Shown here piece by piece: positions 1-43,935 of a stretch of 43,935 nt of DNA; the stretch's first letter is position 1, and each line of letters opens with the position of its first letter. The position numbers were made by a program, and so were the translations under genes. Source of the stretch: Rhizobium sp. Q54. GTDB taxonomy: Bacteria > Pseudomonadota > Alphaproteobacteria > ATCC43930 > CGMCC-115725. The notes beneath the pieces are model-generated. The model saw nothing but the letters and a program-made list of their open reading frames with translations. It made no database searches and had not been told where the DNA came from. The stretch lies in the NCBI GenBank assembly GCA_945861155.1, contig CAMATN010000028.1, positions 1 to 43,935 on the forward strand, given 5' to 3'.

Positions 1-86
1 GGCGGCGGCGGAGGCGGCGGCGGCGGTGCGGCAGGCACGCAGGCTGCCAGGACCAACAGCGAACACAGCACAAGGACGCGTTTCAT
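1..86 (-). CDS. Lipoprotein N-terminus, truncated by window edge
   Basis: Only the first 28 codons are present. The ATG at 86 is preceded by a strong ribosome site (GGAGGAA, about 6 nt upstream). The peptide begins MKRVLVLCSLLVLAAC, a classic lipoprotein signal: two basic residues, a hydrophobic core, then a lipobox L-A-A-C with the lipidated Cys at residue 16. After VPAA it enters a run of at least eight prolines, a likely flexible linker. The rest lies outside the window, so the function is unknown. It runs divergently from nothing visible and sits next to a polysaccharide-export block, but a link is not shown. Confidence 0.75.
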   Translation of the reverse strand, partial: MKRVLVLCSLLVLAACVPAAPPPPPPPP

Positions 87-243
87 CGGGTTCCTCCCGT
101 AGTTGAGGAACCCACGATATAATAAATCGGAGGATTATACTACTCCGGCAAACCGTGTTTCTGCAAATATTGGCAAATCCATGGCGGCATCGTCAAATTC
201 GGATTTGCCCCGAACCCGATGGCAAGCATACCGCGCCGCGCCG

Positions 244-531
244 TCAGGCGCCCTCGACGATGAAAGCCCGGCCGCGCGAATTGGCCAGCCGGATCGGCAG
301 CGCCGCCTGGTATTCCGGGGAGTTGTACCAGCGGTGGGCTGCCGCGGCATCGGCGAACTCGGTGATGACGACGCGCTGCGGCTCGGGACTGCCCTCGATA
401 AGCTCGGCCTTGCCGCCGCGCGCGAGAAAGCGCCCGCCATACTGGGCGATGCTTGCGCCGGCGAGCACACGATAGGGCTCGTACCCGGCCGGATTGGTGA
501 TTTCGACCTCGGCGACGAAATAGGCCGGCAT
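244..531 (-). CDS. DUF1330 family protein
   Basis: A 95-residue protein starting MPAYFVAEVEITNPAGYEPY, typical in length and sequence for DUF1330, a dimeric alpha/beta-barrel fold. Typical features visible are the AYFVAEVEI first strand, the YGGRFLARGG turn, the VVITEFADAAAA strand-helix and the WYNSPEYQ motif. I chose the start at 531 because GGAGGAAACC lies immediately upstream; the longer reading frame to 666 has a non-protein-like, Arg/Pro-rich extension. The biochemical role of the family is not established. It stands alone, without an obvious operon partner. Confidence 0.9.
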   Translation of the reverse strand: MPAYFVAEVEITNPAGYEPYRVLAGASIAQYGGRFLARGGKAELIEGSPEPQRVVITEFADAAAAHRWYNSPEYQAALPIRLANSRGRAFIVEGA

Positions 532-749
532 GGTTTCCTCCTGTAACCCTCGATGGGCTGATGCTATCGGGCCGCGGCAGCGGATGCCATTTTTTCGACG
601 GGACGGCGGGACGCTGCGAAATTTCGGGCATCGCGGGGCGCCATGCGGCATAGAGACGGCCGGCACAGAGGCGGCTTGCCGCGGGCCTGAGCCTTGCGCA
701 TTGTGCGCGGTGCCGAGGGCCGCTCGGGAAAACCCGTCAAGCGACGCCG

Positions 750-1790
750 ATGCTGTTTTTTATTTTGGGGTTGCCCGGCGGGTTTTCGGGATGGTGCGAG
801 ACGGTCGCGGCTGAGCTTCTGCGCCGCGCGGGGGGCGTGGGCGAGGTAATCCGCGCCGACACGCTCGACCAGGTCGCGCTAAGCGCGATTCATAGCGGCG
901 CGTCGCATGCGGTCGTGTCGTCGGAGCAGCCCGGCGGGGGCCTGCGCGCCGCGCTCGCCGATCACCGGCGGAATTATGTCGTGGCGCTCGACGATCCGCG
1001 CCGGGCGCTGATCGAACTTGTGCTCGGCCGGGAAATCGAGCTCGCCGCTTCGGTCCAGATGCTCGCCAGCAGTTGCGCGGCGCTGAGCGGCTGTGCCGCG
1101 ACGCCCGGGGTGTCCGGGGTGTCCGGGGTGTCCGGGCCGCTGCTCCTCTACGGCGAGCGCGATTGGCCGCGAGCGGCCGATACGGTCGCCGCCATTGCGC
1201 GCCATCTCGAAATACCCGTCGGCGAGGATGAGATCGCCGATCTGGCCGACGGTCTGGAGGCGGCGGATGCCGTCCGCCCGGAATATGATTCCATTGCCTG
1301 GTGGAACTCCCTCGCCCCGGCCGAACAGGAGCTCGTGATTGGCGCGCTCGCGCCCTATGTCGATCAGCCATCCCCTGGCGCGGCGTTGTCGATCGCCTGG
1401 GGGCGCGACCTGTTTTTTCTCGGCGATCGGCCGCGGGAGCGGGCGAGGGGCCCGATCGACATCACCGGCCGGGCTCGCTGCCTGGTGCAGGGGCCCGACA
1501 TCATGCTGCCGCCGGGTTCCTGGTCCTTGTCGCTGACCGCGCTGTTTTCGCGCGGCGCCGCCGAGCATCAGTTCCTGGCCGAAGTTTGGGCCGCGGGTCC
1601 GATTGCCTCCGCCATGATGCGCCCGCACGGGGAGGGCAGCGCCGCGGTCACGCTCGATTTTGCGCTGAACGAGGCGGGCGGGCACCCGATCGCGGTTCGG
1701 GTCAGCTCGCAGCGCGCCGCTTTCGACGGGTCGATCGAAATCGTCGGGGCGCGGCTCCTCCGCGCCGCCCTTGTCCCCGACGAGGAATAG
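750..1790 (+). CDS. Hypothetical protein near capsule export genes
   Basis: 346 residues, not confidently assigned to a family. The N-terminus (MLFFILGLPGGFSGWCETVAAE) resembles the first strand and loop of a sulfotransferase- or P-loop-like fold, but no clear PAPS or Walker motif is complete. The middle has a short low-complexity GVSGVSGVSG encoded by three exact 9-bp repeats (1110-1136). The C-terminal third (about 230-340), with alternating hydrophobic strands (CLVQGPDIMLPPGSWSLSLT), looks like a beta-sandwich. No good ribosome site precedes the ATG at 750, so the start is uncertain. It converges on the KpsT-like gene, so a role in surface polysaccharide modification is only an inference. 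Confidence 0.65.
   Translation: MLFFILGLPGGFSGWCETVAAELLRRAGGVGEVIRADTLDQVALSAIHSGASHAVVSSEQPGGGLRAALADHRRNYVVALDDPRRALIELVLGREIELAASVQMLASSCAALSGCAATPGVSGVSGVSGPLLLYGERDWPRAADTVAAIARHLEIPVGEDEIADLADGLEAADAVRPEYDSIAWWNSLAPAEQELVIGALAPYVDQPSPGAALSIAWGRDLFFLGDRPRERARGPIDITGRARCLVQGPDIMLPPGSWSLSLTALFSRGAAEHQFLAEVWAAGPIASAMMRPHGEGSAAVTLDFALNEAGGHPIAVRVSSQRAAFDGSIEIVGARLLRAALVPDEE
1110..1136 (+). repeat. Three exact 9-bp tandem repeats, in frame
   Basis: The unit GTGTCCGGG occurs three times in a row inside the gene at 750-1790 and encodes Val-Ser-Gly three times. The repeat length is a multiple of three, so gain or loss of a unit would keep the frame. Confidence 0.9.
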
Positions 1791-1814
1791 GCGCTGGCCG
1801 CCGGATTTGCCGGC

Positions 1815-2468
1815 CTACAAATCCTCGTAGATGTCGAGCGCCAGATCGAGGTCTTCGAACACCTTGCCGCGACCGCGGTGCAAGACGAGCGCCCGCGAAC
1901 AATAATCCTTGACGATGTGCGGAACGTGGGAGGCGAGTATCAGGCTGCGATCGGCCCGTTTTTCAAACAGTTCTTCGTGCGAGCGGCGCTGGAAGCGCTG
2001 GTCTCCGACTGAAATGACCTCGTCGATCAAATAGCAGTCGAAATCGATCGCGATCGACAGCGCAAAATTAAGCCGCGCCCGCATACCCGCGGAATAGGTT
2101 CTGACCGGCTCGTGCAGCAATTTGCCGAGTTCGGCAAAATCGTCGACATATTCGCGCATCAGCGCGAACGGCTTGTTGTAGATGCGGCAGATGAACCGGA
2201 TGTTGTCGTTCCCGGTCATGCTGCCGCCGACCCCGCCGTTCAACCCGACCGGCCAGGAAATCGACATGCCGCGCTCGATGCGGCCCGCGGTCGGCAGCTC
2301 GATGCCGGCGATCAGCCGAATCAGCGTCGACTTGCCCGCGCCATTGCGGCCGAGCACGGCAATCTTCTCGCCGCGCGCCACCGAAAACGATACATCGCTC
2401 AGCACCCGGTTGTGCCCGGAGTGCGTCTCCGAGTGATAATCCTTGCAGATCCCGGTGGCGGCGATCAT
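1815..2468 (-). CDS. kpsT: Polysaccharide ABC exporter ATPase, KpsT-like
   Basis: 217 residues, the usual size of KpsT/Wzt-N type ATPases that energise export of capsule or O-polysaccharide across the inner membrane. Seen motifs: Walker A GRNGAGKST (40-48), a degenerate ABC signature YSAGMRARL (125-133) typical of KpsT, Walker B CYLIDE (145-150) and a switch His in ASHVPH (181). There is no C-terminal carbohydrate-binding extension, which favours KpsT over Wzt. It lies 33 bp downstream of the KpsE-like gene on the same strand, a probable operon. The KpsM permease partner is not in the window. Confidence 0.93.
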   Translation of the reverse strand: MIAATGICKDYHSETHSGHNRVLSDVSFSVARGEKIAVLGRNGAGKSTLIRLIAGIELPTAGRIERGMSISWPVGLNGGVGGSMTGNDNIRFICRIYNKPFALMREYVDDFAELGKLLHEPVRTYSAGMRARLNFALSIAIDFDCYLIDEVISVGDQRFQRRSHEELFEKRADRSLILASHVPHIVKDYCSRALVLHRGRGKVFEDLDLALDIYEDL

Positions 2469-2501
2469 CGCTCAATCCGCCGCCGGTTCGATTTGTCGGT
2501 T

Positions 2502-3686
2502 CTAGGCGGCAGCATGTTCGCGGACGCTGGCGACGAGCAGCCAAGCGATTCCGTAGGCCAGCAAGCAGCAGACGAGCACGGTCGCGAATGAAACGATGCG
2601 TTTGGGATAGAGCGGGTAATCGGCGAGATTGGGCTGCGCGATCGTTTCGAGGTACAGCTGCTGGCGCTGCGCTTCGAGCCGCGCCGCCTCGAGCGAGGTA
2701 AATGCGGAGGCCAGCTGCTTTTCGGTCAACAGGCGCTGGACGTCGAGCCGCTCGTACTCGCTGAGCGCTGTGGCCACCGAGTTGGTGTCGCCGGTGATCT
2801 TGGCGCGTTCTTCCGCGATCAGTTTTTCAAGCGAGCTGATCCGTGTGCGCACCAGCGGGATCTGGGGGCTGCTCGGCGAGTTCTTGACGACCGCGGAAAG
2901 CTGCGCCTTGGCGTTGGCCAATTGCCCGTTCATCTGCGCCAGGAGCTCGATCGGCCCGGCCGAAGCGCTCTTGGGATCGAGCATCTTCTGGTTGATCCGG
3001 TAAGCGGTCAGCTGGCTTTGGATGCTCGCGATCTGGCGCTCCATGTTGTGGACCTCGCGCTGAAACACCCCGAGCGCGTCATGCCGGGCGCGTTCGTTCA
3101 GGGTGTTGACCAGCTGCTCGCTAAAGGTCAGCAGCGCCTGCGCTACCCGTTGCGCGTCTTCCGGGCGGTACGCCTTGACGTGCAGCGTGCTGACGCCGCT
3201 CGTGCTGTCGATCTCGATCGTCATGAACCGGGAATAGGCTTTGTAGAGCGCCTCGAAATCCTTGCGCCAATACATATACCCGGGAAACCGGGTGATCAAA
3301 TCGCCCTCCGGCCGGCTCAACAGCGTACGCAGATCGTTTTCGCGCTCGAGCCGGCGCACCGCATCGCGCGACATCAAATACTCGTGCACCGCGAAGGTGT
3401 CTTCGGAGACCGCGCCGGCCGCCGCGCTGCTCAGCATCGCGCTGATTGCATTGGTCGGGGCTTTCGCCGGCCCGCGGACGACGAACTTGACCTCGGACAG
3501 ATAAAGATCGGACGCTATCGCGAAATAATAGACCCCCGCGAGCAGCGTCGGCAGTCCGACTATCGCCCAGAACCAGATATTCACCGACCGCACATTCAAC
3601 CCGAACCGCGGCGCGGCGCGCGACCGCGTGCCTCCGGCAACGGAAATGTCGCGCGCGGTCTCGGCACGCCGGAACAGGTCGACCAT
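2502..3686 (-). CDS. kpsE: Capsule export inner-membrane protein, KpsE-like
   Basis: 394 residues from the ATG at 3686, chosen because the sequence upstream in the longer frame is Arg/Pro-rich and not protein-like. The layout is that of KpsE/BexC/CtrB polysaccharide co-polymerase family 3: a short cytoplasmic N-terminus, TM1 about 36-57 (NIWFWAIVGLPTLLAGVYYF), a long periplasmic region with predicted coiled coil about 210-340 (VHNMERQIASIQSQL; ISSLEKLIAEERAKI), the motif YPLYPKR before the membrane, and TM2 near the C-terminus (VSFATVLVCCLLAYGIAWLL). The family links the ABC exporter to the outer-membrane channel. It lies directly upstream of the KpsT-like gene. Confidence 0.9.
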   Translation of the reverse strand: MVDLFRRAETARDISVAGGTRSRAAPRFGLNVRSVNIWFWAIVGLPTLLAGVYYFAIASDLYLSEVKFVVRGPAKAPTNAISAMLSSAAAGAVSEDTFAVHEYLMSRDAVRRLERENDLRTLLSRPEGDLITRFPGYMYWRKDFEALYKAYSRFMTIEIDSTSGVSTLHVKAYRPEDAQRVAQALLTFSEQLVNTLNERARHDALGVFQREVHNMERQIASIQSQLTAYRINQKMLDPKSASAGPIELLAQMNGQLANAKAQLSAVVKNSPSSPQIPLVRTRISSLEKLIAEERAKITGDTNSVATALSEYERLDVQRLLTEKQLASAFTSLEAARLEAQRQQLYLETIAQPNLADYPLYPKRIVSFATVLVCCLLAYGIAWLLVASVREHAAA

Positions 3687-3778
3687 TACAAATTCCACGC
3701 TAGACTGACGGGAAAAGATCGCGAAACCGTGATCCGAACAAGCGCCCCGCCCCCGCGACCCGCGGCGCCGAATTTCCT

Positions 3779-5017
<1,239 letters not shown>

Positions 5018-5155
5018 GGCGGCGCCACTGTCGCGGCGCCCTGGCGCCTGTCAAGCGCCGTGACGTGGTGGCCAATATCCCAAGAACGCCAAGCCGCCAG
5101 CCATGATGGTTCCGCCAAGCAGGGTTTCGCGGTAAGCCAGGGTTTCGCGGGAGCG

Positions 5156-5165
5156 CCCAATTGGG
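5156..5165. promoter_or_regulatory. Palindrome CCCAATTGGG between divergent genes
   Basis: A perfect 10-bp palindrome in the 203-bp gap between the divergent heptose-fusion and carbamoylase genes, 55 bp before the carbamoylase start. Just upstream is a direct repeat AGGGTTTCGCGG (two copies, about 5120-5150). Its position suits an operator, but no regulator is known from the sequence. Confidence 0.25.
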
Positions 5166-5220
5166 GCGTCTCGAAGGACGCAGGATCGGATAGCAGCGTC
5201 ACATTGGTGAAGGAGGCCTC

Positions 5221-6156
5221 ATGCCCCGCAAGCTTCGCGCCGCCGTCGCCCAGCTCGGGCCGATTCATCTCGCCGACAACCGCGAAGCCGTCGTCAAGCG
5301 GCTGATCGCGCTGCTGCGGGAGGCCCACGGTAATGGCGCGCGGTTTGTTGTGTTTCCCGAGTTGGCGCTGACGACGTTCTTCCCCCGCTGGTGGATGACC
5401 GACCAGGGCGAGATCGACCGCTATTTCGAGCGCGAGATGCCGGGTCCGGAGACGCGTCCGCTGTTCGATATCGCCAAGGAACTCGGCGTCGGCTTTTATC
5501 TCGGCTATGCCGAGCTGACCGAGGAGAACGGCAAACAGCGCCATTACAACACCTCGATCCTGGTCGATCCGGTTGGAAAAATCGTCGGGCGCTATCGCAA
5601 GATTCATTTGCCCGGCCATTCGGAACACTTGCCCGATGCGCCGTTTCAGCACCTCGAAAAGCGCTATTTCGATGTCGGCAACGAGGGGTTCAACGTCTGG
5701 CGGATGCAGGACGCGGTGATCGGCATGTGCATCTGCAACGACCGGCGCTGGCCCGAGGCGTACCGGGTCATGGGGCTGCAAGGGGTCGAGATCGTCGCGC
5801 TCGGCTACAACACGCCGACCATGAATATCCACCACCGCGAGCCCGAGCATCTGCGGATGTTCCATCATCTGCTGTCGTTGCAGGCCGGGGCCTATCAGAA
5901 CGCGGCCTGGGTCTTGGCATCGGCCAAATGCGGCGCCGAGGACGGGTTCGCGATGATCGGCGGCTCGGCCATCGTCGCGCCGACCGGCGAGATCGCGGCG
6001 CAGGCCCTGACCGAGGACGACGAGCTGATCGCGACGACCTTGGACCTCGAACTCGGCGACTATCTGCGACGCACGGTCTTTAATTTCGACAAGCACCGCC
6101 GCACCGAGCATTACGGGCTGATCACCGGCCGCACCGGCGCCAGGACCGAGGTGTAG
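5221..6156 (+). CDS. N-carbamoyl-D-amino-acid hydrolase
   Basis: 311 residues of the nitrilase superfamily. It hydrolyses N-carbamoyl-D-amino acids to D-amino acid, CO2 and ammonia, in the cytoplasm. The Glu-Lys-Cys triad is visible and falls at the same positions I recall for the Agrobacterium enzyme: Glu47 (VVFPELAL), Lys127 (RYRKIHLPG) and Cys172 (IGMCICNDRRWPE). The motif LGYNTPTMN and the long C-terminal part also fit this subfamily rather than nitrilase or ureidopropionase. The start is secured by GAAGGAGG 5 nt upstream. No hydantoinase gene is adjacent, so the carbamoyl substrate source is unclear; the amidohydrolase at 6720-8159 is a distant candidate only. Confidence 0.9.
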   Translation: MPRKLRAAVAQLGPIHLADNREAVVKRLIALLREAHGNGARFVVFPELALTTFFPRWWMTDQGEIDRYFEREMPGPETRPLFDIAKELGVGFYLGYAELTEENGKQRHYNTSILVDPVGKIVGRYRKIHLPGHSEHLPDAPFQHLEKRYFDVGNEGFNVWRMQDAVIGMCICNDRRWPEAYRVMGLQGVEIVALGYNTPTMNIHHREPEHLRMFHHLLSLQAGAYQNAAWVLASAKCGAEDGFAMIGGSAIVAPTGEIAAQALTEDDELIATTLDLELGDYLRRTVFNFDKHRRTEHYGLITGRTGARTEV

Positions 6157-6261
6157 CCCCCAAGAGCGCGGCTCACGTCTCCTCCTCGTCGCCAAACCCG
6201 GCGAGTTGCAGTCATAAGGTTCATTCCGGGCGCCGGAATGACGAATTGAGGGAGCAACACG

Positions 6262-6708
6262 ATGGCACAACGGCCGGACATCCGCCTCACCCCGGAGGAA
6301 CAGGCGGCGTTTTTGCGCGACAACCGCAAATGCGCGCTTGCCACGGTCGACCAGCACGGGTTCCCGCATGTCGTGGCGATGAATTTCACCGTCCGGGACG
6401 GCGCCTGGTACATGACCTCCTACGGCAAGGCGCAGAAGGTGCTGAACATCCGCCGCAACCCGAAGGTCGGCGTGATGGTCGAGACCGGCGGCTCCTATGC
6501 CGAGCTGAAGGGAATCATGGTGCGCGGCGATTGCGAGCTGATCGAGGAGCCCGACCGGGTCGGCGAGATACTGGCCTGGCTCGGCGTCGGGCGCGGCACC
6601 GAGCGGCCGAGCGGCGCCTCACGCAGCGCGCCGAAACGCATCGCCCTCAAGATCGCCCCGACGAAGCTGACCAGCTGGGACCACAGCAAGCTCGGCGGGC
6701 GGTACTGA
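6262..6708 (+). CDS. Pyridoxamine-5'-phosphate-oxidase-like FMN-binding protein
   Basis: 148 residues of the split-barrel PPOX/F420-dependent family. Seen: the N-terminal helix LTPEEQAAFLRDNRKCALATV, strand HGFPHVVAMNF, WYMTSYGKAQKVLNIRRNPKVGVMVE (the K-x-x-N-x-x-R/NP stretch typical of the flavin or F420 site) and VRGDCELIEEPD. Such proteins bind FMN, F420 or haem and usually act as small oxidoreductases; the substrate cannot be read. The ATG has GAGGGAGC upstream. It follows the carbamoylase by 105 bp and converges with the amidohydrolase gene, leaving only 11 bp between stops. Confidence 0.85.
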   Translation: MAQRPDIRLTPEEQAAFLRDNRKCALATVDQHGFPHVVAMNFTVRDGAWYMTSYGKAQKVLNIRRNPKVGVMVETGGSYAELKGIMVRGDCELIEEPDRVGEILAWLGVGRGTERPSGASRSAPKRIALKIAPTKLTSWDHSKLGGRY

Positions 6709-6719
6709 GCCGGTGAATC

Positions 6720-8159
6720 TCAAGACATGAGGGGCAGGCTCAGCGGCGTGATCTCGGCGGCGCTGCGGCGGCGGTAGTCGCGGCTCGGCGCGAGCGCCTC
6801 CATGCGCTGCTGCGCGGCGCGCAAGCGCCCACCCGCTCCCTCCTGGTCGAGCGTCAGCACGCGGCCGTCGGCCACGACCTGCCTGCCGTCGACGAACAAT
6901 TCGCGCACCGCGCGGTCGGCGGCGTGATAGACGAACGAGCGCAGCGGGTCGCGCGCCGGCTGCATCTGCGGACAGTCGAGATCGACGAGCACGATGTCGG
7001 CCTTGCTGCCGACCGCGAGCCGGCCCAGATCGTTGCGCAGCAGCGCGTTCGCCCCGCCGACCGTCGCGGCATGAAACAGGTCGGCCGTGGTCACGGTGTT
7101 GATGTCGCGGGCCGCAATGCGGGCGAGCACCGCGGCCTTGCGCATCTCCTCGACCAGATTGTGCGGGCTGCAATCGGTGCCGAGGCCCATCGTGACGCCG
7201 GCGCGCAGATAATCGCCGAAATTCTCCATCACATGGCCGTAGCGGGCGAACGGCGTCGGGCAATGCGCCACCGCCGTGCCGCTATCGCCGAGGATCGCGA
7301 GGTCGGTCTTGGTCCACCAGCGGATCCAGGAATGGGTATCGAGGTAGAGCGCATGGCCGAGGATCGCGCCGGGGCCGAGGATGCCGAGCGAATGGGCCCA
7401 CTGCACCGGCGTCTGCCCGTGGCGGCGGATCATCTCGCGCACCTCGATGACGCTTTGCGCGACATGCACGGTGAACGGCAGAGCGCGTTCCCGGGCTGCT
7501 TCACGGCTGTCGCGCAGCAGGTCGGCGGTGCAGGTGTCGATCTGCATCGGCGACACGATCCCCGACAGGCGGCCGCAGGAATCGGCGATCGCGGCGTCGA
7601 TGATGTCGAGCGCCGCGGCGAACCCGGCGCGGCCGCGCGCCTCGTCCCAGGCATAATGCAGCTCGTGGTCATCCGCCATCGACCACCGCGCCGAGGCATA
7701 GCCGGGCGCCAGAAAGCCGCGCATGCCGCTCCTGGCGAACAACTCGACCCAGCCCGGCCACGGCGGCGACACGTCGACGAGGCTGGTGACCCCCGAGCGC
7801 AGCAATTCGCAATAAGCGAATTCGGCGCTGGCCGCGCGGGCCTCGTCGTCGGGCGCCGACATTGCCTGCGAGCGCTCGTAGAGCCCGGTCATGTGCATGC
7901 TCGGCAACCCGTGCTCCTCGCGGATGCCGCGATAGAGCGGCTCGTGCTCGGGATGCGAATGGATGTTTATCAGCCCCGGCATGACGAGCCGGGCGCTGCC
8001 GTCGATGACCCGGTCCGCCATGCCGGCGTAATCGCGCCCGATAAAGGCGATGCGGTCGCCGCTGAACACGACATCGACATCGCGGCGATAGCTCTGGCGC
8101 CCCGATCCCTCGTCCCAGGCGATGACCCAGGCGGCGTTCTTGATTACGCTCGTCGACAT
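6720..8159 (-). CDS. Amidohydrolase (chlorohydrolase/cytosine-deaminase-like)
   Basis: 479 residues from the ATG at 8159. Metal-dependent amidohydrolase of the TrzN/AtzA/SsnA-like group. Visible signature pieces: PGLINIHSHPEH (the H-x-H metal pair), a His in FTVHVAQS, a later His in GHALYL, and LGTDCSPHNLVEEM with the catalytic Asp. The C-terminal GRLAVGSKADIVLVDLD is the standard end of the composite beta-sandwich. These enzymes deaminate or dechlorinate N-heterocycles or hydrolyse related amides; the true substrate is unknown. The much longer frame reaching 8717 runs through a palindromic repeat and is not coding. Confidence 0.88.
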   Translation of the reverse strand: MSTSVIKNAAWVIAWDEGSGRQSYRRDVDVVFSGDRIAFIGRDYAGMADRVIDGSARLVMPGLINIHSHPEHEPLYRGIREEHGLPSMHMTGLYERSQAMSAPDDEARAASAEFAYCELLRSGVTSLVDVSPPWPGWVELFARSGMRGFLAPGYASARWSMADDHELHYAWDEARGRAGFAAALDIIDAAIADSCGRLSGIVSPMQIDTCTADLLRDSREAARERALPFTVHVAQSVIEVREMIRRHGQTPVQWAHSLGILGPGAILGHALYLDTHSWIRWWTKTDLAILGDSGTAVAHCPTPFARYGHVMENFGDYLRAGVTMGLGTDCSPHNLVEEMRKAAVLARIAARDINTVTTADLFHAATVGGANALLRNDLGRLAVGSKADIVLVDLDCPQMQPARDPLRSFVYHAADRAVRELFVDGRQVVADGRVLTLDQEGAGGRLRAAQQRMEALAPSRDYRRRSAAEITPLSLPLMS

Positions 8160-8190
8160 GCCCGCACTCCCGACAAGACAAGTGGCTCGC

Positions 8191-8269
8191 CGAGATTGCG
8201 TCGTCGCTGCGCTCCTCGCAATGACAACCAGTTTTTGGCTGTCATTGCGAGCGAAGCGACGCAATCTCG
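8191..8269. repeat. Palindromic intergenic repeat, type A copy 1
   Basis: Two inverted arms of about 32 bp (CGAGATTGCGTCGTCGCTGC... and its complement ending GCAATCTCG) surround a short loop rich in T. The same arm sequence recurs at 36010-36096. It sits between the divergent amidohydrolase and peptidase genes, ending about 22 bp before the peptidase ribosome site. It resembles the short palindromes dispersed in many alphaproteobacterial genomes. Confidence 0.9.
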
Positions 8270-8300
8270 CGCCGTCGTGAACTCGCGTTGGAGAAAAAAA

Positions 8301-9314
8301 ATGGCCCGGCCCGGCCCGCACAATCTGATCACCGACGTACCGGGGCTCCTCGTGGGCCAGGCCGAGGATCGGGACGGCATTACCGGCACGACGGTGGTGC
8401 TGGTCGAAGCGCCGGCGGTCGCCGCGGTCGATGTGCGGGGCGGTGCGCCGGGCAGCCGGGACACCGAGCTGCTCGATCCGGCGGCGCTGGTCACCCGGAT
8501 CGACGCGATCGTGCTGTCGGGCGGCTCCGCGTTCGGCCTCGATGCGGCCGGCGGGGTCATGCAGGGCTTGGCGTCGATGGGGCGCGGGTTTGCCGTCCGC
8601 GATGTGCGTGTGCCGATCGTTCCGGCGGTGATCTTGTTCGATCTGGCGTTTCCGGGCCGCCTGGCGTGGTCCGGCGAACCGCCCTATCGCCGGCTCGGGC
8701 AGGAGGCGCTGGCGCATGCCGGCCGGGATTTCGCGCTCGGCAACGCCGGCGCCGGTCTCGGCGCCAAGGCCGGGCGGATCAAGGGCGGCATCGGCAGCGC
8801 CTCGCTGCGCCTGTCTGATGGCGCCCTGGGCGGGATCACGGTGGGCGCGCTTGTCGCGGTCAACAGCTGGGGTTCGGTGGTGCGGCCCGATTGCGGGCGG
8901 CTATGGGCGAGCGACCAGGCGCTGGCCGGCGAGATCGGCCCGCAGCCGCCCGTTCCCGCCGCGCCGCTCGATCCGGCGGATTTTTCGGGCTGCGCGCCGG
9001 CGGCGGCGGGCGCCAATACGACGATCGCGGTGGTCGCGACCGACGCGGCGCTTGGCAAGGCCGCGTGCCGGCGCCTCGCGATCATGGCGCAGGACGGGCT
9101 CGCCCAGGCGATCCGCCCGGCGCACACCCCGTTCGATGGCGACACCGTGTTCGCGTTGTCGACCGGGGGCGGGGAGGGCGGCGAGGTCGATCCGGCCGAA
9201 CTCGCGCGGCTTGGCAGCGCCGCGGCCGGTTGTCTGGCGCGGGCGATCATGCGCGCGGTCTTTTCGGCCGACCCGCTCGGCGGCTTTCCGAGCTGGCGGA
9301 GTTTATGGGGTTGA
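8301..9314 (+). CDS. P1/S58 family peptidase (DmpA/NylC-like)
   Basis: 337 residues of the DmpA/NylC fold, whose members cleave themselves to expose an N-terminal Ser or Thr nucleophile. Seen: HNLITDVPGLLVGQAED, VDVRGGAPGSRDTELLDP, VLSGGSAFGLDAAGGVM, GNAGAGLGAKAGRIKGGIG and GANTTIAVVATDA. The likely autocleavage point is Asn239/Thr240 in GANTTI, as in nylon-oligomer hydrolase; DmpA itself uses Ser. Substrates may be N-terminal D/L residues or amides. The ATG at 8301 follows GGAG plus an A8 homopolymer, unusual in this GC-rich DNA. The upstream frame to 6924 is a shadow. Confidence 0.9.
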   Translation: MARPGPHNLITDVPGLLVGQAEDRDGITGTTVVLVEAPAVAAVDVRGGAPGSRDTELLDPAALVTRIDAIVLSGGSAFGLDAAGGVMQGLASMGRGFAVRDVRVPIVPAVILFDLAFPGRLAWSGEPPYRRLGQEALAHAGRDFALGNAGAGLGAKAGRIKGGIGSASLRLSDGALGGITVGALVAVNSWGSVVRPDCGRLWASDQALAGEIGPQPPVPAAPLDPADFSGCAPAAAGANTTIAVVATDAALGKAACRRLAIMAQDGLAQAIRPAHTPFDGDTVFALSTGGGEGGEVDPAELARLGSAAAGCLARAIMRAVFSADPLGGFPSWRSLWG

Positions 9315-9328
9315 ACAGCCCTCTCTAA

Positions 9329-10516
9329 TCAGGCGGCGTTGCGGGCGGACGCCCCCTCGGGGTCGAGGACGGCCCGGTACGGCGGGAAGGTCACGCTGAC
9401 CTCGGTGCCAACGCCAACCACGCTTTGCAACTCCAGACTGCCGCCATGCAGCTCCATGATCGCCTTGACCAGCGGCAGGCCCAGCCCGGTGCCTTGATGC
9501 GACCGGCTGAAGGTCGAATCGACCTGCTCGAAGGGCTGCAGCACGCGGTACAGATCGCCGGGCGCGATGCCGATCCCGGTGTCCTTGACGGCCAGCGTCA
9601 TCCCGACCGCGCGGTCGAACCGGACGATGATGTCGACGCAGCCGCCGGGCGGGGTAAATTTGACGGCATTGGCGACGAGGTTCAGCAGCACCTGCTTGGT
9701 CTTGCGCTCGTCGGCGCGGAGCAGCGGCACATCGTCCGCCAGCACGACCGATTCGGCCAGGTCGCCGTTGCACATGCGCCCGCTGATCAGCTGGCGGACC
9801 GAGCGGATCGTATCGCGCAGGTCGAAGACGTCCTCATGCAGTTCGAGCTTGCCGGCCTCGGCTTTCGAGAGATCGAGAATATCGTTGATGATCTGCAGCA
9901 GATGGGTGCCGCTCTCGTGGATATCGGCGACATAGGCGCGATACTGGTCGTTGCCGAGGGTGCCCAGCACCTCGCGCAGCATCATTTCGGAAAAGCCGAT
10001 GATCGCGTTGAGAGGCGTGCGCAACTCGTGGCTCATCGTCGCGAGGAAGCCGGATTTGCCGCGGCTGGCCGCTTCCGCCTCCTCCTTTGCGTGGCGAAGC
10101 GCCTCGTAGGCCGCCTCGCGCTCGCGCTGCAACGCGACCCGGTCGAAACAGCGGTCGAGCACGGCGAACAGCGAATTGGGGTCGCACGCCTTGTCGAAAT
10201 AATCATAGGCGCCGCGGCGCAGCGCCTCGATCGCGGTCTGGCTGTCGATGCCGGCCGTCATCAAGACACAGATCAGCTCCGGTTGTTCGAGGCGCAGGCG
10301 CGGGATCAGATCGACGCCCGACCCGAGGCCGCCGAGGCGCACATCGATCAGCGCAACCGGCGGCAGCTCGACACCGTCCGGCGGATTGCGCAGTAGTGCC
10401 ACCGCCCGTTCCGGGGTGTCGACGGAATGCGCGACATAGCCCCTCGGTTGCAGCATGTCGCCGAGCGACTCGGCGAAACCGAGATCGTCGTCGATGATCA
10501 GAAGCGAACGTATCAT
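9329..10516 (-). CDS. Receiver-histidine kinase hybrid
   Basis: 395 residues from ATG 10516 (an ATG at 10534 is also possible; neither has a strong ribosome site). Domain order: receiver 1-118 (IIDDD; phospho-Asp58 in LIDVRL; Lys in YFDKA), a helical linker 125-155, HisKA with H-box MSHELRTPLNAI (His163), then HATPase with N-box LLNLVANAVKF, DTGIGIA and GTGLGLPLV. There is no membrane segment, so it is cytoplasmic. It is the last gene of a minus-strand three-gene set with the double-receiver protein and the membrane kinase, implying a phosphorelay. The stop lies 15 bp from the convergent peptidase stop. Confidence 0.93.
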   Translation of the reverse strand: MIRSLLIIDDDLGFAESLGDMLQPRGYVAHSVDTPERAVALLRNPPDGVELPPVALIDVRLGGLGSGVDLIPRLRLEQPELICVLMTAGIDSQTAIEALRRGAYDYFDKACDPNSLFAVLDRCFDRVALQREREAAYEALRHAKEEAEAASRGKSGFLATMSHELRTPLNAIIGFSEMMLREVLGTLGNDQYRAYVADIHESGTHLLQIINDILDLSKAEAGKLELHEDVFDLRDTIRSVRQLISGRMCNGDLAESVVLADDVPLLRADERKTKQVLLNLVANAVKFTPPGGCVDIIVRFDRAVGMTLAVKDTGIGIAPGDLYRVLQPFEQVDSTFSRSHQGTGLGLPLVKAIMELHGGSLELQSVVGVGTEVSVTFPPYRAVLDPEGASARNAA

Positions 10517-10538
10517 TCCATTTTCTCGCCGCATCGAA

Positions 10539-11264
10539 TTACCCCGCCTGGGCTAGCGACACCGCCGACCCGATGGCGCTCAACAGCGCATTCGGATCGA
10601 ACGGCTTGAACAGCATCCCGCAGGTCTGCGATCGGAGCCGCGGATCCTCGTCGACATCCTCGTGGCCGCCGGTCACCAGCAATGTCGGCACCGTGCGGCC
10701 GGCCTGGATCAGCCGCGCATAGAGTTCGGCGCCCGACAGCACCGGCAGACGCAGGTCGAGCACCAGGCAATCGACATCCTCGGCGATCATTTTTTCGAGC
10801 GCCTCGGCGCCGGTCGCGGCGGTGTCGACGTCGTAGCCGGCAAGCTTGAGGATCGGCACGACGCTGCCGACGAACTCGGCGTCGCCATCGGCCACCAGCA
10901 CCCGGCCGCGCGGTCTGACCTTGGTCAACAACTCCAGCACCTGCATGGCGGCAAATGGTTTGTGCAGCACGCCGAGCGCACCGCCTTCGATCGCTTGCGC
11001 CACGAGCTGTTCGACGCTGTATCCGGTCATCATCATGACCTGGGCGGCCGGCCGAATCTTTTTCATTTCGAGAAAGGTCTCGACCCCGTTGATCCCGGGC
11101 AGCTTCACATCGAGCAGCACGAAATCGAAATCCGCCGTACGAAAATGCCGCAACGCCTCTTCGCCGCTATGCGCGAGCTGCGTTTCATGGCCGCGCATCT
11201 CGATCACGTCGGCGAGGCTCTCGGCGTGGTCGATGTCGTCATCGACAATCAGAACCCGGGTCAT
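10539..11264 (-). CDS. Double-receiver response regulator, no output domain
   Basis: 241 residues made of two receiver domains. The first (1-115) has IVDDDID, phospho-Asp52 in LLDVKLPGINGVE, a Thr/Ser region MMTGYS and Lys102 in LHKPFA. The second (120-238) has VADGDAE, Asp170 in VLDLRLPVLSG, LVTGG and a Lys in LFKPFDP. No DNA-binding, GGDEF or other output domain follows, so it probably acts as a phosphate shuttle or protein-protein switch between the two flanking kinases. The start codon overlaps the upstream kinase stop as ATGA (11261-11264), so translation is coupled; the longer frame to 11348 overlaps that gene and is rejected. Confidence 0.93.
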   Translation of the reverse strand: MTRVLIVDDDIDHAESLADVIEMRGHETQLAHSGEEALRHFRTADFDFVLLDVKLPGINGVETFLEMKKIRPAAQVMMMTGYSVEQLVAQAIEGGALGVLHKPFAAMQVLELLTKVRPRGRVLVADGDAEFVGSVVPILKLAGYDVDTAATGAEALEKMIAEDVDCLVLDLRLPVLSGAELYARLIQAGRTVPTLLVTGGHEDVDEDPRLRSQTCGMLFKPFDPNALLSAIGSAVSLAQAG

Positions 11265-13114
11265 GCCGCCACCTTCACCTCTTCCATCGCTTCTGCCATG
11301 GCTTCTGCCATGGCGTCTGGCTGAAGCGGCAGGCGAACCGTTACACACGTGCCCCGACCGAGCTCGCTCTCGACGGTGATTATGCCGCCATGTTGGGTTA
11401 CGATCTGTTTAACGGTCGGCAGCCCGAGCCCGGTCCCGAAGCTTTTCGTGCTGAACAGCGGTTCGAAGATGCGGCTCAGGTTTTCCGGAGCGATTCCAGG
11501 CCCGGTATCCTCGACGACGAGCACCAATTCGCCATCCTGCGTGGAGGTGCGCACACTGATCCGCTTTTCGCGATCGGGCGCGGTTTCAGCCAGCGCTTGC
11601 GCCGCGTTCTCGACCAGATTGATGACGACGCGCCTGACGCGGTCGGCGTCGACCGGCACGATCGCGTCCGCCGCGCCAAGTTCGGGGGCGAGCACCACCG
11701 CCGGCGGCACGGATTGTTCGGCCAGCATATCGGCAAGCCAGCGATCGAAACGCACGCTCGTCCGGTTCAGCTCCCGGTTCCGGGTGTATTCGAGCAGATC
11801 GGAAATGATCCGGTCGCAACGTTCGATGCTGCGCTCCATGCGCGCGATCGGGCGGTCGAGCTTTACCCCGGCATTGGTGGTCAGTTCCTTGACCGCAAAC
11901 AGCGTGTTGCGGATCGCGCTCAAGGGGTTGCGCAATTCGTGCGCGACCGTTGCGGTCAGCTGCCCCAGCACCGACAGGCGCTCGCTTTTCAAGAGCTCGG
12001 CTTCGACCGCGAGGCGGGCGCGCTCGATCTCGATCTTTTCGCCCTCGATCCTCTCGGCTCGCATTTCCGCGATCGTGTCATGGGTCTGGAACTGGCGCGC
12101 GATCAAATAAATCATGACCCCGATCGCGAACGCGCCGATCACGGCGAAACCGCCGAACCACAAGATTTGGTGGCTCCATTCGGCGAGGATCTGATCGGCG
12201 CTTCGGCTGACCGCGACGGCCGCCGGGTAATCGGCGAGCGCCCGCAACGCCTCGATCTGCCAGCCGCCCTCCGGCGCGCTCGCATGACGCACGAATGTTT
12301 CCGATGCATCGCGAAAAACGGCGGCGAGATCGGTGTCCTTGACCGCGGTCTGCGCCTTGCCCGGCTGGGCCGGGTGGCGGGCGAGGATCGCCCCCTCCGG
12401 GCCGAGCAGTACGATAACCGCGTCCGGAGCGAGCGGGACGCTGGCGAACAGCGAGGTGAAATAGGTTGCCGGAACCATCCCGACGACGGCGCCGAGCGGA
12501 ATTCCCGATGGAGAATCTACGCGATGTGCGAACGGCAGGCTGAGGGCGCCTGTTTTGGGATCGCGGATTGCCACGCCGATAAGGCTCGCCCGCGCCGGCA
12601 TGGCGCGCAGCCGGGCGGCCATATCGGAACCCGCGTCGGCCGAGTCCCCAGCCGAGTTCCCGGCCGAGATTCCAGGATGCCAAGCGCCGGCATGATTCAG
12701 CAATTCGCCATTCGAGCCGATCAGCGCCAGCCCGACAAGACGCGCCGGCCGGCCGAGCCTGCTCTGCAACAAGGCGTTGGTCTCCGGCGCCGAGGCAGCT
12801 TCGCGAAAGCGTTGCGAATCGGTGTTTGCGTTTTGGCTCAAACCGCCCGCAATCCCGGCGAGCTGTGCATCGATCGCGTCCAGGGAGCGGTTGCTCGCCG
12901 CGGCGAGAACGCTGCCGACGCGGGCCAGTTCGCGCTCGGCGGCGCTGAGCGCCTGCTGTCGCAAATGGTTTGCCGCAATCCCGGTCAAGATCAGGATTGC
13001 CGTAATCAGCGCGATTCCCGAGGCGATCAGCAACGTGACCGGCCGGATCCCCGACACTTCCTCGATGCGGCGCGTGACCAGAACATGCCGCGCCATCTGA
13101 TCGGAAGCCATCAT
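11261..13114 (-). CDS. Membrane sensor histidine kinase
   Basis: 617 residues from ATG 13114, which has GGAG six nt upstream (GTG 13129 is less likely). Order: TM1 about 25-48, an extracytoplasmic Cache-like sensor 55-315 (IGVAIRDPKTGALSLPFAHRV; GMVPATYFTSLF), TM2 about 318-338, a coiled-coil signalling helix 345-380, HisKA with VAHELRNPLSAI (His392), and HATPase with LVENAAQAL, DTGPGIAPENL and FGTGLGLPTV. The NtrB-like catalytic core and periplasmic Cache suggest sensing of a small extracellular ligand. Two in-frame 12-bp repeat tracts occur: in the sensor domain (12636-12671) and at the C-terminus (AMAEAMAEAM, about 11284-11312). It is the first gene of the phosphorelay operon. Confidence 0.93.
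   Translation of the reverse strand: MMASDQMARHVLVTRRIEEVSGIRPVTLLIASGIALITAILILTGIAANHLRQQALSAAERELARVGSVLAAASNRSLDAIDAQLAGIAGGLSQNANTDSQRFREAASAPETNALLQSRLGRPARLVGLALIGSNGELLNHAGAWHPGISAGNSAGDSADAGSDMAARLRAMPARASLIGVAIRDPKTGALSLPFAHRVDSPSGIPLGAVVGMVPATYFTSLFASVPLAPDAVIVLLGPEGAILARHPAQPGKAQTAVKDTDLAAVFRDASETFVRHASAPEGGWQIEALRALADYPAAVAVSRSADQILAEWSHQILWFGGFAVIGAFAIGVMIYLIARQFQTHDTIAEMRAERIEGEKIEIERARLAVEAELLKSERLSVLGQLTATVAHELRNPLSAIRNTLFAVKELTTNAGVKLDRPIARMERSIERCDRIISDLLEYTRNRELNRTSVRFDRWLADMLAEQSVPPAVVLAPELGAADAIVPVDADRVRRVVINLVENAAQALAETAPDREKRISVRTSTQDGELVLVVEDTGPGIAPENLSRIFEPLFSTKSFGTGLGLPTVKQIVTQHGGIITVESELGRGTCVTVRLPLQPDAMAEAMAEAMEEVKVAA
11284..11312. repeat. In-frame 12-bp repeats at kinase C-terminus
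   Basis: Degenerate 12-bp units (GCTTCTGCCATG and a close variant) encode A-M-A-E, A-M-A-E, A-M-E-E on the minus strand, just before the end of the sensor kinase and the ATGA junction with the next gene. Confidence 0.7.
12636..12671. repeat. In-frame 12-bp repeats in kinase sensor domain
   Basis: Three near-identical 12-bp units built round GGCCGAG/CTCGGCC encode the low-complexity segment SAGNSAGDSAD in the extracytoplasmic domain. Length changes would keep the frame. Confidence 0.6.
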
Positions 13115-13159
13115 TACTCGCTCCAGCACATCGTCAAGAGGGAGTTAAACATCACCCGG

Positions 13160-13174
13160 TTTACGAATGCTTAA
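13160..13174 (-). promoter_or_regulatory. Possible CtrA-like box upstream of phosphorelay operon
   Basis: Read on the minus strand this is TTAA-GCATTCG-TAAA, one base away from the alphaproteobacterial CtrA consensus TTAA-N7-TTAA. It lies 46 bp before the sensor-kinase ATG, and another TTAA half-site is at 13145-13148. This AT-rich patch stands out in GC-rich DNA. A single mismatched site is weak evidence. Confidence 0.25.
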
Positions 13175-13256
13175 CGCGTATAGTGCCCGGAATGGTTGTG
13201 CGATGCCAGGAAATCACGTTGGTGCGGGCGTTTTTATAAACGGGGCTCTCGTTCGC

Positions 13257-14575
<1,319 letters not shown>

Positions 14576-14579
<4 letters not shown>

Positions 14580-15838
14580 GCTGAATCCTCCCGGGCGGGC
14601 CTCAAGGTGCGGCCCCCATTGTCTACCGGCGGCGCGCGGCGTGCACGCGCGTTTTGCATGCCCCCAGCCGCCCGCCGCACTCCGAAAACGCCGAACCCAA
14701 AGGCCAGCGCGATAAAGCCGCCGACGACCGCGATCATGCCGAGCGCGCTGTCATGCGGCAGCACTGCGACGATAAACGTGCCGAGCGCCGCGACCGTCAT
14801 TTGCAGAAAGCCCATCAGCCCCGAGGCCGTGCCGGCGAGCCGCGGATGCGCGCCGAGCCCGGCCGCCAGGGCGGCGGGCTGGCTGATGCCGTCGCCGATC
14901 GCGCTGAGCGCGATCGGCACGAACAGCATCCACAGGTTCAGCTCGCCGAAATACCACCACAGCGCCATCATCACCGCCGCGGTCAACGCCACCGCCCGGC
15001 CGCAAAGCACCAATTTCAGGCTGCCGACCCGCACCGCGAAGCGCGCCGCGACGGCATTGCCGAGCATGTAGGTCGCCATCGGCAGCACGATCATCACCCC
15101 GTATGTGCTCGGCGGCTGGCCCAGCAAATCCGCGATCACGTAGGGCGCGCTGGCGCAGAAGGTGAACCAGGACGCGCTGCTGCACGCGCCGCACAGAGCG
15201 AAACCCATAAAATCCGGCGAGCGCAGCAGGGCGGCGTAGGACCGCGCGACGCCAACGAGGTCGAGCCGTGTCGGGTGCGGGTTGGTCTCGGGCAGCCGCG
15301 CCACCGTCAGCGCCAGCACGATCGCGCCGAGGATTCCGAGTAGCGCGAAGATCGCCCGCCAATCGACCCACTCGGCGAGATAGGCGCCGACGGCCGGCGA
15401 CATCGCCGGGGCCAGGGTCATCGCCATCATGACGAGGGCGAGGCCGCGCGCCGCGGCGTCGCGCTCGTAGACATCGCGGATGATCGCCCGCCCGAGCACG
15501 ATCCCGGCGCAGGCGCCGATCGCCTGGAGCACGCGGCCGACGATCAGCGCCGCCAGCGACCACGCAAAACCGCACAGCAGGGTTCCGGCGAGAAACATCG
15601 CCAGACCGGCGATCAGCACCGGACGACGGCCGAAACGGTCCGACACCGGCCCGTAAACGAGCTGCCCGCCGGCGATTCCTGCGAGGAACAACGTCAGCAC
15701 CAGCTGGACCCGCGCCGGGGTGTCGTCGAAGACAACGACGAGGATCGGCAGGGTCGGCACGACGATGTGCAACGCGCAAAAGGCCAGCGCGGTAATCGCC
15801 GCGAGCAGCGCCAGCGACGGCTTCCGGCCGGCGGTCAT
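14576..15838 (-). CDS. Bcr/CflA family MFS exporter
   Basis: 420 residues with about twelve hydrophobic segments. The family marks are clear: VVPTLPILVVVFDDTPARVQLVLTLFLAGIAGGQLVYGPVSDRFGRRPVL (motif A, G-P-x-S-D-R-F-G-R-R-P), GRVLQAIGACAGIVLGRAIIRDVYER (the antiporter motif C region) and AMSPAVGAYLAEWVDWRAIF. Bcr/CflA proteins are proton-driven drug or metabolite exporters of the inner membrane. The gene overlaps its neighbours on both sides by ATGA junctions (15835-15838 and 14576-14579), so it is co-translated with a GNAT enzyme and fumarylacetoacetase; the substrate is not known. Confidence 0.92.
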
Positions 15839-16551
15839 ACAGCGCTTGTTCTAAAACTCGCCAGGGTGCGGTGCTGGGTGCCGTCGGCGGCGAAATTCGC
15901 CGGATCGAGCCAGCGCTCGAACGCGCCGCGCCGCGCCGGCCACTCGCTGTCGATGATCGAGAACCAGGTGGTGTCGCGGTTGCGCCCGCGGGTCAGCGTC
16001 GCCTGGCGGAACAGCCCCTCGTACTCAAACCCGAACCGCGCGGCCGCGGCGCGCGACGGCGCGTTCAGCGAATTGCATTTCCACTCATAGCGGCGGTAGC
16101 CGAGTTCGTCGAAGACGCGGCGCATCATCAGATACATCGCTTCGGTCCCCGCCGGGCGGCGCTGCAGGCGCGGGCTGTAGGTGATGCTGCCCACTTCGAT
16201 GACCCCGACCGCCGGCTCGATCCGCATATAGGCGGCGGTCCCGACCGCCTGGCCGGTCGCGTTGTCGATGATCGCGTGGGTCAGCGGGTCGTCGTCCCGG
16301 CTGGCCGCCTCGGCCCAGCCGCGGTACTCGTCGAGCGCGGCAAAGGGGCCGCGCGGCAGGTAGGTCCACAGGCGCCCCTCGACATCTTCGGCATAGGCGG
16401 CGAAGAGTTCGGCGGCGTGGCGCTCAGGATCGAGCGGCGCGACCGTGCAGAAGCGCCCCGCCATCGCGGTGCGCGGCGGCGGCGGGCGCGGCGACCAGCC
16501 CGGCAGCGGGGCGCCGACCGGTAGCCCGAGATGATTTTGGTGCGACTCCAT
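15835..16551 (-). CDS. GNAT family N-acetyltransferase (RimJ/RimL-like)
   Basis: 238 residues from ATG 16551, which overlaps the upstream stop as TGATG. The GNAT fold is seen in VAPLDPERHAAELFAAY, AIIDNATGQAVGTAAYMRI, VIEVGSITYSPRLQRRPAGTEAMYLMMRRVF (acetyl-CoA binding region Q-R-R-x-A-G-T-E-A) and YEWKCNSLNAPSRAAAARFGFEYEGLFRQ. The last is characteristic of the RimJ/RimL-like group that acetylates protein N-termini or small amines. The substrate is not evident. It is the second gene of the coupled four-gene minus-strand operon. Confidence 0.9.
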   Translation of the reverse strand: MESHQNHLGLPVGAPLPGWSPRPPPPRTAMAGRFCTVAPLDPERHAAELFAAYAEDVEGRLWTYLPRGPFAALDEYRGWAEAASRDDDPLTHAIIDNATGQAVGTAAYMRIEPAVGVIEVGSITYSPRLQRRPAGTEAMYLMMRRVFDELGYRRYEWKCNSLNAPSRAAAARFGFEYEGLFRQATLTRGRNRDTTWFSIIDSEWPARRGAFERWLDPANFAADGTQHRTLASFRTSAV

Positions 16552-17075
16552 CAAACCCCTCCCGGCGCTTCAAAGCGCTCCGTCGTCGGAGCGTACAGCC
16601 CGACCGCGCCGCCGAGCCGCGCCGCCGCCACCTCGGCCGCCGCGAGATCCGGGAATATCGCGATGCCGCGATAGGGCACCGAGCGGTCGATCGCCACCGC
16701 TCGCAGCCAGACCAGCCCGTCCTGCACCGGGCCGGGGGCGGCGCGATCGGCGACCAGCAGGATCGCGGTCATCGGCACCTCCGGTGCGGCGTCGAGGCCG
16801 TCGAACAGGTTGCGCCGGTGCAGAGATTCGTCGACCACCGAGACGAATGGCCCCATGCCGCGGGTCCGCAGATAGATGTCGCCGTCGAAGACGGCGGGCG
16901 AGGCCACGCTGTACATCGCCAGTGACGGCGGCGGACCGGCCGCAAGCGCGCGAAAACGCTGCGCCGACGAAACCCCGGGCACCGCCGCCATCGCCGCGAG
17001 ATGGCCGCGATACCACACGTCCCACTCGGCCGTCCGGCTCGGATCGAGGAGGCCGCTTTCGCTGGTGAAGATCAT
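16551..17075 (-). CDS. EthD/dimeric alpha-beta barrel-like protein
   Basis: 174 residues from ATG 17075; a TTG at 17111 would add 12 residues but has no better ribosome site. The N-terminal half (WDVWYRGHLAAMAAVPGVSSAQRFRAL) has the W-x-x-WY...H...VPGV...RF pattern of dimeric alpha/beta barrel proteins such as EthD-like and NIPSNAP-like proteins. A second similar half (about 95-165) is less clear. The function is unknown. First gene of a tight operon with GNAT, MFS exporter and fumarylacetoacetase, which suggests a role in aromatic or ketoacid catabolism or its detoxification. Confidence 0.72.
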   Translation of the reverse strand: MIFTSESGLLDPSRTAEWDVWYRGHLAAMAAVPGVSSAQRFRALAAGPPPSLAMYSVASPAVFDGDIYLRTRGMGPFVSVVDESLHRRNLFDGLDAAPEVPMTAILLVADRAAPGPVQDGLVWLRAVAIDRSVPYRGIAIFPDLAAAEVAAARLGGAVGLYAPTTERFEAPGGV

Positions 17076-17201
17076 CCCTTGAAGCGAGCACAGGCCAATG
17101 AGGGTCGTCAACCGCGATTAGCGTCGCCGATTGGCTGTTCCGGGCCCGTTCCGGGAGAGCGCATGTCGCTCCGGATGGCGCGGAGCGGGACGAAATGCCA
17201 G

Positions 17202-17226
17202 TATAGGCCAGAGCCAATATAGGCCA
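17202..17226 (+). promoter_or_regulatory. Direct repeat TATAGGCCA upstream of GST
   Basis: TATAGGCCA occurs twice, 16 bp apart start to start, 28 bp before the GST start codon in the gap between divergent genes. The spacing and place fit a regulator half-site pair or promoter element. No regulator gene is adjacent. Confidence 0.25.
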
Positions 17227-17253
17227 AAAGCGGCAATCACCCCGGAGACCCCG

Positions 17254-17982
17254 ATGATCGACCTCTATGCGATGGGCAGCCCCAATGTCGTCAAGATCTA
17301 CATCGCCCTTGAGGAAATGGGTCTCCCCTACACGGCGCATCCGGTCGATGTTTTTGGCGAGGCGCAGTTTTCTCCGGAGTTTCTGAAGCTCAACCCCAAC
17401 GCCAAAGTGCCGGTGATCGTCGACCCCGAAGGCCCCAGGGAGGCTGTCGGCGGGCAGCCTTACACGGTGTTCGAATCGGGTGCGATCCTGGTCTACCTCG
17501 CCGACAAGACCGGGCGGTTCCTGGCGAAGGACGGCGCCGCGCGCTATGACGCGCTGCAATGGATGATGGTTCAGATGACCACAATCGGGCCGATGTTCGG
17601 GCAATACGTCCATTTCATGCGGTTCGCGCCCAAGGGCAACGACTATTCGCTCGACCGCTACCGCACCCAGGTCCGGCGCGTTCTCGAAGTTCTGGAAACT
17701 CGCCTCGCCGCGGTCCCGTTCCTCGGCGGACAAAGCTATTCGATCGCCGATATCGCGACCTTCCCGTGGGCTCGCAATATCGGCCCGCTGCTCGGCAAGG
17801 CGGCCGAGGGCGATTTTCCGAGGCTGATGGCGTGGGTGGCCGGCATCGCGGCGCGACCCGCCGTTATTCGCGCGCTCGCCGCGGTCGACGATGTGAGGAC
17901 CAAGACCACCCAGTTCGACCAGGCGAACGCCGAGGCGATGGACCGGCTGTTCGGCCGCGGCAAACACAATGCCGCCGCCTGA
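17254..17982 (+). CDS. Glutathione S-transferase family protein
   Basis: 242 residues. The N-terminal thioredoxin-like domain (1-90) begins MIDLYAMGSPNVVKIYIALEE with the S-P-N near the expected catalytic position, followed by LNPNAKVPVIVD (cis-Pro) and FESGAILVYLADKTG (the E-S glutathione-binding pair). The helical C-terminal domain has YSIADIATFPWA. This fits the YghU/YfcG-type GSTs, which can act as disulfide reductases, but another detoxifying role is equally possible. ATG 17254 is favoured because homologous N-termini start at this point. The 3' end overlaps the next gene by 14 nt. Confidence 0.92.
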   Translation: MIDLYAMGSPNVVKIYIALEEMGLPYTAHPVDVFGEAQFSPEFLKLNPNAKVPVIVDPEGPREAVGGQPYTVFESGAILVYLADKTGRFLAKDGAARYDALQWMMVQMTTIGPMFGQYVHFMRFAPKGNDYSLDRYRTQVRRVLEVLETRLAAVPFLGGQSYSIADIATFPWARNIGPLLGKAAEGDFPRLMAWVAGIAARPAVIRALAAVDDVRTKTTQFDQANAEAMDRLFGRGKHNAAA

Positions 17983-18331
17983 AGCCGGGCTTTTGGCGTC
18001 GTTGCGCCGGAAGCTGCGGGCGCTGACCTCCGTGGCGAGGGATTCAGGCGCGACCGCCGCCGAGCGGGCCAACGCCAACGCCTTGAAAAAACGGCTGGAG
18101 CAGCGACTTCGCGAGGCCGGATCTCCCGCCGGGGATTGGACGGACGGCGCCTTTCGTCTCGGCCGGTGGGCGAGGGGGGTGCGGAAATCCGCGTCGCCCC
18201 CGTCGCCCGCTTCACCTGCGTCACCTACGTCACCTACGTCACCTGCGTCACCCACGGGAGATTGGACGGATAACGCCTTCCGGCTCGGCAAGGCGGTTCG
18301 CCGAGGCATCAAGAAATTGTCGTCGGATTGA
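17969..18331 (+). CDS. Small basic protein with duplicated GDWTD motif
   Basis: 120 residues, no confident family. Three parts: a helical N-terminus (about 1-50; LLASLRRKLRALTSVARDSG followed by ATAAERANANALKKRLEQRL), which slightly recalls the DUF2786 N-terminal helix; a motif GDWTDGAFRLGRWARGVRK (55-73); a Ser-Pro rich linker encoded by seven 9-bp units; and a second motif copy GDWTDNAFRLGKAVRRGIKK. It overlaps the GST gene by 14 nt and its own last 23 nt overlap the end of the convergent MATE gene. The protein is basic and likely cytoplasmic. The duplicated motif and the frame-consistent linker support real coding, but the function is unknown. Confidence 0.6.
   Translation: MPPPEAGLLASLRRKLRALTSVARDSGATAAERANANALKKRLEQRLREAGSPAGDWTDGAFRLGRWARGVRKSASPPSPASPASPTSPTSPASPTGDWTDNAFRLGKAVRRGIKKLSSD
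18194..18256 (+). repeat. Seven 9-bp tandem repeats (Ser-Pro-x)
   Basis: Units such as TCACCTGCG and TCACCTACG repeat seven times with small variation and encode S-P-P/A/T repeats linking the two GDWTD motifs. Units 3 to 6 are almost identical, implying recent unit gain. Confidence 0.9.
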
Positions 18332-19688
18332 ACATCCTCTCCCTCATGGCGGACCGGGCGCAGAAATAGACCCGCGCGGTCAGCAGCGAGGAGACGACGG
18401 CGAGGCCCAACGCCAAGCCCCACCACAGCCCGACCGCGCCATAGCCTAGAGGGAAGGCGAGCGCCCACCCGCCGGCAAAGCCGATGCCCCAATAGCCGAA
18501 GGCGGCGAGCATCATCGGCACTGCCGTGTCGCGGTAGCCGCGCAACGCTCCGACCGCAATCGCCTGCACCCCGTCGAAGATCTGGAACAGCGCCGCGATG
18601 CCCAGCAGGCGCAGCGCGATCGCGATAAGGCCGCTATTGGCCGGGTCGTCGGTGTCGAGATAGACCCCGGCGATCGCCAGCGGGACGGTCCATATCACCA
18701 CGGCCGTCGCGGCCATGAAGAACACCCCGAGCGTCAGGGCGACGAACGCGGCACGGTGCGCCGCCGCGGGGTTGTGCGCGCCGAGTTCGAAGGCGACCCG
18801 CACCGTGGCGGCCTGGCCGATGCCGAGCGGCACCATGAAACACAGGCCGGCGACATTGATCACCAGCTGGTGCGCGCCCAGCGCGTCGGTGCCGAGCAAT
18901 CCGATCAGGATGCCGGTCGTCACGAAGACGCCGACTTCGAGCGCGATCAGGCCGCCGATCGGCAGACCGAGCCGAAGGATCTGGCCGATCTGCTCGACGA
19001 CCCGGCGGCCTACCCGGATCGGCGTGTGCAGCGGCGCGATCCACAGCACCGCCGCCAGCCCGAGCGACATCAGCGACTGGATGATCGCCGTCGCCCACCC
19101 CGAGCCGGCGATTCCCAATGCCGGCATTCCGAGATGGCCGAAGATCAGCGCCCAGTTCAGCGCCGCATTCGCCGGAATGCCGACGAGCAGCACGATCATC
19201 ACGAGGCGCGCCCGCGAGGCCGCCGCCAGCAGCGCGCGCAACACGCCGAAGACCAGGAAGCCCGGCGCGCCCCAGCGGATCGCCGTCAGGAATTGCCCGA
19301 TTTCAGCTGCCAGGGCGGGGTCGTAGCCGATCGCGGCAAGCAGCCGGTCGGCCATCGACAACAGCACGACGATCGGCACCGCGGCGGCGGCCGCCAATAA
19401 GAGGCCCGCCGCCGCGACCTGACCGGCGCCGCGGTGGTCGCGGGCGCCGATCGCGCGGGCGGCAAGCGGCGCGACCGCGGTCAGCACCCCCTGCGAGGTG
19501 ATCGCGATCGTGAAATAGAGCGCGCCGCCGAGCCCGGCCGCCGACAGCGCCGCGCCGCCGAGATGCCCGACCATGATCGTGTTGGTCAGCCCCATCGCCA
19601 TTTGCGCGAGGTTCGCCGCCGCGAGCGGCAACGCGATCGGCAGCATGGCGCGCAGTTCGGCGCGGAGGGCCGAGCGGGTTGACAACAT
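18309..19688 (-). CDS. MATE family efflux transporter (NorM-like)
   Basis: 459 residues with twelve predicted membrane segments. MATE marks are seen: LPLAAANLAQMAMGLTNTIMVGHLGGAALSAAGLG near the N-terminus, VAPLAARAIGARD, the internal pseudo-repeat LPIGGLIALEVGVFVTTGILIGLLGTDALGAHQ, and PLGIGQAATVRVAFELGAHN. These exporters use H+ or Na+ to expel cationic drugs and metabolites across the inner membrane. The gene is monocistronic, convergent with the small protein gene at its 3' end and divergent from the lyase operon at its start. Confidence 0.94.
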   Translation of the reverse strand: MLSTRSALRAELRAMLPIALPLAAANLAQMAMGLTNTIMVGHLGGAALSAAGLGGALYFTIAITSQGVLTAVAPLAARAIGARDHRGAGQVAAAGLLLAAAAAVPIVVLLSMADRLLAAIGYDPALAAEIGQFLTAIRWGAPGFLVFGVLRALLAAASRARLVMIVLLVGIPANAALNWALIFGHLGMPALGIAGSGWATAIIQSLMSLGLAAVLWIAPLHTPIRVGRRVVEQIGQILRLGLPIGGLIALEVGVFVTTGILIGLLGTDALGAHQLVINVAGLCFMVPLGIGQAATVRVAFELGAHNPAAAHRAAFVALTLGVFFMAATAVVIWTVPLAIAGVYLDTDDPANSGLIAIALRLLGIAALFQIFDGVQAIAVGALRGYRDTAVPMMLAAFGYWGIGFAGGWALAFPLGYGAVGLWWGLALGLAVVSSLLTARVYFCARSAMRERMFNPTTIS

Positions 19689-19810
19689 CGCGCGATGCTA
19701 CGCGAACGGGCGCGTTTCGGAACGACGGATCAGGGCCGGGGCATCAGGGTTGAGCGCGGACACGGTTCGGGCTCATGCTGCGCGGGCCTGTCGCCATGAT
19801 GGTCATTTCG

Positions 19811-20704
19811 ATGAGTACAGCAGTTCAGCCCCTGCGGAGTTTCCTGTTCGCGCCGGGCAACCACGCGCGCCGCGTCGAGAAGGCGCTGTCGCTCGATGCC
19901 GATGCGGTGATCCTCGACCTCGAGGACGCGGTCGCGACCGCCGAGAAGATCATGACGCGCGACCTGGTGGCCGCGGCGCTGGCCCGGCCGCGTGGCGCGC
20001 TGCTCTATGTCCGGGTCAATGCCGTCGATACCGAATTCTGCTACGGCGATCTGGTGGCGATCGTGCGCGCCGGTCTGGACGGCATCATCCTGCCGAAAGT
20101 GGAAAGCACCGTCGGGCTCGCCACGGTCGACTGGCTGCTCGCCCAACTCGAACGCGACCGCGCGCTGCCACAAGGCGGCATCGACCTGATCCCGATCATC
20201 GAGACGGCGCGCGGTCTGAGCCACCTCGGCGCGATCCTCGGCGCCGGCACAAGGGTCAGGCGCGCCGCCTTTGGCGCCGGCGATTTCACCCTCGACGTCA
20301 ACATGGTCTGGAGCCGCGGCGAGGCGGAACTCGCGCCGGCCCGCGCCGCGATCGTCACGGCATCGCGCGCGGCCGGGATCGAAGCGCCGCTCGATACGGT
20401 CTGGGTCGATTTGAGCGATCAGGACGGGCTCGAAGCGTCGGCGCGCTGTGCGCTCGGGTTCGGCTTCCAGGGCAAGATGTGCATCCATCCCGACCAGATC
20501 GCGGTCGTCAACGGCGTCTTCACACCGAGCGAGGCGGAAATTGCGTTCGCCGAGCGGGTTGTCGCCGCGTTCGCCACGGCCGAAGCGGAGGGCAGCGCGG
20601 CGATCCAGCTCGACGGCAAATTCATCGACTACCCGATCGTCTACCGGGCGCAGCGGGTCGTGCACAGGATCGCCGCGATCCGCGCCCGCGACGATAGCCG
20701 GTGA
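19811..20704 (+). CDS. HpcH/HpaI (CitE-like) CoA-ester lyase
   Basis: 297 residues from ATG 19811; in-frame ATGs at 19775, 19796 and 19799 are possible and no ribosome site decides. A TIM-barrel enzyme of the citrate-lyase beta/malyl-CoA lyase group: LRSFLFAPGN, DAVILDLEDAV (metal-binding Glu/Asp), LYVRVNAVDTEF, GIILPKVEST, PIIETARGL, AAFGAGDFTLDV, and GKMCIHPDQI. These cleave or form C-C bonds in beta-hydroxyacyl-CoA esters. It heads a plus-strand run with a GNAT enzyme, an enoyl-CoA hydratase and a flavin monooxygenase, suggesting breakdown of an acyl-CoA or terpenoid-type compound. Confidence 0.9.
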   Translation: MSTAVQPLRSFLFAPGNHARRVEKALSLDADAVILDLEDAVATAEKIMTRDLVAAALARPRGALLYVRVNAVDTEFCYGDLVAIVRAGLDGIILPKVESTVGLATVDWLLAQLERDRALPQGGIDLIPIIETARGLSHLGAILGAGTRVRRAAFGAGDFTLDVNMVWSRGEAELAPARAAIVTASRAAGIEAPLDTVWVDLSDQDGLEASARCALGFGFQGKMCIHPDQIAVVNGVFTPSEAEIAFAERVVAAFATAEAEGSAAIQLDGKFIDYPIVYRAQRVVHRIAAIRARDDSR

Positions 20705-21165
20705 GGGCCAACACCGTCGCCTTTCGCCGGGCCGTGTCGGGCGATCTGGCGGCGATCGTCGCCCTGCTCGCGGACGACCCGATCGGGCGCGAGCGCGAGA
20801 CCGCTGGGACGCGGCTGGACGCATGCTATGCCGAGGCATTCGCGGCGATCGAGCGCGACCCCAGCCAGCTCCTCGCGGTCGCCGAGCGCAGCTTGCGGGT
20901 AGTCGGCGTGTTGCAGCTCAGCTTCATCCCGGGGCTGACCCGGCGCGGCATGTTGCGCGGCCAGATCGAAGGCGTGCGCGTCGCCGCCGGCGAACGCGGC
21001 ACCGGGCTCGGCCGGGCGTTGCTGGAATGGGCGGTAGAGGCGTGCCGCGAGCGCGGCTGCGGCCTGGTGCAGCTGACCACGGACAAGCGCCGTCCCGCCG
21101 CGCACGCCTTTTACGAGACGCTCGGCTTCCAGGCGACGCACCGGGGCTATAAGCTCCCGCTCTGA
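20701..21165 (+). CDS. GNAT family N-acetyltransferase
   Basis: 154 residues starting at GTG 20701, which overlaps the lyase stop as GTGA. The GNAT core is clear: FRRAVSGDLAAIVALLADD, VVGVLQLSFIPGLTRRG, GVRVAAGERGTGLGRALLEWAVE (the R/Q-x-x-G-x-G/A acetyl-CoA loop), GCGLVQLTTDKRRPAAHAFYETLGF. The substrate is a small amine of unknown identity. The coupling to the lyase gene indicates co-expression. Confidence 0.9.
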   Translation: MRANTVAFRRAVSGDLAAIVALLADDPIGRERETAGTRLDACYAEAFAAIERDPSQLLAVAERSLRVVGVLQLSFIPGLTRRGMLRGQIEGVRVAAGERGTGLGRALLEWAVEACRERGCGLVQLTTDKRRPAAHAFYETLGFQATHRGYKLPL

Positions 21166-21195
21166 CGAGCGAGAGAGCCAGCGGGGGAGAGCGTT

Positions 21196-22113
21196 TTGGC
21201 CATCGACTACGAGAAGCGCGACGGCGTCGCCTATATCACGCTGAACAACCCGGCCAAGGCCAACATCTTCGACAAGGAAACCTCGGACGCGATCTCGGAG
21301 GCATGGATCGATCTGTGGGAGGACCGCCAGATCCGCTGCGCGATCGTGACCGGCGCCGGCGACCGGCATTTCTGCGGTGGCCACAATCTGGCGCCGCGCG
21401 AGAACATCACCGCCGAGGAACGCGAATATTTGCGCACCCAGCGCATCTTCTGGCCGCTCGCCGGGACCGTGCACGGGCAAAAGACCGGCGTCGATGGGCG
21501 CATGGGCGACCATTACCCGCGGGTGTGGAAACCGGTCATCGCCGCGGTCAACGGCTGGGCCGCGGGCGCCGGGCTCTACATGCTGCTGTCCTCGACCGAT
21601 ATCCGCATCGCCAGCGCCGAGCACGCGCGGTTCAAGTTCGCCCTGACGACGCAGGGCTGGCTCGGCCACGGGCCGGGCGCCAGCCTGTTGATCAAGCAGC
21701 TGCGCTACATCGACGCGATGAAGATGCTGTTGACCGACGATCCCGTAGATGCCGCGGAGGCGTTGCGCATCGGGCTCGTCAACGAGGTGGTGCCGCACGC
21801 GCAGCTGATGGAGCGGGCCGAAACGATCGCCCGCCACATCGTCACGATGCCGCCGGTGACGCTGCGCATGATGAAGGAGTTCGTGGTCCGCTTTGGCGAT
21901 TTACCGACCGACCAGGCCTGGCACGTGCAGAATCTGATCAACAATCTGCTGATCCAGGTCACGACCGACGGCGAGGAGGGGCGCCAGGCCTTCAACGAAA
22001 AGCGTCCGCCCGATTTCACCGGCGGGCTGCGCCGCCGCGGCGAGGCGTGGGACGAGCTCTCCGAAGAGGATGCCAGGCGCCTCGACGAAGCGTATCGCAG
22101 CGGTGAGTTTTGA
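21196..22113 (+). CDS. Enoyl-CoA hydratase/isomerase family protein
   Basis: 305 residues, starting at a TTG (21196) with GGGGGAGAG 5 nt upstream; no in-frame ATG or GTG fits better. Crotonase fold: YEKRDGVAYITLNNPAKANIFDKET, AIVTGAGDRHFCGGHNL (first oxyanion-hole strand), AVNGWAAGAGLYMLLSSTDIRIAS (second), and ALRIGLVNEVVPHAQL. The hydratase Glu pair is not obvious: the region after the oxyanion hole reads FALTTQGWLGHGPGASLL, so the reaction may differ from simple hydration. It is in a run with a CoA-ester lyase, which fits acyl-CoA catabolism. Confidence 0.92.
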   Translation: MAIDYEKRDGVAYITLNNPAKANIFDKETSDAISEAWIDLWEDRQIRCAIVTGAGDRHFCGGHNLAPRENITAEEREYLRTQRIFWPLAGTVHGQKTGVDGRMGDHYPRVWKPVIAAVNGWAAGAGLYMLLSSTDIRIASAEHARFKFALTTQGWLGHGPGASLLIKQLRYIDAMKMLLTDDPVDAAEALRIGLVNEVVPHAQLMERAETIARHIVTMPPVTLRMMKEFVVRFGDLPTDQAWHVQNLINNLLIQVTTDGEEGRQAFNEKRPPDFTGGLRRRGEAWDELSEEDARRLDEAYRSGEF

Positions 22114-22123
22114 GGCCGATCGC

Positions 22124-23470
22124 GTGTCAGAGACAACAACCGCCACAAACCCGGTTGAGGATCGCCCGGTCGAGGCGTGCCTCGCCGCGCTGCTCGACCG
22201 TCTCGGGATCGCCAGCGCGCATTTTGCCGGACGCGGCTCGGCCGATCTGGCGGGCTTCGCGGCCCGATACCCCGAGCGCATCGCGTCGCTGACCGTGCTG
22301 TGCCCGGCGGTGCTGGACCCGCCGACCCTGGCGCCGCTGGCCGGGCGGGTGCTGGTCGTGACCGGCGACCACGGGGCAGGGCCGCGCCGGGTCCAGGCCG
22401 CGCTGCCCGATCTGCCGCAAGCCACCGCGGTGGTGCTCGCGGATTACGCCGGGTTGACCTGGTCGGATATCGCCCTGGAGCGCGGCGACAGCATCGAAGC
22501 GGCGATGCGGGAGTTCCTCAGGCGTTGCGACGGGTTGCCGGCGACAACCCTGCCCGAGCAGGAAGGCGAGATCGCCGGCATTTCCTACCGCGTGCGCGGC
22601 GCCGGAGCGCCGCTGGTGCTGCTGCCGCTCGACCTGTCGCCGGGGCAATGGGAGCCGCTGATCCCGGCGCTGTCGGCGCGTTATTGCACGATCACGTTGG
22701 GCGGGGCGTTGCTCGGCAGCGTCGCCAGCCTCGAGGAACGCGGGCGCTCGGGCTATATGGGAATCGTGCGCGGGCTGCTCGACGCGCTGGCGATCAGGCC
22801 AGGGGAAAGCGTGCTTGAGGTCGGCTGCGGCTCGGGCGTCATCATGCGCGAGCTGGCGCGCCGCACATCAGGCGCCAACCCTTTGATCGGCCGCGACATG
22901 AGCCCCTATCTGCTGCGCGAGGCGCGGGCATTGGCCCGGCGCGAGGGGCTGATCGACCATGTCGATTTCGGCGAAGGCCGCGCCGAGGCGCTGCCATTGG
23001 CCGATGGCGCGGTCGATGTCGCGCTGTCGTCGACCGTGTTCGAGGAGGGCGACGCCGAGCTGATGCTGTCGGAGATCGTGCGGGTGACGCGGCCCGGCGG
23101 GCGGGTCGGCATCGTCGTGCGCGCGATCGACATGCCGTTCTGGGTCAATCTGCCGCTCGATCCGGCGCTGAAGGCCAAGGTCGACGCCCCCGGCATCATC
23201 GGCGGCGGCGCCGCCCCGAACGGCGTCGCCGATTTGAGCCTCTACCGCCGCCTCGCCGCGCTCGGCCTGACCGGCCTCAAATGCTTCCCACAGTTGGTCT
23301 CGGTCGTCCCCGGCCAGCCGCGCCTCGAACGCTACCAGCAGCAAATCCTCGCCGCTCTGACCCCGGCCGAGACCGAGACGTTTCAGCAGGCTGTCGCCGC
23401 CGCCGAGCGCGACGGCACCTTCTTCATCGCCCAGGCCTACCACTGCGCCGTCGGAGCCAAGCCCGGCTAA
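22124..23470 (+). CDS. Hydrolase-fragment / SAM methyltransferase fusion
   Basis: 448 residues from GTG 22124, which has TGAGG 8 nt upstream; ATG 22070 would overlap the hydratase gene by 44 nt. Residues 15-140 match the second half of an alpha/beta hydrolase (LLDRLGIASAHFAGRGSADL; ARYPERIASLTVLCP; GRVLVVTGDHGAGP; VVLADYAGLTWSDIALERGD), but the elbow reads GRGSA and the usual catalytic His in the GAGH position is absent. Residues 150-205 then look like a hydrolase first half (ISYRVRGAGAPLVLLPLDLSPGQWEPLIPAL). Residues 212-448 form a class I methyltransferase: LEVGCGSG (232-238), GEGRAEALPLADGAVDVALSSTVFE, IVRVTRPGGRVGIVVR. The methyltransferase is probably active and the hydrolase parts non-catalytic. 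Confidence 0.85.
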   Translation: MSETTTATNPVEDRPVEACLAALLDRLGIASAHFAGRGSADLAGFAARYPERIASLTVLCPAVLDPPTLAPLAGRVLVVTGDHGAGPRRVQAALPDLPQATAVVLADYAGLTWSDIALERGDSIEAAMREFLRRCDGLPATTLPEQEGEIAGISYRVRGAGAPLVLLPLDLSPGQWEPLIPALSARYCTITLGGALLGSVASLEERGRSGYMGIVRGLLDALAIRPGESVLEVGCGSGVIMRELARRTSGANPLIGRDMSPYLLREARALARREGLIDHVDFGEGRAEALPLADGAVDVALSSTVFEEGDAELMLSEIVRVTRPGGRVGIVVRAIDMPFWVNLPLDPALKAKVDAPGIIGGGAAPNGVADLSLYRRLAALGLTGLKCFPQLVSVVPGQPRLERYQQQILAALTPAETETFQQAVAAAERDGTFFIAQAYHCAVGAKPG

Positions 23471-23504
23471 GGCGGCGGACCACGACAACGTAGGAGAACC
23501 CACC

Positions 23505-24773
23505 ATGCCGCGTCTGAATTTCGGCGCCTTCCTCGCCCCGCATCACCCGGTCGGCGAGCATCCGATGTTGCAGTTCCGCCGCGATCTCGACCTCGTCGAG
23601 CGTCTGGATTACCTCGGCTACGACGAGTTCTGGTGCGGCGAGCATCATTCGAGCGGCTGGGAGACAATCGCCTCGCCGGAAATGTTCCTGGCGGCGGCGG
23701 GCGAGCGCTCGAAGCGCATCAAGCTCGCGACCGGGGTCGTGTCGCTGCCCTATCACCACCCGTTCAACGTCGCGCAGCGCATGGTGCAGCTCGACTACAT
23801 GACCGGCGGGCGGGCGATCTTCGGGTCGGGGCCGGGCGCGCTCGCCTCGGACGCCCACACGCTCGGGGTCGATCCGATGGTGCTGCGCGACCGCCAGGAC
23901 GAGGCTATCGGGGTCATTCGGCGGCTGTTCAACGGCGAGCGGGTCAGCGTGACCAGCGACTGGTTCACGATGCAGGACGCGGCGCTGCAATTGCTGCCGT
24001 TGCAGGAGGACATGCCGTTCGCGGTCGCTTCGCAGATCAGCCCGTCGGGCATGACCCTCGCGGGCAAGCACGGGGCCGGCGTCATCTCGATCGGTTCCTT
24101 ATCGGATGAAGGCCTCAACGCGCTGCCGACGCAATGGGGCTTCGCCGAGGCCGCCGCCGCCAAGCACGGCAAAACGGTCGACCGCAAGAACTGGCGCGTG
24201 CTCCTCAGCTGGCACATCGCCGAGACCCGCGAAAAGGCGCGCGCCGAAGCCCGCGAGGGCCTCATGCGCCACCACAACGAATACATCGTCGGCACCTTGC
24301 AGCGGCCCGGCGCGAAGCCGTTCGGCGATCCCGACGAGGCGGTCGACAAGACCGCGTTCTCGGACGGCGCCGCCGCGACGATCGGCACGCCGGACGATCT
24401 GGTCAAGACGATCAAATCGGTGCTCGACATCAGCGGCGGCTTCGGCACCGTCGTCGGGTTTGTCCACGACTGGGCCAACCCGGAAAACACGATGCGCAGC
24501 TGGGACATGGTGGCGCGCTATGTCGTGCCCGAGATCAACGGCTACATGGCCAAGCTGCGCGAGTCGCGGGACTTCGTCGCCAACAACCGGGGCGTATTCG
24601 AGCGCGCCAAGGAAGCGATCATGGCGAAGATCAACGAGAACGAGGCCGCGCTCGCCGCGCTCTCGGTCACCAAGTCGGGCAGGCTCGGCAATGTCGCGGC
24701 TTCGGGCAGCAACATGCCCGATCTGGAAAAGGCCCGGCTCGACAAGGCCCGCGGGCAAGCCGCCGCCGAATAA
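23505..24773 (+). CDS. LLM class flavin-dependent monooxygenase
   Basis: 422 residues, bacterial-luciferase-like TIM barrel: LNFGAFLAPHHPVGEHPMLQFRRDLDLVERLDYLGYDEFWCGEHHSSGWE, LATGVVSLPYHHPFNVAQRMVQLDYMTGGRAIFGSGPGALASDAHTLG, FAVASQISPSGMTLAGKHGAG and WRVLLSWHIAETREKA. The length and the GEHHSSGWE and YHHP motifs resemble limonene 1,2-monooxygenase (LimB-type) enzymes that use FMNH2. The reductase partner is not adjacent. GTAGGAGAACCCACC precedes the ATG. In context with a CoA lyase, hydratase and NIPSNAP protein, it may start oxidation of a terpene-like or alkyl compound; this is inference. Confidence 0.92.
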   Translation: MPRLNFGAFLAPHHPVGEHPMLQFRRDLDLVERLDYLGYDEFWCGEHHSSGWETIASPEMFLAAAGERSKRIKLATGVVSLPYHHPFNVAQRMVQLDYMTGGRAIFGSGPGALASDAHTLGVDPMVLRDRQDEAIGVIRRLFNGERVSVTSDWFTMQDAALQLLPLQEDMPFAVASQISPSGMTLAGKHGAGVISIGSLSDEGLNALPTQWGFAEAAAAKHGKTVDRKNWRVLLSWHIAETREKARAEAREGLMRHHNEYIVGTLQRPGAKPFGDPDEAVDKTAFSDGAAATIGTPDDLVKTIKSVLDISGGFGTVVGFVHDWANPENTMRSWDMVARYVVPEINGYMAKLRESRDFVANNRGVFERAKEAIMAKINENEAALAALSVTKSGRLGNVAASGSNMPDLEKARLDKARGQAAAE

Positions 24774-24808
24774 CTCCACCGGGCTCCTTCCGCCCGCGGC
24801 GGGAGAGG

Positions 24809-24903
24809 CCCCCACCCTAACCCTCCCCCGCTTGCGGGGGAGGGGACGACGGGGCGCGGCCATCGGAACCCTCCCCCGCAAGCGGGGGAGGGCAGGGTGG
24901 GGG
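24809..24903. repeat. Palindromic repeat type B, copy 1
   Basis: Two CCCTCCCCCGC-type palindromes (CCCTCCCCCGC TT GCGGGGGAGG and CCCTCCCCCGC AA GCGGGGGAGGG) separated by about 30 bp, with CCCCACCC... and ...GGGTGGGG at the ends, so the whole element is itself an inverted repeat. It lies in the 249-bp gap between the monooxygenase and NIPSNAP genes. Further copies occur at 38681-38774 and 40436-40573. Each palindrome could form a very stable RNA hairpin. Confidence 0.92.
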
Positions 24904-25022
24904 TTCTGATGCAGTGCCGGTTTTTGCATTTCCTATCGGCGCCCTCCCTCCTACAGTAGGGACGCGCGAGCGGTTCGCCGGCAAACCGGCCGGCCAATCG
25001 CCGTCACCTGGAGGATGCGCCG

Positions 25023-25652
25023 ATGATCTACGAAGTCCGCACCTATACGCTGCGCCCCGGGACCGTGCCCGAATTCGAGGAGCGCTATGCCGCACGGCTG
25101 CCGCTGCGGCTGAAACACTCAAAGCTCGGGGCCTTCTGGCACACCGAGTTCGGTCCGCTCAACCAGGTCGTCCACGTCTACCCCTACGACGACCTGAACC
25201 AGCGCACATCGGTGCGCGCCGCGCTCGCCGCGGACCCCGTGCGGGCGGCGCAGCCCGGCGGCGGCGATTTTATCGTCGCGCAGGAATCCGAGATCATGAT
25301 CCCGGCGCCGTTCATGCACGCTCTGGGCAGCCGCGATTACGGTTCCGGCAACGTCTATGAGATGCGGACCTACACCTACGCCCCGGGCGACCTGCCGAAG
25401 GTGTTGGAGGCGTGGGCCAAGGCGGTTCCGGCGCGCGAGGAGCTCTCCAAGCTGGCGGCCTGCTGGACCAGCGAACTGGGCGGGCTCAACAAGTTCGTCC
25501 ACATTTGGGTCTACAAGGATCTCGCCGAGCGCGCCCGGGTCCGTGAGGCATCCCGCAAGCCCGGCGGTGCGTGGCCGCCGCAGAGCGGGGTGCGGCCGGT
25601 CCGGCAGGAAAACAAGCTGCTGGTCCCGGCTTCCTTCTCCCCGGTGCGCTAA
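25023..25652 (+). CDS. NIPSNAP family protein (two domains)
   Basis: 209 residues formed by two NIPSNAP-like dimeric alpha/beta barrels: 1-100 (MIYEVRTYTLRPGTVPEFEE...HTEFGPLNQVVHVYPYDDLNQR) and 112-205 (VYEMRTYTYAPGDLPKVLEAW...TSELGGLNKFVHIWVYKDLAER). The repeated start (YEVRTYT/YEMRTYT) and the G-x-L-N-x-x-V-H core confirm an internal duplication. GGAGG lies 8 nt before the ATG. The function is not established; NIPSNAP proteins often accompany monooxygenases, as here with the LLM enzyme across the palindromic repeat. Confidence 0.93.
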   Translation: MIYEVRTYTLRPGTVPEFEERYAARLPLRLKHSKLGAFWHTEFGPLNQVVHVYPYDDLNQRTSVRAALAADPVRAAQPGGGDFIVAQESEIMIPAPFMHALGSRDYGSGNVYEMRTYTYAPGDLPKVLEAWAKAVPAREELSKLAACWTSELGGLNKFVHIWVYKDLAERARVREASRKPGGAWPPQSGVRPVRQENKLLVPASFSPVR

Positions 25653-25778
25653 CCCCGGCGCGACGAGCGCTGGCTTGCTCGGAAAGGACGGGGGCCTATC
25701 CCGCCTTCAGCCGGGTTAATTCGCCGTAATGTTGCGCGGCAATGTCGATCCGGCTGGGGCCGGTCCGGCTGGGTTCGC

Positions 25779-26261
25779 TCAGTACCCGCTGGCGTATCGG
25801 GTCACCGGCATTTCCAGCGAAGCCAGGCGCGGCGACACCAGCATCACGTAATAGGTGCCGTCGCGCTGACGGCCGCGGGCGCTATCCTGCCAGCTCGGCA
25901 GCGACGCGATCTTGACATACACCTCCTGCCCCGGCGCAACCGCGACTTGCTGCGATTGGTACAGGTCGAGACCCTCGCTCGCGACGGTCAAATGGTAATA
26001 TCCGGCCGGAATGTCGCGGTAGAAACTCGTGCCGGCGAGTGCATATCCGATCGGAGCGCCGTTCACCGAGACCAACGGCATGCCGCCGCTATCCTCGGGA
26101 AAGAACACGCGGTAGAACCAGAACCGCGCGGCTCCCGGCGCTGTCTGCGATACCGCTGCCGCTTGGCCCTCTACCTGCGCCACGGCCGGCGGCGCGACCC
26201 AAAATCCGGCAAATAACGCGACCATGCCGGCGATCTGGCGGCGGGACATTGTCGGGTTCAT
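25779..26261 (-). CDS. Secreted DUF2846-like protein
   Basis: 160 residues with a clear signal peptide (MNPTMSRRQIAGMVALFAGF followed by WVAPPAVA, cleavage near residue 28). The mature part has the DUF2846 pattern: ARFWFYRVFF, VSVNGAPIGYALAGTSFYRDIPAGYYHLTVASEG and VAVAPGQEVYVKIASLPSW. The fold is a small beta-sandwich; such proteins are exported and of unknown role. AAGGGAG lies about 7 nt before the ATG. Single gene, divergent from the carboxymuconolactone decarboxylase-like gene. Confidence 0.85.
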   Translation of the reverse strand: MNPTMSRRQIAGMVALFAGFWVAPPAVAQVEGQAAAVSQTAPGAARFWFYRVFFPEDSGGMPLVSVNGAPIGYALAGTSFYRDIPAGYYHLTVASEGLDLYQSQQVAVAPGQEVYVKIASLPSWQDSARGRQRDGTYYVMLVSPRLASLEMPVTRYASGY

Positions 26262-26400
26262 CAGCGACTCCCTTGGCAGGCTGCACTATGACGTAACGCG
26301 GCGCATTTTTATCCCGCGCGATCGAGCGGTGCGCGGGGCGTATGACGCCGCCGTCGCCGCTCAGCTATCATGCCGGTCGACCAAAAAGGGGAGCAGCGCC

Positions 26401-26952
26401 ATGAGCCGTTATCGCCAGATATCCGCCGCCGAGATGAACCCGGCGCAGAAACGCGTCCACGACCAGGTCGTCTCGGGCAAGCGCGGCAATTTCGGCGGGC
26501 CGTTCCAGCTGCTGATACGGGCTCCCGAGATTTGCGAGCACGCGGCGAGGCTGGGCGAGCACCTGCGCTGGGGCACCGCGCTCGACGCCCGGCTCTCCGA
26601 GCTGGCGATCATCACGACCGCGCGGTTTTGGCGGGCGCAGTACGAGTGGTACGCGCACGCACCATTGGCCGAAAAGGCGGGGGTGCCGGCCGCCGCGGTC
26701 GAGGCGATCCGCACCGACGGTACGCCGGTGTTCGCTGCCGAGGACGAAGCGCTCGTCTACCGCCTGTGCACCGAGATTTTTCGCACCCAGCGCCTGTCGG
26801 ACCAGAGCTTCAACGCCGCAATCGCCGCGTTCGGCGAAACCGGGCTCGTCGAGATCATCGGCATCATCGGGTACTACACCCTGATCGGCAACACGCTCAA
26901 CGTGTTCCAGGTCGCTCTGCCCGAAGGCCAGACGCCTCCATTCCCGGAATAA
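26401..26952 (+). CDS. Carboxymuconolactone decarboxylase-like (AhpD fold) protein
   Basis: 183 residues. Seen: ISAAEMNPAQKRVHDQVVSGKRGNFGGPFQLLIRAPEICEHAARLGEHLRWGTALDARLSELAIITTARFWRAQYEWYAHAPLAEKAGV. The pattern L-x-E-L-A-I-I-T-T-A-R-x-W-x-A-Q-Y-E-W-x-x-H is the carboxymuconolactone decarboxylase signature. The AhpD peroxidase C-x-x-C pair is absent (the site reads AQYEWYAH), so peroxidase activity is unlikely; a lyase, isomerase or gamma-lactone role is possible. The start is set by AAAGGGGAGC upstream. It ends 18 bp before trpF. Confidence 0.9.
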   Translation: MSRYRQISAAEMNPAQKRVHDQVVSGKRGNFGGPFQLLIRAPEICEHAARLGEHLRWGTALDARLSELAIITTARFWRAQYEWYAHAPLAEKAGVPAAAVEAIRTDGTPVFAAEDEALVYRLCTEIFRTQRLSDQSFNAAIAAFGETGLVEIIGIIGYYTLIGNTLNVFQVALPEGQTPPFPE

Positions 26953-26970
26953 TACCCCGAGCGGCGCGAC

Positions 26971-27633
26971 ATGAGCGTAGCGGCGAAAATCTGCGGGCTG
27001 TCGAGCGAGGACGCGGTTGCCGCCGCGGTCGAGGGCGGCGCGGCCTATCTCGGCTTTGTCTTCTACCCGCCGAGCCCGCGCGCGGTCAGCCCGGCGCGCG
27101 CTGCCGCGCTGTGCGCCGCTGTTCCGGCCGGCGTGCGACGTGTCGGCTTGTTCGTCGACGCCGACGACGCCGCGATCCGCGCGGTGCTTGATGTCGCCCC
27201 GATCGACCTGTTGCAGTTCCATGGCCATGAGAGTCCCGCACGGGTCGCCGACGTGAAAGCCCGCTTCCGGCGCCCGGTCATCAAGGCAATCGCCATCGCC
27301 GCCGAGGAGGACGCGCTGACGGCCTCCCGTTACGAAGACGATGCCGACATGCTGCTATTCGACGCGAAACCGCCGCGCCGGGCCGACGCGCTGCCGGGCG
27401 GCAACGGGCTCGCCTTCGATTGGCGACTGATCGCCGGGCATCGATGGCGCCTTCCGTGGATGCTGTCGGGCGGCCTCACCGCGGCGCTGCTGCCCGAGGC
27501 GGTGCGCATCGCCGGCGCTGGCGCGGTCGATGTGTCTTCGGGGGTGGAGCGACGCCCAGGTGAAAAGGACCCGGACAAAATTCGGCAATTTCTCGCCGTG
27601 GCGCGCACCCTTTCAAGGTCGTCGAGTCGCTAA
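26971..27633 (+). CDS. trpF: Phosphoribosylanthranilate isomerase
   Basis: 220 residues, a complete TIM barrel with the TrpF marks: KICGLSSEDA (catalytic Cys8), YLGFVFYPPSPRAVSP, VGLFVDADD, LLQFHGHESP, MLLFDAKPP (catalytic Asp), PWMLSGGL, and AVDVSSGVERRPGEKDPDKI. It converts phosphoribosyl-anthranilate to CdRP in tryptophan synthesis. Unusually, trpB and trpA do not follow, and the gene is preceded by a carboxymuconolactone decarboxylase-like gene, so it is not in the usual trp order. Confidence 0.96.
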   Translation: MSVAAKICGLSSEDAVAAAVEGGAAYLGFVFYPPSPRAVSPARAAALCAAVPAGVRRVGLFVDADDAAIRAVLDVAPIDLLQFHGHESPARVADVKARFRRPVIKAIAIAAEEDALTASRYEDDADMLLFDAKPPRRADALPGGNGLAFDWRLIAGHRWRLPWMLSGGLTAALLPEAVRIAGAGAVDVSSGVERRPGEKDPDKIRQFLAVARTLSRSSSR

Positions 27634-27738
27634 ATTGCGTCCAGCCCGATGGGGTGACGTTTTCGGCGAGCGGGACGGAACGCAGGATAGGACCCGCACG
27701 TTGAGGAACCAAGTCACTCTTACCCTAAAGGCATTCAC

Positions 27739-28119
27739 ATGCGCCTAGCAGCTTTAGCTTTTGTCGGGGCCCTCGGTCTCACGTTCGCGTCGGTATCCGC
27801 AAACGCGGCGCCCCTCATTCCGAACCTGAACACCGACCAGGTGTCCAATATCGTCGAGGTGGCGGGCGGCTGCCGCCGGGGCTTCCACCCGACCCGCTCG
27901 GGCCGTTGCGTTCCGCACCGCTACAGCTACGCCCAACCCCGCCAGTATAGCTATGCCTATCCCCACCAGCATTGGCGCGGCAATTATGGCGGCGGCTATT
28001 ACGCCCGGGGCTGGCGCTCACCGAGCGACAGCGTGGCCAACCTGCTGAACCGCAACGAGATGGGCAGGATCCATTCCGGCAGCAGCATGCCTCATCGCGG
28101 GCATGGGTGGGGTTACTAA
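27739..28119 (+). CDS. Small exported Gly/Tyr/His-rich protein
   Basis: 126 residues. An N-terminal signal peptide (MRLAALAFVGALGLTFASVS then ANA, cleavage near residue 23) is followed by a conserved-looking CRRGFHPTRSGRCVPHR segment with two Cys 12 residues apart, then low-complexity YSYAQPRQYSYAYPHQHW and Gly/Tyr-rich stretches. Similar small exported proteins of unknown role occur in Rhizobiales. An intrinsic terminator lies just after it (28160-28196), supporting a real, separately transcribed gene. Function unknown. Confidence 0.8.
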   Translation: MRLAALAFVGALGLTFASVSANAAPLIPNLNTDQVSNIVEVAGGCRRGFHPTRSGRCVPHRYSYAQPRQYSYAYPHQHWRGNYGGGYYARGWRSPSDSVANLLNRNEMGRIHSGSSMPHRGHGWGY

Positions 28120-28159
28120 ACTTCGGACACCCCTCGCGCACACTTTCCGGCGCAAACCA

Positions 28160-28196
28160 AGACGGCCTGGCGTGTACCGCTGGGCCGTCTTTTTTT
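28160..28196 (+). terminator. Intrinsic terminator after the small exported protein
   Basis: Stem AGACGGCC / GGCCGTCT with a 15-nt loop, followed directly by seven T residues. It is the clearest rho-independent terminator in the window, placed 40 bp after the stop of the 27739-28119 gene. Confidence 0.9.
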
Positions 28197-28306
28197 GTAG
28201 GTGGCGCCAACCGAACACCAACCGCTCGATCTGTTATGGTAGCCCGGCTACGCTGCCCGCGACCAAGCCCTCGCGACAAAGGCTCTCGCGACAAAGGATA
28301 AGTGCG

Positions 28307-28393
28307 ATGGAGATCCCGAACGCCAACCGCCCCTGCGTGATGGGCGCCACCGGCGTCGATTTCCGCCGGTCCGCTTACGCGGTCGGCTGGTAG
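28307..28393 (+). CDS. Possible 28-residue leader peptide before DadA-like gene
   Basis: ATG 28307 is preceded by AAAGGATAAGTGCG, a good ribosome site, and the frame stops at TAG 28391-28393, six bases before the GTG of the oxidase. The peptide begins MEIPNANRPC and ends AVGW. Directly upstream, CTCGCGACAAAGG occurs twice (28270-28282, 28285-28297) with a third degenerate copy before it. It may be a translated leader or a coupling ORF, since the oxidase start lacks its own strong ribosome site. The short length and lack of homologue knowledge keep confidence low. Confidence 0.35.
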   Translation: MEIPNANRPCVMGATGVDFRRSAYAVGW

Positions 28394-28398
28394 CCCGG

Positions 28399-29649
28399 GT
28401 GGCAGGCACCGAACCGGCCGACCAGCGGATCATCGTTGTCGGCGCCGGGATCATCGGCATCTGCTGTGCGCTGGCTCTGCGCGAGAACGGGTTCGCGGTC
28501 ACCGTTCTCGACAAGGACGGCCCGGGCGAAGCGACCTCGTTCGGCGCCGCCGGCAATCTCGGCGGCAACGCGCATTTCGCGATCCCAGGCCTCATATGGA
28601 AATTGCCGCGGATGCTGCTCGACCCGCGGCACCCGCTGTCGCTGCGCTGGCGCGACCTGCCGGAACTGGTCGCCTGGTTCCGCCGCTACAGCAGCTACGC
28701 GCCGGCCGAACACGCCGCCCGGGTCAGCAAGGCGGGCGCCGCGCTCAGCGCCGGCATCTTCGAGGCCTACGCGACGCTGCTGCGCGATGCCGGCGCGCCG
28801 GACCTCCTCACCAAGCATGGCCGGTTGTTCGTCTGGTCGACCGATGCCGGCTGGCACAAGGACCAGTACGGTCTGGCGATTCGCCGCCAGCGCGGCATCC
28901 ATCTCGACGAGATGAGCGGCGACCAGGTGCGCGAGATGGAGCCGGCGCTGGGGCCGATCGTGCGCCGCGGCGTCTACGCGCCGGATGCCGGGCATATCGT
29001 CAACCCGCACCGGCTGGTCACCGTTTTGGCCGCGCTGCTGCGGGCAAAGGGCGGCGAGATCCGGCGTGAAAGCGTGCGCACGATCGAGCTTGCCACTGAC
29101 GGCCACCCGATTGTCGTGACCAGTGAGGGCCGTCGAGAGGCTGATCAGGTGGTCCTGGCGGCCGGGGTTTGGTCGCGCGACTTCGCCGCCGGGCTCGGCA
29201 CTCCGATCCCGCTCGTCGCCGAGCGCGGCTACCACGCGATGATGCCCGAGCCCGGCGTTGCGATGAAAGTCTCAACGCTGTGGGAGGAGCGCAAGATCAT
29301 CGTCACGCCGATGGAGCACGGGTTGCGGGCGAGCGGCATCGCCGAATTCGCGGTACGCGAAGCGCCGCCGCGCTACAAGCTGGCAGAGCGGGTCAAGCGC
29401 TCGGCGCTGGCGCTGATCCCGGGTCTGCGAGATGTCGGCAGCACCCGGTGGATGGGCCGTCGTCCGGTGACCCCGGACTATTTGCCGGTGATCGGCCGCG
29501 CCCCGCGCCACCCGAACGTGATCTTTGCGTTCGGCCACGGTCACAGCGGCTACAATCTGGGTCCCGCGACGGGACGCCTCGTCGGCGAGATCGCCGCCGG
29601 CCGCACCCCCAATATCGATATCGCGCCCTATCGGCCCGATCGGTTCTGA
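28399..29649 (+). CDS. D-amino-acid dehydrogenase-like FAD oxidoreductase (DadA family)
   Basis: 416 residues starting at GTG 28399. N-terminal FAD motif IIVVGAGIIGICCALALRENGFAVTVLDKD (GxGxxG plus acidic end), then TSFGAAGNLGGNAHFAIPG, AGHIVNPHRLVTVLAALL, and near the end STRWMGRRPVTPDYLPVIGRAPRHPNVIFAFGHGHSGYNLGPATGRLVGEI, the C-terminal FAD-contact region of DadA-type enzymes. It oxidises D-amino acids or related secondary amines, passing electrons to the membrane. With the D-carbamoylase at 5221 in the same region it may help use D-amino acids, though the two are 23 kb apart. Confidence 0.92.
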   Translation: MAGTEPADQRIIVVGAGIIGICCALALRENGFAVTVLDKDGPGEATSFGAAGNLGGNAHFAIPGLIWKLPRMLLDPRHPLSLRWRDLPELVAWFRRYSSYAPAEHAARVSKAGAALSAGIFEAYATLLRDAGAPDLLTKHGRLFVWSTDAGWHKDQYGLAIRRQRGIHLDEMSGDQVREMEPALGPIVRRGVYAPDAGHIVNPHRLVTVLAALLRAKGGEIRRESVRTIELATDGHPIVVTSEGRREADQVVLAAGVWSRDFAAGLGTPIPLVAERGYHAMMPEPGVAMKVSTLWEERKIIVTPMEHGLRASGIAEFAVREAPPRYKLAERVKRSALALIPGLRDVGSTRWMGRRPVTPDYLPVIGRAPRHPNVIFAFGHGHSGYNLGPATGRLVGEIAAGRTPNIDIAPYRPDRF

Positions 29650-29658
29650 GTTTCGCGA

Positions 29659-30963
29659 TCAATTCACAGCCGCCGACCCGGCAACAGGAACGCCCGAGCC
29701 GCCTGAACGCCGCACCCTCGGCATCCGGCGCGCTTCGTCGAGGCGGTCCGCGTTGAGGTAGGCCTTGAACAGCGTGAACATTACCAGGTCGAGCTGTGCG
29801 CGACTGCCGCCAATGCGTTCGAGTTCGCCGGCAATCGGTTCAAGCGCGTCGATCGCGGCGGAGAAATCCCGCCGTTCGAAAGCGGCGAAGGCGTGCGACA
29901 CCGCCGGAACGCAGGGGCCGGATGGATAACGACCCTGGCGCATGAGTTCGTCCATCTGCCGTGTGCGTGCCGCCAGCGCGGCGTCATTGCCGGCCACGGC
30001 CTGCGCGAGCGCGATGTGCATGTCGGAAAAGGCGACGCCGGCGCGCGGGAACGCACTGGTCGCCAGATCATGCATCATGCGCCATGAATCGGTGTCACGC
30101 GGATGCCCGGCGAGTTCCCAGCGCCACAGGAAGGAAACCCCATCGTTCAGCTTGCCGCGCGGCGGCCCGCTGTGTACGTCGGGTGAGAAGGCTTCCCTGA
30201 AAAGCCGAAGCGCCGCCGCCGCATCGCCAGCCTCGAGGTCGCCGAGCGCGAGATGCCAACTCAAATGGCTATATAGCAGGCCGTCACGCGGATAGGTGGT
30301 GAGCCAGGACGCCAGGAAGGCGCGGGCCGCGTTCGAATCGCCCTCCTCATAGCAGAAATGCGCGCGGGCGTGCGCCGCCCAGGGGTTGTTCGGGTTTTGC
30401 GCCAGGGATCGATCGATCTTCGGGCGGGCGGCGTCTCGCTGTCCGTTCTCCGAGAGCGCCATGCCGTGATGGGCGGTGAACCACCAATCGTCGCCGTAGC
30501 TCGGGGCGAGCCCGTCCAGCAGGTCCAAGAGCGCGCGTTTCTGCCCGGCGCGGCCGGAACTGCCGATCAGGCCGTTGGTGAACGCGGTGGTGCCGAGCAC
30601 CAGGGCGTCGCGCGGCCAGGCGTTCAGGTGCGCCGGCAATGCGGAAAGTGCGGCTTCGGAATCGCCCGCCGCAAGCAAGTCGAAAAATGCGAGATGGCTG
30701 GCTTCTCGCGCGGAGAGACCCGCGGCTAGGGAATTGGCCGCCGCCATCGATGCGCGCGAAGCTGCCGCATCCCCGCGTTCCAGCAGCAATTGCGCCCTGG
30801 CGGCATGGGCGAGGGCAAAGCGGGGATCGGCGGCGATGGCGCGATCGAACCCCTCGATCGCGCCGGGATACATGGTCAGCTTCGCCTCACAGCCCGCTAC
30901 GTAGGCGTCCCGCGCGGCGGATGAGGCGGTGGCCAGGGGAAGGCCGTATCGGTCAGTCAGCAT
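29659..30963 (-). CDS. Tetratricopeptide repeat protein (TTC38-like)
   Basis: 434 residues from ATG 30963. A TPR-type helical repeat protein: DAYVAGCEAKLTMYPGAIEGFDRAIAADPRFALAHAARAQLLLERGD at the start, SYGDDWWFTAHHGMALSENGQRDAARPKIDRSLAQNPNNPWAAHARAHFCYEEGDSNAA in the middle and RDGLLYSHLSWHLALGDLEAGD. The HHGMAL and HAxAHxxYE motifs match the TTC38 family of cytoplasmic TPR proteins, whose role is not established. No signal peptide. It lies 59 bp after the dioxygenase gene on the same strand, so a joint transcript is likely; the frame reaching 32055 is a shadow. Confidence 0.88.
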   Translation of the reverse strand: MLTDRYGLPLATASSAARDAYVAGCEAKLTMYPGAIEGFDRAIAADPRFALAHAARAQLLLERGDAAASRASMAAANSLAAGLSAREASHLAFFDLLAAGDSEAALSALPAHLNAWPRDALVLGTTAFTNGLIGSSGRAGQKRALLDLLDGLAPSYGDDWWFTAHHGMALSENGQRDAARPKIDRSLAQNPNNPWAAHARAHFCYEEGDSNAARAFLASWLTTYPRDGLLYSHLSWHLALGDLEAGDAAAALRLFREAFSPDVHSGPPRGKLNDGVSFLWRWELAGHPRDTDSWRMMHDLATSAFPRAGVAFSDMHIALAQAVAGNDAALAARTRQMDELMRQGRYPSGPCVPAVSHAFAAFERRDFSAAIDALEPIAGELERIGGSRAQLDLVMFTLFKAYLNADRLDEARRMPRVRRSGGSGVPVAGSAAVN

Positions 30964-31022
30964 GATGGATCCATCTTCAAAGCCCGTGCATTGTGAGCGT
31001 AGCGCGTCGATGGAGCGCGAGC

Positions 31023-31862
31023 TTAGTGCGGGCGGTCGCCGGCGAGGGTCACCCGGTGCATGACCCGGCGAAAGCCGTGATAATCGTTGATCGGGTTGTG
31101 CTGGGCGCAGCGATTGTCCCACAGCGCGAGCGAGCCCGGCTCCCAGCGGAAACGACAGGTGAATTCGGGCCTGACCTGATGGGCGAACAGAAAGCGTAGT
31201 AGCGGCGCGCTTTCCGCCTCGCTCATGTGCCGGAAACGCAGGGTGTGGCCGCCATTGACATAGAGCGCCTTCCGGCCGGTCTCGGGGTGGGTGCGCACGA
31301 CCGGGTGCGAGGCCTCGTATTCCTTGCGGGCATCGGCGCGGGCGCCGTCGCGCATCCGATCCTCGCGGGTCTTGGTCACATCGGCCTTCGAGGAGGCATT
31401 GACCGCGACGAGGCCGTCGAGCAACCGCCGCATTCCGGGCGACAGGGTCTCGTAGGCCAGGTACATGTTGGCGAACAGCGTGTCGCCGCCTCGCGGCGGG
31501 ACCTCGCGCGCGATCAGCATCGTGCCCATCGGCGGGGTGTCGAGATAGCTCGTGTCGCTGTGCCAGAGCCCGCCAAAATTGACCCGCTCGTGCTCGAGTT
31601 TGACGACCGGGGTGATTTCGGGGAACCCGTCGATCCCATGCACGAACGGGTATTCGACCGGCTGGCCGAAGCGGCGGGCGAAAGCCAGGAGCCGGGTCGG
31701 CGGCAGGGTCTGGCCCCGGAAGAAGATCACGAGATGGTCGAGCCAGGCGCGCCGGATCGCGGCGATCGTCGCGTCGCCGAGCTCGTCCGACAGGTCGACC
31801 CCGCCGATCTCGGCGCCGATCGCTCCGGCTAGCGGATGGATTTCCAGCGGACGAGGATGCAT
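31023..31862 (-). CDS. TauD/TfdA family 2-oxoglutarate dioxygenase
   Basis: 279 residues. Fe(II)/2-oxoglutarate dioxygenase: IGAEIGGVDLS at the N-terminus, HLVIFFRGQ, FGGLWHSDTSYLDTPPMGTML (H-x-D iron ligands), PPRGGDTLFANMYLAYETL, and WDNRCAQHNPINDYHGFRRVMHRVTLAGDRP, carrying the distal His and the Arg that binds 2-oxoglutarate. It hydroxylates a small acid substrate such as a sulfonate, herbicide or aromatic ether; specificity is not readable. Divergent from the STAS-MBL gene. Confidence 0.94.
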   Translation of the reverse strand: MHPRPLEIHPLAGAIGAEIGGVDLSDELGDATIAAIRRAWLDHLVIFFRGQTLPPTRLLAFARRFGQPVEYPFVHGIDGFPEITPVVKLEHERVNFGGLWHSDTSYLDTPPMGTMLIAREVPPRGGDTLFANMYLAYETLSPGMRRLLDGLVAVNASSKADVTKTREDRMRDGARADARKEYEASHPVVRTHPETGRKALYVNGGHTLRFRHMSEAESAPLLRFLFAHQVRPEFTCRFRWEPGSLALWDNRCAQHNPINDYHGFRRVMHRVTLAGDRPH

Positions 31863-31984
31863 TCGGTTGGGTCCTGGCGGGTCTCGGGATGGTTTTGGCG
31901 GGTTGCGGCGGCTTGCGCCGGGCCAACCCGGCGAACATACTCCGCCGAGGCAGGGCCTCGGGAGACTGAGGCGGGGGGATTGAG

Positions 31985-33331
31985 GTGGAGATCGGCGAGT
32001 CGCGCATCGGCAATCTTCTCGTGCTGCGTCCGCAGGGGCGGCTCGACAATGTCACCAGCGCAGAATTTCAGCCGATCCTGCTGCACGCCGTAACGGCCGG
32101 CGCGGCTGACATCGTCATCGATCTGTCGGCCGTCGAGTACATTTCGAGCGCCGGGCTGCGCGTCCTGATGACCGCCTCCAAGATGAAGGCGCGAGGCCGC
32201 CGGCTGGCAGTGGCCGGGCTGCACGGGATCGTGCGGGAGGTCTTCTCGATCAGTCGCTTCGATCACGTGATCCCGGTTTTCGGCTCGGTCGAGGAGGCGG
32301 CGGCCGAGTGGGAGCGGGACAGCCAAACCGCGGAGGCGCCGGAGAGCGAGCCCGCGCCGGGTGCGCCGATCGCGGTGCGCTTCTGGGGCACGCGCGGATC
32401 GCTGTCGGCACCGCTGAACGACGCCGCGGTACGGGCGAAAATCCGCCAGGCGCTGGTCGCGGCGTGCGAGCGCGGGCTCGCCGATCCCGCGGATATCGAT
32501 TTGTTTATCGAGCGCGAGCTGCCGTTCTCGGTGCGGGGCACCTTCGGCGGCAATACCAGCTGCGTCGAGATCGGTGGCGGCACTGGCGGCGACTATCTGT
32601 TGTGCGATCTCGGCACCGGGGTGCGCGAGTTCGGCAATCGCGTGATCGCCGAGCACGGCGCGGCGCGCCCGCATTGCTTCAACGTGTTTCTGTCGCACGT
32701 TCATTGGGACCACATCATGGGGTTCCCGTTTTTTGCGCCCGCCTACATACCGGGCAACCGCATTCGCATTCATGGCTGCCACAAGAGCCTGCGCGAGGCG
32801 CTGCTGCGCCAGCAATCGGCACCGTGCTTTCCGGTCTCGTTCGGGTCGCTCCCCGCGACGATCGAGTTCATCGAGCTCGAACCCGGCATCGAATACCGGA
32901 TCGGCGGGTTTTCGGTCAATGCGATCCGGCAGTTTCACGAGGGCGAGTCTTACGGCTATCGCTTTTCCCGCGGCGGCAAGTCGATCGTCTACTCGACCGA
33001 TTGCGAGCACAAGACAACGGTGCTGGACGCCGCCTATCCGTTCGTCGAATTCTTTCGCGACGCCGATTTGTTGATCTTCGATTCGATGTATTCGCTCGCC
33101 GAGACCGTCTCGGTGAAGGAGGATTGGGGGCATTCCAGCAATATCGTCGCGGTTGAACTGGCCCAGCTCGCCCATGTCAAGCAGCTCGCGCTGTTCCACC
33201 ACGAGCCGGCCTATGACGATGCCAGCATCGAACGGGTATTGCGCGAGACCATCCGCTACGAGGAAATCAGCCGCGAGGATCATCGGGTCGAGGTGATCTC
33301 GGCCTATGACGGGCTGGAACTGACTGTTTGA
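31985..33331 (+). CDS. STAS domain-metallo-beta-lactamase fusion
   Basis: 448 residues starting at GTG 31985 after GGGGGGATTGAG. Residues 1-110 form a STAS (anti-sigma factor antagonist) domain: VLRPQGRLDNVTSAEF, DIVIDLSAVEYISSAGLRVLM, where Ser54 or Ser55 sits at the usual phosphorylation site. A Glu/Pro-rich linker (111-127) joins a metallo-beta-lactamase hydrolase (128-448): RFWGTRGSL, FGGNTSCVEI, LSHVHWDHIMGFPFF (His238, His240, Asp242, His243), VNAIRQFHEG, IVYSTDCEH, WGHSSNIV and LALFHHEPAY. All metal ligands expected for a PhnP/RNase Z-like phosphodiesterase are present. Neither an RsbW-type kinase nor a PP2C phosphatase is nearby. The MFS gene follows with a 4-bp overlap. Confidence 0.93.
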   Translation: MEIGESRIGNLLVLRPQGRLDNVTSAEFQPILLHAVTAGAADIVIDLSAVEYISSAGLRVLMTASKMKARGRRLAVAGLHGIVREVFSISRFDHVIPVFGSVEEAAAEWERDSQTAEAPESEPAPGAPIAVRFWGTRGSLSAPLNDAAVRAKIRQALVAACERGLADPADIDLFIERELPFSVRGTFGGNTSCVEIGGGTGGDYLLCDLGTGVREFGNRVIAEHGAARPHCFNVFLSHVHWDHIMGFPFFAPAYIPGNRIRIHGCHKSLREALLRQQSAPCFPVSFGSLPATIEFIELEPGIEYRIGGFSVNAIRQFHEGESYGYRFSRGGKSIVYSTDCEHKTTVLDAAYPFVEFFRDADLLIFDSMYSLAETVSVKEDWGHSSNIVAVELAQLAHVKQLALFHHEPAYDDASIERVLRETIRYEEISREDHRVEVISAYDGLELTV

Positions 33332-34650
33332 TCCGCCGCCTCGCAAGCCCGCTCGCCGCCGCCCCTGGGCCTGATCGGGACTCCCCGACCGGCGCGCCGA
33401 GCGAGGCCGAGAGCGCCTATGCGTGGGTCCGCTTGCTCGCGTCGGTGTTGCTCAGCACGATCGGCGGCGTCGCGATGTGGTCGACGGCGGTCGTGCTGCC
33501 GTCGGTTCAGGCGGAGTTCGGCGTCGATAGAGCCGCCGCCTCCTTACCCTACACCGCGGTGATGCTGGGATTCGTGCTCGGCGGCCCGGTGATGGGGTGG
33601 CTCTCCGACAGGTTCGGCATCGCCGTCCCGGTTGCGGTCGGGGCGATCATGCTGGGGCTCGGCTACGCCGCCGCGAGCCAGGCCGCCGAAATCTGGCAGT
33701 TTACACTCGTCCATGGCCTGCTGATCGGCATCGGCGGCTCGGCCAGCTTCGGCCCGGTGATTGCCGATATCTCGCTGTGGTTCGAGCGTCGCCGCGGCAT
33801 CGCGGTCGCGATCTGCTCCAGCGGCAGTTATCTGGCCGGCGCGACCTGGCCACTGATCATCCAGCCTCTCGCCGAATCCGCCGGGTGGCGGCGGACCTAT
33901 CTCGGCATTGGCCTCTTTTGCCTCGCGGCGATGCTGCCGCTGCTTTTGGCCCTGCGGCGGCGTAGTCCGGGAGCCGGCGAGGCGCCATCGCCATCGTCGC
34001 CGCGCAAGGCCGCGTCCCTCCCCGCCGGGCTGACGCCGAACCGGCTGCAGCTGCTGCTGATGCTGGCCGGGGTGTTCTGCTGCGCCGCGATGGCGATGCC
34101 CCAGGTTCACATCGTCGCCTATTGCGCCGACCTCGGTTACGGCAGCGCCAACGGCGCGCGGATGTTGTCGCTAATGCTCGGCGCGGGGATCGTCAGTCGG
34201 CTCGCCTTCGGCTGGATCGCCGACCGAATCGGGCCGCTGCCGGCGCTGTTGCTCAGTTCCTCCCTGCAGGCCGCGTGTCTGCTGCTTTATTTCGCGGCGG
34301 ACGGGCTGATGTCGCTTTATGTCGTCACGGCTCTGTTCGGCCTCGTCCAGGGCGGCATCGTCCTGACCTACACGCTGATCATTCGTGAATACTACCCGTC
34401 GTCGGAGGCCGGGACTCGCGTCGGGCTCGTTCTCTCCGCGACCCTGGCGGGCATGGCGATCGGGGGTTGGATGTCGGGCGCCATTTTCGATGCGACCCTC
34501 TCCTACCGCGCCGCGTTCCTCAACGGTTTCGGCTGGAACCTGCTGAATATCGGAATCGCGGGCTGGCTGCTGTGGCGGCTGCCCCGGCAACTCCAGCCGC
34601 CCTTTCCCCCAATAAGGGGAGGGGCGGGGTTGTCAAACAAACCTGCTTAA
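33328..34650 (+). CDS. MFS transporter (oxalate/monocarboxylate-like)
   Basis: 440 residues if started at the TTG (33328) that overlaps the previous stop as TTGA; no closer ATG exists before the first membrane helix, and the exact start is uncertain. Twelve membrane segments are visible: VLLSTIGGVAMWSTAVVLPSVQAEFGVDRAAASLPYTAVMLGFVLGGPVMGWLSDRFG (motif A), FGPVIADISLWFERRRGIAVAICSSGSYLAG, then a central loop (SPGAGEAPSPSSPRKAA) and the second six. The pattern resembles OxlT/monocarboxylate-type porters. The end (PPFPPIRGGAGLSN) is encoded by a truncated type-B-like palindrome (34600-34632), so the tail may be a repeat-derived extension. Confidence 0.88.
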   Translation: MIRRLASPLAAAPGPDRDSPTGAPSEAESAYAWVRLLASVLLSTIGGVAMWSTAVVLPSVQAEFGVDRAAASLPYTAVMLGFVLGGPVMGWLSDRFGIAVPVAVGAIMLGLGYAAASQAAEIWQFTLVHGLLIGIGGSASFGPVIADISLWFERRRGIAVAICSSGSYLAGATWPLIIQPLAESAGWRRTYLGIGLFCLAAMLPLLLALRRRSPGAGEAPSPSSPRKAASLPAGLTPNRLQLLLMLAGVFCCAAMAMPQVHIVAYCADLGYGSANGARMLSLMLGAGIVSRLAFGWIADRIGPLPALLLSSSLQAACLLLYFAADGLMSLYVVTALFGLVQGGIVLTYTLIIREYYPSSEAGTRVGLVLSATLAGMAIGGWMSGAIFDATLSYRAAFLNGFGWNLLNIGIAGWLLWRLPRQLQPPFPPIRGGAGLSNKPA

Positions 34651-35021
34651 TCGGGCAGGCGGGTGGATTGCCAGGTCACCATCTGCCAGCGCCCGCTTTT
34701 CTTGGCGTAGACGTCGGTGAAGCGGACCCCGAAGCTGTTGGGTTTACCGCCGGCGTTGACGCTGATCCGGCACGAGCCGGTCAGCACCACCGTGTCGCCC
34801 AGATCCTGCGCCTTGACGTCGGAAGGCACGACCGAGGTGTAGACCGTGCTCCCGGATTCCATGTTCCCGATCAGGCTTTTCTTGGTATCGAGGCGGGCCG
34901 AGGAATGCGTATAGATCAGATCGTCGGCGAGCACCTCGTTCAAGGTCGCGATGTCCTTTTGCGCCATAGCGCTCATGCGCTTCTTGTCGAGCTCAATAAC
35001 CATTTCCGAGTTTCCGGCCAT
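34647..35021 (-). CDS. NTF2-like / DUF4440 protein
   Basis: 124 residues from ATG 35021, with GAGGAGGAAGAC upstream; the longer frame to 35366 is Arg/Pro-rich and overlaps the oxidoreductase gene. NTF2-like fold: VIELDKKRMSAMAQKDIATLNEVLADDLIYTHSSARLDTKKSLIGNMESG, then TVVLTGSCRISVNAGG and FTDVYAKKSGRWQMVTWQSTRLP. The family covers SnoaL-like ring isomerases and ketosteroid isomerase relatives as well as non-catalytic binders. It lies 32 bp after the quinone oxidoreductase gene on the same strand, so they are probably co-transcribed. Confidence 0.9.
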   Translation of the reverse strand: MAGNSEMVIELDKKRMSAMAQKDIATLNEVLADDLIYTHSSARLDTKKSLIGNMESGSTVYTSVVPSDVKAQDLGDTVVLTGSCRISVNAGGKPNSFGVRFTDVYAKKSGRWQMVTWQSTRLPD

Positions 35022-35053
35022 GTCTTCCTCCTCTTCTGCGTGTGTGTATTGGT

Positions 35054-35989
35054 TCAGCGCACGGTCAGCACGAGCTTGCCTTGCAGATGGCGCCCCTCGC
35101 TGACCCGGTGCGCTTCGGCGGCGTCGGCGAGCTTGTAGCGGGTGATCGCCGGCGGCCATACCGCACCGGCGGCGAGCAGCTCCTCCATCCGTTCGAGATG
35201 GACGCGGTCGCGCGCGACACGCGGGCGCAGCAACTCGACATCCTTGCGGGAGGGCTGGAACCCGGCCGGGGCCGGCGCGATGTGAACAAGGCGGCCGCCC
35301 GGCTTCAGCACGTCGTACGACCTGGCTTGGACGTCGCCGCCGACGGTGTCGAACACGACATCGCAATCGGCGACGGTCTTGGTGAAATCCTCGGTGTTGT
35401 AGTCGATCACCCGCTCGGCGCCGAGACCGCGGACATAATCGTGGTTGCGCGCGCTCGCCGTCGTGATGACCGTCGCGCCGATATGCTTGGCGAGCTGGAT
35501 CGCAAACCCGGCCACCCCGCCGGCGCCGCCCTGGATCAAGATCGTTTCGCCCGGCTTCAGCCGCGCGGTGTCTTCGAGCGCCCAGATCGCGGTCAGGCTG
35601 GTCAGCGCCATCGCGGCTGCCTCGGCATGGTCGAGCTTGGCGGGCTTCCTGGCGATGATATCGGCCTTGATCTTGACCTTTTCGGCGTAGCAGCCCTCGA
35701 TCCCGGCGTCCATGACCCCGAAGACGGCGTCGCCGACCGCGAAATCGGTGACACCGGCGCCGAGCGACGCCACGGTGCCCGAGAAGTCGCGGCCGAGAAT
35801 GTACGGGAATTTGAGGTTGCTGGCGCCGCTATAGGCGCCGCCGCCGAGCCGCACCTTGTAGTCGGCCGCGTTGACGCTGGCGGCATGGACATCGACGACG
35901 ACTTCGCCCGGCCCGGCGACCGGGTCCGGCGTATCGCCATACCGCATCGTCTCCGGTCCGCCGTGGCCGCTCAGCAATATCGCTTTCAT
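35054..35989 (-). CDS. Quinone oxidoreductase-like NADP-dependent MDR
   Basis: 311 residues from ATG 35989 (AGAAGG about 7 nt upstream). Zinc-free medium-chain dehydrogenase: VVVDVHAASVNAADYKVRLGG, LGRDFSGTVASLGAGVTDFAVGDAVFG, AAAMALTSLTAIWALEDTARLKPGETILIQGGAGGVAGFAIQLAKHIGATVITTAS (Rossmann GGAGGVAG). Reduces quinones or enones with NADPH. The frame beyond 35989 runs into the type A palindromic repeat at 36010-36096 and is not coding. Followed by the NTF2-like gene. Confidence 0.94.
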   Translation of the reverse strand: MKAILLSGHGGPETMRYGDTPDPVAGPGEVVVDVHAASVNAADYKVRLGGGAYSGASNLKFPYILGRDFSGTVASLGAGVTDFAVGDAVFGVMDAGIEGCYAEKVKIKADIIARKPAKLDHAEAAAMALTSLTAIWALEDTARLKPGETILIQGGAGGVAGFAIQLAKHIGATVITTASARNHDYVRGLGAERVIDYNTEDFTKTVADCDVVFDTVGGDVQARSYDVLKPGGRLVHIAPAPAGFQPSRKDVELLRPRVARDRVHLERMEELLAAGAVWPPAITRYKLADAAEAHRVSEGRHLQGKLVLTVR

Positions 35990-36009
35990 CGCATTACCTT
36001 CTGCGCTGG

Positions 36010-36096
36010 TGTCATTGCGAGCGCAGCGACGCAATCTCGATGGAGAGGGACTCCACGGATCGAGATTGCTTCGTCGCTGCGCTCCTCGCAATGACA
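36010..36096. repeat. Palindromic intergenic repeat, type A copy 2
   Basis: Arms TGTCATTGCGAGCGCAGCGACGC... and the complement ending TCGCAATGACA flank a 24-bp loop. The arm sequence is the same as at 8191-8269, but the arms are placed the other way round (here the ATGACA side is outermost, there it is innermost). It fills the gap between the solute-binding-domain gene and the quinone oxidoreductase. Confidence 0.9.
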
Positions 36097-36104
36097 GTGG
36101 TTGA

Positions 36105-36845
36105 CTAAGTCGGCGGCGCGACCGACAGGCGGCCGACCGTAGCGTGGCGCTCGATCAGGCTCGCGATCAGGCCGTTGCGCTTCGACTCCTCGACAAAATC
36201 GCGCAGGAAGGCAAAGCCGGCGGCGTTTTTCTTCGGCGTGCCGACCGCCTGCTGCACCGCGGTGAACTGGCCGTCGAGGATGCGCGATCCGGCCAGCTTC
36301 GCGGCGACATCGATCAGCCCGGGCCGCAGCCCGGCATAGGCGTCCATCTTTTCGTCGGTGAACCGCTTGATCGCCTCGTCGGCGCTGTTGAACTGCAGCA
36401 GCTCGCCCTTTTTGAAGTTGTTTTCGAGCCACAGCCCATAAGCGCTGCGCGCTGTCACCGCGACGCGCTTGCCGGGCTGATCGACCTCGCCGACGCCGCG
36501 GATCGGCGACCCGGCCGGCACCAGATAAGTCGCCTCGATCTCGCAATAGGCGGCGGTGAAGTTGATGACCGCGGCGCGCTGCGGCTCGGCGCCGATATTG
36601 CCGATATCCCACAGATTCTTCTCGGCGTCGTCGGCGATCTCGCCCGGCTTATCGTAGGGCACGTATTTGACCGGGACCCCGAGCCGCGCGGCGATCGCCG
36701 CCGCCATGTCGGGCGAGACGCCCGAGGGGTCGCCCGACGGGGCCTTGCCGGTGACCAGCAGGAAATTGCCCATGTTGATCGCGGCGCGCAGGAATCCGGT
36801 CGGGGCGAGTTCGGAGACGACTTGTTGGGAGGGCGTGACGGGCAT
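36105..36845 (-). CDS. Solute-binding-domain protein (SBP family 3), no signal peptide
   Basis: 246 residues if started at ATG 36845; ATG 36896 and GTG 36926 are other choices. The amino-acid-binding SBP3 fold is visible: LAPTGFLRAAINMGNFLLV, GVSPDMAAAIAARLGVPVKYVPYDKPGEIADDAEKNLWDIGNIGAEPQRAAVINFTAAYCEIEATYLVPAGSPI, and a second-lobe segment KRVAVTARSAYGLWLENNF. No start gives a hydrophobic signal peptide, and no ABC permease or ATPase is adjacent, so it is either cytoplasmic or exported by an unrecognised route. Seen in many soil Proteobacteria as an orphan protein of unknown role. Confidence 0.85.
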   Translation of the reverse strand: MPVTPSQQVVSELAPTGFLRAAINMGNFLLVTGKAPSGDPSGVSPDMAAAIAARLGVPVKYVPYDKPGEIADDAEKNLWDIGNIGAEPQRAAVINFTAAYCEIEATYLVPAGSPIRGVGEVDQPGKRVAVTARSAYGLWLENNFKKGELLQFNSADEAIKRFTDEKMDAYAGLRPGLIDVAAKLAGSRILDGQFTAVQQAVGTPKKNAAGFAFLRDFVEESKRNGLIASLIERHATVGRLSVAPPT

Positions 36846-37047
36846 GATGGCAAGGTCCGGAAATGGTGATGTCGGATTGAGTTTAGTCCGGATCATCGGC
36901 GCGCGGTAGACCCACTCAATCGTCACGGCGCGTTACCGGGCCTTAGCCTGCGATGCGACGTGTTCCGCCGACGCGGCGATGCTAGACTGTGCTCGGGTAA
37001 AAGGCGGCGCGCCGGATGGTGCGCAAGACCTGGGGGAGCAGCAGAAC

Positions 37048-38670
37048 ATGCAGGCGGATTACATCATCATCGGCGCGGGCTCGGCGGGCTGCGTACTGGC
37101 CAACCGGCTGACCGAGGACCCCGGCAACCGGGTGTTGCTGATCGAGGCGGGCGGGCGCGACTGGAACCCGCTCATTCACATCCCGGCCGGCTTCATGAAG
37201 ATGCTCGACCACCCGACCCTGACCTGGGGCTATCGCGCCGAGGCCGATCCGGGCACGGCCGGGCGCTCGATCCTCTACCCGCGCGGCCGGGTGCTGGGTG
37301 GCTCCAGCTCGATCAACGGTCTCATTTACATTCGCGGCCAGCCCGAGGATTACGACCACTGGGCGCAGCGCGGCAATCGCGGCTGGGCGTGGGACGATGT
37401 GCTGCCATATTTCCGCAAGGCGGAACGCTGGGAGGGCGAGGGGAGCGACGTGCGCGGCCGGGAGGGGCCGCTGTTCACCTCGAAGATGGACCGCTCGCCG
37501 ATCTGCGCGACCGTGATCGAGGCCGGCAAAGAGCTCGGGCTCGAATACCGCGAGGACGTCAACGATCTGCCGCCGGGCGCCGGCGACAGCATCGGCTGGT
37601 GCCAGCAGACCCGCGGCGGCCGGCGCCGCGCCAGCACCGCGCGCACCTATCTGCGCCCGGCGCTAAAGCGCCCGAACCTGCAGCTCGTCAAGAATGCGCT
37701 GGTGCATCGCATCGTGTTCGACGGCAAGCGCGCGGTCGGCGTCGAGTTCTCGCGCGGCGGCGCCGGTGGGGCAGTCGAGCGGGCCGACGCGGCGAGCGAG
37801 GTGATCCTGTCGGCCGGGGCGATCGGCTCGCCGCATATCCTGCAATTGTCCGGGGTTGGCGATCCCGAGCATCTCGGCAAGATCGGCGTGCCGGTCGTGC
37901 ATGATCTGCCCGGCGTCGGCCGCAACATGCAGGACCATTACGTCGTGCGCATCACCTACCCGATCCACGGCGCCCAGACCGCCAACGAGAAGGCCCGCGG
38001 CCTGCCGCTCGCAGGCGAAATATTGCGCTATCTGTTCACTGGCAAGGGGATGCTGACCTACAGCGCCTCGCTGGTCGCCGCGTCGGTCAAGGTGCTGGAG
38101 GAATCGGCGACCCCCGACGTGCAATGCTCGTTCGCGCCGGGCAGCTTCAAGGATGGCCAGGTCGGCCAGCTCGAGGAGGCGCCGGGCCTGACCGGCGGCT
38201 GCTGGCAGATGCGGCCATTGTCGCGCGGCTATGTCGAGGCGAAGTCGAACCGCGCCGGCGACGCGCCCGCGATCAACCCGCGCTATCTGTCGGAGGAAAC
38301 CGGCCGGCGCGCCGTGGTCGGCGGCCTGCGCTATGTGCGGCGGATCTTCGGCGCGCCGGCGCTCGCCCAGTTCGTCGGCGCGGAGAGCTTGCCGGGCGCG
38401 CATGTGCAAAGCGACGACGAGCTGTTGGACTACGCGCGGCGCAACGGCAACACCGTCTATCACGCCACCTGCACCTGCATGATGGGGCAGCAGGCAAATT
38501 GCGTCGTCGACGACCAGTTGCGCGTGCACGGGATCGAAGGGTTGCGGGTGATCGACGCCTCGGTGATGCCGACGGTAACCTCGACCAACACCAACGCGCC
38601 GACCATCATGATCGCCGAAAAGGGCGCCGCGATGATCAGAGGTGCGGCGCGGCAGAAGATGGCGGCTTAG
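37048..38670 (+). CDS. GMC family FAD oxidoreductase, paralogue 1
   Basis: 540 residues from ATG 37048 (GGGGGAGC upstream; the longer frame to 36979 is not needed). Choline-dehydrogenase-like: YIIIGAGSAGCVLANRLTED (FAD GxGxxG), RVLGGSSSINGLIYIRGQPEDYDHWA (GMC signature 1), GAIGSPHILQLSGVGD (signature 2), and the active-site region YHATCTCMMG with His and STNTNAPTIMIAEKGAAMI with Asn. Substrate is a primary alcohol, not identifiable. First of three tandem paralogues; its upstream region differs from those of the other two, so it may be the original copy. No signal peptide. Confidence 0.95.
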   Translation: MQADYIIIGAGSAGCVLANRLTEDPGNRVLLIEAGGRDWNPLIHIPAGFMKMLDHPTLTWGYRAEADPGTAGRSILYPRGRVLGGSSSINGLIYIRGQPEDYDHWAQRGNRGWAWDDVLPYFRKAERWEGEGSDVRGREGPLFTSKMDRSPICATVIEAGKELGLEYREDVNDLPPGAGDSIGWCQQTRGGRRRASTARTYLRPALKRPNLQLVKNALVHRIVFDGKRAVGVEFSRGGAGGAVERADAASEVILSAGAIGSPHILQLSGVGDPEHLGKIGVPVVHDLPGVGRNMQDHYVVRITYPIHGAQTANEKARGLPLAGEILRYLFTGKGMLTYSASLVAASVKVLEESATPDVQCSFAPGSFKDGQVGQLEEAPGLTGGCWQMRPLSRGYVEAKSNRAGDAPAINPRYLSEETGRRAVVGGLRYVRRIFGAPALAQFVGAESLPGAHVQSDDELLDYARRNGNTVYHATCTCMMGQQANCVVDDQLRVHGIEGLRVIDASVMPTVTSTNTNAPTIMIAEKGAAMIRGAARQKMAA

Positions 38671-38680
38671 GCTGGAGACA

Positions 38681-38774
38681 CCCCCACCCCAACCCTCCCC
38701 CGCTTGCGGGGGAGGGGGTTCATCGGTGCGGCTGGAATAACCCTCCCCCGCAAGCGGGGGAGGGTAGGGTGGGG
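38681..38774. repeat. Palindromic repeat type B, copy 2
   Basis: Same element as at 24809-24903: two CCCTCCCCCGC palindromes spaced by about 30 bp (GTTCATCGGTGCGGCTGGAA), flanked by CCCCACCCC and GGGTGGGG. It lies in the 137-bp spacer between GMC paralogues 1 and 2. The spacer core is nearly the same as that of copy 3. Confidence 0.93.
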
Positions 38775-38807
38775 TTGGCGGGCGATGCCTATCGGTGAGA
38801 GGAACTC

Positions 38808-40424
38808 ATGCAAGCAGATTACGTGATCGTCGGCGCCGGCTCGGCCGGGTGCGTGCTGGCCAATCGGCTCAGCGCCGACCCCGGAAACCGGGTCATCCTG
38901 ATCGAGGCGGGCGGGCGCGACCGCAACCCGCTCATTCACATCCCGGCCGGGTATGTGAAGCTGCTCGATCACCCGACCCTGACCTGGGGCTTCAAGGCCG
39001 AGCCCGATCCCGGGGTCAATAACCGCTCGATCCTCTATCCGCGCGGAAAAGTGCTGGGCGGCTCCAGCTCGATCAACGGCATGATCTATGTCCGCGGCCA
39101 GCCCGAGGATTTCGACCATTGGGGCCAGCTCGGCAATCGCGGCTGGTCGTGGGACGATTTGCTGCCCTATTTCAAGGAGGCCGAGGATTGGCAGGGCGGC
39201 GCCGACGAGTTTCACGGGCAGGGCGGGCCGCTGTTGACCTCGCGCACCTCCGACAAGCCGGCGCTGTGCGAGAAGATCATCGAGGCCGGGACCCAGATCG
39301 GCCTCGACTACCACGAGGACGTCAACCACCTGCCGCCGGGGGCGGGCGACAATATCGGCTGGGTGCAGCAGACCCGTCGCGGCCGCCGCCGCCAGAGCGC
39401 GGCGCGTACCTATCTGCGCGCGGCGATCAAGCGGCCCAATTTGCAGATCGTCACCGACGCGCTGGTCCATCGGGTGCTGTTCGATGGAAAACGCGCGGTC
39501 GGCGTCGAATTCTCGCGCGGCGGCAATCTCGACCGGGCCGATGCGGCGGCCGAGGTGATCCTGTGCGGCGGCGCGATCGGCTCGCCGCATATCCTGCAAT
39601 TGTCCGGGGTGGGCGACCCCGACCATCTCGGCCGGATCGGCGTCGCCGCGGTGCATGCGCTGCCCGGTGTCGGCCGGAATTTGCAGGACCATTTCCTGGC
39701 GCGCGTCACCGCCGAAGTCACCGGCATCGGCACGGCCAACGAAAAATCGCGCGGCCTGCCGTTTGTCGGCGAGCTGATGCGCTATGTCTTCGCCGGCACC
39801 GGGCTCCTGACCTACGCCGCCTCGCTGGTCGCCGCCTCGGTCAAGGTGCTGGAGGAATCGGCGACCCCCGATGTGCAGATTCTGCTGGCCAACGCCAGCT
39901 TCGCGCCGGGGCCGATCCGCCGGCTCGACGACCGTCCCGGGATGACCGGCGGCATGTGGCAGATGCGGCCCCTGTCGCGCGGCTATGTCGAGGCCAAGTC
40001 GAGCGACCCGAATATGGCGCCGGCGATCAACCCGCGCTATCTGAGCGAGGACACCGACCGGCGCGCCGCGATCGGCGGGCTGCGCGCGGTGCGGCGACTG
40101 TTTGCCGCCCCGGCGCTGGCGCCCTACCTGGTCGGCGAGATACTGCCCGGAATCAACGTCCAGAGCGACGACGAGCTGCTCGACTATTTGCGCCAGACCG
40201 GCTCGACCGTGTTCCACGCGACCTGCACCTGCAAGATGGGGCGCGATGCGATGGCGGTCGTCGACGACCAGTTGCGGGTGCACGGGATCGACGGGTTGCG
40301 GGTGATCGACGCCTCGGTGATGCCAACGGTGACCTCGACCAACACCAACGCACCGACCATCATGATCGCCGAAAAGGGCGCCGCGATGATCCGCGCCGCG
40401 GCACGCCAGAAGATGGCGGCATAA
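38808..40424 (+). CDS. GMC family FAD oxidoreductase, paralogue 2
   Basis: 538 residues. Same motifs as its neighbours: MQADYVIVGAGSAGCVLANR, KVLGGSSSINGMIYVRGQPED, GAIGSPHILQLSGVGD, FHATCTCKMG with the catalytic His and STNTNAPTIMIAEK. AGAGGAAC precedes the ATG, and this 5' leader (GATGCCTATCGGTGAGAGGA) is shared with paralogue 3. Residues differ from paralogues 1 and 3 mainly in 130-150 and 300-330, so substrate preference may have diverged. Probably transcribed with both neighbours unless the repeat terminates or attenuates the transcript. Confidence 0.95.
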   Translation: MQADYVIVGAGSAGCVLANRLSADPGNRVILIEAGGRDRNPLIHIPAGYVKLLDHPTLTWGFKAEPDPGVNNRSILYPRGKVLGGSSSINGMIYVRGQPEDFDHWGQLGNRGWSWDDLLPYFKEAEDWQGGADEFHGQGGPLLTSRTSDKPALCEKIIEAGTQIGLDYHEDVNHLPPGAGDNIGWVQQTRRGRRRQSAARTYLRAAIKRPNLQIVTDALVHRVLFDGKRAVGVEFSRGGNLDRADAAAEVILCGGAIGSPHILQLSGVGDPDHLGRIGVAAVHALPGVGRNLQDHFLARVTAEVTGIGTANEKSRGLPFVGELMRYVFAGTGLLTYAASLVAASVKVLEESATPDVQILLANASFAPGPIRRLDDRPGMTGGMWQMRPLSRGYVEAKSSDPNMAPAINPRYLSEDTDRRAAIGGLRAVRRLFAAPALAPYLVGEILPGINVQSDDELLDYLRQTGSTVFHATCTCKMGRDAMAVVDDQLRVHGIDGLRVIDASVMPTVTSTNTNAPTIMIAEKGAAMIRAAARQKMAA

Positions 40425-40435
40425 ACTTGGGCCAG

Positions 40436-40573
40436 CCCCACCCCAACCCTCCCCCGCCCCCACCCTTCACTCCCCCGCTTGCGGGGGAGGGAAGGGTGGG
40501 GGCAAAGCGGGGGAGGGGGTTCATCGGGGCTGGAATAACCCTCCCCCGCAAGCGGGGGAGGGCAGGGTGGGGG
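40436..40573. repeat. Palindromic repeat type B, copy 3, with nested insertion
   Basis: Spacer between GMC paralogues 2 and 3. It matches copy 2 but its first palindrome is split: the left half ends at about 40457 and the right half resumes at about 40504. Between them lies a complete palindrome of the same family (ACTCCCCCGC TT GCGGGGGAGGGA) with its own CCCCACCC and GGGTGGGG ends. This looks like one element inserted in the centre of another. Confidence 0.88.
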
Positions 40574-40606
40574 TTGGCGGGCTATGCCTATCGGTGAGAG
40601 GGACTC

Positions 40607-42223
40607 ATGCAAGCAGATTACGTGATCGTCGGCGCCGGCTCGGCCGGGTGCGTCTTGGCCAATCGGCTCAGCGAGGACCCGTCGGTCAGGGTCATCCTGA
40701 TCGAGGCGGGCGGGCGCGACTGGAACCCGCTGATCCATATCCCGGTCGGCTTTATGAAGCTGCTCGACCACCCGAGCCTGACCTGGGGCTTCAAGGCCGA
40801 GGCCGATCCCGGCACCGCGGGCCGCGCGATCCCCTATCCGCGCGGCCGGGTGCTCGGCGGCTCGTCGTCGATCAACGGGCTGATATACATTCGCGGCCAG
40901 CCCGAGGATTTCGACCATTGGGGCCAGCTCGGCAATCGCGGCTGGTCGTGGGACGACGTGCTGCCGTATTTCAAGGCCGCCGAGAACTGGCAGGGCGATG
41001 CGAGCGAGCTGCACGGCACCGGCGGCTTATTGACGACGTCGCCGATGGGCGAGCGGCCGGCGGTGTGCCAGGCGATCATCGACGCCGCCGGCGAACTCGG
41101 CGTCGAGTACCGGCCCGACGTCAACAACCTGCCGGCGGGGACCGGCGACAGCATCGGCTGGTGCCAGCAGACCCGCGGCGGGCGGCGCCGTGCCAGCGCG
41201 GCGCAGACCTATCTGAAGCCGGCGTCGAAGCGGCCCAATCTGGAGATCGTGACCAACGCGCTGGTCCACCGCATATCGTTCAAGGGCAAACGCGCGATCG
41301 GGGTCGTCTATTCACGCGGCGGTCGGGTCGAGATCGTCGACGCGGCGCGCGAGGTCATCCTCGCCGCCGGCGCGATCGGCTCGCCGCACCTGTTGCAATT
41401 GTCGGGGGTCGGCGGGGCGGAGGATCTCGCCAAGGCGGGCATCCCGGTGCACCATGCGTTGCCCGGCGTCGGGCGCAATTTCCAGGACCATTACATCGCG
41501 CGCATGTCGTGCGAGGTGCGCGGCATCGAGACCCTGAACGAGCGCGGCCGGGGTCTTTCGTTTGCCAACGAGCTGTTTCGTTATGTCACGACGGGCAAGG
41601 GAATGCTGACCTACAGCGCGTCGATTTGCGCGGCCTCGGTCAAGGTTCTGGAGGAGTCCGCGACCCCCGACGTGCAGTGCGTCTTCGCGCCGGCGAGCTA
41701 CAAGCCCGGCCTCATCCGCAAGCTCGACGACGTGCCTGGCATCACGGGCGGGCCGTGGCAGATGCGGCCCTTGTCGCGCGGCTATGTGCTGGCGCGCTCG
41801 CCCGACCCGAGCGACCAGCCGACGATCAACCCGCGCTATCTGGCCGAGGACACCGACCGCCGCGCGATGGTCGGCGGGCTCAAGTTTCTGCGCCGTCTGT
41901 TCGCGGCGCCGGCTCTGGCGAAGTACGTCGTCGCCGAAAAAGTGCCGGGCGCCGACGTCCAAACCGATGACGAATTGTTGGATTACGCGCGCCAGAACGG
42001 CTCGACCGTCTATCATGCGAGCTGCAGCTGCATGATGGGCAATCACGCGATGAGCGTCGTCGACGACCAGCTCCTTGTGCACGGGCTCGAGGGGTTGCGG
42101 GTCATCGACGCCTCGGTGATGCCGGCGGTCAGCTCGACCAACACCAACGCGCCGACCATCATGATCGCCGAGAAGGGCGCCGCGATGATCAAGGCGGAGG
42201 CACGGCAGAAGCTGGCGGCGTAG
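40607..42223 (+). CDS. GMC family FAD oxidoreductase, paralogue 3
   Basis: 538 residues. Same fold and motifs: MQADYVIVGAGSAGCVLANRL, RVLGGSSSINGLIYIRGQPED, GAIGSPHLLQLSGVGG, YHASCSCMMG (His, with the two Cys-flanking residues changed to Ser from Thr) and STNTNAPTIMIAEKGAAMI. The leader and first 80 bases are almost identical to paralogue 2, showing recent tandem duplication or gene conversion. It ends at TAG 42221-42223, and the chemoreceptor frame opens directly after it in the same phase. Confidence 0.95.
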   Translation: MQADYVIVGAGSAGCVLANRLSEDPSVRVILIEAGGRDWNPLIHIPVGFMKLLDHPSLTWGFKAEADPGTAGRAIPYPRGRVLGGSSSINGLIYIRGQPEDFDHWGQLGNRGWSWDDVLPYFKAAENWQGDASELHGTGGLLTTSPMGERPAVCQAIIDAAGELGVEYRPDVNNLPAGTGDSIGWCQQTRGGRRRASAAQTYLKPASKRPNLEIVTNALVHRISFKGKRAIGVVYSRGGRVEIVDAAREVILAAGAIGSPHLLQLSGVGGAEDLAKAGIPVHHALPGVGRNFQDHYIARMSCEVRGIETLNERGRGLSFANELFRYVTTGKGMLTYSASICAASVKVLEESATPDVQCVFAPASYKPGLIRKLDDVPGITGGPWQMRPLSRGYVLARSPDPSDQPTINPRYLAEDTDRRAMVGGLKFLRRLFAAPALAKYVVAEKVPGADVQTDDELLDYARQNGSTVYHASCSCMMGNHAMSVVDDQLLVHGLEGLRVIDASVMPAVSSTNTNAPTIMIAEKGAAMIKAEARQKLAA

Positions 42224-42268
42224 CGCCCGCGAAGACGCTACGTCGAGCCGGCGCCGGGGGAGGGCGCG

Positions 42269-43690
42269 CTGTTCAAGAACCTGAAGCTCGGGCAGAAGAT
42301 CTATTCCGTTCTGCTATTGCTGGCGATCGTCGCCGAGTTGATCAGCTATGTCGGCATCGACGCGATGCGCACCTACCACCAGCAGCTTCGCCAGATGCAG
42401 CATGTGACCCAGGCCGCGATCATCGGAGAGCAGGTCAACGGCCTGATCCTCGCCGTCGTCATGGATTCGCGCGGCATCTACATGGCGCGCGATCGGGCCG
42501 AGGCGGCGCCGTTCGCCACCCAACTTCTCAACCACCTCGGCCGGATCAAGCAGAAGATGGCGGAGTGGACCGCGCTCAGCGACCCGCAGGACCGCGAATT
42601 GATGATTCGCGCCAACGCCCGGGCCGACGAGTTTATCGGCATCCGGGCCGAACTGGTGCGGCTGTCGCGCGAGGCGGCGCTGCCCGAGGCGCGCGCCTAT
42701 GGCGACAACGACGAGAACCGCGCCAACCGCACGGCCTTGAACCGCGAGATGCAGGCGCTCGCGGCGCGCGATGCCGACCGGGTTGGACAGCTCGCCGAGC
42801 AGGCGCAGAAGTTCTACGAATCGCGGCTCGTCGTGATGATCGCGCTGGCCGCGGTCGGGATCGGCTTGGGTCTCCTGGCGATGTTCATCGTGTTCCGCCA
42901 CATCACCCGCCCGATCGCGCGCCTGACCGAGCGGGTGACCGAGAATATCCGCCGGGTGGCAATGGCCGCGACCCAGGCGAGTAGCGCGGTCAGCCAGGTC
43001 TCGGACGGTTCCAACGTCCAGCTCGCGGCCTTGCGGCAATCGGGCGCCGCGCTCGCGCAGAGCGCCGAGGCGATCGCCGAAGTCGCGCGCTCGACCCAGT
43101 TGGCGAGCGAACAGGCGCGGCAGGCGGCCAATCTCGTCGCCGACGGCATCCGCCAGATGGGCCGGATGCTCGAAGGCTCGGTCGCGATCTCGGAGAACAG
43201 CAGCCAGGTCAGCCAGATCGCCGGCGCGATCTCGCGCATCGCCAGCCAGACCAACATGCTGGCGCTCAACGCCGCGATCGAGGCGGCGCGGGCCGGCGAG
43301 CACGGCAGGGGGTTTGCCGTCGTCGCCGAGGAGGTGCGCAAGCTCGCCGAGAATTCGGGGAGCCTCGCCCAGGAGATCGCGAGTCTGGTGCAGCACGCCA
43401 CCGAGGCGGCCGGCCGCGGCGTCGCGATGGCGCAGGAGGTCAGCGACAACATGCATCAGATCGCCGAGCGGGTGCAGCAGAGCGACCAGCTGGTCGGCGC
43501 GATCGCGGGCGCCATGGAACAGCAGCAGGTGACGGTTCGCGGCATCAACACCAATGTCGGCGAATTGACCCGGATCGGGCAGTCGAACGCCACCGCGGCC
43601 GAGGAGATCACCGCCACGATGCTCGACCTCTCCAAGCTCGCCGAGCGCTCCCGCGCCGATGTCGACGCGTTCCGCGCGGTCGGGCTATAG
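42269..43690 (+). CDS. Methyl-accepting chemotaxis protein, apparent CTG start
   Basis: 473 residues if translation starts at CTG 42269. This start follows GGGGGAGG by 4 to 7 nt and gives the usual receptor N-terminus (M)[23 protein letters not shown]. The next possible start, TTG 42317, would remove the cytoplasmic leader and half of TM1. The frame upstream to the GMC stop contains no ATG, GTG or TTG. Layout: TM1 about 12-32, four-helix periplasmic sensor 33-185, TM2 about 190-212 ([22 protein letters not shown]), HAMP ([10 protein letters not shown]), then the signalling domain with the hairpin tip [41 protein letters not shown]. No C-terminal CheR-docking pentapeptide. Ligand unknown. Confidence 0.93.
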
Positions 43691-43750
43691 GCGAACGCCC
43701 CAGGCTGGGTCCTATTGGATGTGACTATAAGGGTCTCGGGATCGGCTGTG

Positions 43751-43935
43751 GTGCGTCCTTCGAGACGGCGCTCCGCGCCCTCCTTCAGGATGAGGGTGAA
43801 TCTTTAATGCCATCAGGACCTTCCCTCATCCTGAGCGATCACGGGACCGCCGCCGTGCGTCCTTCGAGACGCCCGCTATGCGGGCTCCTCAGGATGAGGT
43901 TCTTTCTTAATGCCATCAATCACATACCCTCATCC
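43751..43935. repeat. Tandem 104-bp intergenic repeat, running off the window
   Basis: GTGCGTCCTTCGAGAC is at 43751 and again at 43855. Each is followed by an arm ending AGGATGAGG, then TTAATGCCATCA (43804-43815 and 43907-43918), then CCCTCATCC (43823 and 43927). The CCCTCATCCTGAG part is the inverse complement of CTCAGGATGAGG, so each unit can fold. The second unit is cut by the window end. This class of element is common between genes of alphaproteobacteria. Nothing else is seen in this 245-bp end region. Confidence 0.9.

Follow-up and report, generated by a model that had tools for sequence, protein, structure and literature searches.

The window analysed here, a 43,935-nucleotide stretch of the Rhizobium sp. 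Q54 assembly (GCA_945861155.1, contig CAMATN010000028.1), encodes a 448-residue protein that we read as probably, though with considerable room for doubt, a SAM methyltransferase carrying an N-terminal alpha/beta hydrolase core that is circularly permuted, lidless and non-catalytic, and that would act as a substrate-binding or scaffolding module. This reading is supported at the sequence level by the homology of the individual segments, their permuted order, a core that is complete apart from the lid, loss of the catalytic triad, intact methyltransferase motifs, and the fact that all parts are conserved together.

The gene lies on the forward strand at 22124..23470, opening with a GTG codon and closing with a stop codon that ends at 23470. 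Its reading frame is intact and is preceded by GAGG at 22112-22115, eight bases 5' of the start at 22124; an in-frame ATG at 22070 offers an earlier alternative start, but it would fall inside the enoyl-CoA hydratase gene that lies upstream, and the frame does not need it. The local gene order runs HpcH/HpaI aldolase, GNAT acetyltransferase, enoyl-CoA hydratase, fusion gene, luciferase-like monooxygenase, NIPSNAP, with 10 bases separating the fusion gene from the hydratase gene before it and 34 from the monooxygenase gene behind it; a glutathione S-transferase and GNAT acetyltransferases also belong to the same run. The placement of the gene within an acyl-CoA/monooxygenase run, proposed in an earlier reading made from the sequence only, holds, with the hydratase upstream and the monooxygenase downstream. 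Separately, the NIPSNAP protein at 25023-25652 contains two stretches that match the NIPSNAP family and is probably a tandem NIPSNAP domain.

Evidence for a permuted hydrolase core came mainly from profile comparison, in which a family profile of 25 sequences was aligned by hhalign with a 252-column profile built from about 37 standard-order hydrolases of the window's own genome and other loci. Tested separately, the segments fell on distinct parts of the hydrolase profile (all on the forward strand): A1, residues 12-66 (22157..22321), comprising alpha-B, beta5, a degenerate elbow, alpha-C and beta6, matched columns 70-114 (E=3e-10); A2, residues 67-137 (22322..22534), comprising beta7, alpha-E, beta8 and alpha-F with acid and His lost, as judged also from conservation, matched columns 189-252 (E=1.1e-3); and B, residues 148-205 (22565..22738), delimited also by identity and dN/dS and comprising beta1/2, beta3, alpha-A and beta4 before the chain runs into the methyltransferase, matched columns 7-54 when tested as residues 145-205 (E=1.3e-7). 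Alignments place between A2 and B a linker at residues 138-147 (22535..22564), which joins the old C-terminus to the old N-terminus and varies in length across the family. With all 39 sequences included, the E-values were 3.5e-10 for A1, 5.4e-4 for A2 (residues 62-137) and 3e-7 for B; A2 on its own is only weakly recognised (E about 1e-3). The hydrolase columns that were skipped correspond mainly to the lid (about 115-188) and to the beta4/alpha-B loop (about 55-69). The sequence-only reading had assigned residues 15-140 to a C-terminal and residues 150-205 to a N-terminal hydrolase half; both assignments stand with slightly shifted borders, residues of about 12-137 matching alpha-B to alpha-F, lid absent, and about 148-200 matching beta1/2 to beta4. 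The core from beta1/2 to alpha-F is thus recognisable by profile, in an order of elements that differs from the canonical one.

Re-ordering the segments strengthened the match considerably. In natural order, segment A alone aligned with the standard hydrolase profile (score 58.9, E=1.1e-8), whereas swapping the halves back (B+A) gave one diagonal over 173 columns with a score of 94.3 (E=1.7e-14). Against a lidless version of the standard profile, B+A aligned end to end (template 7-182 of 182, E=1.6e-17, compared with 4.4e-12 in natural order), and a circular scan of cut positions reached its top score with the cut around residues 131-151, which is the A/B junction. The score of 94.3 compares with a maximum of 22.1 over 60 trials for fully shuffled columns, a mean of 59.3 and a maximum of 67.2 when shuffled B was placed ahead of intact A, and 11.3 for the reversed profile; the methyltransferase part did not match the hydrolase profile (E>0.1). 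In the segment-by-segment profile search that the earlier reading proposed, A1, A2 and B each fall on their proper hydrolase columns, and the match is beyond the shuffled controls. Searches of the PDB independently gave the same picture: the natural-order profile matched Est1 (6eb3, 8v16) as two crossed stretches (E=6e-6; 132-173 to 6-51 and 10-83 to 77-152), while the re-ordered profile matched the same chains as a single stretch (7-143 to 7-151, E=4.5e-7), and the number of PDB sequences at E<=1 rose from 38 in natural order to 57. AlphaFold2, given two sequences as input (the window protein and its closest relative, L009), returned a mean pLDDT of 35 over the full length and 38 over residues 12-215.

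Single sequences and curated models gave fainter signals from the same region. Pfam Abhydrolase_1 matched below threshold (E=0.14 with the complete protein as query, 0.014 with residues 1-145), pairing residues 11-68 with profile positions 50-107 and thus starting mid-hydrolase; in either order the window protein scored 12.3 to 16 bits, short of the cut-off of 25.8 bits (PF00561), and single sequences in general stayed below it, re-ordered or not. NCBIfam gave similarly weak PcaDC and BphD hints, and a single-sequence search of the PDB matched BphD (3v1k, E=0.001, query 20-73 to chain 94-149). Across Pfam and NCBIfam, zero models were above cut-off in the N-terminal domain, and since standard profiles miss this domain, annotation probably labels proteins of this kind as methyltransferases and nothing more.

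To place the window protein among its relatives, we draw on samples within one class and its phylum. Complete proteins number 39 including the window's own, come from four families of the class, and each give one uninterrupted full-length alignment in which the order is kept (39 of 39). Homologues occurred in 12 of 39 genomes of the window's own genus and family, in 13 of 15 genomes of family f146, in f37 (18 of 76 genomes of its order) and in f172 (one of two genomes of its order). A methyltransferase profile recovered six homologues, the window's own included, from a class sample of 385 genomes, and an even phylum sample of 398 genomes held no further homologue at E<=1e-8; a scan of 84,980 species used one query sequence and detects close relatives only, and the family may be wider. 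The viral collection held no relative, and plasmids yielded matches to the methyltransferase region only, none reaching 80% query coverage. The closest relative, L009, is 82% identical and comes from an Alphaproteobacteria metagenome bin, with the same protein in G005; in the tree it groups with the window protein on a long branch that has full support and lies next to the f146 proteins.

Several features of individual members deserve mention. A few are incomplete (L018, L023, L025, L064), ending at a contig edge or being split by a frameshift. In a low-completeness bin (L025 / L031, G006:C358), the gene lies in two frames and is broken at the A/B linker, for which sequencing error or two separate chains are both possible. 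Two paralogues in G005 (L015 and L030) represent the window branch and the main branch, each about 40% identical over the N-terminal part to the branch of the other. In L009 (889-960), no in-frame ATG, GTG or TTG precedes the middle of the first helix, and an in-frame ATC, preceded by AGGGG, occupies the expected start position, which may be a rare ATC start or an assembly error. One candidate for a second fusion in the same genome as the window, a 440-residue open reading frame (L003), was rejected as an apparent out-of-frame translation ahead of an ordinary methyltransferase.

The sequence-only reading had left open whether the N-terminal segments were remnants of two hydrolases or one non-catalytic hydrolase that is circularly permuted, and the evidence favours the second. 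Permutations are usually explained by a tandem duplication, after which the first N-half and the last C-half are lost. The best surviving alternative, which we nonetheless consider unlikely, is that such a duplication, with losses at both ends, left behind a C-part and an N-part from different hydrolases, with no rebuilt domain. Because the same events also underlie permutation, sequence alone cannot fully separate the two, and the unequal conservation of A and B (dN/dS 0.35 and 0.10, respectively, between the window gene and L009) is in keeping with separate remnants. Against this, the pieces are complementary, without overlap, and between them account for every part of a lidless core if it is opened once, in the loop between beta4 and alpha-B. 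Chance remnants are a less likely source of such a pattern than a single complete core that has been circularly permuted; further, both pieces are retained in all 39 complete proteins. Among 39 genomes of the family, neither a longer remnant nor a core in standard order turned up in any homologue, and the re-ordered profile at E<=1e-9 recovered only permuted proteins, each as crossed pieces, and no standard-order close relative. Several family members, moreover, have an in-frame stop no more than about ten codons ahead of their start, which leaves no room upstream for a hidden N-half in those proteins.

Selection acts on the entire protein. In the comparison with L009, the methyltransferase core and C-terminal part gave dN/dS values of 0.13 and 0.18, which, with those of A and B, indicate purifying selection on every segment and hence a hydrolase-like domain that is not decaying. 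Mean pairwise identity was 52% for A1, 46% for A2, 66% for B, 62% for the methyltransferase core and 54% for the C-terminal part, and pairwise identities over A1+A2 correlated with those over the methyltransferase (0.94), as expected for a single co-inherited unit.

Under the permuted-core reading, A and B would fold together as one hydrolase-like domain within a chain. A domain-swapped dimer, in which B of one chain completes A of another and the hydrolase core becomes a dimerisation module, is expected to leave the same sequence signature, and the short A-B linker (some 10 residues long in the window protein, reaching about 20 elsewhere in the family) is compatible with it; no sequence feature demands such an arrangement, and we hold it to be decidedly improbable.

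Next, we considered whether the permuted core could still be an enzyme. The nucleophile-elbow site (residues 36-40, 22229..22243, forward strand) reads GRGSA in the window protein, and in the family alignment the nucleophile is not conserved: position 38 varies among M, N, I, V, G and F across the 39 sequences, G-x-S-x-G is absent, and the elbow varies as GRGSA, ATQIP, GVQNS and the like, with GRGSA itself restricted to the window protein and L009 and the remaining members carrying M, N, I, V or F in place of its central G. Alignment with the hydrolase profile places a deletion of two residues directly after the elbow and aligns the acid position with Gly84, invariant in all 39 sequences; the catalytic His after beta8 is missing from all 39, which have invariant Trp113 and Asp115 instead. 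The earlier observation that GRGSA replaces G-x-S-x-G and that no catalytic His is present was thus borne out, and the loss of the catalytic residues extends to the family, none of whose 39 members keeps the triad; the alpha/beta hydrolase core looks catalytically dead. Catalysis through other residues, for example Asp41 or Trp113/Asp115, would give the protein two activities, methyltransferase and esterase, as in the BioG-BioC fusion, for which this pairing has been tested by experiment (PMC3494674), and the invariance of Trp113 and Asp115 along with the restriction of position 41 to Asp or Glu (39/39 sequences) fits such a role. Since every member lacks a nucleophile, acid and His at the canonical positions, and given the deletion behind the elbow, we think this very unlikely. 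Finally, a sequencing or assembly artefact or a gene-prediction error, which the 226-contig assembly of the window genome might invite, has a negligible chance of being correct and is refuted by the homologues, since a further 38 complete proteins, drawn from four families of the class, share the order and every segment is under purifying selection. This is a real protein family and not a sequencing accident, given the same arrangement in all 39 complete relatives, and the homologue survey that the earlier reading called for turned up no intact standard-order homologue in the 39 genomes of the family.

The methyltransferase part was strongly recognised. Its class I SAM methyltransferase core (residues 206-345, 22739..23158, forward strand) matched Methyltransf_25 (E=1.9e-18, residues 230-326) and Methyltransf_11 (E=1.1e-17) with 67.4 and 64.8 bits against cut-offs of 27 and 21.2, as well as PDB 5gm1 (E=1.8e-19). 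Both motif I, EVGCGSG (232-238), and the acidic Asp258 after beta2 are conserved in the family. With two Pfam models above cut-off and the SAM motifs intact, the complete class I methyltransferase that had been claimed behind the hydrolase halves is confirmed, and the enzyme is probably active. The C-terminal methyltransferase part (residues 346-448, 23159..23467, forward strand) is family-specific and conserved in the family, its dN/dS of 0.18 referring to residues 346-446. Curated NCBIfam cut-offs were not reached for BioC (44.7 against 342 bits and 37.8 against 184.95 bits) or for ArsM (PRK11873, 64.9 against 263 bits), nor was that of the UbiE family (42.8 against 158 bits). Near the end of the methyltransferase, a His-Cys pair at residues 440-441 of the window protein (23441-23446) is almost invariant in the 39 sequences.

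The position of the cut suggests how the two parts of a permuted-core methyltransferase might work together. In alpha/beta hydrolases, the loop from beta4 to alpha-B is found on that face of the sheet which bears the active site. If cut in this loop, the chain would leave the hydrolase core there and enter the methyltransferase directly, and because the cut is on the catalytic face, the methyltransferase would be placed over the old active site, at the usual position of the lid. Segment B matches the methyltransferase in conservation and is directly continuous with it, and may therefore contact the methyltransferase or its substrate. The old pocket may then cradle or anchor the methyl acceptor, or the carrier of that acceptor, rather than act as an esterase. 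More tentatively, we raise as a possibility with the balance against it that the permutation put the chain exit of this family on the former catalytic face, the methyltransferase replacing the lid and the esterase pocket forming part of the methyltransferase substrate site.

Gene context across the family is metabolic and not constant, with neighbours that differ between branches. In f146, a conserved set comprises a DsbA-like protein, FolD, a VOC-type (glyoxalase-like) gene and the fusion gene (L067:9759-12141, L068:6123-9822, L076:5663-9356, L081:7375-11308); the VOC-like gene and folD closely precede the fusion gene, which in L068 begins 3 bases behind the VOC gene, and a one-carbon link is possible. 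In f1, a CoA-transferase and an MBL-fold lactonase-like gene adjoin (L079), or the monooxygenase does. As the neighbours vary, gene context does not fix the substrate, and these genes allow no more than a guess at hydrophobic metabolites, small acyl compounds among them.

Few enzyme superfamilies are as large as the alpha/beta hydrolases, whose dead members serve as receptors and scaffolds. If our reading is true, an inactive core that is cut near its middle and has been retained ahead of a methyltransferase in four bacterial families would provide a natural test of the fold's tolerance to permutation, and would indicate that permutation can re-site a fusion point towards the old active site.

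Permutations of the fold, dead hydrolase domains on enzymes and hydrolase-methyltransferase fusions are each known separately; we found permutation, hydrolase fold and methyltransferase together neither described in the open-access literature searched nor listed as a curated family. A Penicillium PHB depolymerase has been described as a circularly permuted hydrolase. Compared with the BphD, PcaD and Est1 hydrolases (Abhydrolase_1; PDB 6eb3, 2og1), the window protein is homologous from beta1/2 to beta4 and from alpha-B to alpha-F, but has these parts swapped and lacks the lid and the Ser, acid and His of the triad. With ArsM, UbiE and 5gm1 it has in common the methyltransferase core and SAM motifs, although it scores far below the curated ArsM and UbiE cut-offs and has its own C-terminal part. 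In BioG-BioC of Bacteroides fragilis (PMC3494674), as in BioC/BioH pairs, a hydrolase-type esterase is fused to or works with a methyltransferase of class I; BioG is active as an esterase, and the fusion protein can stand in for both functions, whereas the window hydrolase is permuted and without a triad. The Arb2 domain of histone deacetylases (PMC11878206) is likewise a dead alpha/beta hydrolase domain attached to another enzyme as an accessory module, the role that we propose for the window domain, but follows the deacetylase domain, while the window domain is permuted and precedes the methyltransferase. Lastly, the natural permutations of alpha/beta hydrolases named in PMC11878206, in 3fle and others, involve the outer strands beta1 and beta2, in contrast to the window family, where the cut falls between beta4 and alpha-B.
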